Shown: positions 1-64,000 of the stretch, piece by piece
Position numbering within the stretch: position 1 is the first letter of the stretch
Layout: every line of letters starts with the position of its first letter
Assembly: GCA_946409635.1 (NCBI GenBank)
Contig: CAMJXD010000007.1
Coordinates: 1-64,000, forward strand
DNA: 64,000 nucleotides
Source of the DNA: an uncultured Prevotellaceae bacterium
GTDB lineage: Bacteria; Bacteroidota; Bacteroidia; Bacteroidales; Muribaculaceae
Reading direction: 5' to 3'
The notes under the pieces: generated by a model
Databases searched by the model: none
The model's input: only the letters and a program-made list of their open reading frames with translations
What the model was told of the DNA's origin: nothing
Program-made: the position numbers and the translations under genes

Positions 1-2292
1 GTGACGCCCGGCGTGGTCGTGGGCGGCACGATGCTCGACCGCAAGGAGAACAACTGGCTGGCGGCGGTGCACTTTGGCAAGAAGGCGCTGGGCGTGTCGT
101 TCCTGGACATCAGCACGGGCGAGTTTCTCACTGCCGAGGGCAACGAGGAGTATGTGGACAAACTGCTGGTCAACTTTTCGCCCAAGGAGGTGCTCATCGA
201 GCGCAGCAACCGTCAGCGCTTTGCCGCCACGTTCTCGTCGCGTTACCTGACGTTTGAACTCGAGGACTGGGTGTTTACCATCGACGCTGCCAACGACCGT
301 CTGCTCAAGCACTTCGAGACCCAGAACCTGAAGGGATTCGGTATCTCCAGTATGGACAACGCCATCATCGCCAGCGGAGCCATCCTGCATTACCTCGACA
401 TCACGCAGCACACCCAGCTGGGCCACATCACCCACCTGTCGCGCATCGAGGCCGAGCGCTATGTGCGCCTGGACAAGTTCACCATCCGCAACCTGGAGCT
501 GGTGGCCCCCATGAGCGACGACGGCAAGTCGCTGCTCGACGTCATCGACCGCACCATCTCGCCGATGGGCGGGCGCATGATGCGACGCTGGGTGCTGTTC
601 CCCCTGCAAGACGTGAAAGCCATCAACCGGCGCCTGGACGTGGTGGAGCACTTCATGCGTGACCCTGACGGGCGCGAGCTGGTGAAAGAGCGGCTGGAAC
701 TCATCGGTGATCTGGAGCGCCTGACCAGCAAGGCCGCCGTGGGGCGCATCACCCCGCGCGAGCTGGTGCAGCTCAAGAGTGCGCTGCAGGCCATCGAGCC
801 GATGAAGCAGTACTGTTCGCAGTCGTCATGTGAAGTGCTGCGTGCCCTGGGCGAGCAGCTGAACCCCTGCGCCCTTATCCGCGACCGCATTGAGCGCGAG
901 ATCAATCCCGATGCACCCAACCAGACTAACCGCGGCAACATCATCTGCCGTGGCGTTGATGCCCAGCTCGACGACCTGCGCGACATCTCCAGCAGCGGCA
1001 AGGACTACCTGGTGGCCATGCAGCGAGCGCTGAGCGACCAGACCGGTATCCCGAGTCTCAAGATAGCCTATAACAACGTGTTTGGCTACTACATCGAGGT
1101 GCGCAACACCCACAAGGACAAGGTGCCGCCCGAGTGGATACGCAAGCAGACGCTGGTCAACGCCGAGCGCTATGTGACCCAGGAGCTCAAGGAATATGAG
1201 GAGAAAATCCTGGGAGCCGAGGAGAAAATCCTCATCATCGAGACGCGCCTGTTCAACGAGCTGGTGACGGCCGTGACCGAGTACATTCCCGCCATCCAGA
1301 ACGACAGCGCCATCATCGCCCAGCTCGACTGCCTGAACGCACTGACGCGCGTGGCGATGGACAACCGTTACAACCGCCCCGTGCTAGACGACAGCCTGGA
1401 CATCGACATCGCCATGGGCCGCCATCCCGTCATCGAGTGCCAGCTGCCACCAGGCGAGACCTATGTGCCTAACAGCATACGCCTGAGCAACGACGACCAG
1501 CAGATCATGATCATCACGGGTCCCAACATGGCCGGTAAATCGGCCCTGCTGCGGCAGACGGCCCTCATCACCCTGATGGCCCAGATGGGCAGCTTCGTCC
1601 CTGCCGAACAGGCACGCATCGGTGTTGTCGACAAGATTTTCACGCGCGTGGGCGCCAGCGACAACATCTCGCTGGGCGAGTCCACCTTCATGGTCGAGAT
1701 GACCGAGGCCGCCGCCATCCTCAACAACATGAGCCAGCGCAGCCTCATCCTGTTCGACGAGTTGGGCAGGGGCACGAGCACCTATGACGGCATCAGCATC
1801 GCCTGGAGCATTGTCGAGCACATCCACGAGCACGCGGCAAGGCCCAAGACGCTGTTTGCCACCCACTACCACGAGCTCAACGAGATGGAGAAATCCTTCA
1901 AGCGCATCGTGAACTACAACGTGAGCGTCAAGGAGATTAACGGAAAGGTGGTGTTTGTGCGCCAGTTGGTCAAGGGAGGTAGCGAGCACAGCTTCGGTAT
2001 CCACGTGGCCAAACTAGCCGGCATGCCGCCGACGATTGTCAAGCGGGCCAACGAGGTGCTCAAGCAACTCGAGACCAACAACCGTAACGACGCGGCCATC
2101 ACCAAGGACCTGGGCGACGTAGCCAGCAGCCGCTCGGGCTACCAGCTGTCCATCTTCCAGCTCGACGACCCGGTGCTGAGCCAGATACGCGACGAGATCC
2201 TCACCATCGACATCAACAACCTCACGCCCGTCGAGGCCCTGAACAAGCTCTACGACATCAAGGGCATCCTCACCGGCAAGAAAGAACGATAA
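1..2292 (+). CDS. mutS: DNA mismatch repair protein MutS (5' truncated by window edge)
   Basis: Walker [35 protein letters not shown]-terminal mismatch-binding domain missing, so the GTG at position 1 is probably not the true start. Confidence 0.97.
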
Positions 2293-2297
2293 TGACT

Positions 2298-2334
2298 TCA
2301 AGTTTGTGAAGTGGTGAACACTTCACAAACTTGA
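2298..2334. terminator. Perfect hairpin just after mutS
   Basis: TCAAGTTTGTGAAGTG-gtgaa-CACTTCACAAACTTGA, 16-bp perfect stem. Confidence 0.6.
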
Positions 2335-2430
2335 GGATTACGGAGTTCGGATTAGGGATTTCGGAAAATTTTCTTGAAATCAAGGGCAAAACCCCTGGTG
2401 TTCTCATCCGTTTTCCGTCATCCGTTTTCC

Positions 2431-2469
2431 TCAAGTTTTTAAAGTGGCGCAGCTACTTTAAAAACTTGA
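2431..2469. repeat. Second perfect hairpin with similar arm start
   Basis: TCAAGTTTTTAAAGT-ggcgcagct... ACTTTAAAAACTTGA, 15-bp stem. Confidence 0.6.
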
Positions 2470-2486
2470 ATAATGGCGCTTTGCCG

Positions 2487-2738
2487 TCAGCTTTCCAGCA
2501 GCAGGTCTATCAGAGCCACCACATCATCAATGCTGATGTTGCCATCGTCGGTGAGGTCAGCAATACGGTTGTCGGCGTGGTTACCGGTCAACAATTGGTC
2601 AATGAGGGCAACGATGTCATCAACATCGGCACAGTCATCACCATTGATGTCACCCAGGGCGATGATTGACGGGAAACGATTCCAGTAGTCGGTCGTGCGA
2701 CAAGATGGGTGTAACTCATAACGTGACAAATATAGCAT
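2487..2738 (-). pseudogene. Orphan dockerin type I fragment
   Basis: 83-aa ORF with two dockerin repeats (GDINGDDCADVDDIVALIDQLL and ADLTDDGNISIDDVVALIDLLL), no signal peptide or other domain. Confidence 0.6.
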
Positions 2739-2760
2739 TGTTTTCCGAATTAACTTAGGA

Positions 2761-2890
2761 AATCCCTATTGGGGTCGCCTCCGGCGACAGATTTTGGTTA
2801 TCTGTAGCCCCCAGTGAATCAGACTCCCTCGCTCACGCTCGGTCATCTGATTTACTGGGGGTTACCACATAGGTCACCCTCCGGGTGAGA
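2761..2890. repeat. Three-part palindromic intergenic repeat
   Basis: GTCGCCTCCGGCGAC hairpin, then CCCCCAGTGAATCAGA...TCTGATTTACTGGGGG, then CACCCTCCGGGTG. Confidence 0.65.
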
Positions 2891-3026
2891 GACTGTCTTA
2901 ATCATGACACATGGTTTTGCAGGTGATCCGAAAATATCTCGGTTTTACCACCGGAATTGGTGGTTTGTGTTGAAATATTTTCTAATTTTGTGCCGCTTAA
3001 AACATACACTTATAGTAAATATTACG

Positions 3027-3593
3027 ATGAAGAAGATCTATTCAATTCTGATTGTGGCACTTGCCACTATGATGGGCTTCTCGGCACAAGCCGGGGCTCC
3101 TCAATGGGAGATTGTTGCAGGTATGAACGTGGCAAACGTTGATGCCAGTGGTTGCAGTTCACGCATCGGTTTCCATGCCGGTGTTCGATCGACCTTCGGC
3201 ATCCCGAGCGTCAGCAATGGTTTCTATGCCAATGCAGGTGCCTTGCTCTCGCTTAAGGGTTTTAAGGGTGCTGGTATCACCCTAAATCCTTTTTATCTTG
3301 ATATCCCTGTTCATGCCGGTTACAAGTATGCAGTGAATGAGAATCTTGCTTTGTTCGGAGAATTTGGTCCTTATTTTGGCATCGGTTTGTTTGGTAAGAC
3401 CGATGGCGTAAACGTCTTTAGTGACGAGGGAGGCTACAAGCGTTTTGATTTCGGATTGGGCCTGCGTGCAGGACTCGAGTTCAACCAGAAAGTGCCCGTT
3501 TCCATTGGCTATGACTTTGGTGTGCTTGATGTGGCTGACGAGGTTTCAGCCAAGAACCGCAATCTGACAATCTCTGTCGGATACAAGTTCTAA
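3027..3593 (+). CDS. Outer membrane beta-barrel (PorT-like) protein
   Basis: Signal peptide MKKIYSILIVALATMMGFSAQAG, beta-barrel strand pattern ending in ISVGYKF. Confidence 0.75.
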   Translation: MKKIYSILIVALATMMGFSAQAGAPQWEIVAGMNVANVDASGCSSRIGFHAGVRSTFGIPSVSNGFYANAGALLSLKGFKGAGITLNPFYLDIPVHAGYKYAVNENLALFGEFGPYFGIGLFGKTDGVNVFSDEGGYKRFDFGLGLRAGLEFNQKVPVSIGYDFGVLDVADEVSAKNRNLTISVGYKF

Positions 3594-3616
3594 AACAAAA
3601 TCAACTTATTCCGGTA

Positions 3617-4126
3617 ATGAGAAAGTTCATCAATTTATTATCTTTAGCGTTTGTGTCATTAATGGTGTCTTTATCATTGACGGCATGTGGCAATGACGAC
3701 GTGGAAGAGGATAATGCCGATGTTCGCTACGTCACGACCTATGAGGTCAAGGTAACGCCAATCACCTTGAGTTACTTCACGCTGACGGGAGACATTATCA
3801 ACGAGGAAGGTAAAATAACCGATATTGACTTGTCACATTCGGTTCACCATTTTTCGCCAATTACCACCTCAACAGTTCCTGACCATTTGCAGATCCGAGT
3901 CAATCTTGAACCTCTTCAGGGCTTAGATAAGTATTCCGGTTTTGTTGAATTAGGTATTGAAACAAAGAAGTACACGACGAGAGGTGAATATCTTGAAACG
4001 GTATATTCCAATCGCAAGGTAATGTGCTTTATCGTCGATTATCCCGCCGAAGAAATAGAAAGCGGCAACTTCGATTCACATTTCACTCTGGAAGCAATAA
4101 AGGATAACCAGGGCCGCTTGAACTAA
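3617..4126 (+). CDS. Hypothetical lipoprotein
   Basis: Signal peptide with lipobox LTAC-GNDD. Confidence 0.6.
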   Translation: MRKFINLLSLAFVSLMVSLSLTACGNDDVEEDNADVRYVTTYEVKVTPITLSYFTLTGDIINEEGKITDIDLSHSVHHFSPITTSTVPDHLQIRVNLEPLQGLDKYSGFVELGIETKKYTTRGEYLETVYSNRKVMCFIVDYPAEEIESGNFDSHFTLEAIKDNQGRLN

Positions 4127-4187
4127 TAGAAACTAAGTTTCTAATCTATAACTGGCAATCGCCAACAAGATCGAAAGGTATTTATCA

Positions 4188-4223
4188 GCTCCTCCTCTAA
4201 TCTCAGAGGGGGAGTCTTTTTGT
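4188..4223 (+). terminator. Rho-independent-like terminator
   Basis: CTCCTCCTCTaatctcAGAGGGGGAG followed by TCTTTTT. Confidence 0.65.
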
Positions 4224-4239
4224 CACTACATTAGAATCC

Positions 4240-4862
4240 AGAATCACACTCTCAGTAATTTCTCCTGTTTTCCGTACAAGCATTTAGCGAAAATTGGCGA
4301 TGACTGATACTCAGTTGATTAGCATTTCTTTTCAATGCTAAATGGCGTGTTCCGCACTGCTTTTTCTTGATAGAATAAGGTCGTAGACCTTGACAAGGCC
4401 GCTGGCCTTGAATTGATCTAACCCCACGGTGCACAGGCCGTTAGGTCTGTGTGGCGTGGGGTGGACGGGGATGGGATGGACGGGCCTCGACGAGGGCCAC
4501 CCATTTCAGGCGAATGGATTGCTGCTGCTATTGGCCCCTTTCAGGGCCCGATTTTGGTGCCGAAAGTTTGAGGATGTGTCATAATTCAGTTGCTGGCTTT
4601 TAATCGGCCTAACGGCCGAAAAATTAAACAAAATTTTGTATAAAAATTAAACAAAATCAATTTTTATTTTAATTTTATTTATAATTTTGTTAAATTTCTC
4701 CGTGCGCAGCACGGACAATCATGCAGGCTTGAATTATGACACAACCTCCTTATACAAGTCAAGGCCGCTGGCCTTGTGCAGGCCTTCGACCTGCTTTGAC
4801 GCACTCGATGACTGCGACGTGTCCCAATGCGGAAAACAAGAGAATCACACTCTCAGTAATTT
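4240..4862. repeat. Hairpin-rich noncoding unit bounded by 22-bp direct repeats
   Basis: AGAATCACACTCTCAGTAATTT at 4240-4261 and 4841-4862; several short hairpins inside. Confidence 0.55.
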
Positions 4863-5101
4863 TGTCTAAAATCATTCAACAGCGCTGAACTGAATTCTTT
4901 TCCTGCGTCCTTCTCATTGAACTCCTTCGGTCGCATCACCTGGGCATAGTACAAGTAGAGGACCGGTGGCCGATTCCATTCTCGTAATGGGAATTACACA
5001 TTTTGCGTTACACATTTTGTTGAATTGAAAAAAGTGTTGTACTTTTACATGTTAAAAACATGAGTCACCTGCATCTCACTTAAACCCATATCATACACTA
5101 T

Positions 5102-6361
5102 ATGAACCGCAACGATTTTGAAATCATGGCCCCTGTGGGCTCCTGGGAATCACTGTATGCCGCCCAGCAGGGCGGTGCCGATGCCATCTACTTCGGCATC
5201 GAAGGGCTGAACATGCGTTCGCGCTCGAGCGTCAACTTCACGCTCGAGGACCTGCACACCATCGCACAGTGGTGTCACGAGCACGGCATGAAGAGCTACC
5301 TGACGGTCAACACCATCGTCTATGACGAGGACATCGACTACATGCACCAGATTGTCACCGCCGCCCGCGATGCTCAGGTGAGCGCCATCATCGCCAGCGA
5401 CATGGCCACCATCCTGTTTGCCCGCAGCATCGGTGTGGAAGTGCACATCTCCACCCAGGTCAACGTGAGCAACAGTGAGGCCGTGCGCTATTATGCCCAG
5501 TGGGCCGACGTCATGGTGCTGGCCCGCGAACTGAACCTGGAGCAGGTGAAGAGAATCACCGATTTCATCGAGCAGAATGACGTGCGCGGGCCTCATGGCG
5601 AGCGCGTGAGGCTGGAGATGTTCTGCCACGGTGCGCTGTGCATGGCAGTGAGCGGCAAGTGCTACATGAGCCTGCACCAGGAGAACACCAGTGCCAACCG
5701 CGGTGCCTGCCGCCAGATATGCCGCCGCGGCTACATCGTCACCGACCGTGAGAATGGCGACGAACTGGCCATCGAGAACAAGTACATCATGTCGCCCAAG
5801 GACCTGAAGACCATCCACTTCCTCAACAAGATGGTGGATGCGGGAGTCACGGTCTTCAAGATCGAGGGCCGCGCCCGTGGGCCCGAATACGTGCGCACAG
5901 TCGTGGGCTGCTATGACGAGGCGCTGAAGGCCATCTGTGACGGCACCTATGGTGACGAGCAACGCATCAACGATTGGAACGAGCGTCTGGCCAAGGTCTT
6001 CAACCGCGGCTTCTGGGACGGCTACTACATGGGGCAGCGACTGGGCGAGTGGTCGGCCAAGTATGGCTCCAGCGCCACAAGGGTCAAGAAATATGTGGCC
6101 AAGGGCATCCGTTACTACAGCAAGCTGGGCGTGGCCGAGTTCCTGATGGAGGCCGGCGAGCTGCACGTAGGCGACGAGGCCTGGATCATAGGCCCCACCA
6201 CGGGCGCCATTCCGCTGACCATCGAGGAGATACGCGTCGATCTCAAGCCCGTCGAGAAAACCGTCAAGGGCGAACACTTCTCCATCGCCGTCTCCGAGAA
6301 AATCCGCCCCAGCGACAAACTCTACCTGTGGCAACCCGTCACGCCAGTGAAGCAGGGGTGA
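5102..6361 (+). CDS. U32 family peptidase (YegQ/TrhP-like)
   Basis: Starts MAPVGSWESLYAAQQGGADAIYFG; Cys motif GACRQICRRGY; FKIEGRARGPEYV. Confidence 0.9.
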   Translation: MNRNDFEIMAPVGSWESLYAAQQGGADAIYFGIEGLNMRSRSSVNFTLEDLHTIAQWCHEHGMKSYLTVNTIVYDEDIDYMHQIVTAARDAQVSAIIASDMATILFARSIGVEVHISTQVNVSNSEAVRYYAQWADVMVLARELNLEQVKRITDFIEQNDVRGPHGERVRLEMFCHGALCMAVSGKCYMSLHQENTSANRGACRQICRRGYIVTDRENGDELAIENKYIMSPKDLKTIHFLNKMVDAGVTVFKIEGRARGPEYVRTVVGCYDEALKAICDGTYGDEQRINDWNERLAKVFNRGFWDGYYMGQRLGEWSAKYGSSATRVKKYVAKGIRYYSKLGVAEFLMEAGELHVGDEAWIIGPTTGAIPLTIEEIRVDLKPVEKTVKGEHFSIAVSEKIRPSDKLYLWQPVTPVKQG

Positions 6362-6411
6362 ATTGTTGAGCATTTTGTTGTTTATTAACATACCTATAAA
6401 ATTAATTGCTT

Positions 6412-8250
6412 ATGAAAAAGATTTCTTTAGTGATGCTTCTTGCCGTGATGGCGGCAATGAACACGTGGGCCCAGGGGCTGACGGCATCGTTTGCCGCCGA
6501 GGAGGCTTCGGTGCCCTATTACCAGATGGGTTGGGACAGCCCCGAGGAGTTTGCTACCTGGACCTATGAGTCCACCAACAGCAGCAACACGTGGAAACAG
6601 GGCAACCGCTCGCAGTCGTTTACGTCGATTGACGGGTCGAGCACGGCCTCGATGATCCTCGACTATGCTTCAGGCCAGAACGAGACAGCCACTTCGCCTG
6701 CTATTGAGATCAGGCCGGGCAGCACGCTCGAGTTTTACTGCTATGCCAGTGGCATCTATCTGGTGTATGGCGCGTGGAAACTGTATGCCATCGTAGACGG
6801 CACACCCACGTTGCTCATCGACCAGTTCATGTGGGCCCAGAATGCTGGCTATGACGGTCCCAGCTGGGAGCGCTTCACGGTCGACCTTGCTGAGTATGCC
6901 GGCAAGCAGGTACAGTTCTCGTTTGTCTACCAGGGCGACTACGGCGAGGACGAGGCCATCGACGGCTTTAAGATACTGCAGGCCGACGAGGGCGATGATG
7001 CTGTGATCAACATCAAGGTGGGCGAGAGCGTTCACTTCAAGGACACGTCGACGGGCAATGTCAGCTCGTGGAACTGGACCTTTGAGGGCGGCGAGCCCGC
7101 CACCAGCACCGATCAGCATCCCGTCGTGACCTACAACCGCGCCGGCAGCTATACCGTGACGCTCACCGTGAGCGACGGAACGTCGAGTGCCACCAAGTCG
7201 CGCACAGCCTATGTCAACGTGCATGCCGAGGCTCCGGTAGCCCGTGTGGGCCTGCCCGACGGCTCATACATGTCGCCGTGGGTGCTGATGTTTGCGCCCA
7301 TCAATGTTCCCTTGACGTTCAAGGATGCCTCTACCGGCAACCCCACGTCGTGGGAGTGGACCTTCTACGGCACAGATATCACGACCAGCTACGAGCAGTC
7401 GCCTACGGTGACCTATCTGCAGGAGGGACGCTACGGTCTGGGTCTTAAGGTTGAAAACGAAATGGGCTCGAGCGAAGACGTGTATGTGAGGTCTGCAATC
7501 CAGGCCGGTGGCGAACAGGAAATCTGGAACATCGCTCCCGAGGAGACCGAGGACCTGATGATGATGGAGATGGGCTGGTATGGCAACTATGCCGGCACCA
7601 ACTGGCTGGGAATCGGAGAGTTTGCCGAGCACTATGACGCTCCGCTGGCCGATGCCGAGATCAGGCAAGTGAACGTGTACTTCGGCAAAACCACCGCAGG
7701 TTCGACCGATGCCGACATCGAGATGAAGATCATGAGTGCCGGTGACGACGGCATGCCCGACGAGGTGCTGGGCGTGACTAGCGTGAAGGCCGGCAATCTG
7801 GCCTTTGACCCGACTACGGTCAACGCCACCGAATTTGTGTTTGACGAGCCCGTGAAGATTCCTGCCGGAACAGAGTTCTTTGCTGTTGTGGGTCCCTTCC
7901 CCAACGGAGACGGTGATGACATCGCCATGCTGCTGGCTCGCCGTAACGTGGGCGAGAAGTGCACCGGTTACCACTTTGTGTATGACGAGGAAAATTATGA
8001 GTACCTCGAGACCGGAACCTGGTACCAGAACACCGACGATCCCCTGTCGCTGGCCATGGCACCCGTGCTCCGATTTGTAGAGCCCAGTGAACCCACGGGC
8101 ATTGACCAGCCTGTAGTCGACAAGCAGGTTATGGGCCGTACCTATTATAATGTCACCGGCATGTCGAGCACGACGCCCTTTGACGGCGTGAACATCGTGG
8201 TGACCAGCTATAGCGACGGCACATACAGCACAGCCAAGGTGCTCAAATAA
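6412..8250 (+). CDS. Secreted PKD-domain protein with putative T9SS-type C-terminal sorting domain
   Basis: Signal peptide MKKISLVMLLAVMAAMNTWAQ; two PKD-like repeats (SWNWTFEGGEPATSTDQHPVVTYNRAGSYTVTLTV); tail GVNIVVTSYSDGTYSTAKVLK. Confidence 0.8.
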   Translation: MKKISLVMLLAVMAAMNTWAQGLTASFAAEEASVPYYQMGWDSPEEFATWTYESTNSSNTWKQGNRSQSFTSIDGSSTASMILDYASGQNETATSPAIEIRPGSTLEFYCYASGIYLVYGAWKLYAIVDGTPTLLIDQFMWAQNAGYDGPSWERFTVDLAEYAGKQVQFSFVYQGDYGEDEAIDGFKILQADEGDDAVINIKVGESVHFKDTSTGNVSSWNWTFEGGEPATSTDQHPVVTYNRAGSYTVTLTVSDGTSSATKSRTAYVNVHAEAPVARVGLPDGSYMSPWVLMFAPINVPLTFKDASTGNPTSWEWTFYGTDITTSYEQSPTVTYLQEGRYGLGLKVENEMGSSEDVYVRSAIQAGGEQEIWNIAPEETEDLMMMEMGWYGNYAGTNWLGIGEFAEHYDAPLADAEIRQVNVYFGKTTAGSTDADIEMKIMSAGDDGMPDEVLGVTSVKAGNLAFDPTTVNATEFVFDEPVKIPAGTEFFAVVGPFPNGDGDDIAMLLARRNVGEKCTGYHFVYDEENYEYLETGTWYQNTDDPLSLAMAPVLRFVEPSEPTGIDQPVVDKQVMGRTYYNVTGMSSTTPFDGVNIVVTSYSDGTYSTAKVLK

Positions 8251-8292
8251 GCGCAAGCAGCTATAGCGGCTGATCGGTAGAACCGTGAAGAC

Positions 8293-8334
8293 AGAGAGCC
8301 CTAAGGGTCGAGAAGACGACACTTGGGGCTCTCT
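8293..8334. terminator. Bidirectional hairpin between convergent genes
   Basis: AGAGAGCCC...GGGCTCTCT stem. Confidence 0.6.
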
Positions 8335-8370
8335 CATTGCCGTATTACAGCTGGCGTCGGCTCAAGGTGA

Positions 8371-11187
8371 TCAAGGCATCGTGAGCACATCACTTGCGGT
8401 GCCGAAATTACCGACGCCAGGGATGTAGTAATAGTTGAGGAGGGTAGCCTTCTTGGTCTGCGAGTCGTAGGTGCCGGCATAGCCCGTCTTGTTGCCGTCG
8501 GCATTGCCGATGATGCGTGCGAGCCCATAGTCGGTCTGCATGGCCGTCTGATCGGCGATGAAGACCTTGCCGCTGTCGTCGATGGTGAAGTCAATGTTGT
8601 AACTGTCACCAAAGAAATTGAGCAGGCGATAGGTTCCACTCGTCTCATTGTACTGTACCATCATCGTGGAAGAGCCTAATAAGTCGGACTCATAGTAGCA
8701 GTAGCCCAGATTGGAGAAGTTGGAGGGCTTGACTGTGATGCGCAGCGTGTTGTTCTCGCTGATAGCGGGATCGCTAGTCGAGCCGTCGGCGGGGAGAAGC
8801 TTGAGGACGCAATAGTGCTCTTGCATGTCGCTCAACCCCGAGAACTCAATCCAAAGTGTCGTGGATGCCGATTCATTGCTAAACGTGAAGTTAGAAGTGT
8901 ATAATGTAGAATGGCCGTCGCTCTCGGTCATGGCGACATTGACGCTATACTCGCCGTCGGTAACGTCACGGCAGATGACTACTGGGATGCTCTTGGCGGA
9001 TACACCATCGGCATACTCGTTGGTGATCTGGGAGGATTCAAAGTGAATGTTCTGTCCGTCGGGGTTTCCGTTGCGCCGTTGCACGGTGACCCTTGTCGAG
9101 GTGATGGTGGTTCCCAGTGCCGGTGAGGCGTTCTGGACATCGGCATCGGAGAGCACGATGTCGACCGAGCTGGACTGGTTCATGGGCACGTCAGAGAAGG
9201 TGACGTTGAAGCTGGCTTCGGTCTGTCCATCGGTAAAATGAATTATCCTGGACGGGACAGACACTTGTCCTGAGGTTGAGGACGAAGGCTTAACGTTGAT
9301 GACGGCATAGTAGTCGCCCTGGCTGGTGGCACGCTTGATGGGCACGACGACCGTTTTGGCGCTACTGACTGTCTGTGCAGACTGGGAAGCCTGGAGGAAC
9401 GAGACGTTCTGGGGTCCAGAGGCTTTGTCGACAGGATAGTCGTCGATGGGGTTCTGGTCCTGGTTGATGTTCATGGCTCCACGAGAATCAAGCTCCTTGA
9501 ACTCGGTGTAAGGAATCGTCAAAACCCAGGGATAGCTCTCGGGGTCGTTCAGTGACCGGCTGGCCAACTGAATGTCGGCAGGCCAGCCGTTGTCGGCAGT
9601 GCGCTCAAAGCCCTGTCGCAGTCGCCTGATGGTGTAGATGCGTCCGTCCTCGCCCCAGAGCTCGATGCGGCGTTGAATCAGAATCTCCTCGAGCAGTGAG
9701 CCGGTCTCGGTAGTCGTGAGCGCTCCTAAGCTGGTTCCCGACTTGGTGCAGGAGTAACCCGGGTCACGCTTGGCCATGAACTGGTTGAGGTAGCTGCGCG
9801 CGGTGGCTGTCTGGCCACGTCGGCATGCAGCCTCGGCCGCGGTGAGGTACATCTCCTCGATGCGCATCCAGATGTAGTCGCCGTCCCACTCGGTACCGTC
9901 GACGACACTGAACTTCTGCTGCACGTAGCCGTCAGCAGGCCCATATCCAGTGTCATTGGGCCGCCACCAAGCCTTGCGGGCATCGGTATTGCTCATCTTG
10001 TTATAGAGCCACAAAGAAATCATCTTGGGAGAGTTCTTGCCATAGCCCATATCGGTTCTCATGTGTGACCAGAACGAGGCGTTCTGGGTGTTTTCCTCGC
10101 TGGGTATGTCGGCGCCCCACATCACGTTGCCGGCATAGGCATCGTTCACGCCCTTGAAGTCGGGTACTGACTGAATGCTCTTGCCACTGGCGCTGATGGC
10201 CGCCACGGCCGAGTTGTAAGCGGTGGCCCAGTCCTCCTTGACCAGCGCGATGCGCGCCTGCAAGCCGAGGGCCACGGCATAACCGATGTGAACTGGCGAC
10301 TGCTGAGTGGTGCCGCCCAGGCAGTTCAGAGCCTGCGTGATGTCGGCATCAATCTGTGCATAGACCTGAGCGACAGTCGAGCGTTGCTTGCCCGTTGACT
10401 CGTCGAAGGTGAGACCATCATACAGGGGAACGCAGGGGTCGGTCTCATGCCCCTTGTAGGTCCTGGCAAAGGTCTGAGCGAGCATGAAGTAGCTGTAGGC
10501 CCTGATGGCATAGGCCTGTCCCTTGACGTAGTTGACCTGGCTGGTCGATCCAGTCATGGAGCTGGCGCCCTTGAGCAGATAGTTGGCATTGGCAATCCAG
10601 GTGTAGTAGGCCTTCCACAGGTCGTAGCTGCGCCAACTATTGGTGGTGAACCGTGACTTGACGTTGTAGCCGGCATCGTAGTAAAACCATCCGTATCCCA
10701 TGGCTCCCATAATCATGTCATCTCCCATGACCTCGGCCATGAGGTTGTAGGACGAGATGCCGAAGCTCTGGTGCCAGTTGCCTTGTGTCGTCCAGTAATA
10801 GTTGCGCATCGACTGATAGACGCTGTTGAGCGAAGCCATGATGTCGGCATCGGGATTGTTGTCTGATGAGAGGATCTTGTTGATGAGGAAGATGGCATCG
10901 GTGACGTTTATCGAGCCGTCCTGGTTGACGTCGCCATAGGGCAGTGAATTGTTGGCGAGGATGCCGTTGATGAGGAAGATGGCGTCGGTGATGTTGACAT
11001 AGGAGTCAGCATTGACGTCGCCGGGCAGGAGTTGCATTCTCAAGGTGGGCGAGTTGAACCTGACGGCATCGTCGTTGTCGCCACATGTGGCCATGGAGCG
11101 CATGTCCTGTGCTCCAGCCAAGGCCGCCACGCACAGGGTGACAACCAGGCAAATCAAGGATTTGAAGTTGAAATAATGCTTTTTCAT
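8371..11187 (-). CDS. SusD/RagB-like protein with N-terminal dockerin repeats
   Basis: Signal peptide MKKHYFNFKSLICLVVTLCVAALAGAQ; GDVNADSYVNITDAIFLINGIL and GDVNQDGSINVTDAIFLINKIL; SusD features (KAYYTWIANANYLL, RAYSYFMLAQTFARTY, IRIEEMYLTAAEAA, RRIELWGEDGR). Confidence 0.85.
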   Translation of the reverse strand: MKKHYFNFKSLICLVVTLCVAALAGAQDMRSMATCGDNDDAVRFNSPTLRMQLLPGDVNADSYVNITDAIFLINGILANNSLPYGDVNQDGSINVTDAIFLINKILSSDNNPDADIMASLNSVYQSMRNYYWTTQGNWHQSFGISSYNLMAEVMGDDMIMGAMGYGWFYYDAGYNVKSRFTTNSWRSYDLWKAYYTWIANANYLLKGASSMTGSTSQVNYVKGQAYAIRAYSYFMLAQTFARTYKGHETDPCVPLYDGLTFDESTGKQRSTVAQVYAQIDADITQALNCLGGTTQQSPVHIGYAVALGLQARIALVKEDWATAYNSAVAAISASGKSIQSVPDFKGVNDAYAGNVMWGADIPSEENTQNASFWSHMRTDMGYGKNSPKMISLWLYNKMSNTDARKAWWRPNDTGYGPADGYVQQKFSVVDGTEWDGDYIWMRIEEMYLTAAEAACRRGQTATARSYLNQFMAKRDPGYSCTKSGTSLGALTTTETGSLLEEILIQRRIELWGEDGRIYTIRRLRQGFERTADNGWPADIQLASRSLNDPESYPWVLTIPYTEFKELDSRGAMNINQDQNPIDDYPVDKASGPQNVSFLQASQSAQTVSSAKTVVVPIKRATSQGDYYAVINVKPSSSTSGQVSVPSRIIHFTDGQTEASFNVTFSDVPMNQSSSVDIVLSDADVQNASPALGTTITSTRVTVQRRNGNPDGQNIHFESSQITNEYADGVSAKSIPVVICRDVTDGEYSVNVAMTESDGHSTLYTSNFTFSNESASTTLWIEFSGLSDMQEHYCVLKLLPADGSTSDPAISENNTLRITVKPSNFSNLGYCYYESDLLGSSTMMVQYNETSGTYRLLNFFGDSYNIDFTIDDSGKVFIADQTAMQTDYGLARIIGNADGNKTGYAGTYDSQTKKATLLNYYYIPGVGNFGTASDVLTMP

Positions 11188-11328
11188 AATTAGGTCTTTC
11201 AATCCCAATGCAGTCCACATTGGCGGTAAAGAGTGAAACTTATTGAGAAACGTGAACTGAACCAGCCGCTGTTGCCAGGCGAGCTTGAACGTCCCTCCTG
11301 CTGTAGATAAACAAAGATATGAGACAAA

Positions 11329-11367
11329 GGTAGTGAACTTTTTGGACAGAGCCAAAAGTTCACTACC
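11329..11367. terminator. Perfect hairpin downstream of glgB
   Basis: GGTAGTGAACTTTT...AAAAGTTCACTACC, flanked by a T run on +. Confidence 0.55.
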
Positions 11368-11392
11368 CTTTTTTTTGTCACGAGCCGCCGCG

Positions 11393-13456
11393 TTATTTCT
11401 TGCGGGTCCTGGGCTTGGCGGTTGAGCGTGCCGGGGTGGCAGGCATGAGGCGCAGTACCTGGGCGCAGCGGGCGGGCAGGTAGAGCCGTAGCCAGCCGAG
11501 TTGATCGCCGGCATAGAGCGTGTCGTGCTCGGTGAGGTGATGGATGCCCTCGTCGATGTTGCCGTAGCCGCCATAGCGTGGCGCGTCGCTGTCGAACACG
11601 CCGGCGTACTCGCCCTCGGGAGCCAGGATGGGGTAATCGACATGGGAGCGGTTGGGACTGAAGTTGAACACGAACACGAGGTCGCCGCGCATGTAGGCCA
11701 GCACCTGGTCGTCGTCCTTGTCCCAGAGCTTGCGCACGGGCAGCCGCTGGAAGTCTTTCACGCCACCGATGAGGTGAATCATGTCGTTGTCCCAGTTGTT
11801 GAGGAACTGATACTTGAGGTCGTCACGGTCCACCAGGTCCCACTGGCGACGGGCATACTTGTAGCTCCAGCCGTTGCCCTGTCGCGGGAAGTCGATCCAC
11901 TCGGGATGTCCCCACTCGTTGCCCATGAAGTTGAGGTAGGCGCCGTTGATGAGCGAAGCTGTCGCGAGCCTGATCATCTTGTGCAGTGCCATGCCGCGGT
12001 CGACGGTGGCGTCGTGGTCGCCCACCATCATGTGCCAGTACATCTCCTTGTCGATGAGGCGGAAGATGATGGTCTTGTCGCCGACCAGTGCCTGGTCGTG
12101 GCTCTCGGCATAGGAGACGGTCTTCTCGTCCTGGCGTCGGTTGGTGAGTTCCCAGAAGATGGATGTGGGGTGCCAGTCCTCGTCCTTGCGCTCCTTGATG
12201 GTCTTGATCCAGTAGTCGGGAATGCCCATGGCCATGCGGTAGTCAAAGCCGATGCCGCCGTCCTTGAACTTGCGTGCCAGGCCTGGCATGCCGCTCATCT
12301 CCTCGGCGATGGTGATGGCGTGTGGGTTGACGGCATGGATGAGTTCGTTGGCCAGGGTGAGATAGGTGATGGCGTTGGTGTCCTCGCCGCCATTGTAGTA
12401 GTCGGCATAGCTGCCGAAGTTCTGTCCAAGCCCGTGGCTGTAATAGAGCATCGAGGTGACGCCGTCGAAGCGGAAACCGTCAAACCTGTATTCCTCGAGC
12501 CAGTACTTGCAGTTGGAGAGCAGGAAGTTGAGGACCGCATTCTTGCCGTAGTCGAAGCACAGCGAGTCCCAAGCCGGGTGCTCACGCTTGTCGTCGCCAT
12601 AGAAGTAGAGGTCTCCCGTGCCGTCAAAGCAGCCGAGGCCCTCGACCTCGTTTTTCACGGCATGGGAGTGGACGATGTCCATGATCACGGCGATGCCCTG
12701 GGCATGGGCATCATCGATGAGGTGCTTGAGCTCGTCGGGTGTGCCGAAGCGTGACGAGGCGGCATAGAAGCTGGACACATGATAGCCAAACGAGCCATAA
12801 TAGGGGTGCTCCTGGATGGCCATGATCTGGATGGCGTTGTAGCCGTCACGGACGATGCGCGGCAGCACATTCTCGCGAAACTCCTCGTAGGTTCCCACAC
12901 CCTCGCGGTTCTGGGCCATGCCGATGTGGCACTCATAGATGAGCAGTGGCCGCGTGTTGGGCTTGAATTTCTTGACTCTGAACTGATAGGGCTCGGCCGG
13001 CTCCCAGACTTGGGCCGAGAAGATGTAGGTCTTCTCGTCCTGCACGACACGGGTGGCATAGGCCGGGATGCGCTCGCCCTCGCCGCCGGGCCATCTCACC
13101 AGCAGCTTGTAGAGGTCTCCGTGGTGCAGAGCACGCTCGGGCAGGTGGATTTCCCAGTTGCCGTCGCTGAGGCGTTTCAGTCGGTAGGGTGCGCAGGGCT
13201 TCCAGTCGTTGAACTGGCCGATGAGATACACCTCGGTGGCATTGGGCGCCCACTCACGGAAGACCCATCCGCCCTGTGCCGTGCGGTGTAGCCCATAGTA
13301 GTTGTAGGCATTGGCAAACTCCTTGAGGTCACCAGCCTGGCCGGTGAGCTCGGCAATCTTGTTCACAGCGTCCTGGTGCCGCCCGTTGATAGCATCGCTA
13401 TAGGGCTCGAGCCAGGGGTCATCGTTGATTATCGCAAGATTCTTTTTCTTTCTCAT
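11393..13456 (-). CDS. glgB: 1,4-alpha-glucan branching enzyme (eukaryote-like GH13 type)
   Basis: FREWAPNATEVYLIGQFNDW; DGFRFDGVTSMLYYSHG; FMGNEWGHPEWIDFPR; YAESHDQALVGDKT. Confidence 0.93.
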   Translation of the reverse strand: MRKKKNLAIINDDPWLEPYSDAINGRHQDAVNKIAELTGQAGDLKEFANAYNYYGLHRTAQGGWVFREWAPNATEVYLIGQFNDWKPCAPYRLKRLSDGNWEIHLPERALHHGDLYKLLVRWPGGEGERIPAYATRVVQDEKTYIFSAQVWEPAEPYQFRVKKFKPNTRPLLIYECHIGMAQNREGVGTYEEFRENVLPRIVRDGYNAIQIMAIQEHPYYGSFGYHVSSFYAASSRFGTPDELKHLIDDAHAQGIAVIMDIVHSHAVKNEVEGLGCFDGTGDLYFYGDDKREHPAWDSLCFDYGKNAVLNFLLSNCKYWLEEYRFDGFRFDGVTSMLYYSHGLGQNFGSYADYYNGGEDTNAITYLTLANELIHAVNPHAITIAEEMSGMPGLARKFKDGGIGFDYRMAMGIPDYWIKTIKERKDEDWHPTSIFWELTNRRQDEKTVSYAESHDQALVGDKTIIFRLIDKEMYWHMMVGDHDATVDRGMALHKMIRLATASLINGAYLNFMGNEWGHPEWIDFPRQGNGWSYKYARRQWDLVDRDDLKYQFLNNWDNDMIHLIGGVKDFQRLPVRKLWDKDDDQVLAYMRGDLVFVFNFSPNRSHVDYPILAPEGEYAGVFDSDAPRYGGYGNIDEGIHHLTEHDTLYAGDQLGWLRLYLPARCAQVLRLMPATPARSTAKPRTRKK

Positions 13457-13671
13457 GTCGTTGAGTCCTTAAAATGGTGATGTGGACTACAAAGGTACAA
13501 TTTTATAGACAAAAGGGTGGAATGTTTGTCCTGCTTTTTGCGATTGTGGTCTGAAAACGTTTGCAGAGTAGAGGCTCTGGCGGTACCACCTTTTTTCTTG
13601 TCCTGTGGATGACCGATTGGGAAAATGATTGTATATTTGTGCCCGTCAATCAACAACATTTCGAAATCAAA

Positions 13672-15036
13672 ATGGAAAACATGCTCAACGGTTTGAGTGA
13701 ATGGATTGTAGCCGTCAGCGATGCGGTGTGTGGCTATCCTTATTTCTTCCTCCTCATTGGCGGAGGGTTGTTCCTGTTCCTGTATTCGGGCGCAGTGTCG
13801 ATCAGGCGGCTGCCGTGGGCCTTGAGGGCCCTGCGTGACAAGCAGGCGTCGGACCAGGGTAAGCAGTCGGGCCAGATCAGCTCGGTGCAGGCCCTGCTGA
13901 GTGCGATTGCCGCCACCGTGGGCATGGGTAACATTGCCGGTGTGGCCATCGCCTTGTCGATAGGTGGCCCGGGAACGGTCTTCTGGATGTGGGTGAGCGC
14001 CCTGGTGGGCATGAGCACCAAGTTCTTTGAAGGGTCGTTGTCGATTATGTACAAGGGACGCGACAGTGCCGGCGAGGTGCAGGGCGGCCCCATGTACATC
14101 ATCACCCAGGGCCTGGGCGAGAAGTGGAAACCGCTGGCCGTAGCGTTCTCGATATTTGGTCTCGTGGGCACGCTGTGCTTTATGCAGGCCAACCAGCTGG
14201 TGGAGTCGGTGACCACGGTGTTTACCACACCCATGGGCATCGAGAACACGCTGATGCTGCGCTTCGTCATGGGACTGGTGATGGTGGCCATCGTGGGTGC
14301 CGTGATTCTGGGCGGAATCAAGCGTATCGCGCTGTTTGCATCGCGCATTGTGCCGGTAATGGTGATTCTGTACTTGGTACTGGTTGTCATTATCATGGCG
14401 ATGAACTATAAGGCCATTCCCGGTGTGTTCGGCCAGATCATTGAGGGCGCCTTCAGCATGAAGGCAGGCTTCGGTGCATTTGCCTTCGTGGCCCTGACGG
14501 GCGCGCGGCGTGCAGCGTTTGTCAACGAAGCCGGTGTGGGTACTGCCTCGATGATGCACGGCGCGAGCAAGAACACTGACCCCGTGCGCGAGGGCCTGAT
14601 TGCCATGCTTGGCCCAGCCATCGACTCGGGCCTGGTGTGCACCTTGACGTCGATACCCATCATTATCGCCGGCAACTATGTGGGCCTGACCGACCCCAAG
14701 GGGCTCTATGTAGCCCTGGGCGCCTGGGGCCAGCTGTTGCCGGGCATCGGACAGCTGTTGCTGATGGCCATCGTGTTCTTCTTTGCCTTCTCGACGATGT
14801 TCTCTTATAGCTACTATGGGCAGAAGTGCACCAACTACCTGTTTGGAGCCCACAACGTCAAGTGGTATAACTACTACTACCTGGTGATGATTGTTGTCGC
14901 CGCGATGATTCCGCTCAAGCTCATGGTGAGCATCATGGACCTGGCCTTCGCCCTGATGGCCTGCTGCACGATGTACACAGTAATCAGGCTGTCGCCCAGG
15001 GTCAAGCGACTGATGAAAACCTACTTCAACAACTGA
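13672..15036 (+). CDS. Alanine/sodium:cation symporter family (AGCS)
   Basis: SAIAATVGMGNIAGVAIAL, GPGTVFWMWVSALVGMSTKFFE, GGPMYIITQGL; preceded by TATATTTG -7-like box. Confidence 0.92.
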   Translation: MENMLNGLSEWIVAVSDAVCGYPYFFLLIGGGLFLFLYSGAVSIRRLPWALRALRDKQASDQGKQSGQISSVQALLSAIAATVGMGNIAGVAIALSIGGPGTVFWMWVSALVGMSTKFFEGSLSIMYKGRDSAGEVQGGPMYIITQGLGEKWKPLAVAFSIFGLVGTLCFMQANQLVESVTTVFTTPMGIENTLMLRFVMGLVMVAIVGAVILGGIKRIALFASRIVPVMVILYLVLVVIIMAMNYKAIPGVFGQIIEGAFSMKAGFGAFAFVALTGARRAAFVNEAGVGTASMMHGASKNTDPVREGLIAMLGPAIDSGLVCTLTSIPIIIAGNYVGLTDPKGLYVALGAWGQLLPGIGQLLLMAIVFFFAFSTMFSYSYYGQKCTNYLFGAHNVKWYNYYYLVMIVVAAMIPLKLMVSIMDLAFALMACCTMYTVIRLSPRVKRLMKTYFNN

Positions 15037-15054
15037 ATAATCTGAAAAAGAAAT

Positions 15055-15180
15055 TCACGCTAAGCCGCCAAGTTGCCAAGTATAAGTTATTGTTCGCAAG
15101 GGGCTCACAATTATTGTCGCCTCGTGGAGTGCGGATGCCAACTTAAAAAAAACTTTGCGCCTTTGCGGCTTAGCGTGTGA
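15055..15180. repeat. Intergenic element with inverted termini
   Basis: TCACGCTAAGCCGC... ending GCGGCTTAGCGTGTGA. Confidence 0.6.
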
Positions 15181-15209
15181 TTGGATGTGGCGGATGCCCA
15201 GACTGTTTA

Positions 15210-15259
15210 AGGGGACTTCTATAAAATATAAACATTTCGGTATTTTATAGAAGTCCCCT
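15210..15259. repeat. Long perfect palindrome
   Basis: AGGGGACTTCTATAAAATA ... TATTTTATAGAAGTCCCCT, 19-bp stem and 12-nt loop. Confidence 0.75.
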
Positions 15260-15297
15260 AAAATGCTTTTTTTATGAGCTGTAACGAGAGTTGGGCG

Positions 15298-17076
15298 TCA
15301 TAGTTGCTTTGGGAAGCGGGCGTTGGTGGTGACGAAGTCGACGCCCATGGCCTTGACACGTTCAAAATCCTCGACGCGGTCGACTGTCCAGACGTTGACC
15401 TTGAGTCCTGCGGCATGCATGCGGTCGACGGCTTCAGCAGTGACGATGGTGTGGACGACGTCAAGGTCCATGTTGTACTGGATGCACCAGTCAACCCACT
15501 CGTCAATGGTGCCGTCGCTGTCGCCGGCGAGCACCTGGACGGTGACGTCGGGGTAGTGGCGGTGGATGAAGTCAACGACTCCGGGCATAAACGAGATGAT
15601 GACCACCTTGTCGGTGAGTCCTTTCTGGTCGATGAGGTTGATCAGTGCAGGGATGCCGTCGAAGACGGGCTCGCCCTCGGCCTTGGTGTTGCTGTGGATG
15701 CTGGTGCAGACCTTGACCTCGACGACTGGGACGACGTTGTACTCCTTGCAGATGTCGAGAAACTCTCCCAGCGTGCACGGGTTACCGGCATAGGTGACGC
15801 CGTGCCGCTTGCTGGTGAGGCGTGTGGCCAGAATGTCGGCAGTGGACATGTCGGCGATTTTGGTCTCGGGTCCGCCCAGGCGCTTGTAGCTGTCGTCGTG
15901 GCTGACGACAAAGGTGCCGTCGGCCGAGACGCGGATGTCGCATTCCAGCCCCCATGCTCCGGCATTGATGCCGTTGATGAAAGCGGCGCGGGTGTTCTCA
16001 ACGCCCCACTGTGAGCCACGGTGGCCCACAATGTGCTGAGCCTGGAGGCCCAGGGTGGCCATCAGGATGATGGCAATGGTGAAAATGCTCTTGAGCAGTG
16101 TCATGATGTTTACGTTCTTGTTCTTGTTGTTCAACAGGTCTTGTATCTCGTGGGCCTCGGCGGTGGCTTCGAGTCGCTGTGCCAGGGGGAGCAGCGACCG
16201 CAGCAGTTGCTCGGCGGCGGTGCGCCGGTTGATCAACCGCATGAGTGCCTTGGCCAGTCCTATGGACAGTTGCAGGTCTCTCAGGCCCATTTTCTCGCCC
16301 AGTTTCTTCTGGTAGCGCAGGGCCTTGGTGTAATACTTCACGGCATTGCGGCTGTTGCCCATCTCGAGCATGATGTCTCCTTGCTTGCCTAGCGACTCGA
16401 CCAGGTTGGCCATGGCGGTGCGCGTGGCATTGGCGTCACCATTGTTGAGCTCGCTCATGTAGAGTTCGCTGGCCGACTGGTAATGAGCCAGGACGTTCAT
16501 CTGCTTGGTCTTGGACTTGATGACATCGGTCGAAGCCTCGACCGCCATGAGCAGCAAGGCCGAGAAGCGGGCGTCGTTGCGCTTGGTGAGGCGTTCGAGA
16601 ATCTGCTGGGCTTTGGTGAGTTCCTTGGCGGCTCGGCTGTTGTCGCCCATGTCGTGGTGGGCCAGGGCGAGGTTGAACAGCAGTGCTGCCACGATGGCGT
16701 TGAAGTCCTCGGTCTTCTTGCCGGTGTGCTGTGAGAGCACGAGCAGGGTGTTCTCGGCCGCTCCGAGCGAGAGCGACGGGTTGCCGCCCTCGATGAGCAG
16801 TGTCATGCGAGCCAGCCAGAGCCATGCGGCATAGGGTTCGGGCAAGGACATCATGCGCTCGTCGTCGTAGATAAACTGCTCGATGACCTGCTCGGCCTCC
16901 ATGTCGCGCTTGTTGACCATCAGAAACTCGATGTAGCAGATCTGCATCTCGGTGACAATCATGTCGTCAAGCCCCTTGGAGGGCGGCATGGTACCGCTCA
17001 TGGCCATCTGGGCGCGGGCGATGGTCATGTCGTTCTTGAAACGGGGCAGTGCGACTGAGACTGGCAGGACGGTCAT
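15298..17076 (-). CDS. TPR-like protein fused in frame to glycerophosphodiester phosphodiesterase
   Basis: N-terminal helical TPR-like repeats; internal signal-peptide-like segment MTLLKSIFTIAIILMATLGLQAQ (internal ATG at 16104); then GDPD motifs IVGHRGSQWGVENTRAAF and LECDIRVSADGTFVVSHD. Confidence 0.8.
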   Translation of the reverse strand: MTVLPVSVALPRFKNDMTIARAQMAMSGTMPPSKGLDDMIVTEMQICYIEFLMVNKRDMEAEQVIEQFIYDDERMMSLPEPYAAWLWLARMTLLIEGGNPSLSLGAAENTLLVLSQHTGKKTEDFNAIVAALLFNLALAHHDMGDNSRAAKELTKAQQILERLTKRNDARFSALLLMAVEASTDVIKSKTKQMNVLAHYQSASELYMSELNNGDANATRTAMANLVESLGKQGDIMLEMGNSRNAVKYYTKALRYQKKLGEKMGLRDLQLSIGLAKALMRLINRRTAAEQLLRSLLPLAQRLEATAEAHEIQDLLNNKNKNVNIMTLLKSIFTIAIILMATLGLQAQHIVGHRGSQWGVENTRAAFINGINAGAWGLECDIRVSADGTFVVSHDDSYKRLGGPETKIADMSTADILATRLTSKRHGVTYAGNPCTLGEFLDICKEYNVVPVVEVKVCTSIHSNTKAEGEPVFDGIPALINLIDQKGLTDKVVIISFMPGVVDFIHRHYPDVTVQVLAGDSDGTIDEWVDWCIQYNMDLDVVHTIVTAEAVDRMHAAGLKVNVWTVDRVEDFERVKAMGVDFVTTNARFPKQL

Positions 17077-17109
17077 GGTTTCTGTGTTTTTAGAGCCGGG
17101 TGATGTGGA

Positions 17110-18051
17110 TTAACTGATTGAAGACTTCAAGTCGACGGCAAACCTCGCGGCCAGTTGCGGGTCGAGGTCTCCCTCCAGGTTGGCGCAGCAGGTGGCCATG
17201 GCCTGGGCTCCGGTCACGATGTCGGACCAGGCGGTGCGTGGCAGCTGGTGGACGTTGGCATGAGTGACCTCGTTCTTGAACAGCCCGTAGATGACACCAG
17301 CCGTGAATCCGGCCTGCCAGCCGAGCATGTAGGGGGATACATTGCCGATGGCGGGATGGGACAGAGCCTTGCCGCCCTTGTCAAACCGGGTCACCGACAG
17401 GTCGGGATGGATGTGGAGGTAGTTGTCGCAATAGAATTCCACGTGGTTGCTGTAGGCCTGCTGTGCCGTCTCGCCAGGGAACACGTCACGCAGGTCCCGC
17501 TCGTGGGCGATGACCAGGTCGCTCACCTCGAGGTTCTCGAGGATGGCCGGCATGACGTGGGCGATGTGGAAATTGATGCCATGCTGGAATCCAGGCAGAT
17601 AGATGATGATGGCCTTGCGCTCGACGGCATGGGTGACGAGCTCAAACAGGGGGGCGCGCTGTGGCTCGGTGATGGCATAAAGCGAGCCGAAGAGCAGGAT
17701 GTCGTCCTCGTCGATGCGCGGCCACACGACGTCGAAGCGGTCCTTAGGGTAGACGCCATAGTTGACCAGTGTATCCTTGTCGGCTCCGGGGAAAATGGCC
17801 GACAGGGGGGTGGCGCCGTCGGTGTAGCGGTCGATAGAGTTGACGTCGACGTGATGGGCGGTGAGATAGTCGATGATGATGTCTCCCACGCGGTCGGCGC
17901 AGCACTCGCTCACCATCGACACGTGGACACCCAGTGAGCCCAGGATACAGGCGGCGTTGGCAATGCGTCCGCCGACGAATGATCGTTCGGGCTGGTTGCC
18001 CTTGAAGACGGTGTCAAGCACCGATTGGCCGATGGCAATGACTTTTCTCAT
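17110..18051 (-). CDS. PfkB family carbohydrate kinase
   Basis: MRKVIAIGQSVLDTVF, FVGGRIANAACILGSLG, C-terminal GWQAGFTAGVIYGL. Confidence 0.85.
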   Translation of the reverse strand: MRKVIAIGQSVLDTVFKGNQPERSFVGGRIANAACILGSLGVHVSMVSECCADRVGDIIIDYLTAHHVDVNSIDRYTDGATPLSAIFPGADKDTLVNYGVYPKDRFDVVWPRIDEDDILLFGSLYAITEPQRAPLFELVTHAVERKAIIIYLPGFQHGINFHIAHVMPAILENLEVSDLVIAHERDLRDVFPGETAQQAYSNHVEFYCDNYLHIHPDLSVTRFDKGGKALSHPAIGNVSPYMLGWQAGFTAGVIYGLFKNEVTHANVHQLPRTAWSDIVTGAQAMATCCANLEGDLDPQLAARFAVDLKSSIS

Positions 18052-18110
18052 TTGATGGTTATAGGGTTACTGTCAAGGTGGGCATGTGAGCCCCTTGAGT
18101 GCTTGATTGT

Positions 18111-18731
18111 TCAATATTCAGTGCCCTTGGCGATGCTACCGAGGTAGCCGCCGTGGTGCCGCAGGGCATAGTCGTGCTTGGTGAATCCGGTTGCTCGCAT
18201 GGTGTTGACCACCAGCACGTCGCCGATGACTGTCATCACCGTGGTGGAGGTGGTGGGGGTGAGTCCGAGCGGGCAGACCTCCTTGGTGGAACCGGTCCAC
18301 AGGCAGATGTCGGCCAGGTGTGCCAGCTCGCTGTCCTTGTTGCCGGTGATGACGACAATCTTGAGCTGCGGGTACAGGTTGTGGGCCAGGGAGACGAGCG
18401 CACAGATTTCGTTGGTGCGTCCCGAGTTGGAGAGCAGCAAGAGCACGTCATGGGGCTGCACAACGCCCAGGTCGCCATGCTGTGCCTCGCTGGGATGGAG
18501 GAAGACGGCGGGAATACCCGTCGACGAGAAGGTGGTGGCGATGTTGTCGGCGATCTGTCCACACTTGCCCATGCCTGAGGTGACGAGCTTGCCGCCCTCG
18601 TGCTTGACTTGCTCGACGATGAGGTTGACCGTCTCCTCGTAGGCATCGGTAATAGGTATATTCTTAACGGCCGCACTTTCGGCGTCCAGAATTTGTTGCA
18701 TTGATTGTTTTACGTCCATATGAATAATCAT
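18111..18731 (-). CDS. SIS domain sugar-phosphate isomerase (KdsD/GutQ-like, no CBS domains)
   Basis: GGKLVTSGMGKCGQIADNIATTFSSTGIPAVFLHPSEAQHGDLG, LLLLSNSGRTNEI, LGLTPTTSTTVMTVIGD. Confidence 0.88.
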   Translation of the reverse strand: MIIHMDVKQSMQQILDAESAAVKNIPITDAYEETVNLIVEQVKHEGGKLVTSGMGKCGQIADNIATTFSSTGIPAVFLHPSEAQHGDLGVVQPHDVLLLLSNSGRTNEICALVSLAHNLYPQLKIVVITGNKDSELAHLADICLWTGSTKEVCPLGLTPTTSTTVMTVIGDVLVVNTMRATGFTKHDYALRHHGGYLGSIAKGTEY

Positions 18732-18888
18732 CTAGTTAAGGATGTGCAAAGGTACAAAGAAGTTTTCAGTTTTCAGTTTTTCAGTTTTCAGTTTTTGGTG
18801 ATTTGTTGTAGCTTTTCAAATGTGTTGAGCGTCTATTAGTAAAAAGTGTATTATTTTTGTACCGATGACAAATCCAAATGATGAATAG

Positions 18889-19851
18889 ATGGAAGGACTG
18901 AAATCAAAATTCATGCATTTCAAGCAAAGGCAGCAGCGGCCCTCGGAGTTCCACATCAAGAGCGATGTGGAGCATGTGTGCCAGTGCTGCGGCCACCATT
19001 ACGTGGGTAATTATTGTCCGTGCTGCTCTCAGCAGTGCGACATGGGCCGCATCACTTGGCGCAGCGTGCGCCGTGGTGTGATGGATATCTGGGGGCTAGG
19101 GACGCGTTCGTTGCTGTACAGCGTCTGGCAATTGATGTGGCGTCCGGGTTACTTTATCGGTGAATACATCAGCGGCAAGCGGCAGGTGAGCTTCCCGCCG
19201 GTGAAGATGCTGTTTATCATGGCGATTATCTACTCCTTCATTTTCTACTGGTTGATACCAAATGTATTCCACATTCAACTGGAAGAACCCATTGACAAGG
19301 AGACCATTGAGGCGATGCCCTTTATCGTGTGGAATAAGGAGCACTCTAGTTGGGTGGGGTTGTTCACATCTGTCATATTCATCCTGCCGACATGGCTCCT
19401 GTTCCGATATGCCCCGCGTTACCCTAAGCACACGATCCCTGAAGGCTTTTTCATTCAGGTGCTCATGACTGTGCTGGTCATCGTGTCGGATACTGTTAGC
19501 CAGCTCATCTGCGGCAAGAATGGAATAAACTGCGCTTGCTTGTTAGTCGCACTTATGGTGATTTACTATTATGTGTCTTACAGGCAATTGTTTGGCTACG
19601 GGGTGTGGGGTACCCTGTGGCGCCAACTGTTCATGTGGACCAGCACCTTGTTCTTGATGGTTGGTGCACTTTTCCTGGTGCAAGGTATCGTGATCAGAGT
19701 ACCGGAATTCAACACGATGGAGCAGGTGGGTTTCCAGACAGGTTGGGCGGCAATCATGTTTGCCTCTGCCGCTATTATTTTGGCGATAGGCTATGTGCTC
19801 AACAGAATAGCGACACGCTATCAAGCGAAGCGGGCAAACTCAGGTGCTTGA
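18889..19851 (+). CDS. DUF3667-like membrane protein
   Basis: N-terminal CxCCGHHYVGNYCPCC zinc-ribbon-like segment plus TM helices; WRPGYFIGEYISGKRQVSFPPVKMLF. Confidence 0.75.
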   Translation: MEGLKSKFMHFKQRQQRPSEFHIKSDVEHVCQCCGHHYVGNYCPCCSQQCDMGRITWRSVRRGVMDIWGLGTRSLLYSVWQLMWRPGYFIGEYISGKRQVSFPPVKMLFIMAIIYSFIFYWLIPNVFHIQLEEPIDKETIEAMPFIVWNKEHSSWVGLFTSVIFILPTWLLFRYAPRYPKHTIPEGFFIQVLMTVLVIVSDTVSQLICGKNGINCACLLVALMVIYYYVSYRQLFGYGVWGTLWRQLFMWTSTLFLMVGALFLVQGIVIRVPEFNTMEQVGFQTGWAAIMFASAAIILAIGYVLNRIATRYQAKRANSGA

Positions 19852-19885
19852 ACCATGCCATTGAGGGCAATCATGCGCCCTGGCC

Positions 19886-20338
19886 TCACTCAGCAAGGTC
19901 GTGGCCCTCGAAGGCAATGATGGCGTCGCGCCACACCTGTGGCAGGAGTGCGGGCAGGTTGGTGACTGGATCGAGGTTGACCATGACGGTGGCGCAGGTG
20001 GCCTTCAACTCGCGTGTCTCGCTGTTGACCAGGTGTTGCAGCAGCGTCAGGCTCTTGTTGCCAAGATGGGCACACTGGGTGAGCACCTCGACGGGCTCTT
20101 GAAACACGGTGGGCACGAGGAAACTGCAGTTCACATTGGCGATGACAATCGAGGGGCGGCACCAGTTGATGTCGGCATTCACTTCAAGGCCAGCAAAGTA
20201 TTCGGTCTTAGCCAGGTCAAAGAACTGGAAATAGACCGAGTTGTTGACGTGCCCCAGGGCGTCGATGTCGTTGAATCGCAACTGGACCTGGGTCTTGCGC
20301 TTGAAGGGAAATCGGGCTTCTATTGCGTGGGAGTTCAT
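19886..20338 (-). CDS. Acyl-CoA thioesterase (hotdog fold)
   Basis: RFNDIDALGHVNNSVYFQFFDLAKTEYF. Confidence 0.85.
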   Translation of the reverse strand: MNSHAIEARFPFKRKTQVQLRFNDIDALGHVNNSVYFQFFDLAKTEYFAGLEVNADINWCRPSIVIANVNCSFLVPTVFQEPVEVLTQCAHLGNKSLTLLQHLVNSETRELKATCATVMVNLDPVTNLPALLPQVWRDAIIAFEGHDLAE

Positions 20339-20384
20339 AGTTCTGTTCTTGTTTTGTTGGCGTTCTAGATGTTCTAGAAGATTG

Positions 20385-20675
20385 TTATTTGAAGATGATT
20401 TCACGGATGATGTCACGGCCGAGGGCTTCGTTGATGCGCTTGATGATGGCCTCACGGTTGAGCATGAGCTCGTTGGCCAGCGATGCCGACGACAGGTAGA
20501 CGGTTATCACGCCGTCCTTGACATACCGCCTGATGGTGTAGCGGTTGATGCCGTCGCCCACGATTTGAGGCCACAAGGCGCTGGCCCGGTGCTCGTCGAG
20601 CGGGACGTCGAGGTTCTCCTTCTTGAGCAGATCGTTGATAATCTGGCCGATGTTGCGGGCTTCGGTGCGCTTCAT
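20385..20675 (-). CDS. DUF721 domain-containing protein
   Basis: Short protein next to recF; LWPQIVGDGINRYT...GVITVYLSSASLANELMLNREAIIKRINEALG. Confidence 0.8.
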   Translation of the reverse strand: MKRTEARNIGQIINDLLKKENLDVPLDEHRASALWPQIVGDGINRYTIRRYVKDGVITVYLSSASLANELMLNREAIIKRINEALGRDIIREIIFK

Positions 20676-21784
20676 GACATTTCTCCTCCCTTGATGACGG
20701 TGATGGCTCCGTCCTCGACATGCATCAGGCAGTGTCCGCCGCCATGGCGGGCGACGATTTCGTCGAGGTGGGTGCGATTGGTGTCGGTAATGAATATCTG
20801 GCCGAAACGGTCGCTGGAAACCACGTCGACGATGCGCTCGACGCGGCTGGCGTCCAGGCGGTCGAAGATGTCGTCCAGCAACAGGATGGGCACCGTGGGG
20901 CCGCCCTGCTTGAGGAAGTCAAACTGGGCAAATCTCAGGGCGATGGTATAGGTCTTGCACTGCCCCTGGCTGCCCGTGTGGCGCATGGAGTAGTTGCCAA
21001 GCATGAGTTCCAGGTCGTCGCGGTGGATGCCTCGGGTGGTGTGACCCAGGATGAGGTCGCGCTCACGCGTTGCGGCCAGGTGCTCGGCCATTGAGCCCTC
21101 GTTGAGGTGGCTCTTGTAGATGAGGCTGACCGATTCGCCCTCACCAGCGACAGCGCTGTAGTAGTGCATGAAGATGGGCAGGAACTGGTCGACCCACTGC
21201 CGGCGGCGGTCATGCACCAGGGCGCCATGGACGGCCATGGCCTGCTCGACGGTCTCGTAGAGCAGTGGGTCGCGCATCTCGCGCTTGATCATGGCATTGC
21301 GCTGCTCGACCGCCTTGTTGTAGCGGATGAGCGCGTCCAGGTACTGGGTGTCGTTCTGTGAGATAATCAGGTCCATAAAACGTCGCCGCTCCTCGCCGCT
21401 GCCGCGCACCAGGTCCAGGTCCATGGGCGAAACCATGACGACGGGCAGCAGGCCTATGTGCTGGCTCAGACGCTGGTACTCCTTGCCGTCGCGGCGGACG
21501 ACCTTGCGCTTGCCGCGTTGCAGAGCGATGCTCACCTCGAGAGGAGTGTCCTGGCGAGTGTAGTTGCCCTGCAGCATCATGTAGGGTTCGCCGTGACGGA
21601 TGACCGCGCTGTTGTCGCCCGTGGGTGCGAAACTGCGGCACATGCTCAGGTAGTAGATGGCATCGAGCACGTTGGTCTTCCCCTGGCCGTTGTTGCCAAT
21701 CAGGCAATTGAGCTTGGGCGAGAAATCCAGTCGAGCCTCGGCGATGTTCTTGTAGTTGAGTATGGTGGCGGTGTTCAATGTCAT
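20672..21784 (-). CDS. recF: DNA replication/repair protein RecF
   Basis: NYKNIAEARLDFSPKLNCLIGNNGQGKTNVLDAIYYLS; LLLDDIFDRLD. Confidence 0.96.
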   Translation of the reverse strand: MTLNTATILNYKNIAEARLDFSPKLNCLIGNNGQGKTNVLDAIYYLSMCRSFAPTGDNSAVIRHGEPYMMLQGNYTRQDTPLEVSIALQRGKRKVVRRDGKEYQRLSQHIGLLPVVMVSPMDLDLVRGSGEERRRFMDLIISQNDTQYLDALIRYNKAVEQRNAMIKREMRDPLLYETVEQAMAVHGALVHDRRRQWVDQFLPIFMHYYSAVAGEGESVSLIYKSHLNEGSMAEHLAATRERDLILGHTTRGIHRDDLELMLGNYSMRHTGSQGQCKTYTIALRFAQFDFLKQGGPTVPILLLDDIFDRLDASRVERIVDVVSSDRFGQIFITDTNRTHLDEIVARHGGGHCLMHVEDGAITVIKGGEMS

Positions 21785-21853
21785 AGCGCAAAGATACTGC
21801 TTTTTTGGCGATTGGTGCCGCTGAATCGGGGAGAAAATGCTACCTTTGTCAAC

Positions 21854-22639
21854 ATGGAACTTGTGAGATTAGATTTCAGTACTGCCGTCGAGGGCGTGAT
21901 GGCGTTCTCGACGACGCGCGGCCAGGTAGACGGCCGCAATGCCTATTCGGGTGTTAACCTGTGTGACTATGTGGGCGACGATGCCCTGCGTGTGCTCGAC
22001 TCGCGGTTGACGTTGGCAATGCAGCTGGGTATTGACCTGGATGACCTGATCATGCCACGACAGACCCACTCGTGCCGCATAGCGGTGATTGACGAGGCCT
22101 TCCGCTCGCTAGACATCGACCAGCAGGAAGGGGCGCTTGAGGGTGTTGACGCGCTGGTCACGACGTTGACGGGTGTAGTCATCGGTGTAAATACCGCCGA
22201 CTGTGTGCCCATTGTCCTGACCGACCAGCAAGCCGGCGTCATCGCCGTGGCCCATGCCGGCTGGCGAGGTACGGTTGGGCGCATTGTCGAGGCCGTCGTG
22301 AAAGAAATGTGCCTGCATGGTGCCCAATCCCACCGCATTCAGGCCGCTATGGGACCAAGCATTTGCCAGAATTGTTTTGAGGTGGGCGACGAGGTCGTTG
22401 AGGCTTTCAGCCATGCGCGGTTTGACATGGACGAGATCATGAAACGTAATCCCGACACCGGTAAGGCTCACATCGACCTGAGAGCCGCCAACCGAGCCGC
22501 CTTGATGGCTGCAGGCGTGCCAGCTGCGGGTATTGTGGTCTCACAGCACTGCTCCTGGTGCGAGAGCGACCGATTCTTCTCAGCCCGTCGCCTCGGCATC
22601 AACAGCGGCCGCACCCTCACCGGCATCTTGAGGCATTAA
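21854..22639 (+). CDS. pgeF: Polyphenol oxidase family / PgeF-like protein
   Basis: PRQTHSCRI, VNTADCVPIVLTD, VAVAHAGWRGT, MGPSICQNCFEVGDEV; upstream TACCTTTG. Confidence 0.9.
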   Translation: MELVRLDFSTAVEGVMAFSTTRGQVDGRNAYSGVNLCDYVGDDALRVLDSRLTLAMQLGIDLDDLIMPRQTHSCRIAVIDEAFRSLDIDQQEGALEGVDALVTTLTGVVIGVNTADCVPIVLTDQQAGVIAVAHAGWRGTVGRIVEAVVKEMCLHGAQSHRIQAAMGPSICQNCFEVGDEVVEAFSHARFDMDEIMKRNPDTGKAHIDLRAANRAALMAAGVPAAGIVVSQHCSWCESDRFFSARRLGINSGRTLTGILRH

Positions 22640-22644
22640 AGCCA

Positions 22645-22681
22645 AAAATGGGACAAAAGAACCGTCCCTTTGTCCCATTTT
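22645..22681. terminator. Bidirectional hairpin terminator between convergent genes
   Basis: AAAATGGGACAAA...TTTGTCCCATTTT. Confidence 0.65.
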
Positions 22682-22699
22682 AGTGATGTGGTGATAGTT

Positions 22700-23569
22700 T
22701 TAGAGGGTGGCGTCGCTCTCTTGGAAGGTGGTGGCGCGGCGGACGTCGCCGGTCTCGTAGCCGAGTTTGAACCACTTCATGCGCTGGGCGCTGGTGCCGT
22801 GGGTGAAACTCTCGGGCTGGGCATAGCCTTGGGCGCGCTTCTGGAGGTAATCGTCGCCGATTTTCTGGGCGCAGTCGATAGCCTCCTGAAGGTCACGGTC
22901 GCTGATTGAACCGAACATCCTGCTCTCGTAGTGAGCCCAGACGCCGGCATAGAAGTCGGCCATGAGCTCGAGGCGGACGCTGTACTTGTTGGCGTTTGTC
23001 TGATTGGTGGCCTGCATCTTGCGGTGAGCCTGGTCGAGTGTTCCCATGAGGTACTCGATGTGGTGCCCTACCTCGTGAGCAATGACATAGGCCTTGGCAA
23101 GGCTGGAGTTGTCGCCCTTGACGCCGAGTTGCTGATCCATGGTCTGGAAGAATGCCAGATCAAGATAAACCTTCTGGTCACCGGAGCAGTAGAACGGTCC
23201 CATGGCAGCCTGTCCCTGACCGCAGGCGGTCTGGGTTGCCCCAGTGTAAAGAACGAGGGTGGGTGGAGGGTATTGACCGATGCCATACTGCTGGAAAATC
23301 TGTGACCAGATATCCTCGGTGCTGGCAATTACCTGGCTGGCAAAGGTGGCCAGTTCTTCCTCCTCGGGGGTTGCCGGTTGTCCATTCTCGGTCTGGATGG
23401 CCGAACCGCCCACCTGCTGCAAGACGTCGCCGATGTTGCCGCCCATGAGCAACGTAATCAGTCCTGCGATAATCAGACCTCCGATGCCGCCCAGGCCGAC
23501 CTTGGTGCCGGTGCCCATTCTGCGGCGATCCTCAACGTTTTCGCTTTCGCGTCTTCCTTCAAGTCTCAT
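22700..23569 (-). CDS. Neutral zinc metallopeptidase (YpfJ-like)
   Basis: VIAHEVGHHIEYLMG; RLELMADFYAGVWAHYE; N-terminal TM. Confidence 0.88.
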   Translation of the reverse strand: MRLEGRRESENVEDRRRMGTGTKVGLGGIGGLIIAGLITLLMGGNIGDVLQQVGGSAIQTENGQPATPEEEELATFASQVIASTEDIWSQIFQQYGIGQYPPPTLVLYTGATQTACGQGQAAMGPFYCSGDQKVYLDLAFFQTMDQQLGVKGDNSSLAKAYVIAHEVGHHIEYLMGTLDQAHRKMQATNQTNANKYSVRLELMADFYAGVWAHYESRMFGSISDRDLQEAIDCAQKIGDDYLQKRAQGYAQPESFTHGTSAQRMKWFKLGYETGDVRRATTFQESDATL

Positions 23570-23698
23570 AATGAAATCAGTATTTTAGTTGTTATTATTC
23601 TCTTCAAAACGTGCAAATATAGGAATTTTTTTGAAAATCCATCGTTTTATTGCCATTTTTCTTCGGTTTTTCTTCGAGCGAGACTGCCGAGGTGTGGA

Positions 23699-24124
23699 TT
23701 ATGGCTGTTTCTTGAGGTGGTAGGCCATCACGGTGCCGGCTGCATCGGTCTTGGTTAAAGTCATCTGGCTGGAGGACGTGGTAGTTACCGAGAAGTCGTT
23801 GTGCTCTTCTAAGCCGGGCATGTGGATATAGAAGGCCGAGGGGTCGGGGAAGCTGATAGTCATCTTGCCATCGTTCTCTTGCCATGTGCCGAAACTCTCT
23901 TCCATCTGGTTGAGTCCGTAGACCCGTGACACCCTGAAGACCTTGCTCTGGAACTGGAAAAAGTAGTTGCCCTCGACGTCGTGGACGCGGGTGCCGTCGG
24001 CAGTGATCTGCTCGACGTACCAAGTGCCGAACCAGGGCCCAATGTCGCCATGGTTGCGCGTGCATGAGGCCAGTGAGATGACGGCGAAAACCAATAAGAA
24101 AATATGTAATGTTGTCTTTTTCAT
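23699..24124 (-). CDS. Lipocalin-like lipoprotein, hypothetical
   Basis: Lipobox LASC; compact beta-rich sequence. Confidence 0.55.
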   Translation of the reverse strand: MKKTTLHIFLLVFAVISLASCTRNHGDIGPWFGTWYVEQITADGTRVHDVEGNYFFQFQSKVFRVSRVYGLNQMEESFGTWQENDGKMTISFPDPSAFYIHMPGLEEHNDFSVTTTSSSQMTLTKTDAAGTVMAYHLKKQP

Positions 24125-25752
24125 CGCCTCTTGATATTAAAGTTGCCACTATAGGAAATAACTAACCGGCCTCCCCAGTTGTTGCCGTAGAGCTTGCCGT
24201 GGTCCAGAGCGATGGTGGCGCCCACCGACAGGCCATCAAACTTGAAGCCCCGCAACCAGTAGGGAGAATAATTGACACGCAAGGCCATCGAGAAGTCATC
24301 GACGCTGCCCACGCGGGGGATGATGGGTGTGCCCCACGCCTTGCGGTAAGAGCCCTGCAGGCGGTAGTACCACTCGCTGGTGAACCAGCCCTCGATGGCG
24401 GCATGGAAGCCGCGCAGCACGTTGTCGCGGTAGCGCATGTAGCCGTCCTGGTTGTAGAGCGGCGACTTGACAAAGGGCGAGCCGATGGACATGCCGCGGC
24501 TCTGGTAGCCGTTGTAGATATAGTTGTTATAGTAGTCGTCGGCACCCGATGAGTGGCTGGTGATGGGCGTGCCGGGATGGTCGTTGGGCGTCCAGTGGAT
24601 GGGGCCGCTCTGGTTGGTGAAGTCGATATACTCAATGACGGCACCCGAGACGAGGTATGAGCCGTTTTGGCGGAACTCGATGCCCCACAGGCCGTCCAGG
24701 CCGTTCATCTTGCCGATGCCCGAGCCGTCTTCCCACAGCCACTGGGTGTAGGCACGCAGGGTGCCGTAGTTGGGCAAGTGATAGTCGAGCGCGATGTCCC
24801 AGGTGCCCAAGTGGTTGCCCTCGACAAAGGAGTCGCCCGCACTGTTGCCGCCGCTGCCGGCGATGAAGGTGCGGAAAAAGGCCTTGGCGTCGGCATCCAT
24901 CTTGACCGTGCGGGTTACCTTGCCGTCCTCATAGTAGGTGGCCGTGCCGCCAAACTGGCAGGCCGACTGGGCACCGATGGTGAACACCAGGGGCTGATGA
25001 GGGTTGGTGCGCAGGTGCAGGCTCTTGTAGTGCAGCCACACGTCGGTGGTGATGAAGTGGTTATAGTAATTGTAGTGGTTCTCGAGCCACTTGTCGTCCA
25101 GCTCGCGGAAGTAGCCGAACTCGCCCTGGATTTGCAGCCAGCCGCGGGTGAACGGGATGTTCTGGAAGTCGATGAAACCGGCGCGCAGGCCCACGGGCGG
25201 CCGTGAATTATTGCTCCACACCAGGTCGCCGCTGCTTAGCGCGTCATCGACGATGGGCGAGGACTTGTAGGCCTGGCCCGCCACGGCAAAGATGCTGCGG
25301 TATTTGGCCTCGACATAAGCCTCCTGGAGCCATACCCTGGCGGGATGTTGCTGGTGTGTCTCGAACTGGCCGTCGCCCGCATAGCGCTGGTAGCCCGCGC
25401 TTGACGCATAGCCGCCCCACACATCCAGGCCGGCACCCCACGAGAAGCGCTTGGTCGTGGACATGTTGTGGCATACCGCGGCCCGGGCGAGGACCGAGTA
25501 TTGCTGGGTGGTGACACCGCCGCAGTTGGAACTGATATAGTAGGGGGCCAACTCGCTGTTGCCCGCATTGGCGATAAGGCTGAAACTGTATTGATTATCG
25601 ACGTGTAAAACCACGGTAGGACAAACGTGTAACAGGACCGTGTCGGTCGAGATGTCAAGTTTGTTCTGGACCGTGTCGGTTGCATCCAGGGCCAGCATGG
25701 TTGTGGCGCAGGACAACGACAGAATGATTGTGAATAGAATTTTTCTTATCAT
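24121..25752 (-). CDS. Capsule assembly Wzi family outer membrane protein
   Basis: Signal peptide and Wzi-like barrel features (WLQEAYVEAKYRSIFAVAGQ, GFIDFQNIPFTRGWLQIQGEFGY). Confidence 0.75.
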   Translation of the reverse strand: MIRKILFTIILSLSCATTMLALDATDTVQNKLDISTDTVLLHVCPTVVLHVDNQYSFSLIANAGNSELAPYYISSNCGGVTTQQYSVLARAAVCHNMSTTKRFSWGAGLDVWGGYASSAGYQRYAGDGQFETHQQHPARVWLQEAYVEAKYRSIFAVAGQAYKSSPIVDDALSSGDLVWSNNSRPPVGLRAGFIDFQNIPFTRGWLQIQGEFGYFRELDDKWLENHYNYYNHFITTDVWLHYKSLHLRTNPHQPLVFTIGAQSACQFGGTATYYEDGKVTRTVKMDADAKAFFRTFIAGSGGNSAGDSFVEGNHLGTWDIALDYHLPNYGTLRAYTQWLWEDGSGIGKMNGLDGLWGIEFRQNGSYLVSGAVIEYIDFTNQSGPIHWTPNDHPGTPITSHSSGADDYYNNYIYNGYQSRGMSIGSPFVKSPLYNQDGYMRYRDNVLRGFHAAIEGWFTSEWYYRLQGSYRKAWGTPIIPRVGSVDDFSMALRVNYSPYWLRGFKFDGLSVGATIALDHGKLYGNNWGGRLVISYSGNFNIKRR

Positions 25753-25757
25753 GTGTG

Positions 25758-26723
25758 TCAGGGTTTGGATGGGTCGTTCTTGAGCACCTGGGTGAGGTGT
25801 TGCAGGTAGGTGTCGATGTGGCGGCGCTTCTTCTCGTCGGCGATTTCATCGAGGTTGATGAGGATGCCCGTCTCCTCGACGTCGCCAAACTCGCGGTTGA
25901 TGGCTGTGCCCAGCATGTGCATCTTGGGCGACAGGCCCATGTAGGCATTGACCAGCGGCGGGATGTTGATGCCGTGCTGGCGGATGAAGGTGTTCAGCCG
26001 CTTATAGTCCTCGCGGAAGTCGTTGCCCACAAAACGGCTGGTCAGCTCGGGGTCATCGTTGCGGGTGTCTGGCAGCGGGTCGATGGGAACGACCAGATTC
26101 TCCTTGTCCTTGAAGTATAGGTTAAGGAAGCACAACAGCATGTCGCGGCACTCTCGGTCATAGGAGGGGTACATCGTCATCTTGCCGAACATGTACTTGA
26201 CCTTGGGATAGACAATGGTGAGGGCACCCAGACCGTCCCACAGGTTGTCGAGGGCGAACAATGCCCTGACGCCCTCGCGTGTGGACTGATACTCGGGACG
26301 TACAAACGAGCGTCCCAGCTCGATGGTCACGGGCAGGATGTCACTGAGGAACTTGTCGCTGAAGCGGAACATGTGTCCGGTGGCAATGTGAGGGACCCCG
26401 TCGATGATGTCCACATCCCAGCCGCCGATGAAGCGGTAGGCACCGATGATCTCGTGTTTGTCGGGGTTCCACACCAGCAGCTGTCGGCAAGGCACCGGCA
26501 TAGTGTCAAACTCGTCGATGTCACACGCCTTGCCAGTGCCGCCACCGGCAGCGCGGAACGAGATTTCGCGCAGACGGCCAATCTCGCGCATGGTGTTGGG
26601 CGCATTGTGGGCCGTGACAACATAGATCTCATTGTCGGCCTTGTTGGAATGTCGCAACAGGCGTTCGGGTGTGAGTTCCTGCTCAATGAGTTCGACAGGT
26701 ATGGGTTCAATAATCGGTTCCAT
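25758..26723 (-). CDS. GNAT-type N-acyltransferase, hemolysin-like (GlsB/OlsB-like)
   Basis: REIGRLREISFRAAGGGTGKACDIDEFD; IELGRSFVRPEYQ; next to a PlsC-type acyltransferase. Confidence 0.8.
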   Translation of the reverse strand: MEPIIEPIPVELIEQELTPERLLRHSNKADNEIYVVTAHNAPNTMREIGRLREISFRAAGGGTGKACDIDEFDTMPVPCRQLLVWNPDKHEIIGAYRFIGGWDVDIIDGVPHIATGHMFRFSDKFLSDILPVTIELGRSFVRPEYQSTREGVRALFALDNLWDGLGALTIVYPKVKYMFGKMTMYPSYDRECRDMLLCFLNLYFKDKENLVVPIDPLPDTRNDDPELTSRFVGNDFREDYKRLNTFIRQHGINIPPLVNAYMGLSPKMHMLGTAINREFGDVEETGILINLDEIADEKKRRHIDTYLQHLTQVLKNDPSKP

Positions 26724-26730
26724 AGGAGTT

Positions 26731-27564
26731 TCAGGGTTGGAATGAGGATGGAGACATACTGTAGACAATATTGCGAAGCCTTGCTGCTTCCTGCCTGGGA
26801 TGAGCCGCATCGAGAGTCGTCCAAGATATGGGATCGCCCACTATAGCGCGTAGTGAGGCTCCGCTCTGCTTGAGCATCTCCCGCGGCAGGAAGATGAGTT
26901 CGATGTTGAACTTGATGCCCAATCGCTTGCGCCACTTGGCAAAGCGGTAGAAGAACATGGAGTTGCGGGCATCGAAGTAGACGGGGACAATGTCTCGCCT
27001 GGAGTTGACAGCCTGGATGACGGCGGCCTTGTGCCAAGGCAGGTCGGCGATGACACCATCGGGCTGCATGCGCGAGCACAATCCAGCGGGGAAGGTGATA
27101 AACTGGTTGTCGCTCATCAGGGCCTGTTCAATCATAGTGGCTGTGTCTCGGGACTGGCTGCCATACTTGTTGACAGGCAAGAAGACGTCGCGCAAGGGCT
27201 CCACAGCCATGAGCAGGTCGTTGACCAGAAACTTGATGTTGTGATTGTAGCGGTTGCCCAGCAAGGATATCAGCGCCAGGCCATCGAGCCCGCCCAGGGG
27301 ATGGTTGGACACGAACATGAAGCGCCCTTGAGGGAGCTTATCGAGTCCCGACTGATTGACGGTGATGTTCATTTCCTGAAGGGCCACTGTAGCGGCATCG
27401 ACGCTGCTCTTGCCGTTCATCTTGGCCAGAATGCGATTGAGGTCATCCTGACAGATGATGCGCTCGAGCCAACGGATTGCCCACCGCGGGATATAGCGAT
27501 AGTGTCTGGGCAGCCGTGCCCTGAGCACCTTGTCGACATCTATTTTCAGCGGTTGTTGGCTCAT
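26731..27564 (-). CDS. 1-acyl-glycerol-3-phosphate acyltransferase-like protein (GlsA-like)
   Basis: FVSNHPLGGLDGLAL (NHxxxxD), ITFPAGLCSR. Confidence 0.82.
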   Translation of the reverse strand: MSQQPLKIDVDKVLRARLPRHYRYIPRWAIRWLERIICQDDLNRILAKMNGKSSVDAATVALQEMNITVNQSGLDKLPQGRFMFVSNHPLGGLDGLALISLLGNRYNHNIKFLVNDLLMAVEPLRDVFLPVNKYGSQSRDTATMIEQALMSDNQFITFPAGLCSRMQPDGVIADLPWHKAAVIQAVNSRRDIVPVYFDARNSMFFYRFAKWRKRLGIKFNIELIFLPREMLKQSGASLRAIVGDPISWTTLDAAHPRQEAARLRNIVYSMSPSSFQP

Positions 27565-27639
27565 TGACGTGCATTGTTGATGGAAACAAGATACAAAGTT
27601 AGGTATTTTGGTCGAAAATGAAAAGCTACATGAAAAAAA

Positions 27640-27671
27640 TTTGCCCAACACGTCCAAAAGTTCTACTTTTG
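27640..27671 (+). promoter_or_regulatory. Bacteroidetes-type promoter
   Basis: TTTG (-33) at 27640 and TACTTTTG (-7) at 27664, 20-nt spacer. Confidence 0.65.
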
Positions 27672-27709
27672 CGGCACAAAAACACCTCGATAACCCTTAA
27701 CTAACTTGC

Positions 27710-29185
27710 ATGAGAAAAGGACTTACCATGCCCCGATTGTTGCTACTGCTAGCCGCCACCATTGCCCTGGCGGCGCTGGCGCTTGTGGCCGTGGGCGACT
27801 TTGGTCTGGCCGACGGACTGCGCATCACGGCGGCCTATCTGGTGGCTTATCTCGTGCCGATGGTCATCCTGAACAAGTCGCGCGGGTGCAGCACCGCCGG
27901 CCATGCCGTGCTGCTGGCCGTGATGATCCTGCTGGTCTGTGTGTCGTATGAGAGCCTGTTGAAATGGACTGCCCTCGACGGCTACTCGCTTGAGCGTCCC
28001 AACTTGCTGAACGATTCCCGCAACTATTACAAGTGGGCCCTGTACCGATATGACGGCAGCGTGGAACCCACGCATGCGGTTTTTCCTGGTTTCCCGTTGA
28101 TGCTGCTAGCGTTGTGGAAGGTGTTGGGGCTGAGTGTGGTATGGCCTCAGGCCATGAACATGATGTTCACGATGACCACGGTGGTGCTTGCCGGGCAGAT
28201 TACGCGACGCGTGCTTGCCGGCCGCGTGGCCGCCCAACCGACCACGCTCGTCACCGGAGGCATGGCGTTGATGCTGTTGCTTCCCTATTTCCTCATGTCA
28301 GGTGTCGGCATCCTGAAGGAAGCTCCGACCTCGGTTGCTGTGGCCATGGCCGGCTACTCGTTGTCGTCGATGGTGGCGCGTGACGAGGACCGGCACCACC
28401 TGTGGTGGGACCTGATGGTGCTGGTGCTGGCCTGTGCCCTGCTCACGCTGGTGAGAACCACGTTCCTGTATACCATCGCCGTGGGAGTTGTGGTAATGAC
28501 CACGGCTCACCCTCGCCGCGACTGGGCCGTGTCGCTGGGCATGCTGGCCTTGATTGCATTGTGCCTGGTGATAGGCAACAGCCTGGCGGCGTACTCCTTT
28601 GACCGTCATAGCGAAATATTGAGCGGCGGCTGGAATATGCAGCGCCAATTTAACGGCAGCAGCATCTATAAAGGGCTCATCGGCTTCTATTTCCTGTATT
28701 CACCCTGGCACAAGCTCCTGTTGTTGCCGGTGACCATGTCAATCCAGTTCCTGCTGCCGTTGCCCTGGGCCAATGGCGTTGAAGCTCCGCTGATGCTGTC
28801 GTCGATTTCCAGGATGACCTATTGCTGGTATCTGTTTGGCGGTACGGCACTGTTCTACTATGTGGTGATGAGCTGGCGCCGTCGCGAGAGCCTGGGCGTG
28901 TGGGCGTGGTGGCCCGCGTTGATCTATGCTGCCCTGGCCTATGTCATGGCCGGCTCGATGGCCCGTTACCTGCTGCCGTTTGAGCCGTTGATGGTTCCAA
29001 TCGTGATGTATGTGCTCTACCGGCTATATGAGGGTCACTGGCGTCGCGCTTATGGCATGTGGATGCTCTCGCTGGTCGTCGTGGTGGGCATAGGGCTAGC
29101 CTTGGCCCTGGAGTTGCAGCAAGAGACATTTTCCACGATGTTTCACACCCAATCGTTACTGAAGTGGCTGATCAAGATGCTCTAG
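27710..29185 (+). CDS. Polytopic membrane protein, ArnT/glycosyltransferase-39-like
   Basis: Many TM segments; DSRNYYKWALYRYDG...THAVFPGFPLMLLALWKVLG. Confidence 0.55.
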   Translation: MRKGLTMPRLLLLLAATIALAALALVAVGDFGLADGLRITAAYLVAYLVPMVILNKSRGCSTAGHAVLLAVMILLVCVSYESLLKWTALDGYSLERPNLLNDSRNYYKWALYRYDGSVEPTHAVFPGFPLMLLALWKVLGLSVVWPQAMNMMFTMTTVVLAGQITRRVLAGRVAAQPTTLVTGGMALMLLLPYFLMSGVGILKEAPTSVAVAMAGYSLSSMVARDEDRHHLWWDLMVLVLACALLTLVRTTFLYTIAVGVVVMTTAHPRRDWAVSLGMLALIALCLVIGNSLAAYSFDRHSEILSGGWNMQRQFNGSSIYKGLIGFYFLYSPWHKLLLLPVTMSIQFLLPLPWANGVEAPLMLSSISRMTYCWYLFGGTALFYYVVMSWRRRESLGVWAWWPALIYAALAYVMAGSMARYLLPFEPLMVPIVMYVLYRLYEGHWRRAYGMWMLSLVVVVGIGLALALELQQETFSTMFHTQSLLKWLIKML

Positions 29186-29512
29186 GTGACTTCTATAAAT
29201 TACCGAAATGTTTTTATTCTACATTGACTGTATTTTGGATAAACTTGGCGGCATCTCAGCAAAGCTCAAGCGAGCTTGGTTTTGCATTCGATTTGCTCAA
29301 GTTTTGTTTCTTTTTGGCTCAAGCCGAGCGAATGCCATTTAGCTTATCAAGCGAGATTCACTGAGGAAAGTTATCATTGGTCGTGCAAAACGGGCCATTG
29401 GTCGTCGTGGAGTGGGGGCCTCATCGTTTTTGGCAGTGGAGGGCTTAAACTTAGAAGAGGGCCTGCGGTCTAAGAGTCAAGAAACAGATAACCACTCTAA
29501 AACTTGACGACA

Positions 29513-30190
29513 ATGAAAAAGACTCTACTTCTATCCCTGCTGTGCATGGTGCTCGCGTTGCCCGCCATGTCCCAACCAGGCTACCACTATGGCGGCCGGC
29601 CCCGAGTGCAGACGATAGGCCGTCACGGGAACGAATATGTGGCTTGGCACCGTTACTACTTCGGGCTGCGGCTGGGCTTGAATGCTTCTCACGTGACCAG
29701 TGACAGCCCTGTGCTGGACGGCAGTAGCTTCAAGAGCGGCCTGAACATAGGCGTGGCTGCCGGCACTCAACTGACTTACCGCGCACCCTTGTTCCTTGAG
29801 ACCGGCCTGTATTATACCCAGAAGGGCGGCAAGAGCGGGTCGGGCCACGACAAGTTTACCTACGACCTGAACTACCTGGAGATCCCGCTGCTGATCAAGT
29901 ACAAGCACTTTGTGGGCAACCAGACGAGTATCCAGCCCTATGCAGGCGGTTACCTGGCCGTGGGAACCGACGGCAACATCAAGAACTACGGAACGCGGAC
30001 GGCATTCAGCTCCTATGACAACGGCTATTTCAACCGCTTTGACGGCGGCCTGAAGGTGGGCTGCGGCGTGGGGTTCAACATGCTCTATCTAGATGCCAGC
30101 TATGACATCGGCCTGGCCAACATCGGTCAAGATAACTTTGACAACACGCACAACGGCTGCTTCACGATAAACGTAGGTGTGAATTTTTAA
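29513..30190 (+). CDS. Porin family / outer membrane beta-barrel protein
   Basis: Signal peptide MKKTLLLSLLCMVLALPAMSQ; LFLETGLYYTQKGGKS; terminal F (VGVNF). Confidence 0.8.
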   Translation: MKKTLLLSLLCMVLALPAMSQPGYHYGGRPRVQTIGRHGNEYVAWHRYYFGLRLGLNASHVTSDSPVLDGSSFKSGLNIGVAAGTQLTYRAPLFLETGLYYTQKGGKSGSGHDKFTYDLNYLEIPLLIKYKHFVGNQTSIQPYAGGYLAVGTDGNIKNYGTRTAFSSYDNGYFNRFDGGLKVGCGVGFNMLYLDASYDIGLANIGQDNFDNTHNGCFTINVGVNF

Positions 30191-30328
30191 AAAACGACGT
30201 AACTTCCGGGTGGCGCGCGCCACTTCATCACACCGGCGGCGCGCGCATTTTACTAGAATCGGAGTAGCGAAATCCATTTTTTTAATTACTTTTGCAATAG
30301 ATATTAACCATTTAAACTATCAAGCGCT

Positions 30329-30856
30329 ATGAAAAAGATATACAACATGCTGCTGTTGGCAGTGCTGACGATGACGATGTTCTCGTGCAGCGAATGGGAT
30401 TCGCCCTACTATGTTGACGACATCGTGGGAAGCTGGGTCTCCTATTACGGCCACGACGGAAGAGGAGATTATGATATCCTGGGTTATGATCAGGTGTGGT
30501 ATGACTTCTACAGCAACTACACCGGACGGTATACCTACTACTCGTATTACGGCATGCGCTATCTCAACTTTGACTGGGACACCTATGGCGATCGCCTGAT
30601 TATCTACTACGAAGACGGCACAAGGGAGTACCTGTATTACGGCTATGACCGCAACGGTGACCTGATACTTGCTACCGACAGCCGCTTCTACCAGTACACG
30701 GCTTATCGACCTGCCGGTTACTACTATGACAAGGCCAAGGACCAGCCCAACGGCTTGCTGGACAAGGCCCCTGCCAAGGTAGAGACCGAGGCCGCCATGG
30801 CGCCTGAGGGCCCCCGTGCCACTAAGGCTCGAGACGCGCTCAAGAGTAAGGAGTAG
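30329..30856 (+). CDS. Tyrosine-rich hypothetical lipoprotein
   Basis: Lipobox FSC; high Tyr/Asp content. Confidence 0.6.
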   Translation: MKKIYNMLLLAVLTMTMFSCSEWDSPYYVDDIVGSWVSYYGHDGRGDYDILGYDQVWYDFYSNYTGRYTYYSYYGMRYLNFDWDTYGDRLIIYYEDGTREYLYYGYDRNGDLILATDSRFYQYTAYRPAGYYYDKAKDQPNGLLDKAPAKVETEAAMAPEGPRATKARDALKSKE

Positions 30857-30876
30857 AATATCAGGAATCTCGAAGG

Positions 30877-31515
30877 TTAATAGGCTAACAGCCGCCGCGC
30901 ATTGTCGGCGGCTGTTGTTGTTATGTCGTGGACCGATCGGCCCAGCGTTTGGGCGATACAGGAGGCGACCTCGAGGATAGTCACCTCGCTGTCGTCGGTC
31001 TCGATAAGGAGCCGGTCGGGTGGGGTGGCCATCAGGGCCGTCGGGTTGAAATACCGGCCGAAAGACAGGTAGCAGCCCTCGTCGATGAGCATGCGAGCCA
31101 CCTGGGCATTGCCCCTCATGCCGTGGATGGCCAGTGGAACATCGGTTAGGCCCGCGCGACGTCGCACGTCGACAATGGGTCTTGCCGTCCTGACCATGTG
31201 CACCACCACGGGCTTGCCCAGGTCATGAGCCAGCTGCAGGTGGCGCAGATAGAGCTGTGCCTGGATGTCGAGGTCGGCGCCGCGCAGCGTGTCCATGCCC
31301 GTCTCGCCGATGGCCAGCACCTGGGGGTGGCTTGCATGCTGCTCCAGCGCTGTGAGGGCGGTCTCGCTGTCGTCGATAGTCAATGAATTCCACGGATGCA
31401 GGCCCAGTGAGTAGCAGCGGCCCGGTTGGGGGTCGAACTGTCGCGGGTCGACCGAGATGAGTGCGGCCGATGCGTCGAGGCGGTGGGTGTGGAAGTCGAT
31501 GATGTGGATGGTCAT
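30877..31515 (-). CDS. TatD family hydrolase
   Basis: [30 protein letters not shown]. Confidence 0.88.
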
Positions 31516-31772
31516 GGCACGGGGTCATAGCCGCTGCCTCCCCAGGGGTTGCAGCGCAGGATACGCCAAATGGCCAAAGCGAGCCCCTTGAAGGGACCGT
31601 GCTTGCGGATGGCCTCGATGGCATACTGGCTGCATGTGGGCGTGAAGCGGCATGTGGGCGGCTTGAGGGGCGAGAGGAACTTTCGGTAGAATCGTATGGG
31701 CAGGATGAGCAGCCAGCCGATGAATCGGCCCACCTGGGTCACGCCGTGCTTGATGTAGTCGATCCAGTTCAT
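31512..31772 (-). CDS. yidD: Membrane protein insertion efficiency factor YidD
   Basis: [39 protein letters not shown]. Confidence 0.95.
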
Positions 31773-32185
31773 GGTTGCTGAGTGTCGATAGAGGCGCCGG
31801 CCTGCTCGCTGACGGCGCGGGCAATGCGGTTGAGCAGCAGGGTCATTTTCTCGTTGATGACACTGTAGGGCGCGATGTTGCTATCAAGGTAGACAAAGGC
31901 GATGTCGACGCCGCAATCGTGCTGTAGCAGAGCCGGGAAGAGCAGCGAGCGGCGGTTCAGGCGGTAGGCTTCGCGAGTGCGTCGTCGCAGCAGCACGCGT
32001 CCCACGGCCTTGCGGATGCGCTTCTTGGGAATCGAGATGAGGAACTGCACCGGGTGGTCGCCCTGTGGCCTGATCCTGTAGGCCGCGCGCAGTGGAAACG
32101 CCATCAATGACTTGCCCTGGTCAAAGAGGCTGTTCACGGCCGTGCGGCTGCACAGTTTCTCGTCCTTATTTAGCTTGTAATCCAT
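31769..32185 (-). CDS. rnpA: Ribonuclease P protein component
   Basis: [48 protein letters not shown]; next to yidD. Confidence 0.93.
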
Positions 32186-32259
32186 TCAAGATGCGAAATT
32201 ACATAAAAAATGGGGCATGCACACACGTCATGCCCCATAAAATATCTCTTGAGGATAGA

Positions 32260-33321
32260 TTATTTCTTCTTGGCGGCCTTCTTGGCTGCGGCAGCCTTGG
32301 CCCTGCGGGTTGCAGCGGCCTTCTTGGCAGCAGCCGAGCGCTTGGCGAAGAGTTCCTCCTCGGTCAGGGGCTTGTTCTTGGCAGCGGCTTTGGCTTTGGC
32401 CCTGCGGGTTGCGGCGGCCTTCTTGGCAGCAGCCGAACGCTTGGCGAAGAGTTCCTCCTCGGTCAGAGGCTTGCTGGCCTTCTTCTTGCTGCTGGTGGTC
32501 GATGCCTTCTTCTTGTCGGCGGGCTGTTTCTTGTCGGCGGTGGCAGCCTGGCGAGCAGCCTTGCGTTCCTCTTTCTCCTCGTCGGCCTTGGCCTTCTTGA
32601 GGTAGTGCTCGATAGCGCTAGCCATCGAAGGCGTCTCGGGCGTGATGGTGATGTCTACCTTGAGCCCGGCACGGTCGGCGGCCTCGAGTGTCGTCTGTCC
32701 CATGGCGGCGATGACCACCTTGCGGTCGGCATAGTCAGGGAAGTTGGTGGTGTAGGACTTGATGCCTGCAGGGCTGAAGAACACGAGCATGTCGTAGTCG
32801 AACGTTTCGCCAGGCTTGAAGTCGTTGCTCACAGTGCGGTACATGACAGCCTTGACATATTTCACCTTGTTGTTGTCGAGCACGACGGCCTTGTCGTTGT
32901 GGACGTCGCTGACGGGCATGAGATAGGTCTCCTTGTTGTGCTTGGCGATGATGGGGATGAGGTCCTCCATCAGTCCAGTCTCGCTATAGAAGATCTTGCG
33001 CTTGCGGTAGATGACATACTTCTGCAGATAATGGGCGATGGTCTCGCTCACGCAGAAATACTTCAAGGTGTCAGGTACATTGTAGCGCAATTCCTTGCAC
33101 AGGCGGAAGAAATGGTCAATTGCGGTGCGTGCAGTCAGAATAATGGCCGAATAGTCAGGCACATTGATTTTGGACTGACGGAATTCCTTGGACGTTAATC
33201 CTTCGACCTTGATAAAGGGCCTGAAAACAATCTCGACACCATAATTTCTCTCCAGGTTGAAATAAGGTGACTTCTCAGAAGTTGGTCTCGGTTGTGAGAC
33301 CAGAATCTTTTTAATCCTCAT
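32260..33321 (-). CDS. hemD: Uroporphyrinogen-III synthase with Lys/Ala-rich repeated C-terminal tail
   Basis: Uroporphyrinogen-III synthase fold (FSPAGIKSYTTNFPDYADRKVVIAAMGQTTLEAADRAG) plus tail with PLTEEELFAKRSAAAKKAAATRRAKA twice. Confidence 0.88.
   Translation of the reverse strand: MRIKKILVSQPRPTSEKSPYFNLERNYGVEIVFRPFIKVEGLTSKEFRQSKINVPDYSAIILTARTAIDHFFRLCKELRYNVPDTLKYFCVSETIAHYLQKYVIYRKRKIFYSETGLMEDLIPIIAKHNKETYLMPVSDVHNDKAVVLDNNKVKYVKAVMYRTVSNDFKPGETFDYDMLVFFSPAGIKSYTTNFPDYADRKVVIAAMGQTTLEAADRAGLKVDITITPETPSMASAIEHYLKKAKADEEKEERKAARQAATADKKQPADKKKASTTSSKKKASKPLTEEELFAKRSAAAKKAAATRRAKAKAAAKNKPLTEEELFAKRSAAAKKAAATRRAKAAAAKKAAKKK
32299..32473. repeat. Two tandem ~76-bp near-identical coding repeats in the hemD 3' end
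   Basis: 32299-32374 and 32398-32473, 99-bp period (33 codons). Confidence 0.85.
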
Positions 33322-33330
33322 GTAGGTTCA

Positions 33331-34188
33331 TTAATGATTGTAAATACCACTAGTCCAATATGTTACACCCGTCATAAAGACAAGTGGCACAATTTCGACG
33401 GCGCAAAGGTACAAAATAAAATAGATAATCGATGACAAATTGCCATAAAAAATTCTAAAACCCTTATATATAAAGATAAGTCGCGCGAGCAGATAGAGAC
33501 CCGCAGCGACGGACAATAGCAATTTGCCAGCCGAGGGATAGAGCATCAACAGGAACAGCACAGGCAGCAGTAGCAATCCCAGGAACGCTTGTGACGACTT
33601 GAAGCCATCGAGCCACAGCTTGCTGCCCAGAGCGTCGGTGAAGGTGTAGCCCAGCACCTTGTAAACCAGCCACTGGGCCAGATAGAAACCGACGGCCAGC
33701 CCACAGTAGATGGCGATGTGGGGAAAGACGTTGCCCTCCAGAAACGGACTCAGCGGCGGGCACAGCAACCTGATGGCGTAGTAGATGAAGAAGCCCTCGA
33801 CGATGCAGGTGTTGGCGATGAGTGCCGAGAGGATGCTCGTCTCGTTGACCGTGTGGTCCTCAAAGAGGTTCTCGCGACGGCGGGTCGAGAACATGTAGTG
33901 GAAGAAGTTCTCGATGTACTTGTAGCCCGAGTGGTAGCAGAGGGCGACGGCCAGCAGCCCTGCCAGCAGCAGAATCATCGACGGCGTGTCGTGCATGGGC
34001 GACCGCGCGAACTGCTGTGCCGGAGCTCCGGCCGGCTCCTGGATGACAGGCAGCGTGTTGATGCTGCCCAGCACCGAATCGCCCGGCTGGCTTGTCGGGA
34101 AACCGTCGAGCCACTGCGGGGCATAGGACTGCTCGGCGGCTTGGGCTGCCGCCTGCAGGGTGTCGGCTGGATGGGTGTTGACGGGCAT
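33331..34188 (-). CDS. DUF4271 domain-containing membrane protein
   Basis: Multi-TM; NETSILSALIANTCIVEGFFIYY; adjacent to hemD. Confidence 0.75.
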   Translation of the reverse strand: MPVNTHPADTLQAAAQAAEQSYAPQWLDGFPTSQPGDSVLGSINTLPVIQEPAGAPAQQFARSPMHDTPSMILLLAGLLAVALCYHSGYKYIENFFHYMFSTRRRENLFEDHTVNETSILSALIANTCIVEGFFIYYAIRLLCPPLSPFLEGNVFPHIAIYCGLAVGFYLAQWLVYKVLGYTFTDALGSKLWLDGFKSSQAFLGLLLLPVLFLLMLYPSAGKLLLSVAAGLYLLARLIFIYKGFRIFYGNLSSIIYFILYLCAVEIVPLVFMTGVTYWTSGIYNH

Positions 34189-34196
34189 GACGGCAA

Positions 34197-34778
34197 TCAG
34201 TATTTTGACTCAAAAACCACGGGCTGGCTGCTGGCGAGCAGCGAGATGGCCTGCTCGGGCGTGTCGGCGACTTGCCATAACTGGCTGTGGGACTGCTTCA
34301 TGAATCCCTCGCCGATGGCATGGCTAAGCAGGGCGAGCAACTGGTCGTAGTAGCCCATCGAGTTGAGGATGATGACGGGGTAGGAGACAAGTCCCAGCTG
34401 TCGCCAGGTGAGCGTCTCGAGCAGCTCTTCCATCGTTCCCACGCCGCCTGGCAGAGCGATGACGGCATCGGCCATGTCGCTCATCATGTGCTTGCGCTGG
34501 TGCATGTCGGCTGTGACGACGACATCGTCGAGGCGGTCGTAACACCACCCGTTATCGACCATGAACTTGGGAATCACGCCAGTGACGTGGCCGCCGGCGT
34601 CTAGCGCACCGTCGGTCACGGCTCCCATGAGTCCCACGGCCCCGCCGCCGTTGACGCATCGCCAGCCGCCCTGGGCCAGCAGCCGGCCCAGCTCGCGGGC
34701 ATCGTCAAGATAACGCTGGTGGATGTTGGCGCTGGAGGCGCAGAATACACACACATTTCCTCTCTTGTCTCGTTTCAT
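34197..34778 (-). CDS. LOG family protein (lysine decarboxylase-like / TIGR00730)
   Basis: VCVFCASS, NGGGAVGLMGAVTDGAL, ALPGGVGTMEELLETLTWRQLG. Confidence 0.93.
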   Translation of the reverse strand: MKRDKRGNVCVFCASSANIHQRYLDDARELGRLLAQGGWRCVNGGGAVGLMGAVTDGALDAGGHVTGVIPKFMVDNGWCYDRLDDVVVTADMHQRKHMMSDMADAVIALPGGVGTMEELLETLTWRQLGLVSYPVIILNSMGYYDQLLALLSHAIGEGFMKQSHSQLWQVADTPEQAISLLASSQPVVFESKY

Positions 34779-34876
34779 GGCTGCAAAGGTAGTATTTTTA
34801 GTTCTAAGATTCCATCGCCAGGGGGCTAAGATTTTTTTCGGACGACAATTGAATCGTCCTGGACGCTGGCTACCGA

Positions 34877-37081
34877 CTAGCGGGTGACTGGCGGCAAGGC
34901 GTCGAGCTGGGGGCGGTATTTCTCGCGCAGGTGGCGACAGTGGGTGAGGATGTCCTGGTCGGCGGTGCCGCTGACGAGTTCGTCGGTTGATGCGGGCCAT
35001 TTTTCCTGGAACTTGTTGATGGCCGTTGTGGCCGCCTGCTTGTCGAAGCCCTTGCCTAGGATCATGGCCGAGGTGAGAGAGCGGATGTAGATTTCCCACC
35101 GCTTGGCGTAGTAGTTCCACATGAGGCCGTTCCAGTTACGGCAGGCATAGTCGTCCAGGCTACCGCCCCAGGTGGTGATGAGACGACGGGCATTCATCTC
35201 GTAGTAGTCCTTGAGGGCCGTGGCGTGTCCCAGGTCGCGAGCCTGCTGAATCCAGTGGTCCAGGGTGCAGTGAGGATGGTGGCTGCCCAGCTGGTCGAGG
35301 TCGGACAAGAGTTCAATCATGCGGTCGCTGTGGTCGTAGAACGCGTTGCGGTCGTTGCTCATGAAGGCCTGGTCGAGCTGTTGCTTCTCGACGAGGAAGA
35401 GGTCGCCAAGCAGCTGTCGACCCACCCAGATGAGGTCGATGGTCATGGCATCGGTGGTGGGGACATTGTCACCGTCTTGCTGCATGAGCTGGTCCCACAC
35501 GGCGATTAGGTCGTGGGGGTTGTACTTGACGGGGCGGTTCTCCTTGCCCAGGGTCGGGAACGAGCAGGGCAGCGGAGCGGCAAAGTTGGCGGGAGTGATG
35601 TCGAGCACGCTGTCGTAGAGCAGTTTCCAGGCCTGTCGCACGGGGTGGCTCACGCGGCCCGCATGGCGGTCGGCGAGCTCGTTGACGACCTGCTCGTGGG
35701 TCTTGGCGTAGTCCCAGGCCTTCTCTAGGATGTACTCGTAGGGGAACTGCTGCACGTCGAGTCCCTCAAGTGTGGAGCCGATGCCCACGAGTCCGGGCCC
35801 ACCCTCGGCCAGGGCCCGCTCGATGCGCTCACCCGCCTCGCGCACGCGTCCCTGCACGTTGGTGTTGCCGCCAAAGTTGCCCAGATAGCACCAGATGAAC
35901 GGCTGTCCGTAGAATCCCTCGTGTTCGCGCCACATCTCCTTGTACTCGCAGTAGTAGTCAAGCATCGTCATCTTGCCCTGAGGCACGCCCGTGAGCATGG
36001 CGCGGGTGCGCTCAGGGGTGTAGTTCTTGCGCTCATAGTAGAGGAACCACGCCATCTGCAGCCACTCGGCCTGTGGATCGACCGCTGTGAGGCTCTCATA
36101 GATGTGGCGCGACACCTTGTTCAGGTAGTCGGGTTCGAAACTGGGCGGGTCGACCTCGTTGAAGGGGTCGACGCCGTAGATGTGGTCGGTACCGAACAGT
36201 CGCGTCTGCTCCTCAAGGAACATGCGCTGGATGCGGCCATAGAGCGGGTCCTCACTGTTGAGGAAATAGGTGCGGTACTTCTCGTCAAATCCTGCCCAGG
36301 GGGATAGAGCCTGGATGTCGGCCTCGGGGAACAGGTCGCGCAGCGCGCCCGGCACGTGGCCGGCAAAGGCCGGCAGGACGGGCCTCATGTTCAGGGCCCG
36401 CTCGCGCTCGACGATGCGCTGCTGCAGGGCTGTCTGGTTCTCGAGCCACTCCATGGGCAGAGGGCCACACCAGCCGTCGATGTTGGCCATGCGGTGCCAG
36501 GGCAGGTAGGCCGGTCCGGTGAAGTAGGAGCGCACCTGCTTGTCGGTCATGCCCAGCTTGGTCCACACGTTGTACCACACCGCCTCCTGTCCCGTGATGG
36601 CCAGCGGCAGATTCACGCCGTTGAGCGCCATCCAGTCGATGAAGCGTTCCCAGTCGGCCCACTGCCAGAAGGGCATCGAGTAGCCCCAGGTGCAGTAGTT
36701 GAGGAAGAAGCGCTGCGGCACGCGGGCCGTCACGCGCTCGGGCTCGGACACAGCGGGCAGGACCGACGGCAGTTCAACGGGCACGTCGGCATACCACGAG
36801 ACGGTCGTCATGCAATAGCGGTTCAGATAGCGGTTCAGGCCCACGGCCATCGAGCCCGCACTATTGCCGCCGATGACGACCTTGCCGCCGCGGCTCTCGA
36901 GCGAGAAGACGTCGCGACCCTGGTCGGCCTCGATGACCTCAAACTCCACCTTGCTGGCCAGCGCCGGCGATAGCCGCCCGGCCAGTGCCATTGCCTGATC
37001 CACGTCGTCGCCTGCTTTGCCGCTGGCAGCCAGTGCCACCATCAGCACCATCATCCCTATTATCAGTCGTCTTGCTGTCAT
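34877..37081 (-). CDS. Alpha-N-acetylglucosaminidase (GH89, NAGLU)
   Basis: RVPQRFFLNYCTWGYSMPFWQWADWERFIDWMALNGVNLPLAITGQE; DPFNEVDPPS; GIGSTLEGLDVQQFPYEYI. Confidence 0.93.
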   Translation of the reverse strand: MTARRLIIGMMVLMVALAASGKAGDDVDQAMALAGRLSPALASKVEFEVIEADQGRDVFSLESRGGKVVIGGNSAGSMAVGLNRYLNRYCMTTVSWYADVPVELPSVLPAVSEPERVTARVPQRFFLNYCTWGYSMPFWQWADWERFIDWMALNGVNLPLAITGQEAVWYNVWTKLGMTDKQVRSYFTGPAYLPWHRMANIDGWCGPLPMEWLENQTALQQRIVERERALNMRPVLPAFAGHVPGALRDLFPEADIQALSPWAGFDEKYRTYFLNSEDPLYGRIQRMFLEEQTRLFGTDHIYGVDPFNEVDPPSFEPDYLNKVSRHIYESLTAVDPQAEWLQMAWFLYYERKNYTPERTRAMLTGVPQGKMTMLDYYCEYKEMWREHEGFYGQPFIWCYLGNFGGNTNVQGRVREAGERIERALAEGGPGLVGIGSTLEGLDVQQFPYEYILEKAWDYAKTHEQVVNELADRHAGRVSHPVRQAWKLLYDSVLDITPANFAAPLPCSFPTLGKENRPVKYNPHDLIAVWDQLMQQDGDNVPTTDAMTIDLIWVGRQLLGDLFLVEKQQLDQAFMSNDRNAFYDHSDRMIELLSDLDQLGSHHPHCTLDHWIQQARDLGHATALKDYYEMNARRLITTWGGSLDDYACRNWNGLMWNYYAKRWEIYIRSLTSAMILGKGFDKQAATTAINKFQEKWPASTDELVSGTADQDILTHCRHLREKYRPQLDALPPVTR

Positions 37082-37239
37082 GATTGGATATATCTTGTTG
37101 TTTAGAAACGCAAAAATAACGATAATTCCCCGATTTTAACTCCAAATTGGCCCGAAGTTGTGCAAAAATGCACTACTTTTGCCCCTCCTCTCTCTCAGTG
37201 TGTGTGAGTCTCACACAGTAACCCATTATCTGGAATGCA

Positions 37240-37938
37240 ATGATAGGAACGATAGTCAACACATGCACCATTGTGGCGGGCACGCTCATCGGCGTTGTGC
37301 TGCACAAGGGCATCAAGGAGAAGTATAAGAACGTGTTGTATGATGCGCTGGGGCTGGCATGCTTTGCCATCGGGCTGAACGCCGTGGTGACCAATCTGCC
37401 CAAGAGCGAGTATCCCGTGCTGTTTATCGCCGCGATGGCTCTGGGCAGCATCGTGGGCGTAGCCCTGGACATCGACGGGCGGTTTCACCGGCTGGTGGAG
37501 CGCAAGAGCAAACCTGGCGGCCAGTCGGGCCCCCGCCTGGCCGACGGGCTGGCGACGGCGACGCTGGTCTACTGCATCGGTCCGCTCTCGATGTTGGGCC
37601 CTGTGATCAGCGCCCTCGAGGGCGACCACACCTTCCTGTTCACCAACGCCACGCTCGATCTGGTGACGGCGACCATCTTTGGCTCGACCTACGGGGCCGG
37701 GATGCTGCTGGCAGCACCGGTGCTTTTCTTGTGGCAGGGGCTGTTCTATGGCGTAGCGCTATTGTCAAGCAGTGCCGTGAGTGAGGCGCTCATGGCCGAA
37801 CTGCTCATCGTGGGCGGCCTGATGATCACCGGCTCGGGCCTGTCGCTGCTGCGCATCAAGGACTGCCACGTGCTCAACATGTTGCCTGCCCTTGCCGTGC
37901 CGCCGCTGTGGTTCCTGATCAGGTGGCTCGTGGGCTGA
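37240..37938 (+). CDS. DUF554 domain-containing membrane protein
   Basis: IGTIVNTCTIVAGTLIGVVLHKGI; ATLVYCIGPLSMLGPV; TFGSTYGAGML-like segment. Confidence 0.85.
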   Translation: MIGTIVNTCTIVAGTLIGVVLHKGIKEKYKNVLYDALGLACFAIGLNAVVTNLPKSEYPVLFIAAMALGSIVGVALDIDGRFHRLVERKSKPGGQSGPRLADGLATATLVYCIGPLSMLGPVISALEGDHTFLFTNATLDLVTATIFGSTYGAGMLLAAPVLFLWQGLFYGVALLSSSAVSEALMAELLIVGGLMITGSGLSLLRIKDCHVLNMLPALAVPPLWFLIRWLVG

Positions 37939-38040
37939 TGCCCCCTCAGAGATAACGTTCCCCTGGTGAGGCACCCCACTGCGCTATCGCTCAGTGGATT
38001 GCCTTACCAAGGGTTAATCAGAGGCCACCCTCCGGGTGTT
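37939..38040. repeat. Three-part palindromic intergenic repeat (relative of 2761-2890)
   Basis: CCCCTGGTGAGGCA...TTGCCTTACCAAGGG with inner CCACTG/CAGTGG, followed by CCACCCTCCGGGTG. Confidence 0.6.
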
Positions 38041-38156
38041 CCACATCAAGTTTTGTTAATTTTGGAACGGTTTTCATTGATTTGGAGGCTGGTGATGCGG
38101 GCCATGTGGGACTTTTTGATTACCTTTGCGAGTTCTTAGACAAACCCGATTGAATC

Positions 38157-39008
38157 ATGACTATGTTACGCCAACTATTGATGACGCTTATCCTCGTGGC
38201 GGGGATAGGGCTTCCTGCAGCCGGTCAGATCGTGTCGGTCGAGGGAAAATCAAGCAAGGAGATTGCCGACAGCATACGCGAGGAATTGGACAGCAGACCC
38301 TACTTTAGCCTGTACAAGGACACCTACTTTGTGGGCGGCACCGTGCTGGGCAGCACGCCCTCGATACACAACAGCGACGTGAAGTTCCAGATCAGTTTCC
38401 AGCAGCGACTCACCAAGAGTGTGCTGCCGTGGAACACCTACCTCTACCTGTTCTATAGCCAGAAGGCCCTGTGGAATGTCCTGGAGCGCTCGCTCCCCTT
38501 CCACGACCTGAACTTCAACCCCGGTATCGGTATCTCCAGGTATATCATCCTGAAGAACCGTCTGGTGGGCAAGGCCACAATGATGATAGAACACGAGTCA
38601 AACGGTCGCGACGGTACCGCATCGCGCAGCTGGAACAAGATTTCGTGGGCCGGTGAGGCCTACATTTCTCCCAACCTGATGGCGCACGCCAAGTTCTGGA
38701 TACCGATAATCGACGGCATGTATAACAAGGATATCCTCAAGTATAGCGGCATCTACCAGACTGGTTTCCAAGCCATCAGTAACGACAACAAGTGGGTGCT
38801 CGACATGACACTGGTCAAGCGTCAGGGCTGGAACCTCAACTTCAACACCATCATTCAGCTGGGCTACCGCATCAACCACAATTCCAACCAGTTCATCATG
38901 CTGCAGTACTACAACGGCTACGGTGAGAGCTTGCTCGACTACAACCAGTACCACTCACGACTGAGGATAGGCCTGCTCATCAGGCCGCGGTTCTTCAGCG
39001 ACTTCTAG
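38157..39008 (+). CDS. pldA: Phospholipase A (OMPLA-like)
   Basis: Signal peptide; catalytic MIEHESNGRDGTASRSWNK; C-terminal barrel; upstream TACCTTTG at 38121. Confidence 0.88.
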   Translation: MTMLRQLLMTLILVAGIGLPAAGQIVSVEGKSSKEIADSIREELDSRPYFSLYKDTYFVGGTVLGSTPSIHNSDVKFQISFQQRLTKSVLPWNTYLYLFYSQKALWNVLERSLPFHDLNFNPGIGISRYIILKNRLVGKATMMIEHESNGRDGTASRSWNKISWAGEAYISPNLMAHAKFWIPIIDGMYNKDILKYSGIYQTGFQAISNDNKWVLDMTLVKRQGWNLNFNTIIQLGYRINHNSNQFIMLQYYNGYGESLLDYNQYHSRLRIGLLIRPRFFSDF

Positions 39009-39059
39009 CCAGTAGACAATACCACAGCCGCGGGCTCACTGTACCCCCCCCTGCGGGCC

Positions 39060-42000
39060 TTAGGCTTCGCGGGCCAGTTCAAGGGTGGACTTGATGACGA
39101 GATAGTCCAGCGCCTTGTAGTCGATGTGGCTGTCGGGATTGAGGCGATTGTGATAGGCAGTCACCGCGTCGAGCTGGCTCCAGTCGACCAGACAGGGGTG
39201 GACCTTGGCGGCCTCGTCGCAACTGTCGAGTGTGCCAGCCGGTGCTCCCGTGTAACCGAGCATCTCGAGTGATGCCGCCCAGCGGATGTGCTCGTTGCGC
39301 GCCAGATTAAGGTAGAGCTGCTGCACATCCAAGCCCATGACGCTGGACGCCGAGAACGAGAACTGGCACCCGTTTTCACTGAACTTGATAGCTTCCTCAA
39401 GCTGCGACAACAATTGTTGCTGTTGCTCGTCGTCCGTGCCGTTGATGCCTATGAGGCGCAACTTGGTGGGGATGTGCATGCCGTTGTGGATGTCCTGCGT
39501 CTCCTGACGGACGACACGGTTCTGGCGTTGCCAAGTGATGCCCATGTACTCGCCGCTGCCGGTAGTGATGCCGCGTCCCTCGTCGTGGCGCTTGTCCCAG
39601 TCGGCATCGGAGACGTTTTTCAGCTTGTTGTAGGTGTAGTAGAAGTGCTTGGCTGCCTGTTCGATGCTGTCGTCGACCATCATGTCAAATGTGAGCAGAT
39701 CCAATCGGTTGCCGAAAATGGAGACGACTTTCTTGTCCCCGCCGAGCAGCTGGTTGAAGTGCTCGGCCTGCTCCTTCAGGGTCGACTCGTAGTTGGGGTC
39801 GTAGTTGCGTACAAAGAAGCGCAGCTTGCCCAGTTTGCCATTTCTCACCCTCATGGCCTGGTCAATCATAAAGGTGAGAGCACCCATGTTGGTCTTGTCG
39901 CTGCCCATGTTGATGACGACGAAGTTCATGTCGCGGTTACTGAGTTTCTCGTTGACCAGCTCGACAAAACGGTCGCTGTTGAGGGCCGCCTGCTCAAAGC
40001 GCAGCAGCGGTGTGTGCTCCTCGTCGTTGTTGTGAGCCGACTGGACGGCTGGAATCTTGGCCATGTATCGGGGTCTGATCAAGTCAACGTCCTTGTCCAC
40101 GATCGTACACTGGAAGGGAGAACGCCTGATGGGCCGACCGTCGCCATCAGGGCCAATACAGCTATGGTCCAGAAAAGCACCAAACTCATAGAGATAGCTC
40201 ACAATGTCGCGCCCGCCGCGGCCAAAGCCGATGACCAGCGACTCAAACCGTGACTTGACCGAAGCCGTGGCCGTGTCACAGTCGACAAAGTTGATCGGGT
40301 GGTTGTCGGGGTCCTTGAACAACGACTGAGCCGCCATGACCGAGATGTCGAGGGTTTTCACCCTGACCTTGCCCCCCTTGTCCTTCTCGCCTGCCGACAT
40401 GCTGTGAAGCGGGGTCTCGAGCAGTGCGCTGAAGGCATTCTTGCGCGCCAGGCAATAGATAGTGGCTTCGCCCTTGAGCCGGTGCACGATATCGAGCATC
40501 TTGCGCAGGTTGTCGGTAGCATCGATATTGGCCCTGTCGTTATTGTCGAGGAAGAAGAAGTGGCAGCGTTGTGCATTCTTGATCATCTTGGACAGGTTCT
40601 TCAATCCCAGAGAGTTGAAAAGGGCGTATCGCTCGTTCTGGTCCACCTTGTGGCCGCTGTTGATGAGTTCCATGATCCTGCCCACCTCATGGCTGCACTC
40701 TCGACTCGAGATGGCCGAGTCGCTGATGACCAGCAAGGCGTGGGGGCTGATCTCCTGAACCTCGGCATAAGCGTCCTTGCGGAAGTTGAACATGCCCACC
40801 AGACTACTGATTGACATGCCGCTGCCCATGCCGTCGACTGGCGTGTTGCGGTTCTCGACCATGACGATGGTGTGGTTGCTGTCGTGCATATTCCTCAACT
40901 TGCGGGCAACGTCCTTGGCCATGATCTTGGTGTTGTCGTTGATGCCGAAGAAGACATACAGCTCGCCTGGACCACGGCTGCGGTCCCAGATGCTCCAGAA
41001 CGAGTTGATGCGGGACCAGGCCAGCGAGACCAGCGCAAACGACGAGATGAGCAAGAACGCCAGCTTGCACAGTGTGTAGAAGCCCATAAAGGCACCGTTG
41101 TTCCTCAACGTGAACGAGATCTCCTTGACGTTATCGCTCAAGACAAACATCTTGCCCGACTCGAGCGCCGGGCGGACGATGCTGGCGAGAACCGACTTCT
41201 GGGTTCCCAGGGAGTACATGCCGATAAAGTAGCACATGAATCCCATGGCCCACGCCCCTAGGGCGCCCCAGATGAGCGTCTGGCGGAAGGTGTTCTTGCC
41301 CTTCAGGCTAGTGTCGCCTCCCACCTTCAAGTGCTTGAGATCCTTGATGACGTACTTGACCGAGAAGACCGATACTCCTATCGCCGAGAAGCACACAAAG
41401 ACAAAGAACGGGTCGGCGCGATACTCATATTCCTTGTCCAGGGGGATGGAAAGGTTAACCATCGACAGGAGTATCGCGAGCATAAAGACGATGACGACAA
41501 TCATCATGCGGTTGGCCTTGATGAAGTCGAGAAACTTCTTCATCCAGTGGGTTTCATACTTGTCCTTGTCCTCAATCGTCCCCTTGGTTTTGTTGAAAAA
41601 GTCCCTGATAATCTTGCGTTGGAAGTAGGTCAGCCAGAGCGGGGTGGCTACAATCAGCAGCATGACGACATAGATTGCCAGGTTGTACCACTGCGCGTCG
41701 TGGGGATCCTTCAGGTCAAAGTGTTTCAAATCCAGCGGCGCGGGCTCGTGGGTAAACGTGTCAAAGAAGAGGTAGAGCTGATGCGAACCCTGGTTGATTT
41801 CACGCTGCACCACATACACGTCCCTCATCATGCTGTCGATGGGCGTCATCTGGCCGCCTGGGGAATCGGGCATGCTGGGCCGGTATGGCTGATAGGGGGC
41901 GTCGAGAGCCTCGGGGACGAGGACCCGGCGGTCGTGGTTGTCCTCTTGCATGGCGCTGTAGATGACGATGAAGAAGATGGATAGCAGCAGTATTGCCAGA

Positions 42001-42065
42001 AACGCGTCAAGCAGGAGATTAGACCATTTTTTAGCTCGCTTATTTTTTTTAGGCTTAGTCTTCAT
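39060..42065 (-). CDS. Six-TM protein with two Rossmann/RCK-like regions and possible C-terminal RyR-like domain
   Basis: Six N-terminal hydrophobic helices; GPGELYVFFGINDNTKIMAKDVARKL...TIVMVE; SLVIGFGRGGRDIVSYLYEFG...CTIVDKD; C-terminal LARNEHIRWAASLEMLGY...KVHPCLVDWSQLD. Confidence 0.6.
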   Translation of the reverse strand: MKTKPKKNKRAKKWSNLLLDAFLAILLLSIFFIVIYSAMQEDNHDRRVLVPEALDAPYQPYRPSMPDSPGGQMTPIDSMMRDVYVVQREINQGSHQLYLFFDTFTHEPAPLDLKHFDLKDPHDAQWYNLAIYVVMLLIVATPLWLTYFQRKIIRDFFNKTKGTIEDKDKYETHWMKKFLDFIKANRMMIVVIVFMLAILLSMVNLSIPLDKEYEYRADPFFVFVCFSAIGVSVFSVKYVIKDLKHLKVGGDTSLKGKNTFRQTLIWGALGAWAMGFMCYFIGMYSLGTQKSVLASIVRPALESGKMFVLSDNVKEISFTLRNNGAFMGFYTLCKLAFLLISSFALVSLAWSRINSFWSIWDRSRGPGELYVFFGINDNTKIMAKDVARKLRNMHDSNHTIVMVENRNTPVDGMGSGMSISSLVGMFNFRKDAYAEVQEISPHALLVISDSAISSRECSHEVGRIMELINSGHKVDQNERYALFNSLGLKNLSKMIKNAQRCHFFFLDNNDRANIDATDNLRKMLDIVHRLKGEATIYCLARKNAFSALLETPLHSMSAGEKDKGGKVRVKTLDISVMAAQSLFKDPDNHPINFVDCDTATASVKSRFESLVIGFGRGGRDIVSYLYEFGAFLDHSCIGPDGDGRPIRRSPFQCTIVDKDVDLIRPRYMAKIPAVQSAHNNDEEHTPLLRFEQAALNSDRFVELVNEKLSNRDMNFVVINMGSDKTNMGALTFMIDQAMRVRNGKLGKLRFFVRNYDPNYESTLKEQAEHFNQLLGGDKKVVSIFGNRLDLLTFDMMVDDSIEQAAKHFYYTYNKLKNVSDADWDKRHDEGRGITTGSGEYMGITWQRQNRVVRQETQDIHNGMHIPTKLRLIGINGTDDEQQQQLLSQLEEAIKFSENGCQFSFSASSVMGLDVQQLYLNLARNEHIRWAASLEMLGYTGAPAGTLDSCDEAAKVHPCLVDWSQLDAVTAYHNRLNPDSHIDYKALDYLVIKSTLELAREA

Positions 42066-42301
42066 TTTTCATTCGGTTTAAGATTGGCCACCTCTTGTGC
42101 AACGGTGGCACGCATGTGATAGAGGGAGCAAAAATACAAAGTTTTTCTCATATTTCATAGTGAAGTGCCAGATAAAATCAAAAATACCTTCTCAGGGTCG
42201 GGAACTTTTTTCAAACCACAATAATAACTAATTGTGTTGATAATTCTAAATTTATTAGTAACTTTGCCACAATTGAAAAAAAATAACGTTATTCATCTAA
42301 T

Positions 42302-42889
42302 ATGCAGTACTGGATTAATCATAAGGGAGTGCAGTCGGGGCCGGTGGACCTTGAGGGCTTGAAGGACATGGGGCTGACCTCGTCGGCCTATGTGTGGCAC
42401 GAGGGACTGACCGACTGGGTGAAAATCACGCAGCTGCCCGAGCTGCAGGGTTACTATGAGATGGAGCCTGTGGTAGTGGGCACGCCGGTGGAACCAGTGG
42501 TGCCTGCGCCCGCGGCCGAACAGCCCATCGAGACGGTAGCCCAGACGGCCCGGCAACCCGAGGCTTACGAACCGGAGCAGCCCGCTACGGGTTATGGCAT
42601 GCCCGCCCAGCCGCAATATGAGGCACCGGTGCAGGCCGCCGTGACCGAGCCGTGTCCGCCCACCAACCTGGTGTGGGCCATCCTCACGACGCTGCTGTGC
42701 TGTCTGCCCGCCGGCATCGTGGCCATCATCTATGCTACACGGGTGACCAGCAAGTACAACGCCGGCGACCTGGAGGGAGCCAAGCGTGCCAGTGAGACGG
42801 GCGCGTGGTGGTGTATCGCTTCAATCATCCTGGGCATCATCTGCCAGCCGTTCATGTCGTTGATCACGATGATGGCCGGCTCGGTGTGA
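42302..42889 (+). CDS. GYF_2 (DUF4339) plus CD225/dispanin domain protein
   Basis: MQYWINHKGVQSGPVDLEGLKDMGLTSSAYVWHEGLTDWVKI; NLVWAILTTLLCCLPAGIVAIIYATRV...GDLEGAKRASETGAWWC; upstream TAACTTTG at 42259. Confidence 0.85.
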   Translation: MQYWINHKGVQSGPVDLEGLKDMGLTSSAYVWHEGLTDWVKITQLPELQGYYEMEPVVVGTPVEPVVPAPAAEQPIETVAQTARQPEAYEPEQPATGYGMPAQPQYEAPVQAAVTEPCPPTNLVWAILTTLLCCLPAGIVAIIYATRVTSKYNAGDLEGAKRASETGAWWCIASIILGIICQPFMSLITMMAGSV

Positions 42890-42901
42890 TGGTCGCTGGC
42901 C

Positions 42902-43279
42902 ATGGGTCGCCGTGTAGTGCTCATCGTGCTGGTGACGGTGCTGCTGCTTGTGGTCGGTGGCATCTATTATGCCTGTGACCCATCGTCATCGTCGCTACTG
43001 CCGCGTTGCACGTTCTTGTCGCTGACGGGCTACAAGTGTCCCGGTTGCGGCAGCCAGCGTGCGCTGCACGCCCTGTTGCACGGCGACTTGGTAGGTGCGC
43101 TGGGCTATAACGCGATGCTGGTGATGGCGGTGCCTTGGGTGGGCTACTGCCTGTATGCCGAGACGAAGCGAGCGAGCAATCCGCGGCTGTATGTGCGCCT
43201 GCACAACCACATCTTTATCACGCTGTTTCTTGCCGTGGTGCTGCTATGGTGGGTGCTGCGCAATATCTTCAACTGGTAA
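42902..43279 (+). CDS. DUF2752 domain-containing protein
   Basis: LSLTGYKCPGCGSQRALHALLHGDLVGALGYNAML. Confidence 0.88.
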   Translation: MGRRVVLIVLVTVLLLVVGGIYYACDPSSSSLLPRCTFLSLTGYKCPGCGSQRALHALLHGDLVGALGYNAMLVMAVPWVGYCLYAETKRASNPRLYVRLHNHIFITLFLAVVLLWWVLRNIFNW

Positions 43280-43456
43280 TCACTTGAGGGTTAGTGATTA
43301 GTTATTAGTTATTAGAGAACGACTGAGATATCCAGGTTAGTTCAATTCGTAATCATTCAAAGCGGATGCCTATTTAGTTGAATTCGCGTAATTCGTAGTT
43401 AAATAATCAGTGAGCAAGCTATCAGCTTGCGAAACTTGAATAACAATGATTGACCG

Positions 43457-44251
43457 ATGAAACAATATCTTGACTTAATCAAGCACGTGATGGAACACGG
43501 GGTGGACAAGGAGGACCGCACGGGCACAGGCACGCGCAGCGTGTTTGGCTACCAGCTGCGGTGCAACCTGGCCGACGGCTTCCCGTTGCTGACGACCAAG
43601 AAGGTGCACCTCAAGTCGATCATCTATGAGCTGCTGTGGTTCTTGCGGGGCGACACCAACGTGCGCTGGCTGCAGGAACACGGTGTGCGCATCTGGAACG
43701 AGTGGGCCGACGAGAACGGCGACCTGGGTCCCGTGTATGGCAGCCAGTGGCGCGCCTGGCCCGACGGTCACGGAGGCACCATTGACCAGATTGCCCAGGT
43801 CATCGACCAGATCAAGCACACGCCCGACAGCCGCCGCATGATGGTGAGCGCATGGAACGTGGCCGATGTGCCCACAATGAAGCTGCCGCCGTGCCACTCG
43901 CTGTTTCAGTTCTATGTGGCCGAGGGCAAGCTGAGCCTGCAGCTGTACCAGCGCAGTGCCGACCTGTTTCTGGGCGTGCCGTTCAACATCGCCAGCTATG
44001 CCTTGTTGCTCATGATGGTGGCCCACGTGACTGGGCTTGAGGCGGGTGAGTTTGTGCACACCTTTGGCGACGCTCACATCTACCGCAACCACTTTGAGCA
44101 GATCAGGCAGCAGTTGTCGCGCACGCCGCGGCAGCTGCCCCGCATGGTGCTCAACCCCGAGGTCAAGAGCATCGACGACTACACCTACGACGACTTCACG
44201 CTTGAGGGCTATGACCCCTGGCCTGCCATCAAGGGCGAGGTGTCGGTTTGA
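43457..44251 (+). CDS. thyA: Thymidylate synthase
   Basis: [66 protein letters not shown]. Confidence 0.98.
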
Positions 44252-44273
44252 AAACAGGAAAAGAATTGAGATT

Positions 44274-44777
44274 ATGAGTGAGAAGCAATCGATTCATGCC
44301 ATCGTGGCGATTGACGAGAATGGCGCCATCGGTCGCCAGGGCGGCCTGCTGTGCCACCTGCCGGTCGACATGCGTCACTTCAAGCAGGTGACGATGGGTC
44401 ACAGCATCGTCATGGGCCGCAAGACCTTTGAGTCGTTTCCCCGCCGCCCGTTGCCCGGTCGCCAGAACATCGTCATCACCCGCAATGCCCGCTGGCAACA
44501 TGAAGGCGTGACCGTGGCACACAGTCTGGCCGAGGCCATCCAGGCCGCGCAGACCCCGGACGTGTTCATCATCGGCGGGGCGCAGGTCTACGAGCAGGCA
44601 TTGCCGCTGGTCGACGTGCTGCACCTGACGGTCATCCATGCCCGCTGGGCCAGTGCCGACGTGTTCTTCCCGCCCCTGAAGATGGATGAGTGGGAGGAAG
44701 TGGAGCGAGAGCACCACGCGAGCGATAGCCGCAATGCCTACGAGCTGGACTTCATCACCCTGAAACGAAGAAGATAG
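44274..44777 (+). CDS. folA: Dihydrofolate reductase
   Basis: IHAIVAIDENGAIGRQGGLLCHLPVDMRHFKQVTMGHSIVMGRKTFESFPRRPLPGRQNIVITR. Confidence 0.96.
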   Translation: MSEKQSIHAIVAIDENGAIGRQGGLLCHLPVDMRHFKQVTMGHSIVMGRKTFESFPRRPLPGRQNIVITRNARWQHEGVTVAHSLAEAIQAAQTPDVFIIGGAQVYEQALPLVDVLHLTVIHARWASADVFFPPLKMDEWEEVEREHHASDSRNAYELDFITLKRRR

Positions 44778-44779
44778 CC

Positions 44780-45907
44780 ATGAAATACTTTCTCATAGCC
44801 GGCGAAGCCTCGGGCGACCTGCATGCCGCCCACTTGATAGCCTCGATCAAGCAGCTCGACACCCAGGCCGAGTTCCGCTTCCTGGGCGGCGACCTGATGG
44901 CGGCCCAGGCCGGTGTGGCACCCATCATCCACTATAAGGACATGAACTACATGGGATTTGCCGACGTGGTAAGGCACTTGGGAAAAATCCTGGGTTTCCT
45001 GGGCACGGCGCGTCGTGCCATCGACGAGTGGCAGCCCGCGGCGCTGGTGCTGGTCGACTATCCGTCGTTCAACCTCAAGGTCGCCAAGTATGCCCACAAC
45101 CTGGGCATACCCGTCCATTACTTCATTTCGCCCAAGGTGTGGGTGTGGAAGGAGTGGCGCGTCAAGGACATTCGCCGCTATGTGGACCACATGTACTGCA
45201 TCCTGCCTTTTGAGCCCGAGTGGTATGCCGAGCGAGGCTACAAAGCCTCCTACGTGGGTAACCCCACGGTGCAGGAGATAGCCCAGGCCAGCCGTGATTT
45301 TCCCGGTTTTGCCGATTTCATTGAGCGCTATGGCCTGCCTGCTCGCCCGGTCATTGCCCTCGTTCCAGGCAGCCGTGTGAGGGAGATACGTGACAACCTG
45401 CCGCTCATGCTTGAGGCCGCGTCGCGTCACCCCGAGTATCAGGCTGTGGTAGCCGGAGCGCCCAACATCGACGACAGCCTCTATCGCGAGGTGATGGGCG
45501 AGAAGGCCGTGCCCGTGTTGCGTGATGCCACCTACCAGCTAGTGCACCACGCCAGGGTCGCCCTGGTGACCTCGGGCACAGCAACGCTGGAAACCGCCCT
45601 GCTGGGCACGCCTCAGGTGGCCTGCTACCGCTTCAACGGCAGCAAGTGGTCCTATAACTTCTATCGCCGGCTGCTGACGGGAAAATATGTGACCCTGCCC
45701 AACCTGATCACCGACGAGCCCATCATCCCCGAGCTGCTGATGCACCTGTGCACCGTGGACAGCATCGACGGGCACTTGACCAGGCTGCTCGCCGACAGCG
45801 ATGAGCGGGCTGCCATGCTCGACGGCTATCGTCGCTTGGCCGACCGCCTGGGCACCGACGAGTGTACCGCCACGGCCGCCCGGCTAATCAGGGAGTCGCT
45901 GCAGTAA
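44780..45907 (+). CDS. lpxB: Lipid-A-disaccharide synthase
   Basis: MKYFLIAGEASGDLHAA; FISPKVWVWKEWRVKDIRRYVDHMYCILPFE; ALVTSGTATLETALLGTPQV. Confidence 0.97.
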   Translation: MKYFLIAGEASGDLHAAHLIASIKQLDTQAEFRFLGGDLMAAQAGVAPIIHYKDMNYMGFADVVRHLGKILGFLGTARRAIDEWQPAALVLVDYPSFNLKVAKYAHNLGIPVHYFISPKVWVWKEWRVKDIRRYVDHMYCILPFEPEWYAERGYKASYVGNPTVQEIAQASRDFPGFADFIERYGLPARPVIALVPGSRVREIRDNLPLMLEAASRHPEYQAVVAGAPNIDDSLYREVMGEKAVPVLRDATYQLVHHARVALVTSGTATLETALLGTPQVACYRFNGSKWSYNFYRRLLTGKYVTLPNLITDEPIIPELLMHLCTVDSIDGHLTRLLADSDERAAMLDGYRRLADRLGTDECTATAARLIRESLQ

Positions 45908-45925
45908 GCAAAGTATTTAATCGGC

Positions 45926-47503
45926 CTAATTCAGGAAATCGACTTGCTGGAGACGGAATTCCAGCGAGGGGATTTTGTCGGCAATGATGAAGGTGTTGCC
46001 GTTGATGACACAACGCTGGACGTTGACGGCGACCTGGCTTGTGGTGTAGTCATGCAGGTGGGGAGCAAACAGCCGCAACGGCCATGCCAGAGAGCCGTAA
46101 TCGGTGGGCTTGAGCTTGATTAAGGCATACTGGGCAGCCTGGTTTTCCTGATTCTCCTTGATGGCATAGAAGGGCCAGCGACTGTCGGTCTGTAGTGTCA
46201 TGAATCGGTCGGGATTGTGGGTGGCGGCCTGAACGAAATCCTCAGGGAGCAGGAAAATGCTGTCGTTGTCGTAGTACTTGCTCAGTTCCCAGGCCTTGCC
46301 GTAGGCTTTGTAGCTCTCGCCCACGCCACAGAAGGCGTAAGGCACGACATATCGCTCCAGGTATTGGGGATACTGGGCCTTGTGGGTCAGTATGGGATAC
46401 TGGCGGCGCTCAATCTGAGCCAACTCATCCTTGTTGAACAAGTAGCTCTGATAGCTGGCGCTGATGGCCAAGGCAGCGACTACAAGGGCGACCATCGTGC
46501 CTGCAGCGACCAGGTGGCCACTGACTTTCTCCCAAGGTATAGCCCTCAACAACAGCAGCAGGGCGAACAGTTCGATGCCGATGCGCGAGTGGTCGGAGGC
46601 ATGCAGCGTGAGCCAGATGAAGACAAATGAGATCAGCACAGCAATGATGAGTACCTGTTCCTTGACGAGCCATCGCGAGAGGTTGAGCCGCCTGAACAGC
46701 GCCAACAGCGGAATGCCGATGAGCGCCAGATAGAGCAGCCTGAGGTTGGACATGTCGACCAGGGCCTGGAACATGGTAGTCAACGAGCGCACCTGATTGT
46801 GTCCCACAGCCCTGTTGATGCTGCCCGGGGAGAGCACCATGACGGCGGCACCGATATACAGGCCTGCAAGCATCAGGACCCGCTGAGCGTTCAAAGCCTT
46901 GCGATGAGTCACATAGTAAATGAAGTAAGCCCCGCCCAGCCCGATAACGAAGGCCTCGTTGGTCATGCCGCACACTATGCCGTAGAGCAGCAACAACGGC
47001 CACGTCGGCCGGGGATAGCACTTGTTCTCCAGAATGTAATGAAAAACCAGGAGCATCGTGGCCGACCACAGGTAGTTGAACGAGCCGTTCATCCACAGGA
47101 AACCGCGGTAGAATCCGGGCATCAACAGGAACAGGAGCGTGAAGGCCGCCGGGATAACCTTGTGATACTGGCGGCGGTCGGCGGTCGTGTTGATGCCGAT
47201 GGTATAGAGCAGCAGCATGAACATCAAGGCATTGAGGACGTTGAACACCCCTTTGCCCAAAAAGCTGTCAACGACTTGGGTGAGCGCCTGGGCCGTGATG
47301 CGTCCATTCATGATGAAATAATGGGCATACTGGCTCCTGACGACATCCCAGAGCGACTGGATGCGGTCGTGGTCGGTACCGAAGATGAAGACATAGGTCC
47401 AGTCATCGGTGTATCGAGGAGCGAGGACATTGAGCATCAGCATGACGGCAAGCACCACCGTGCCGAAGATGAGCAGCAGGACCGTATTTCTCTTGGTTGC
47501 CAT
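45926..47503 (-). CDS. DUF6056-like polytopic membrane protein
   Basis: Multi-TM; PRYTDDWTYVFIFG, NGRITAQALTQVV, FLWMNGSFNYLWSATM. Confidence 0.65.
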   Translation of the reverse strand: MATKRNTVLLLIFGTVVLAVMLMLNVLAPRYTDDWTYVFIFGTDHDRIQSLWDVVRSQYAHYFIMNGRITAQALTQVVDSFLGKGVFNVLNALMFMLLLYTIGINTTADRRQYHKVIPAAFTLLFLLMPGFYRGFLWMNGSFNYLWSATMLLVFHYILENKCYPRPTWPLLLLYGIVCGMTNEAFVIGLGGAYFIYYVTHRKALNAQRVLMLAGLYIGAAVMVLSPGSINRAVGHNQVRSLTTMFQALVDMSNLRLLYLALIGIPLLALFRRLNLSRWLVKEQVLIIAVLISFVFIWLTLHASDHSRIGIELFALLLLLRAIPWEKVSGHLVAAGTMVALVVAALAISASYQSYLFNKDELAQIERRQYPILTHKAQYPQYLERYVVPYAFCGVGESYKAYGKAWELSKYYDNDSIFLLPEDFVQAATHNPDRFMTLQTDSRWPFYAIKENQENQAAQYALIKLKPTDYGSLAWPLRLFAPHLHDYTTSQVAVNVQRCVINGNTFIIADKIPSLEFRLQQVDFLN

Positions 47504-47511
47504 GATGCCGG

Positions 47512-48003
47512 TCAGTCGGGCTGGGTACTTGAAACTTCGTCCTCGGTGAGGCAGGCGGTAAATCCCATCTCGCGAGAACGCTGCTGGTCAAACATGCAGT
47601 AGGTGACGTCGCCCTCATCACAGAGTCGTCCCTCGCTGTCGTGCAGGGTGACGTGGACGGTGTAGTAGTTGCGCACGTTGCCCGTGATGCGGCCGCGCAG
47701 GGTGATGAGCGGGTCGCGCGTCGAGACTGGACGGCGGAACTTCACCTCCAGCCTGGTGGTCACGCCAGCCGCCTGGAGGCGCCGCGAGAGCACCCAGTTG
47801 GCCAGCTCGTCGATGAGCGTGCTGATGATGCCACCGTGCAGGGTCTCGACCCAGCCGTCGTAGTTGACACAGGGCGACCAGGTGGTGACTACCTCCTCGC
47901 CGTCTTCCCAGAACTCAAGATGCAGGCCGATGGGGTTAGACGGACTGCAGCCGAAGCAGTTATAACCCTGCTTGTTGAGGTATGGATTGATGAGTTTCTT
48001 CAT
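47512..48003 (-). CDS. PaaI family thioesterase
   Basis: CFGCSPSNPIGLHLEFW; LHGGIISTLIDELANWVL; ARG-like hotdog pattern. Confidence 0.85.
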   Translation of the reverse strand: MKKLINPYLNKQGYNCFGCSPSNPIGLHLEFWEDGEEVVTTWSPCVNYDGWVETLHGGIISTLIDELANWVLSRRLQAAGVTTRLEVKFRRPVSTRDPLITLRGRITGNVRNYYTVHVTLHDSEGRLCDEGDVTYCMFDQQRSREMGFTACLTEDEVSSTQPD

Positions 48004-48033
48004 ACGTTGAAATCAAAGCTTAAAACCATGAAT

Positions 48034-49014
48034 TTAGCGTCTTAATGCCCTGGCCTGGGCCTCTTGTTGCCTGCGGTGATGCCATATCTCCAGGCTGTTG
48101 ATGGCGTTCTGCCACAGGATGTAGCAGCCGGGACCAGCGACCGACAGCGGGCTCAGGTAGGTATAGGCAATCCACACGGCAAAGGCTGTGTTTTTTTGCC
48201 CCAGCCCCTGTCCGCTCTCGATGACGGTGCCGAAGAAGTGGCCGATGTAGCGCCCCACGGCAAACTGTGCCAGGCAGATGAGCAGCGACACCAGCGCGAT
48301 GGTTGCCAGGAAGATGACGGGAGCCCCGCTGTTCACAATATTTTTCACGGTACAGCCCGTGACGATGGTGAGCGACACACCCCACATGTAGAACGACAGA
48401 TCCTGGATGGCCACCAGGCGCTGCTGCAGTCGGGGCAGGTAGTGCTTGACCAGATAGGCTGCGATGAGCGGCAGCACCAGCACCAGGAACACCTTGTACA
48501 TGATCATGCCAAAAGCGGTCCAGAAGCTGATGTCCACGTCCTGGTCGATCAGCGGGAAGACCACGGGCACGGCGACGACGGTCACCAGGTTGGACAAGAA
48601 GACATAGCTGGTCATCGTCTCGAGGTCGCCACCCAGCTTGCCCGTCACCACAGGCGCCGCACTGGCCCCCGGGCAGATGACGCACGTCAAGATACCCTCC
48701 ATCAGGATCAAGTCGTTGCCCTTGAGGTCAAAGCCCATGATGAGGGCGACGATGAGCACGACAAACACCACCTGGAAGACCGATACCCACAGGTGCCACA
48801 TGGCCGGTCGCATCTTGTGAAAGTCCACGCGCAGAAACGTCGTGAACAGTATCAGGCTCATGAACAGCGGCAGGATGGTGTCGAAGATAGGCTCCATCAC
48901 CTCGCTGACGGGGTCAAGAGCCGGAACCCAGTAGAATATGAGATAGATGACCGTGCCGGCGACGATGGCGCTGGGCAGGGTCCAATTCTTCAAAAAGGTG
49001 ATTATGGCATTCAT
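48034..49014 (-). CDS. Bile acid:sodium symporter (BASS-like) transporter
   Basis: GILTCVICPGASAAPVVTGKLGGDLETMTSYVFLSNLVTVVAVPVVFPL. Confidence 0.8.
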   Translation of the reverse strand: MNAIITFLKNWTLPSAIVAGTVIYLIFYWVPALDPVSEVMEPIFDTILPLFMSLILFTTFLRVDFHKMRPAMWHLWVSVFQVVFVVLIVALIMGFDLKGNDLILMEGILTCVICPGASAAPVVTGKLGGDLETMTSYVFLSNLVTVVAVPVVFPLIDQDVDISFWTAFGMIMYKVFLVLVLPLIAAYLVKHYLPRLQQRLVAIQDLSFYMWGVSLTIVTGCTVKNIVNSGAPVIFLATIALVSLLICLAQFAVGRYIGHFFGTVIESGQGLGQKNTAFAVWIAYTYLSPLSVAGPGCYILWQNAINSLEIWHHRRQQEAQARALRR

Positions 49015-49133
49015 AGTGGCTGCAAAATTACTGCTTTTTTTTATTCATACCACACTTTGAGAGGACAGGCTGTCGTTTAGCGTCCAGGGAATTTGCCTGT
49101 AAAGGGAAAAAGTAGTACTTTCGCAGTCGCTAA

Positions 49134-50084
49134 ATGAAAGCCATTGTTGACCATATCGTTTTCTGGGTGCTCTACGGGTTGTGGTACGGGCTGTCGCTGC
49201 TGCCGTTGTGGTTTCACTACCTGATGAGCGACATCCTGTATGTGGTGGTGGCTCATGTGCTGCGTTACCGCCACCGCGTGATATGGAAGAACCTGAGCAA
49301 TGCCTATCCCGACAAGAGCGAGGCCGAGCGCAAGCGGCTGGAACGAGCGTTTTACCGCCACTTCTGTGACATCCTGGTCGAGACGGTAAAGTACACCTCG
49401 ATCAGCGACAAGAACATCATGCGGCGGGTGACCTTCAAGGGAACCGAGCGCGTGGCCGAGATTCTGGACAGCGGGCAGTCGGTGGCCCTGTTGCTGGGTC
49501 ATTACGGCAACTGGGAATGGGTGTCGTCGCTGGTGCTGTGGCTGCGGCCGCTGCTCAAGAACCAGCCGGCGATGGGCCAGATCTATCACCCGCTCGAGAA
49601 CGAGGTGGTCAACAACGTGGTGCTGAAGACCCGTGGCCGCATGGGGTCGGACAACGTCGCCATGAAGGAGACGCTGCGCTGGCTCATTGCCAACAAGAGC
49701 GCCGGGCGCCCCACCATCCTGGGTTATATCAACGACCAGGTGCCCACGTGGCACAACATCCACCACTGGCTCACCTTCCTCAACCAGGAGACGCCCGTGT
49801 TTACCGGCATTGAGCGCATTGTGCACACCCAGAACCAGGCCGCAGTCTATATCGACGTCAAGCGCATCGGCCGCGGGCGCTACGAGTGTGAATTCCAGAT
49901 CATCACGCGCGAGCCGTCGACGATGGGCGAGTATGAGCTCACCGACACCTACTTCGCCCTGATGGAACGCACCATCAACCGCGCACCGCAGTACTGGCTG
50001 TGGAGCCACAACCGCTGGAAGCGGACGCGCGAGGAGTTTGACCGCCGCTTCAAGGTCGTGAACGGACGCGTGGTCGAGAAGTGA
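49134..50084 (+). CDS. Lysophospholipid acyltransferase, LpxL/HtrB-like
   Basis: VALLLGHYGNWEWVSSL; IYHPLENEVVNNVVLKTRGRMGSDNVAM. Confidence 0.9.
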   Translation: MKAIVDHIVFWVLYGLWYGLSLLPLWFHYLMSDILYVVVAHVLRYRHRVIWKNLSNAYPDKSEAERKRLERAFYRHFCDILVETVKYTSISDKNIMRRVTFKGTERVAEILDSGQSVALLLGHYGNWEWVSSLVLWLRPLLKNQPAMGQIYHPLENEVVNNVVLKTRGRMGSDNVAMKETLRWLIANKSAGRPTILGYINDQVPTWHNIHHWLTFLNQETPVFTGIERIVHTQNQAAVYIDVKRIGRGRYECEFQIITREPSTMGEYELTDTYFALMERTINRAPQYWLWSHNRWKRTREEFDRRFKVVNGRVVEK

Positions 50085-50208
50085 TGCATTCGGGCAATCG
50101 TGAATATTCAGTAGTATTTGCCCGTTCGACAAAAAATGCCTACCTTTGCGGTAGTTAAATACTCATTAAACTTAAAACTAAAACTTACAACTTAAAAACT
50201 GATAAGCA

Positions 50209-51402
50209 ATGAACCGACTTTCGGACCGTATTAACGCACTGGCACCGAGTGCCACCCTGGCCATGTCGCAAAAGAGCAGCGAGCTGCGTGCTCAAGGCGT
50301 GGACGTGATCAACCTCTCGGTGGGAGAACCCGACTTCTTCACCCCCGACCACATCAAGGCAGCCGCCAAGCAGGCCGTCGATGACAACTTCTCGTTCTAT
50401 TCACCCGTGCCCGGTTACCTGTCGTTGCGTCAGGCCGTGTGTGGCAAGCTGCAGCGTGAGAACGGCTTGGAGTACACCCCCGATCAGATCGTGATAGGCA
50501 ACGGTGCCAAGCATGAGCTGTGCAACGTGATCATGGCGCTTATCAATCCCGGCGATGAGGTCATTATCCCGACGCCCGCATGGGTGAGCTATGTGCAGAT
50601 GGTCAACCTGACCGGCGGCAAGAGCGTCCTGTTGCCCTCGAGCATGGACAAGAACTTCAAGGTCACCGCTGCCGAGCTTGAGGCCGCCATTACCCCCAAG
50701 ACGCGACTGATTATCATCTGCTCGCCCAGCAACCCTAGCGGAGCCATCTACACTCGCGATGAGCTCAAGGCCATTGCCGACATGCTGGCTCGCCACCCCG
50801 AGGTGATGGTCATCGCCGACGAGATCTATGAGCACATCAACTATGTGGGCCGTCATGAGTCGCTGGCCCAGTTTGGTGACATCAAGGAGCAGGTGGTAAT
50901 CATCAACGGAGTGTCGAAGGCTTATGCCATGACCGGTTACCGCATCGGTTACATCGCCGCCCCCCTGTGGGTAGCCAAAGCCGTGACCAAGATGCAGGGA
51001 CAGTACACGAGCGGCGTGTCGTCGATTGCCCAAAAGGCAGCCGAGGCCGCCTATAACGGTTCGCAGGAGTGCGTTGAGCAGATGCGCGTCGCCTTTGAGC
51101 GTCGTCGCGACCTCATCGTGGGTCTGCTGCAGGAGATTCCCGGCATCGAGCTCAACATGCCCGACGGCGCCTTCTATGCGTTCCCCAAGGTTGAATCCTA
51201 TTACGGCAAGCGCTGCGGTGACACCGTCATCAACGACGACAACGACCTGGCCCTGTACCTGCTCAACGAGGCTCACGTCGCTACCGTGGCTGGAACCGCC
51301 TTCTGCTGCCCGGGCTACATCCGCCTGAGCTACGCTACCAGCGACGAGAATCTGCGCGAGGCCGCCAAGCGCATCGCCGCCGCTCTGGCCAAGCTCGCCT
51401 GA
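50209..51402 (+). CDS. PLP-dependent class I aminotransferase (AspB-like)
   Basis: INLSVGEPDFFTPDHIK; CSPSNPSGAIYT; INGVSKAYAMTGYRIGY. Confidence 0.93.
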   Translation: MNRLSDRINALAPSATLAMSQKSSELRAQGVDVINLSVGEPDFFTPDHIKAAAKQAVDDNFSFYSPVPGYLSLRQAVCGKLQRENGLEYTPDQIVIGNGAKHELCNVIMALINPGDEVIIPTPAWVSYVQMVNLTGGKSVLLPSSMDKNFKVTAAELEAAITPKTRLIIICSPSNPSGAIYTRDELKAIADMLARHPEVMVIADEIYEHINYVGRHESLAQFGDIKEQVVIINGVSKAYAMTGYRIGYIAAPLWVAKAVTKMQGQYTSGVSSIAQKAAEAAYNGSQECVEQMRVAFERRRDLIVGLLQEIPGIELNMPDGAFYAFPKVESYYGKRCGDTVINDDNDLALYLLNEAHVATVAGTAFCCPGYIRLSYATSDENLREAAKRIAAALAKLA

Positions 51403-51433
51403 TGCCGGCAAGACAAAGACAATCTATAAAAAA

Positions 51434-51464
51434 TGCAAGGACATGAGTGTCCTTGCATTTTTTA
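51434..51464 (+). terminator. Rho-independent terminator
   Basis: TGCAAGGACA-tgag-TGTCCTTGCA-TTTTTTATTTT. Confidence 0.85.
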
Positions 51465-51530
51465 TTTTGGCAATCTGGATATTTCAGGCGCAGCGGCCAG
51501 ATGCTTCATGAGAGGCTCTTTAGGGCAGAC

Positions 51531-52724
51531 TCATTTATTCAGCTGTTTTACAGCATCGGCCAGTTGTTGCATGGCCTGGGTGAGCACCGAGCGGGGAACG
51601 GCGACGTTGAGTCGCATGAAGCCGCTGCCTTCACGGCCAAACATTGCACCGTCGTTGAGGCCCAGGTGCGCGCGGTTGACAAACAGGTCGATGAGCGCGT
51701 CATGGTCGAGACCCAGCCCGGTGCAGTCAAGCCACACGAGGAACGAGGCCTGAGGCTTGATGGCCGTGATGCCGGGGATGTGCTGGCGGCAGTAATCAAC
51801 CACCATGTCGATGTTGCCCTCGATGTAGTCAAGGCACTGGGCAAGCCAGGCGGCGCCATGACGATAGGCGGCGCGGGTGGCTGTCATCGACAGGAAGTTG
51901 GGTGAACACTGCTCGTTGGCCTCGAGATGGTGGAAGAAGGGCTTGCGCAGGTCGGGGTTCTTAATGACACACCACGAGCTCACGATACCGGCTATGTTGA
52001 ACGTCTTGCTGGGAGCGCCCATCACCACGCCCACGGCCCGCGCGTCGTCGCTCACGGTGAGGAAGGAGGTGTGGTGTTGTCCCTTGAGCACCAAGTCGCC
52101 ATGGATCTCGTCGCTGAAGACTACCACGCCATATTTTCGGGCCAGCGAGGCCACCTGTCGTTGCACGTCGGCAGGCCAGGCTATGCCGATGGGGTTGTGG
52201 GGATTGCACAGCACCATCATAGCTGGCCGCTCCTGCTCAAAGATACGCTCAAGACCCACAAGGTCCATGCGGTAAAAGCCGTCGTCGGTCCTCACCAGCG
52301 GGTTGTTGACCACCATGCGGTTATTGCCTGTGATGAGCATCCTGAAGGGGTGGTAGACGGGCTGCTGAATGACAATCTTGTCGCCGGGGCGGGTGAAGTG
52401 GTTCAATGCCAGGCCGAAGCCGTTAACAATGCCGCCTATGAAGCAGACCTCATCGGTGGTGAATTCCAGGCCGTTGCGCTCGCGCTGCCAGTCGATTATC
52501 GACTGCCAGTAGTCCTCGAGCGGTACGCTGTAGCCATAGATGGGGTGCTCAGTAATGCGGCGGGCCAGCGCCTGGGTGATGTCGGGGCAAGCGGCAAAGC
52601 CCATATCGGCCACCCACAGCGGCAGCACATCGTCGCGGCCGAACATCTCCTTGCATCGGTCAGTCATCACACATCCGGTTCCATGCCGGTCAATCACGCG
52701 GTCAAAGTCATAAGTCTTGTCCAT
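51531..52724 (-). CDS. MalY/PatB family PLP-dependent protein (cystathionine beta-lyase-like)
   Basis: LPLWVADMGFAACPDI; CNPHNPIGIAW; SDEIHGDLV; PSKTFNIAGI. Confidence 0.92.
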   Translation of the reverse strand: MDKTYDFDRVIDRHGTGCVMTDRCKEMFGRDDVLPLWVADMGFAACPDITQALARRITEHPIYGYSVPLEDYWQSIIDWQRERNGLEFTTDEVCFIGGIVNGFGLALNHFTRPGDKIVIQQPVYHPFRMLITGNNRMVVNNPLVRTDDGFYRMDLVGLERIFEQERPAMMVLCNPHNPIGIAWPADVQRQVASLARKYGVVVFSDEIHGDLVLKGQHHTSFLTVSDDARAVGVVMGAPSKTFNIAGIVSSWCVIKNPDLRKPFFHHLEANEQCSPNFLSMTATRAAYRHGAAWLAQCLDYIEGNIDMVVDYCRQHIPGITAIKPQASFLVWLDCTGLGLDHDALIDLFVNRAHLGLNDGAMFGREGSGFMRLNVAVPRSVLTQAMQQLADAVKQLNK

Positions 52725-52893
52725 TATACACTGCAGTTTATCTAGTCAATTGGAGTGACAAAGTTACAGCTTTCTGCTTAAATAGTCAACATCTGGTTGC
52801 AGCCAAGTCGCAAGACGGGCAGATTTTTTCTGACGTGAACTGCGTCTGGGCCAGCTTGCACACAGCATGCAGGCCTGAATGATGACACAGTCG

Positions 52894-53973
52894 CTATAAA
52901 CTCAACCCCACGCGCAGAGCTGTCACCAGGGCGTTGGCCCTCGAGTCGTCGGCACCGGGATTGATGATCCACTGCACGTCGGGCGAGACGTAGAAGTGGC
53001 CGCCCAGCTGGTAGCGGTAGTTGAGCTCGACGGCGGTTTCCCACTTGAGCCCGTCGAGGTGGACGGTCGACAGTCCAGCCGCCAGGATATCGGCCCGGCT
53101 ATGGCTGAACACTGATTTGAGCGTGGCCCCGCAGGTGATGCTGGCGTTGGCCACATCGGTGGCCTTTGGTGCATAGCCGCCAGTGACAAAGGCGCTGATG
53201 CCGCGCTCGCCCTGCAGCTTGAATGACTTCTCGCATGACACGTAGTAACCGTTGTTCTCAAGTCTGGTATGATAAAAGGCTCCCACCTTGAGCGTCAGTG
53301 CATTGGCGGGGGTGAGGATGCCTTCGGTGATAATCACATATCCCTTGCTGAGGCTCAACTTGTGCTTGAGGTTGAACTTGTTGCCGGCGTCAAGGGGAAT
53401 GACACCGCCGTCAAAGGCGCCTATCTGCCAACTGAACTTGTCGCTAGGCGTCCATTGCACATTGATGCCGAGGCCGTTATTGGGCATGGTGGGGATATTG
53501 CCGCCCGATAGCAACACTTGGCTCCCGCCAAACGACGTGTTGAGCAGATTGCCTGATGCGTCACAGGCCGAGTAGCTGTCATTGGCGTCTTGCAGGCCAC
53601 CCTTAAAGGTCACCTTGCCGATGCTGTGGCTGTACCACGCATTGAGGGCAAAGATGTGGTTCCCGGCCTCGATGTTGTCAAACACTTGCCAGTCGCCTAC
53701 CAGTTCTGCCGTGGGTTCACCGCCATGAGTAGTGGCAATGGTGAAGTTAAATTGGCCGTTTCTCCATGGGTTGATTTCAAGACCGAGCTCTCCGTAGCCC
53801 AGATAGCGGGCACCTGTCTTGATGCCGCCATGGGTGTTCACGACCAGATCGGCAGTGTAGTTGACGATGGGGATAAAGGTATGGGTTGTGTCTTGAGCGT
53901 AGGTGGTAATACTGCCAACCGCTACCATGATCGTGAGGATGGCCGAAATGAGTGAGTTGTCTTTTTTTATCAT
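52894..53973 (-). CDS. Carbohydrate-selective porin (OprB-like)
   Basis: VNYTADLVVNTHGGIKTGARYLGYGELGLEINP; VQWIINPGADDSRANALVTALRVGLSL. Confidence 0.8.
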   Translation of the reverse strand: MIKKDNSLISAILTIMVAVGSITTYAQDTTHTFIPIVNYTADLVVNTHGGIKTGARYLGYGELGLEINPWRNGQFNFTIATTHGGEPTAELVGDWQVFDNIEAGNHIFALNAWYSHSIGKVTFKGGLQDANDSYSACDASGNLLNTSFGGSQVLLSGGNIPTMPNNGLGINVQWTPSDKFSWQIGAFDGGVIPLDAGNKFNLKHKLSLSKGYVIITEGILTPANALTLKVGAFYHTRLENNGYYVSCEKSFKLQGERGISAFVTGGYAPKATDVANASITCGATLKSVFSHSRADILAAGLSTVHLDGLKWETAVELNYRYQLGGHFYVSPDVQWIINPGADDSRANALVTALRVGLSL

Positions 53974-54095
53974 TAGGTGTAATTATAATTTTGATGGTAC
54001 GTCTTAATGACGATGCAAAATTATACCTACTTTTGATGATGCAAAATCCCATAATCAGGGGAATGCTTCGGCAGACCTCATCATTTTTAGTGATT

Positions 54096-54140
54096 ACTCC
54101 GTGCGAATGGGCTTAAAAAAAGCGGCCATTCGCACGGAGT
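54096..54140. repeat. Perfect palindrome
   Basis: ACTCCGTGCGAATGG ... CCATTCGCACGGAGT, 15-bp stem. Confidence 0.75.
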
Positions 54141-54168
54141 CATGCCATTGTTGCGGGATGGATCGAGG

Positions 54169-55011
54169 TTATCTTACTACCCTGGTAAAGACCGGAGCCT
54201 TATCCTTCTCGACAAGCACATAGACCTGGATTTCGCTGGCAGGGGGCATGCCGGGCTTGTCCTCACGAGGCATGTCCATCGCGGTAAACAGGTATTCGGT
54301 GCCATCAAGTACGGTGCGCGATGCGACTGTTTTAGACTTGGCATTGAGCATGGGATAGCCGTTGACGGCGGCGTCAAAGATAGCGGCTTCGTCGGCACTC
54401 ACGAGGTGCTGCTCGGGAAAGTCGGCCGGTGCAAAAGTTGGGCGGCCCAAATACATGTTCAGGAATTGTTCAAGCTCCTTGGGCATGGCATCCATGCGAG
54501 CGGCACGCACGCCGTAGCCAGGCAGAATCTTGGCATTGGGTTGCTTCTCGGCCAGATCCTTGGCACTCGACTCCAGTCCGCCGCTGCCAAAGGTGCAGAA
54601 CGGAACCACCCACTTGCCGCTCAAGTCAATCTTATCGACCAGGGATGCAATAGGGGGTGCAAAAGTGCCGAACCAGACGGGATAGCCGATGAACACGGTT
54701 TCATAGTCAGCGATATTGCTCTTCAAGGGCTTGATTTCGGGCAGGATGCCTTTCTCGCGTTCTGCCTTGCAGCGGTCAACCGTAGCCTGGAACGCGGTAT
54801 CATAGGGCTCTACAAGAGCAACCTCCTCGATGTCGGCATCGAGTCGCGTGGCAATCTCCTGTGCCACGGCCTTGGTGTTCGACGTCAGGGAGTAATACAG
54901 TACCAGTACTTTGCGGGTCTCTTCCTTTTTGCCCTTCTGGTTGTTCTGGACACATGAGGTGACAACCATCGTGGCAAGTGCAGCGAGCATCATTAATTTC
55001 AAGATTTTCAT
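54169..55011 (-). CDS. Flavodoxin-family lipoprotein
   Basis: Lipobox VTSC; KVLVLYYSLTSNTKAVAQEIA; VFIGYPVWFGTFAPPIASLVDKIDLSGKWVVPFCTFGSGG. Confidence 0.9.
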   Translation of the reverse strand: MKILKLMMLAALATMVVTSCVQNNQKGKKEETRKVLVLYYSLTSNTKAVAQEIATRLDADIEEVALVEPYDTAFQATVDRCKAEREKGILPEIKPLKSNIADYETVFIGYPVWFGTFAPPIASLVDKIDLSGKWVVPFCTFGSGGLESSAKDLAEKQPNAKILPGYGVRAARMDAMPKELEQFLNMYLGRPTFAPADFPEQHLVSADEAAIFDAAVNGYPMLNAKSKTVASRTVLDGTEYLFTAMDMPREDKPGMPPASEIQVYVLVEKDKAPVFTRVVR

Positions 55012-55174
55012 ATCGGTTAAGCTTTTTAGTGAATTAAGTTTTCTGGCGGCTTTGTCTTGTCCTGATATAGCATCAATCTACTCTAGTCTAGGCACTTCAA
55101 TAAAGACTATTCAGTTCTCGATCTGGACCAGGCGCTGTTGTGGAATGGCAATGGGATAGCCATGTCCTTGCCGG

Positions 55175-56065
55175 TCACATGCTGCCCGAGAGCATGTTGA
55201 TGAGCATGATGGCGTCAGAGATGTTGACCTCGGCGTCGTCGTTGACATTGGCATTCACCTCGTAGAAAGCATCAGGGATACTGCCTAGCAGATGGTTGAT
55301 CAGGGTGGTGGCGTCGGTGATGTTGACGTAGCCGTCGCCATTGACGTCACCGCGCAACCTCTCGTAGGTGTAACCGATTTCGGTCACGGGCAGCTCCACG
55401 TTGGTGCCGCAGCCCAGCATGGACGTTGCATCAGGGAAGTGGTCGCCCATCGTGTAGTCGACAAAGCTGGTCCAGTTGTCGGTATAGGTCATAGCCTTGC
55501 CACGAATGCCTGAGGTGTAGAACGGGGCGTAGTCGCTGCCCATGGTGCAGTTGTCATCGTCCTCGGCATCAAAGACGATGGTGACAAGCAGGCCCTTGCC
55601 GGCAGTGATGGCCAGCGGCTCTTGCATCTCGATGACCAGTGCCTGGTCATCGCCGTAGCTGTCCAGCATGTCAAACTCATACCGGCCCTGGGCAACAAGC
55701 GTGCCCAGGTCGAAGAATTGTTTCACACCATCCTCATTGACGGCAAACTCGGTGGCATCGGTTTCCTGAAGATAGACTTTGACGTTGCGGGTGATGAGCT
55801 CAAAGGTCTCGTTGTGGAACTTGAAATTCAGATACTGGATCCTGACACCCTCCTTGCCATTGATGGCGGCTAACAGGTCGGGCGTATAAATCATCTGGGC
55901 ACCGGTGTGGGCCAGATAGAAGTTGGTGGGAGCCATGTCAAAGAAGGAGCCGTTGTACACCTGGGTGGGATTGTAATAGTCTCCTACCTCAATCCAGCCA
56001 ATAAACTGGGCTTGAGCCGTCATGGTGAGCGCAGCGGCAAAGAGTAGAGCTAATAGTTTCTTCAT
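55175..56065 (-). CDS. Secreted protein with C-terminal dockerin repeats
   Basis: Signal peptide MKKLLALLFAAALTMTAQAQ; GDVNGDGYVNITDATTLINHLL and NVNDDAEVNISDAIMLINML. Confidence 0.8.
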   Translation of the reverse strand: MKKLLALLFAAALTMTAQAQFIGWIEVGDYYNPTQVYNGSFFDMAPTNFYLAHTGAQMIYTPDLLAAINGKEGVRIQYLNFKFHNETFELITRNVKVYLQETDATEFAVNEDGVKQFFDLGTLVAQGRYEFDMLDSYGDDQALVIEMQEPLAITAGKGLLVTIVFDAEDDDNCTMGSDYAPFYTSGIRGKAMTYTDNWTSFVDYTMGDHFPDATSMLGCGTNVELPVTEIGYTYERLRGDVNGDGYVNITDATTLINHLLGSIPDAFYEVNANVNDDAEVNISDAIMLINMLSGSM

Positions 56066-56207
56066 AACACAAATAAGATTAAGAGTTAACAATAGTGTGG
56101 ATAACAAGTGGATTCTTTCCGGGGATTCTGCAATAAGAACCGAAGGCCCCGGACTCACAAAAGTACAAAAACCCCATGAAAACACCACCAACAAATCCCC
56201 AAAAAGC

Positions 56208-56253
56208 GAACTGCACCCCAAAAGTTAGACACAAAACTTTTGGGGTGCAGTTC
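56208..56253. repeat. Perfect palindrome resembling facing IS3-type terminal repeats
   Basis: GAACTGCACCCCAAAAGTT-agacacaa-AACTTTTGGGGTGCAGTTC. Confidence 0.7.
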
Positions 56254-56293
56254 AGGTGGGTGCAAGGGATAGATTATGAGCATTGTTTAGTGA

Positions 56294-57601
56294 TTAATTC
56301 CATACGTCATTCATCAAGTAGTTGATGAGAGCGATTGCGTCGGCAATGTTCACGTTGGTGTCGAGGTTGCAGTCGGCCGCCTGCATGTTGATGTTGTCAC
56401 CATTCTCGTTCAGCAGATAGTCAATCAATGCAGTCGCGTCGGTTATGTTCACCTTAGTGTCGTCGTTTACATCACCACGCAGGAATGTGGGCTCAACATA
56501 TTTCTCGAAATTCACGAGATTGAACTTCAATACACCGCCTTCCTTGCAGATGATGCCATAGACATTATAAGTACCGGCGGCAGGCTGGTTTGAGCCCCAC
56601 AGGCAACTGGTGATAGCAATGCTCGTGCCGTCGGGCAGCGGCAATGAGCGGATAGGTAAAAAGCTCTTAGTCACTTTCTCGATGACTACATAGGCATTAA
56701 GCATGCTCTCATCCACGGCGCCGGTGAGCTTTTGGGCAGCTGCCAGTGGGGCATTGGTCTCACCGCTGGCGTTGAGGCCTGTAGCATCGGTAAACTTAAC
56801 CCAGCCGTCATTGCTGGTTTTGGTAGCGCTCCAACCCTGGCTCAGCACCTGGCCGTTCTCGAAGGCACCGTCAACCACGCCGCTGATCAAGCCGTAGCCA
56901 GCCTGGTCGCGCACAAGCAGGTAGCCATTCTGGTAGACGGTAACAACAGCGTCACCCTTGAACGTGAACTCGGTGTCGTCCTCCAGCGCGTTGGCCTGGG
57001 GGAGGAGGGTTATAGCCGCTGGTGCACTGTTTTCCTCATAGGTGAATGTGGTCTTGGGACGGAATCGTTCGGTAAAGTATTGGTTCCCTCCGTAGACGGC
57101 ACTTGGCTCCTGGGTTTTTGATCCAAGGAAATAGCCGGTCCCAGATAACGTTCCAGCCTGAGTGACCTTAACCATGAGAGCAAGGTTGCCTCCCTGGTAG
57201 GCAAAGGGAGTCTCGAAGTTGACAACAATCTCGGTTTCACCTGGGGTCATCGGCATAGCTCCCACCAGTGTGAGGTTGCTCTCGGGGATGCGGAAGGGCG
57301 AGACGTCGGAATACTCTGCTTCATCGACCACTCCCAGGAAGAATGAGAGTTCACCACCGTTCATCACATTGCCGTTCTCGTTAGCGATATAGAACGTCAA
57401 TGCAGTGATGTCCTTACCCTCTAGCTGGGTGAGCTGGCTGGCAGGGTAAATCACCTGGCCAAAGTAGGGTGGGTAGTTGAAGTAATCGGCACGGAACGGA
57501 ATGTACTGATTGGTGTCAGTACCGTCGGCAACAGTCAATTGGGCGGCTTGGGCAGCCAATGCAATAGCGGCCACGGCCATTAAAGTAAAAATTTTCTTCA
57601 T
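56294..57601 (-). CDS. Secreted protein with C-terminal dockerin repeats
   Basis: Signal peptide MKKIFTLMAVAAIALAAQAA; GDVNDDTKVNITDATALIDYLL and DCNLDTNVNIADAIALINYLM. Confidence 0.8.
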   Translation of the reverse strand: MKKIFTLMAVAAIALAAQAAQLTVADGTDTNQYIPFRADYFNYPPYFGQVIYPASQLTQLEGKDITALTFYIANENGNVMNGGELSFFLGVVDEAEYSDVSPFRIPESNLTLVGAMPMTPGETEIVVNFETPFAYQGGNLALMVKVTQAGTLSGTGYFLGSKTQEPSAVYGGNQYFTERFRPKTTFTYEENSAPAAITLLPQANALEDDTEFTFKGDAVVTVYQNGYLLVRDQAGYGLISGVVDGAFENGQVLSQGWSATKTSNDGWVKFTDATGLNASGETNAPLAAAQKLTGAVDESMLNAYVVIEKVTKSFLPIRSLPLPDGTSIAITSCLWGSNQPAAGTYNVYGIICKEGGVLKFNLVNFEKYVEPTFLRGDVNDDTKVNITDATALIDYLLNENGDNINMQAADCNLDTNVNIADAIALINYLMNDVWN

Positions 57602-57886
57602 AATAATTGTAGCAACAATACTTGGTTAATAATAAATAGGATTATCTGAAAATCATTGGGTTATATAAAAATCAATTGACCAATGAACACTTATTTTCAA
57701 GTTTCTGATATTCAGCAATGCCGAATGATTATAAGACACTGCTGTTAAGTAGGACTATTTCACAAACACTCGACCAGTACCTGGCCTCGGCAAGTAGGCC
57801 TTATGTAATCACGCAGCAAATTTAGTTAAAAGTATTGACAATTAATATAATATGCAAAAGTTTTTTAAAAAATCACAGAATTTTGT

Positions 57887-57894
57887 TATCTTTG
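57887..57894 (+). promoter_or_regulatory. Orphan Bacteroidetes -7-like box
   Basis: TATCTTTG with no ORF immediately downstream. Confidence 0.4.
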
Positions 57895-57930
57895 CACTCC
57901 TTTGAAAAAAGTGCGGCAAATTAAGATTAG

Positions 57931-57987
57931 GGAATGATATACTATTTGTCCCCGATTATTTTTAGGAATGATATACTATTTGTCCCC
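57931..57987. repeat. 23-bp sequence repeated twice
   Basis: GGAATGATATACTATTTGTCCCC at 57931-57953 and 57965-57987. Confidence 0.85.
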
Positions 57988-58078
57988 AAATTCGCGAGGG
58001 CAGGGCAAACTTGTTCAATGATTATAATAATCTCGGTTGTCAATTTTGGTACACAAGAAAAAGCCAAACGGCTCATTA

Positions 58079-58115
58079 CAAGTCATTTGGCTTTCCTTCT
58101 CGTGACCCCGGTGGG
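58079..58115. repeat. Left copy of 37-bp direct repeat (displaced tRNA-Lys 3' end, att-like)
   Basis: CAAGTCATTTGGCTTTCCTTCTCGTGACCCCGGTGGG identical to 62190-62226; not followed by a tRNA body. Confidence 0.85.
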
Positions 58116-58224
58116 CTCTGATTCATCACATAGCATGACAATTATTGACATTATAACCGCCTGATTTCCATCAATTTCTAATGTTGGCACTATGTAAACG
58201 CGTGTCAACGGGCGCCATTAGGTG

Positions 58225-58647
58225 TCAATCTCGGTTGTCATTTTTGACAACAGTTTTTACGGCGTCGTTCGTCTCGCCGATGCCCTGGATACGGATGTAG
58301 TCCTCGGCAGTGAGCACGCCGGCACGGGTGCGTGTGGCCGGGCCTATGGCGAGCGTGAGCGACGAGGTCGCCCCGTCGACCATGCTGCGAGCCATGAGCT
58401 GCAGGATGACGTTGCTGTGGTCATCGACGTTGCGCTGCTGGATGTCGTAGAGGAAACGGTACTGCTGGAGCGTTTCCTTCCAGAAGCGGATGATGTTGTA
58501 CTCGGTCTCGCTGGTGGCGGTGGCCAGCAGGTCGGCGATGGCCTGGAGGATGGAGCCGACGGTCTCGGGCGAGATGCTTTCTTTCTCGGTCTCGACGCGG
58601 AATGCGGAGATCAACGATGTCAGTTGTTGGATGTCAATCATAATCAA
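58225..58647 (-). CDS. Phage-like hypothetical protein
   Basis: Low-complexity helical protein within the att-bounded segment; ORF MIMIDIQQLTSLISAFRVETEKESISPETVGSILQAIADLLA. Confidence 0.4.
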   Translation of the reverse strand: MIMIDIQQLTSLISAFRVETEKESISPETVGSILQAIADLLATATSETEYNIIRFWKETLQQYRFLYDIQQRNVDDHSNVILQLMARSMVDGATSSLTLAIGPATRTRAGVLTAEDYIRIQGIGETNDAVKTVVKNDNRD

Positions 58648-58740
58648 AATAGCTTTACGATTTTACGACGCAAAGCTACTTTGATTGAGCGGTGTGGTAA
58701 AAGACAAGAAAAAGCCTACCGAAGGCTTAATTATCTTTGA

Positions 58741-59472
58741 TTATATTAATGTTGCTTTCCTTCGAAAAATAATATATGATAATGCCCATGCTATTAGAGT
58801 GAATATTACATAGACATAGTTGTATGCAATCAGAATATCTTGATTCTTTGCCTGTAAAGCATAAAAGAACAGAGCAATTGAAATACCCACAATACATAAG
58901 AACGTTTTAATAAAAGGGAATTTCCGCCAATATGTGCTTCCAATCATAAAACATGATTGAACAGTTAAGAAAAACAAGAATACACTATTTTCACCTTTCG
59001 CAAACTCAATAAGTTTTTTTGTAACCGATATGTTCTCAATACTTTTTGTGGATTCTACAGAGAAGTGAAGAATAGCAACAAGGAGTTTTACCGATAATTC
59101 TGATAACAACAAAAATATAAATGGGAATAACAAAACGTATACAAACCACTCAATAATATACTTCTCAAACTTGGTGGTCGGGAAGCATATATAGGCTATT
59201 CTCGTTCTTCGATTTCTTAACTCCCGAAACATGATGCTAGCACTTAAGCAGCCAAATACAAATAACAAGAAGATGGTTATTTGCATTATCTCTGTGGTAT
59301 AATTAAGATTAGATTGAGGTCTCGATAAGATTGGTATAATTGCAAATATCAAGTACGAAAGCAACATTGTCGCAAACATCAATGCAGCATAATAAAGCAA
59401 TCGTCTGGCATTTTCGTGAATAAACTTACTGAATGCCATAAAAAAATGATTGAGTTTATTTTGTGAGTTCAT
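58741..59472 (-). CDS. ABC-2-like membrane permease
   Basis: Six hydrophobic segments; overlaps the 3' end of an ABC ATPase gene. Confidence 0.7.
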   Translation of the reverse strand: MNSQNKLNHFFMAFSKFIHENARRLLYYAALMFATMLLSYLIFAIIPILSRPQSNLNYTTEIMQITIFLLFVFGCLSASIMFRELRNRRTRIAYICFPTTKFEKYIIEWFVYVLLFPFIFLLLSELSVKLLVAILHFSVESTKSIENISVTKKLIEFAKGENSVFLFFLTVQSCFMIGSTYWRKFPFIKTFLCIVGISIALFFYALQAKNQDILIAYNYVYVIFTLIAWALSYIIFRRKATLI

Positions 59473-60295
59473 AATTAATAGTTTCTGCAATGCTTGGATT
59501 GTGTACCAACATATTATACAACATTTCCAAATCTATTCTCGTATTGCTCCGTGCCGCTCGTAATGAGAATTTTCTGTTCGCATCTTGTAGAACTGCCAAG
59601 CTGTTTCTGTCACTCATTTGTGCCTCATCATTCTCTATAACAAATCTGCGTGATAAAGATTCGCAATCAGTTTGAAGAATTATATGTTTGTCATGTAAGA
59701 TAACAACATCATCAAACAAAACATCAACATCATTAATCTGATGAGTGGAAAGAATTATACATTTGTCACAATTCTCCTTGGTTTGAGCAATGAAGTCCCG
59801 GAATTGTTGTTTGCTTACAATATCCAACCCGTTTGTCGGCTCATCAAGGATAAGTAAGTCGGTATTCGTAGAATGAGCAAAACATAAATAAAATTTCTTC
59901 TTTTGCCCCATCGACAACTCTCCTAATCTATTATCGTAATCAATTCCAAAAAGGCTGAGATATTGAAGGAAATCATCTCGGCTGAACTTTGGGTAGAATG
60001 GAGCGTTTATTTTCAGATAGTTTTTAATACTGATATTTGGTAAATCAAATTCTTCAGGAACAAAGAAAAAGTCTTCAATCTTATTCTGCCAATTTCCATT
60101 GGCTGAATTCTTATATGAGATTGTTCCTTGTTGTGGACGCAATAAGTTGGTAATCAAATATAATAATGTGGATTTGCCGACACCATTCATTCCCAACAGT
60201 CCATAAACACGAGAAGGCATCAATAGAAGATTGATGTCTTGGAGTATATATTTTTGTTTCTTGTATCCGAATGATACATTCTCCAATCGAACCAT
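59456..60295 (-). CDS. ABC transporter ATP-binding protein
   Basis: LLGMNGVGKSTLLYLI (Walker A), LSMGQKKKFYLCFA (signature), DLLILDEPTNGLD (Walker B). Confidence 0.93.
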   Translation of the reverse strand: MVRLENVSFGYKKQKYILQDINLLLMPSRVYGLLGMNGVGKSTLLYLITNLLRPQQGTISYKNSANGNWQNKIEDFFFVPEEFDLPNISIKNYLKINAPFYPKFSRDDFLQYLSLFGIDYDNRLGELSMGQKKKFYLCFAHSTNTDLLILDEPTNGLDIVSKQQFRDFIAQTKENCDKCIILSTHQINDVDVLFDDVVILHDKHIILQTDCESLSRRFVIENDEAQMSDRNSLAVLQDANRKFSLRAARSNTRIDLEMLYNMLVHNPSIAETINYELTK

Positions 60296-60339
60296 TTTTT
60301 AGAATGATATAATATTGATGAACAGTTGTAGACGATAAA

Positions 60340-61428
60340 TTATTGTTCAGTATCTTCTTTTACAGACTTATTGTGTTGCAGATAAAAGATTTCTTTTTGC
60401 TGCTCAATCTCACGTCTCAAGACTTCTTCCGACGGCAGGTAAGTCAAATACTTGGCGGCATAGAGTTGCTTGCTGTCATGAAGCACGGAGTATTGTGCTA
60501 TGTCTTTACTTGTGTCGGAGCAAAGCAGCAAGCCTATGGTTGGATTGTCTCCGTCTGTTCGCTTCAAGTCATCGAACATTCGTACATACATATCCATCTG
60601 TCCGACATCTTGATGGGTCACTCGTTTTGTTTTGAGGTCGATAAGTACGTAGCATTTCAATACCACATTGTAGAATACCAAGTCAACAAAGAAATCGCCG
60701 GCATCGGTGCTAATGTGGTATTGCTCGGCCATGAATGCGAATCCACGACCCATCTCAAGCAAAAACTCTTTCAGGTGACGGATGATAGCTTTCTCGAGTT
60801 CGGTCTCGGTGAACGAAGAGTTGGACGGAAGTTGCAGGAACTCAGCTACGACAGGATCTTTGAGAAAACCTTGTGGCTCATCTTTCAATGGTGCGGTGAG
60901 CTGTAGCATTTCTTCAATTACGGCCTCTTTCTTGGGTGATTGCAGTAATCGGTGATAATACTGAGAGCCAACGTTACGTGCCAAAGTACGCACACTCCAC
61001 GATTCTGCAGAGGCTTCTCTAATATACCAGTATCTTGCGTCTTCACTTGTGACCGACAATACAGTGCGATAATGTGACCATTTAAGATTTGGTACACGCG
61101 TGTACCAAATTTCCAAATCGCTGAAGCATAGATACAATTGACGGTAATTGCGCAAATCACGCGCAGAAAAGCCGTGGGCGTATTCCAATGACAACTCTTC
61201 GGCAAGCAGCGTTATCAGTCTGCTACCATATTCAGCCCTGCGCTGGCCATGCTGTTCTTCTTCAACAATGCGCTTGCCAATAAGCCAATACGTATGAATG
61301 GCAACTGTGTTAACTTTATCGTACGCTTCACGTAACCCACGCTCAACAATTAGTTTCACATCGTCAACTAATTGCGTGGGCAACACTTGTTTATCTTGCG
61401 ACTTAATGAGGTTCTTGTTTTCTTCCAT
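60340..61428 (-). CDS. PDDEXK nuclease domain protein (YhcG / DUF1016-like)
   Basis: VNTVAIHTYWLIGKRIVEEEQHGQRRAEYGSRLI; YHISTDAGDFFVDLVFYNVVLKCYVLIDLKTKRVTHQDVGQMDMYV. Confidence 0.88.
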   Translation of the reverse strand: MEENKNLIKSQDKQVLPTQLVDDVKLIVERGLREAYDKVNTVAIHTYWLIGKRIVEEEQHGQRRAEYGSRLITLLAEELSLEYAHGFSARDLRNYRQLYLCFSDLEIWYTRVPNLKWSHYRTVLSVTSEDARYWYIREASAESWSVRTLARNVGSQYYHRLLQSPKKEAVIEEMLQLTAPLKDEPQGFLKDPVVAEFLQLPSNSSFTETELEKAIIRHLKEFLLEMGRGFAFMAEQYHISTDAGDFFVDLVFYNVVLKCYVLIDLKTKRVTHQDVGQMDMYVRMFDDLKRTDGDNPTIGLLLCSDTSKDIAQYSVLHDSKQLYAAKYLTYLPSEEVLRREIEQQKEIFYLQHNKSVKEDTEQ

Positions 61429-61464
61429 AATACAAAGATACGACAAATCTCGTAATTAAAACGA

Positions 61465-61902
61465 CTATACATGACTTTTATTACATCGCCGTGCGAAATC
61501 GCTCAAAGTGCCAGTGAACGAGCGTCCTATGTTATCTTCATAAAACTCTTTGATATTCATCACCGAAGCATAATACTTTCGCCTGAACCACTTGCGGCGT
61601 TGCCGCACTTTGGCCCTGCCGATGTCACCGCTATTGCCACGGGGCGTTTCACGACCTGTGCCATAGTCCTGCCACAAGCCGTATTCGAGAAAGGCTTGCG
61701 AGAGCGAGACCTCGAAAAAGCGTCCGTCGGCACGCATGGCGATGGCTTTGGGCGAAGCCAGCAAAGCCCCGGTGTCAATGACTCCCAACAATGTGATTTG
61801 CTCCTGCCAAATCTTGATCATTGTGTCATTGAAAGCGGTGACGAACTTCTGGCGCTCCTGTAGGGCCTGTTGTTCGGTAGGCTTATTCCCATTCATCGGC
61901 AT
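61465..61902 (-). CDS. Phage-like small protein (virion/tail-associated type)
   Basis: 146-codon ORF with YGLWQDYGTGRETPRGNSGDIG, resembling phage morphogenesis proteins. Confidence 0.45.
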   Translation of the reverse strand: MPMNGNKPTEQQALQERQKFVTAFNDTMIKIWQEQITLLGVIDTGALLASPKAIAMRADGRFFEVSLSQAFLEYGLWQDYGTGRETPRGNSGDIGRAKVRQRRKWFRRKYYASVMNIKEFYEDNIGRSFTGTLSDFARRCNKSHV

Positions 61903-62164
61903 TGTATCTCAGGTCGGTATAGACATCTACGGCTATCTGGAAGTAGGCGCAGGCACATCCGCTGAAGAAGTATCGGTCAATCTCGTTGAACGATATCCTC
62001 GGGTCGAGGTAGATGCAGTGCTGCTCCAGCTTGGTCTTCTCCAGGATCAGCAGCGACATGAACTGGCGGAACAGCTCGCGCAGGGTCTCCATGCAGCGGT
62101 TGCGGGCCGCCATGTCGTCGATCTTGTGGCGCTTTGCCAGGGATAAAAAGCCAACGGTTGACAC
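61883..62164 (-). CDS. Phage-like small hypothetical protein
   Basis: ORF overlapping 61465-61902; adjacent to tRNA-Lys. Confidence 0.4.
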   Translation of the reverse strand: MSTVGFLSLAKRHKIDDMAARNRCMETLRELFRQFMSLLILEKTKLEQHCIYLDPRISFNEIDRYFFSGCACAYFQIAVDVYTDLRYNADEWE

Positions 62165-62169
62165 AACGA

Positions 62170-62205
62170 AAAAGCCAAATGGCTCATTTCAAGTCATTTG
62201 GCTTT
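62170..62205 (-). terminator. tRNA-Lys terminator hairpin
   Basis: AAAGCCAAATG...CATTTGGCTTT. Confidence 0.65.
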
Positions 62206-62212
62206 CCTTCTC

Positions 62213-62287
62213 GTGACCCCGGTGGGACTCGAACCCACGACCCATTGATTAAGAGTCAATTGCTCTACCAACTGAGCTACGGAGTCA
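62213..62287 (-). tRNA. tRNA-Lys(CTT)
   Basis: TGACTCCGTAGCTCAGTTGGTAGAGCAATTGACTCTTAATCAATGGGTCGTGGGTTCGAGTCCCACCGGGGTCA on minus strand; CTCTTAA anticodon loop; TTCGAGTC T-loop. Confidence 0.95.
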
Positions 62288-62508
62288 TCGCTCATTCAAT
62301 TGCGGTGCAAAGGTACTGCTATTTTCTGAATCAGCAACTTTTTTTGCGACTTTTTTTTCAAAAAAGTGATTTTTTTCTTTGGCGATTTTGATGATGGATG
62401 TCTTAAGTTGCTGATAAATAACGCGATGTGTGCTTTATGAGAGATTTTCTGAATTTGTGTTGACTATGGGGTGGGAGAGTGCGGTGTCGTAAATCTTTTT
62501 GCTGAATC

Positions 62509-62539
62509 TTGGGCGAATGGGATTTTTGTTGTAATTTTG
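62509..62539 (+). promoter_or_regulatory. Bacteroidetes-type promoter
   Basis: TTGG (-33) at 62509 and TAATTTTG (-7) at 62532, 19-nt spacer, ~100 nt upstream of the next start codon. Confidence 0.5.
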
Positions 62540-62641
62540 TAGCATGAGTCAGTAATGATCTTGAATCTTTGTTTAGCCCGCATGTAAATTATCCAAGTTT
62601 ATCACATTATTATTTATTCACCTCATTAAAATAAAGTATTT

Positions 62642-64000
62642 ATGAAAAAAGTTTTTTCTCTCCTTTTGGTGGCCATGTTTGCTCTGTCGGCATGGGCTGA
62701 CGTGACTGTGACGTTTACCCCCGGCGAGACTGTGGGGCAGAATACCGCTGCCAGCAAGCATGATGAAATGTCGCTTGATGGCGTGAAGATTGAGTGCACC
62801 CAAGGGGCATTTTTGGCCAATCCTTACCGCTTTGCAGGTGGCAGCACGACGACGATCACCTCGACGGTGGGCAACATCAAGAAGATTGAGTTCACGTGTG
62901 AGGGTTCTTATAGCCAGAGCTATGGTCCCGACCAACTGTACGGAAATGGCTACAGCTGCCACTCGGGCAGCAATGTGGGCACCTGGCAGGGCGACACGGC
63001 CGTGGTTGTGCTGAATGCCGCGTCGCAGTGCCGTGCGCGCAAGATCGTGGTTACCATTGCCGAGGACATCGTTACCGAGCTCGTCGAGCCCGTGTTCCAT
63101 CCCGCAGGTGGCGAGTTCAGCGGCAGCCTGGAAGTGACCCTGAGCTGTCGCACTCAGAATGCCCAGATCTATTACTGGGAGGGCACTGCCGAGGAGCAGG
63201 ACGAGTGGCACTATTATTCCGGTCCCATCTATGTGACCGAGACCAAGACTCTCACGGCCGTGTCGATGAAGGGTTCGGAGATGAGCGACTATGTCACCGT
63301 CACCTTCACCAAGGTGGATCAGACTGTCGAGGCTCCCGTGTTCACTCCCGCGTCGTGTGAGTTTGTCGACCGCCTGGATGTGACGCTGTCGTGTGCTACT
63401 GCCAATGCCAAGATCTATTACAGTCTGGACCAGGAGCTGTGGAGCCAGTATGTGGACGCTATTCCCGTGACCGATGACCTCACCATCTGGGCCAAAGCTG
63501 TGGTGGGTGATGTCGAGAGTGAGGTTGTGAGCGCCACCTATACCAGGCAGGTCACTACCAGCGAAGTGATCTTTGACGCTAATGTCGATGTGGCTGAAGG
63601 CGTGTATAGCGGTCACAACCGCTTCACTGTGGTGAAGTATCCCGTGACCATGACTGTGGGTGACGGCATGATCAGCAACAATGGCCAGTACCACTTCTAT
63701 GGCCCGAGTGACACGTCGAATGTCGTGTTCACCTCGGTGGGCGCTCCCATCGTCAAGATAGAGTTTAGTGGTCAGACGGGCTACACAGCCAGCCATCTGT
63801 CACTGGCCGAGGGCACCGGGGGCACTTGGACCACTGGCGGCCTTGACGGCACTTGGGCAGGCCGTGCCAACACGGTGGCCTTCAAAGTGAACAAGCAGGC
63901 ACGCTTTGTCCGGATTATCGTGACCGTAGACAGCCCCGACCTGACGTTGCTTGGTGATGTTGACAGCAACGGTGAGGTAAACGTGACCGACGTCATCACA
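62642..64000 (+). CDS. Secreted protein with chitobiase/FN3-like repeats and C-terminal dockerin (3' truncated by window edge)
   Basis: ATG at 62642, signal peptide MKKVFSLLLVAMFALSAWA; repeats EPVFHPAGGEFSGSLEVTLSC and APVFTPASCEFVDRLDVTLSC; ends LLGDVDSNGEVNVTDVIT; absent from the ORF track because it has no stop in the window. Confidence 0.85.
   Translation, partial: MKKVFSLLLVAMFALSAWADVTVTFTPGETVGQNTAASKHDEMSLDGVKIECTQGAFLANPYRFAGGSTTTITSTVGNIKKIEFTCEGSYSQSYGPDQLYGNGYSCHSGSNVGTWQGDTAVVVLNAASQCRARKIVVTIAEDIVTELVEPVFHPAGGEFSGSLEVTLSCRTQNAQIYYWEGTAEEQDEWHYYSGPIYVTETKTLTAVSMKGSEMSDYVTVTFTKVDQTVEAPVFTPASCEFVDRLDVTLSCATANAKIYYSLDQELWSQYVDAIPVTDDLTIWAKAVVGDVESEVVSATYTRQVTTSEVIFDANVDVAEGVYSGHNRFTVVKYPVTMTVGDGMISNNGQYHFYGPSDTSNVVFTSVGAPIVKIEFSGQTGYTASHLSLAEGTGGTWTTGGLDGTWAGRANTVAFKVNKQARFVRIIVTVDSPDLTLLGDVDSNGEVNVTDVIT

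What the first reader, a model, noticed from the sequence alone, without database searches (positions are those of the whole stretch)
39060..42065. Large six-TM protein with tandem Rossmann/RCK-like regions and a RyR-like C-terminus, no channel filter
Seen: six N-terminal hydrophobic helices with no TxGYG selectivity filter, then two Rossmann-like glycine motifs (FFGINDNTKIMAKDVA; VIGFGRGGRDIV) each followed by an acidic strand end, then EHIRWAASLEMLGY...HPCLVDWSQLD resembling the RyR domain. Known: RCK-type Rossmann domains gate transporters by nucleotide or ion binding, and RyR domains occur in prokaryotic proteins. Inference: a membrane nucleotide/ion sensor or novel conductance, encoded as a single-gene unit.
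Basis: partly seen in the sequence, partly recalled or inferred. Interest (0 to 1): 0.7.

Follow-up and report, generated by a model that had tools for sequence, protein, structure and literature searches.

The report
TIR-linked membrane channel with ryanodine-receptor sensor
This gut-type (Bacteroidales) gene encodes a membrane protein built like a potassium channel that has lost its potassium filter and carries a ryanodine-receptor-type ligand pocket at its end; its relatives sit in operons with TIR immune enzymes, so it is probably a channel that an immune small molecule opens or closes.

Summary
The best structural matches to a confident AlphaFold model are Slo1/BK and Slo2 channels. Profile alignment with shorter TrkA_N-RyR proteins (E 2.6e-27) runs from TM5 to the C-terminus, and those align with a true K+ channel through pore helix and RCK (E 1.3e-10): the pore looks K+-channel-derived with the TxGYG filter lost. 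The RyR residues known to hold cADPR in phage RyDEP are H926, W929, H956 and D987 here, conserved in 71-74 of 74 homologues. Homologues are sporadic in Bacteroidales and linked to separate RyR proteins (11 of 17 loci within 6 kb, 0.1 expected) and TIR proteins (6 of 17, 0.26 expected), often in overlapping operons (CORE-TPR-TIR-RyR); five of five compact relatives touch a TIR gene. Best explanation: a Thoeris-like effector in which TIR makes an ADP-ribose signal that binds the RyR domain and gates a filter-less channel. Architecture and linkage are shown; ligand, conductance and defence are inferred. The window copy itself has no TIR or RyR neighbour.

The parts
39060..42065 (-). Whole gene, 1001 aa, TM-RCK-RCK-RyR protein ('CORE')
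   Evidence: Intact ORF; homologues in 15 of 61 genomes of the genus, own included, and 104 relatives in GTDB contigs
41346..42023 (-). aa 15-240: N-terminal helices TM1-TM4; the extra N-terminus is shared with the closest relative L043 but not with most homologues
   Evidence: Hydropathy, positive-inside loops; model confidence low for aa 1-215
41010..41294 (-). aa 258-352: TM5 - short helix - TM6, the pore-type segment
   Evidence: Helices 253-284, 292-308, 324-362 in the model; hhalign to compact TrkA_N-RyR proteins starts at aa 258, and those align with a true K+ channel through the same segment
41097..41213 (-). aa 285-323: pore-helix/filter position without TxGYG; F307 invariant, position 312 D, E or N in 72 of 74
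   Evidence: Column counts, alignment A4
40266..40970 (-). aa 366-600: first Rossmann/RCK domain (G-x-N-x-x-S/T motif at 374-379)
   Evidence: Six strands 368-572; Slo1 fold match; TrkA_N in compact relatives
39711..40256 (-). aa 604-785: second Rossmann/RCK domain, GxGxxG plus D657
   Evidence: G613, G618, D657 in 74/74; strands 607-784
39351..39668 (-). aa 800-905: helical linker with QDxxNxxHxxTK (H864, T867, K868 invariant)
39063..39341 (-). aa 909-1001: RyR (R12-type) domain; pocket H926, W929, H956, D987 equals RyDEP H75, W78, H100, D117
   Evidence: residue roles from PMC13232231 and PMC12627627
38157..39008 (+). Flank, not part of the system: phospholipase A1 (OMPLA) gene, convergent
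   Evidence: PF02253 3.4e-43; next to the CD225 gene without CORE in G540 and G537
42302..42889 (+). Flank, not part of the system: GYF_2-CD225 protein gene, divergent
   Evidence: Pfam; synteny

Best explanation
The gene encodes a ligand-gated membrane channel-type effector. Shown: TM5-P-TM6 segment, two Slo/BK-like RCK domains, and a C-terminal RyR domain with the full ADP-ribose-nucleotide pocket; genetic linkage of the family to TIR enzymes and to small RyR proteins. Inferred: on phage infection or similar stress a TIR protein converts NAD+ into an ADPR-type signal (such as a cADPR isomer); the signal binds the RyR domain; the RCK gating ring moves and opens a pore that is no longer K+-selective; membrane potential collapses and the cell stops supporting the phage. 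The small RyR proteins encoded beside many relatives, most of which keep the same four residues, would tune the signal by binding or hydrolysis, or act as a companion subunit. The window copy, having no TIR beside it, would have to respond to one of the TIR proteins encoded elsewhere in its genome.
For: Fold: top 10 PDB matches are Slo1/BK or Slo2 (one entry titled only 'potassium channels'), best E 4.9e-5, probability 1.00, on a model with pLDDT 80.7. Homology: CORE profile vs compact TrkA_N-RyR family E 2.6e-27 over aa 258-996; the compact family vs an Ion_trans_2/TrkA_N K+ channel E 1.3e-10 through the pore and RCK. Pocket: H926, W929, D987 74/74, H956 71/74, aligned with H/W/H/D of a standalone RyR; those residues hold the 3'cADPR-derived ligand in RyDEP, and the matching Trp stacks adenine in animal RyR. 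Linkage: RyR within 6 kb of 11/17 loci (expected 0.11, P 5e-19), TIR 6/17 (expected 0.26, P 3e-7); 41/77 wider loci have RyR, 41 TIR, 55 either within 10 kb; CORE-TPR-TIR-RyR operons with gaps of -4, -25, 0 bp (L080); 18 of 19 short TIRs keep the W-x-x-x-E catalytic-type motif; five of five compact relatives directly beside a TIR gene. Distribution is sporadic; the window gene sits between two genes that are direct neighbours in relatives.
Against: No TIR or RyR gene lies near the window copy. The TM-only model has no significant PDB match, so channel identity rests on profile alignment and topology. RyR/R12 domains also bind plain adenine nucleotides, so the ligand could be ATP/ADP. Clustering with TIR could partly reflect defence-island crowding. 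PADLOC has no matching model. Nothing is experimental.
Confidence: 0.55

Rival explanations
1. Housekeeping nucleotide-gated ion channel or transporter: the RyR domain senses ATP/ADP or NAD-derived metabolites and adjusts ion balance, without an immune role.
For: RCK domains usually regulate ion transport; R12 domains bind ADP and AMP-PCP; the window copy is a lone gene beside housekeeping genes.
Against: Sporadic presence (16/149 family genomes; 15/61 in the genus), variable operons with TIR, SIR2-TIR and caspase-domain genes and strong TIR linkage are unlike a housekeeping channel.
Confidence: 0.2
2. Membrane-anchored scavenger or hydrolase: the RyR domain cleaves or sequesters cADPR signals (RyDEP-like) and the TM/RCK part only anchors or regulates it.
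For: All four RyDEP residues, including the catalytic dyad H75/D117, are conserved.
Against: Most tested RyDEP homologues with conserved sequence bind without cleaving; a tandem RCK gating ring and pore-type segment would be superfluous for a scavenger; a small soluble RyR is already encoded beside many copies.
Confidence: 0.15
3. Non-conducting sensor: a membrane receptor that signals through protein partners (TPR, TIR) rather than by ion flow, the filter loss marking loss of conduction.
For: No recognisable selectivity filter; TM-only fold has no PDB match; TPR and TIR proteins next door.
Against: Conserved TM5-P-TM6 topology with invariant F307 and a conserved D/N/E position 312; whole-model match to channels.
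Confidence: 0.1

Closest known systems
Slo/BK (KCNMA1) and MthK-type RCK-gated K+ channels
   Same: Pore-type TM5-P-TM6 followed by RCK domains; best whole-model Foldseek matches are Slo channels; distant relatives carry TrkA_N and Slo-like_RCK Pfam domains
   Different: No TxGYG filter; C-terminal RyR domain; relatives found in TIR operons
RyR Repeat12 domain family (PF02026): animal RyRs, B. thetaiotaomicron RyR-like protein (PDB 3NRT, identity of organism from PMC13232231 and memory), phage RyDEP
   Same: Homologous C-terminal domain with the same four pocket residues (PMC13232231, PMC12627627)
   Different: Here fused to a membrane channel-like body; in phages it is a soluble anti-Thoeris protein
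Thoeris anti-phage systems (ThsB TIR plus ThsA effector)
   Same: TIR enzymes that hit the ThsB_TIR Pfam model lie beside members of the family; the effector would read an ADPR-type signal; some loci also carry a caspase-domain gene
   Different: Known ThsA effectors include SIR2-SLOG and macro-domain types (PMC11204291 abstract); I found none with RCK-RyR; defence activity not shown here

Membership tests
RyR (PF02026) domain family | Significant profile match and pocket residues | tested here: met
   Alignment profile vs PDB RyR 2.6e-15; hhalign 5.4e-10 with H/W/H/D aligned; single-sequence Pfam score below cut-off
RCK (TrkA_N/Slo-like) domain proteins | RCK fold and homology | tested here: met
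   Slo1 fold match; end-to-end homology to proteins with TrkA_N at 2.6e-12; no direct Pfam hit on the window protein
K+-selective channels | TxGYG-type selectivity filter | tested here: not met
   Absent; aligned position reads MFVLSDNVKEI
K+ channels (pore domain, Ion_trans_2) | S5-P-S6 pore fold | tested here: inconclusive
   Topology and indirect profile chain fit; TM-only model has no significant PDB match
Thoeris | TIR (ThsB) gene encoded with the effector | tested here: inconclusive
   Met for many relatives; not met beside the window copy, whose genome has TIR genes elsewhere
Thoeris | Effector activated by TIR-made cADPR isomer; phage protection | not testable with these tools
   Needs biochemistry and phage challenge
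Thoeris | Known ThsA or ThsB profile match for the effector | tested here: not met
   No PADLOC hit at E <= 0.01 for CORE proteins

The most novel reading that the evidence does not exclude
A bacterial immune ion channel: a K+-channel-derived, filter-less pore with a BK-like gating ring that is gated by a TIR-made cADPR isomer through a ryanodine-receptor Repeat12 domain, making the bacterial system a forerunner or parallel of cADPR-RyR signalling in animals and the unknown receptor for cADPR variants made by gut Bacteroides.
Probability: 0.4. Interest if true: 0.92.

Novelty: new variant of a known kind. Interest (0 to 1): 0.78.

Why it matters
If right, it adds a channel-type effector to TIR/NAD signalling in bacteria and gives a simple, testable protein for the old question of whether cADPR-type molecules act directly on RyR domains to gate a channel. 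It also offers a candidate receptor for the variant cADPR made by gut Bacteroides TIRs, whose biological effect was stated to be undefined (PMC9092222).

Tried and rejected
Single-sequence Pfam, NCBIfam, PADLOC and PDB searches gave only the weak RyR hit. TM-only fold search gave no significant match, only generic helix bundles. No relative was found in plasmids, phages or viral contigs, so carriage on a sequenced phage or plasmid is not supported. GC content across the gene does not stand out, so the gain/loss argument rests on synteny only. Literature: ten full-text searches in an open-access library found no description of a TM-RCK-RyR protein with TIR; subscription papers, including Aravind-group surveys that may mention RyR domains in conflict systems (my memory, unchecked), could not be read. 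Long antisense ORFs inside the gene (e.g. 39288-40253 +) were judged spurious: GTG start, no support. A copy of the whole genome for scripts was not available.

Full report
What is there. The finding's coordinates hold one intact minus-strand ORF of 1001 aa. By itself it looks nearly anonymous: only a sub-threshold RyR hit in Pfam (16.7 bits, aa 913-973), nothing convincing in NCBIfam, PADLOC or PDB sequence. Hydropathy and loop charges give six TM helices with both ends inside.

Family. A protein search found homologues of about 740-890 aa in 16 of 149 genomes of the same family; a profile search found them in 15 of 61 genomes of the genus, own genome included; a scan of GTDB contigs gave 104 relatives, nearly all Bacteroidales. 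The home genome has a second copy on contig C4 followed at once by a 102-aa RyR protein, which is the only RyR protein over cut-off in that genome. The closest relative found, L043 (35%, Prevotella MAG), shares the long N-terminus.

Structure. AlphaFold2 on a 74-sequence alignment gave pLDDT 80.7 and pTM 0.75, with the cytoplasmic part mostly above 90 and the first 215 residues poor. Two consecutive six-strand Rossmann domains follow TM6. Foldseek against the PDB put Slo1/BK and Slo2 channels in the first places (ranks 1-10; rank 3 is titled only 'potassium channels'), E down to 4.9e-5, probability 1.00 for the best. Global TM-scores are low (about 0.23), so this shows similar architecture rather than close likeness. 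The TM segment alone matched nothing significant.

Link to channels. Searching outward in Bacteroidota gave compact proteins of 561-611 aa with clear TrkA_N (2.6e-12 in L167) and RyR (2.7e-15) domains. The profile of the window family aligns to them with E 2.6e-27 over aa 258-996, from TM5 to the end. The compact profile in turn aligns with a true K+ channel (Ion_trans_2, TrkA_N, TrkA_C) through TM1, pore helix, filter position and RCK, E 1.3e-10. At the filter the K+ channel reads TTVGFAEV, the compact proteins VLQSGDV or VIEGDEP, and the window protein VLSDNVKE. I infer a K+-channel-derived pore with the filter lost or changed; ion selectivity cannot be predicted.

The RyR pocket. [quoted passage not shown] in animal RyR R12 a Trp stacks adenine (PMC12627627). 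Profile alignment places H926, W929, H956 and D987 of the window protein on the H, W, H, D of a standalone RyR protein, whose spacing (0, +3, +25, +42) equals that of RyDEP H75/W78/H100/D117. The four are kept in 74, 74, 71 and 74 of 74 sequences. Of 44 standalone RyR neighbours 41 keep all four.

Genetic context. In the family survey 15 of 16 genomes with the gene also have a separate RyR protein (15 of 133 without it; P 1.5e-11) and 15 of 16 have a TIR_2 protein (29 of 133; P 2e-8). Physically, RyR lies within 6 kb of 11 of 17 loci (0.11 expected) and TIR within 6 kb of 6 (0.26 expected). In 77 wider loci 41 have RyR and 41 a TIR-type protein within 10 kb; part of the TIR labels in that set rest on clusters and motifs, so the Pfam-based count is the firmer one. 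In 50 of them the gene starts a same-strand run, e.g. CORE-TPR-TIR-RyR with gaps of -4, -25 and 0 bp (L080), CORE-TPR-c17-caspase-TIR-RyR (L074, L079, L096, L105), or CORE-RyR overlapping by 4-17 bp (caspase domain). L043 lies among TIR and RyR genes on one strand. All five compact relatives examined adjoin a TIR gene. TIR hits include the ThsB_TIR model, and 18 of 19 short TIRs keep the W-x-x-x-E motif that I take, from general knowledge of TIR NADases, to carry the catalytic Glu.

The window copy. It has no TIR or RyR neighbour. In two genomes of the same genus (G540, G537) the flanking phospholipase and CD225 genes adjoin directly (gaps of about 90-160 bp), so the gene was gained here or lost there. 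The home genome holds several TIR_2 matches on other contigs. The family-invariant residues are present, so I see no sign of decay.

Mechanism. Shown: domain make-up, pocket conservation, pore-segment homology, linkage. Inferred: TIR makes an ADPR-type signal, the RyR domain binds it, the RCK ring gates a non-K+-selective pore, and depolarisation stops infection; small RyR proteins tune the signal. Gut Bacteroides TIRs make cADPR and variants in vitro, and a variant was detected in colonised mice (PMC9092222), which makes such a signal plausible in this order. I put 0.55 on this account; rivals are a housekeeping nucleotide-gated channel, a membrane-bound scavenger, and a non-conducting sensor.

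Novelty. RCK channels, RyR domains and TIR signalling are all known; their union in one operon, and a channel-type TIR effector with a RyR sensor, I could not find described in ten open-access full-text searches, with the stated limit that subscription papers were not searchable.

Noticed in passing
L074, L079, L096, L105; L083:4284-5792: A gene with BspA-type LRR plus a caspase (Peptidase_C14, 9e-19) domain sits between CORE and TIR in several operons, reminiscent of TIR-caspase Thoeris variants.
   Followed up: partly
L098:12268-13809, L103:5004-7040, L107:12108-14099, L112:6710-8755, L113:12102-14114, L153:1848-3467: A 485-870 aa family, representative without any Pfam hit (N-terminus KVLIVGNHP..., Rossmann-like), next to CORE in several genomes.
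   Followed up: no
L069:11928-13419, L106, L109, L110, L118: Sigma-factor-like gene followed by a 311-374 aa protein with a C39-peptidase-like region fused to a C-terminal RyR domain: RyR used in another, perhaps regulatory, setting.
   Followed up: partly
L043:16907-19159: TIR_2 domain fused to hexapeptide-repeat beta-helix, between two RyR genes near the closest relative.
   Followed up: no
L204-L209 (about 880-935 aa proteins): A separate group of mostly large RyR proteins in one family of the phylum, no TIR seen beside them; in L207 and L209 the neighbour begins with a GVTGHRNL (SLOG-like) motif.
   Followed up: no
G000:C4 (L027:7511-10334): Paralogue plus RyR gene in the home genome at a spot that holds CORE-TPR-TIR-RyR variants in other genomes (same flanking genes c7, c19, c8): a variable hotspot.
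   Followed up: partly
   Followed up: no
window:42302-42889 and 42902-43279: GYF_2-CD225 membrane protein followed by a DUF2752 gene, a pair kept in several genomes of the genus.
   Followed up: no

Follow-up and report, generated by a model that had tools for sequence, protein, structure and literature searches.

A probable integrase-less cassette in an array at the 3' end of tRNA-Lys(CTT) in an uncultured Muribaculaceae bacterium

What lies between a tRNA gene and a displaced copy of its own 3' end, and how can it have come to be there if no integrase is encoded in between? The question is raised by a locus in a contig of an uncultured Muribaculaceae bacterium (CAMJXD010000007.1, positions 1 to 64,000; this 64,000-nucleotide stretch is the window), where the tRNA-Lys(CTT) gene found with ARAGORN (62213..62286, minus strand, 3' end at 62213) is the integration target. 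A repeat search revealed two copies of a 59-nt sequence, 97% identical and with a start-to-start spacing of 4111: the right copy (REP_R, 62168..62226) comprises a terminator hairpin and the final 14 nt of tRNA-Lys, and the left copy (REP_L, 58057..58115) the hairpin and a displaced 14-nt tRNA 3' fragment. Inside the 59-nt repeat sits an exact 37-bp pair (58079-58115 and 62190-62226), which is far beyond what chance would account for within 7 kb. A preliminary description of this DNA had already reported the perfect 37-bp repeat, the last ~14 nt of tRNA-Lys within it, the restriction of the tRNA to the right copy and a wider, imperfect repeat of about 60 bp including the terminator hairpin. All of this was borne out, the tRNA portion being exactly 14 nt (62213-62226). 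The outer part of the repeat folds on the tRNA strand as a strong hairpin (−17.2 kcal/mol, z −4.8, in REP_R and −18.3 kcal/mol, z −4.3, in the other copy), which is the terminator of tRNA-Lys and yet is not native to this tRNA. In the comparison set, which consisted of 101 genomes of this Muribaculaceae genus (MAGs, one per species; the genus presumably lives in the ruminant gut), insert-free relatives (L124, L125, L127, L128) have unrelated hairpins behind tRNA-Lys, and the terminator therefore most likely comes in with the element.

The repeats are followed inward by conserved element ends. LE (58116..58251, plus strand), as seen in an alignment of 32 units, is an attachment arm of ~136 bp with TGTCA-type repeats and a GGTTGTCATTTTTGACAACC hairpin. 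This hairpin, GTTGTCA-TTTT-TGACAAC, closes LE at 58234..58251 (plus strand) and is followed by a T-run. There are 5.2 TGTCA/TGACA motifs per LE versus 0.29 in mononucleotide shuffles. RE, the right element end (62142..62167), contains GGTTGACACAAC, an inverted TGTCA-type site, and is kept in other units. The LE hairpin pattern was matched 52 times, in 26 of the 101 genus genomes (reversed control, 0), and LE occurs in 29 of 397 family genomes and in one of the 30 Muribaculaceae genera sampled, i.e., in this genus only. That LE is a phage-borne site was considered and rejected, both exact LE-type patterns having 0 matches in IMG/VR; a short hairpin, CGGTTGTCATTTTGACAACC, is present in one IMG/VR contig of 152,748 bases (L353, 962-981). 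Most units are joined to the tRNA core in the same way, and some REP copies are without LE or have a different one, as in the case of DUF4143C. In several species an LE-type hairpin also precedes a gene that resembles those for ECF sigma factors (L209 729, L211 3596, L212 1469, L340, L341, L344), in some without a clear tRNA core; these may be further insertions or a common regulatory motif.

To the left of REP_L, positions 58011..58056 are right-end sequence of a further unit, 82–90% identical to L117, L149, L185, L187, L192 and L196 and resembling the right ends of GH9 and LRR cassettes; a search for the LE belonging to this unit did not find one. Just left of the element there is also an exact 23-nt tandem repeat, GGAATGATATACTATTTGTCCCC, at 57931-57953 and 57965-57987. 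The aminotransferase-like genes (50001-52727) that adjoin tRNA-Lys in relatives are ~10 kb off in this genome, and their orientation fits an inversion of ~52.8-62.4 kb, or a misassembly.

About one third of the 101 genus genomes have comparable inserts, one to four in number, at the same tRNA-Lys 3' end; between them stands the same repeat, usually together with LE (with REP and/or LE as query, matches were obtained in 38 of the 101, weak and dispersed matches counted in). The empty sites and elements with the same ends for which the preliminary description had proposed to look were both found: tRNA-Lys is without insert in G018, G026 and G032, and elements with the same ends sit at the tRNA-Lys of other relatives. 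Nor do all relatives carry the same 4.1 kb, an outcome that would have spoken against an integrated element, for their contents differ. The same phage fragment with other contents in its gene slot is present in G033, G006, G019, G007 and G017, and different inserts in G035, G025, G036 and G002. Arrays contain up to four intervals, as in G124, where REP is found at 3969, 7948, 9582 and 12592 and at the tRNA; two or more units are present in G100, G102, G107, G116 and G093. The units are mostly 1.7–4 kb long, and several intervals are 4–10 kb long with several genes. No integrase was found within the units examined, and the integrases found in array-bearing genomes lie outside the array stretches. 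One location, variable cassettes and tRNA 3'-end repeats, which are the features of an additive flexible genomic island, are thus found together.

In the unit in the window (58057-62226), the genes are on the minus strand, and there is no integrase among the annotated ORFs. From left to right they encode p1 (58225..58647), the N-terminal fragment of a ~500-aa prophage protein (97% DNA identity to the prophage of G009); an integral membrane protein (58741..59490) with a homologue at the corresponding position of the G010 prophage; an ABC transporter ATPase (59456..60295; PF00005, 3.7e-21); a DUF1016/YhcG PDDEXK nuclease (60340..61446) in which both the DUF1016_N and the YhcG_C domain are present (PF06250, 1.4e-52; PF17761, 9.1e-39); p5 (61465..61902), a prophage-module protein syntenic in the G009 and G010 prophages; and p6 (61883..62164), the C-terminal fragment of a ~170-aa prophage protein. 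The membrane protein, which has no Pfam match above the cut-off, is likely the permease partner of the ABC ATPase. The DUF1016 protein matches the PADLOC phage-defence candidate PDC-S02 (1.2e-131), and its gene is likely to have an anti-virus (defence) function. Relative to G010, the DUF1016 gene has 99 synonymous versus 21 nonsynonymous codon changes and the ABC ATPase gene 49 versus 24, and because synonymous changes predominate both genes look maintained.

An HMM search of p1, p5 and p6, which had been suggested as a check, gave no significant match to PHROGs or Pfam; their phage identity was settled instead by prophage synteny. In the prophage-like loci of G009 and G010 the order p6, p5, p1 is kept with longer p6 and p1, and these loci also hold tape-measure, amidase and holin-like genes; that of G010 is 88% identical to 58517-62132, the DUF1016-ABC genes included. 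Phage homology begins within p1 at 58263, directly after LE, and stops within p6 at 62141. The cassette therefore carries an internal prophage fragment, cut at 58263 (p1) and near 62141 (p6). The slot between p5 and p1 contains different genes in different prophages and cassettes; in prophages of the genus (L143, 16125-16823; L145, 10866-13572) it can be occupied by DUF1016 together with an ABC pair, or by other membrane proteins. A decayed prophage native to tRNA-Lys was considered and rejected, since the homologous prophage of G009 sits, with its own integrase, beside tRNA-Ser and tRNA-Arg(TCT). The preliminary description was therefore right in postulating an integrated element, as indicated by the displaced 3' fragment on the left, the empty sites and the same ends elsewhere, but its further assumption, the loss of an integrase and of most phage genes, is not supported: the phage pieces are an internal fragment of a prophage located elsewhere in relatives, and absence of an integrase is the normal state across the whole insert family.

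Across species the cargo includes GH9, three types of DUF4143 ATPase (PADLOC PDC-S01), a BspA-type LRR protein with dockerin, an outer-membrane beta-barrel protein (porin), an FGE-sulfatase domain protein, the prophage fragment and an AAA protein that partly resembles IetA models. Its order is shuffled between species, the same cargo having different neighbours and positions. For example, GH9 adjoins the tRNA in G025, G102 and G095 and is farther out in G124 and G093. In G124, G107 and G093 the DUF4143C unit (1693, 1693 and 1694 bp) is similar almost from end to end, with its end sequence; its right-hand neighbours in the three species are LRR, DUF4143A and porin. Cargo identity exceeds that of the flanking aminotransferase gene in each of the 58 genome pairs (for GH9, mean identity 96.5% versus 83.8% for the flank; at 4-fold sites, cargo class means of 80–94% versus 38–65% for the flank), and LE, counted separately, is above flank identity in 9 of 10. 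Because it is far more alike than the gene beside the tRNA, the cargo must have moved horizontally between species. Linked inheritance of LE and cargo is not supported, LE similarity being unrelated to the cargo: LE identity is 83.8% between units with the same cargo and 83.8% between units with unrelated cargo, and in the phage-fragment cassettes identity changes sharply at the LE-cargo border. Cassettes and LE are therefore not strictly linked, and much of the movement may be due to homologous recombination. The discordance implies either that recombination takes place within the repeats or that LE changes faster, which is why the mechanism is stated below as a combination of integrase insertion and homologous exchange.

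Integrases associated with such ends are found elsewhere in the genus. In G019, G036, G076, G095 and G032, tyrosine integrase genes have the LE hairpin ~150 bp away on their 5' side, and in the integrase-bearing elements of tRNA-Phe and tRNA-Arg a related LE directly precedes the integrase gene. A phage integrase domain was identified in the integrase, along with a weak match to an arm-binding domain (PF17293). At tRNA-Phe, G100 contains a unit without integrase between the copies of a perfect 59-bp repeat, and G036 the integrase-bearing form, its LE being, by eye, clearly like that of G100. Further LE copies are preceded by tRNA-Arg(ACG) 3' ends. In tRNA-Lys itself there are two integrase-bearing elements (G106, G078), with different ends. 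LE is thus kin to the LE of integrase-bearing elements, and among the integrase loci of the genus genomes no element and no tRNA-Lys ancestor with the tRNA-Lys-type LE was found.

From these findings we consider it probable that 58057-62226 is one non-autonomous integrative cassette of a tRNA-Lys(CTT) array, supplied with integrase in trans and partly reshuffled by homologous recombination. Its attachment site, composed of RE, terminator hairpin, 14-nt tRNA core and LE, is conserved, and no integrase is encoded. A tyrosine integrase of the kind seen in integrase-bearing elements of the same genus would act in trans, inserting a circular form at the tRNA 3' end; each insertion would rebuild the tRNA and its terminator and shift older units outward, so that the array would grow by accretion, and homologous recombination between REP-LE segments probably reshuffles the units further. 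The cargo in the window would then be a piece of captured prophage, with the DUF1016 nuclease and the ABC transporter in its gene slot. The proposal is favoured by the arrays, the varying cargo positions, the horizontal cargo, the location of integrases outside the array stretches, the LE near integrases, the empty sites and the combination of an arm-binding domain in the integrase family with an LE rich in TGTCA repeats. It is weakened by the failure to find an integrase-bearing element with the tRNA-Lys type of LE, by the different ends of the integrase-bearing elements in tRNA-Lys (G106, G078), by the independence of LE identity from cargo, by the several multi-gene intervals of 4–10 kb and by the repeats without LE. 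More tentatively, there could be a whole integron-like system on tRNA attachment sites, a general class of units without integrase that falls into subfamilies, one for each tRNA (Lys, Phe, Arg). Each subfamily would have arm repeats of its own, all would have a common LE hairpin, and the units would capture arbitrary genes (phage-defence candidates and prophage gene slots among them) and be moved between species by the integrases of resident elements.

Could the units instead be independently decayed ICE or prophage remnants that have lost their integrase and stacked in tandem at tRNA-Lys? Such accretion of CIMEs is a known process at tRNA sites (PMC5704250), integrase-bearing elements do enter tRNA-Lys (G106, G078), and units of large size and mixed content exist (G102, G116). 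However, the phage pieces derive from a prophage at another tRNA, and units of reduced size are found in several species, highly similar and with one and the same LE-cargo junction, which indicates that they were already reduced when they spread. We therefore regard this explanation as unlikely. Slightly less likely still is that a few ancient insertions were followed by gain, loss and interspecies exchange of cargo driven by the REP-LE segments alone, no integrase being active today. The independence of LE similarity from cargo and host and the sharp identity change at the LE-cargo border are what this explanation would predict. Against it are the DUF4143C units, which are alike as wholes with their end sequence, the similar unit at tRNA-Phe and the LE at tRNA-Arg, which point to site-specific insertion, and the junction at the tRNA core shared by most units.

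The preliminary description also raised the possibility that REP_L is what is left of a second, tandem tRNA-Lys gene; the DNA between the two copies would then be ordinary chromosome. This is very improbable. Tandem tRNA genes do exist near tRNA-Lys in some relatives, but past the 14-nt core the left copy runs into LE, which is conserved in about 30 units, and the stretch is missing from relatives.

If true, this reading would explain how small genomic islands continue to move without a mobility gene, a recurrent puzzle for additive islands, and it provides a compact signature for finding such islands, namely a tRNA 3' end, a hairpin and arm repeats. Since two of PADLOC's candidate defence families (PDC-S01 and PDC-S02) are represented in the cargo, the arrays may allow gut Bacteroidales to swap phage defence one gene at a time. 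In the open-licence literature no paper on a tRNA-Lys cassette system was found. Elements of this kind are already known as additive genomic islands and CIMEs; new are the small self-contained cassettes with conserved arms.

Like integron gene cassettes, the units form an array of interchangeable small gene units with the integrase supplied elsewhere; unlike them, they use a tRNA 3' end with flanking arms rather than attC/attI, and no array-proximal integrase was seen. The attC core GTTRRRY is not present, for as read from the sequence the repeats consist of tRNA core and terminator and the LE hairpin reads GTTGTCA. Tycheposons (4–200 kb, with recombinase; PMC10872708) are similar in tRNA target, cargo carriage and relation to tyrosine recombinases, whereas the units described here are mostly 1.7–4 kb and without recombinase. 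At ssrA of Dehalococcoides many islands share one RNA gene, cargo and integration parts have discordant histories, and 16 of 31 islands have a module of integration-associated genes (PMC3146451); by contrast, no unit examined here holds an integration module. Streptococcal CIMEs, known from the ICE-CIME system, retain their flanking att sites, lack integration and transfer genes and stack at the target gene (PMC5704250). Here, too, attL and attR are kept and integration and transfer genes are absent, but the units are small, are found again in intact form across species and for the most part contain one to a few genes instead of ICE remnants. In the additive flexible genomic islands of Alteromonas and 'Ca. 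Methylopumilus', where the repeats of fGI-2 are the last 20 nt of tRNA-Lys(ctt) (PMC10872708, PMC4119200), variable cassettes are likewise added at one tRNA between tRNA 3'-end repeats. The tRNA-Lys units differ from these in that each has a defined ~136-bp arm related to the arm of integrase-bearing elements and in that their interspecies transfer has been measured.
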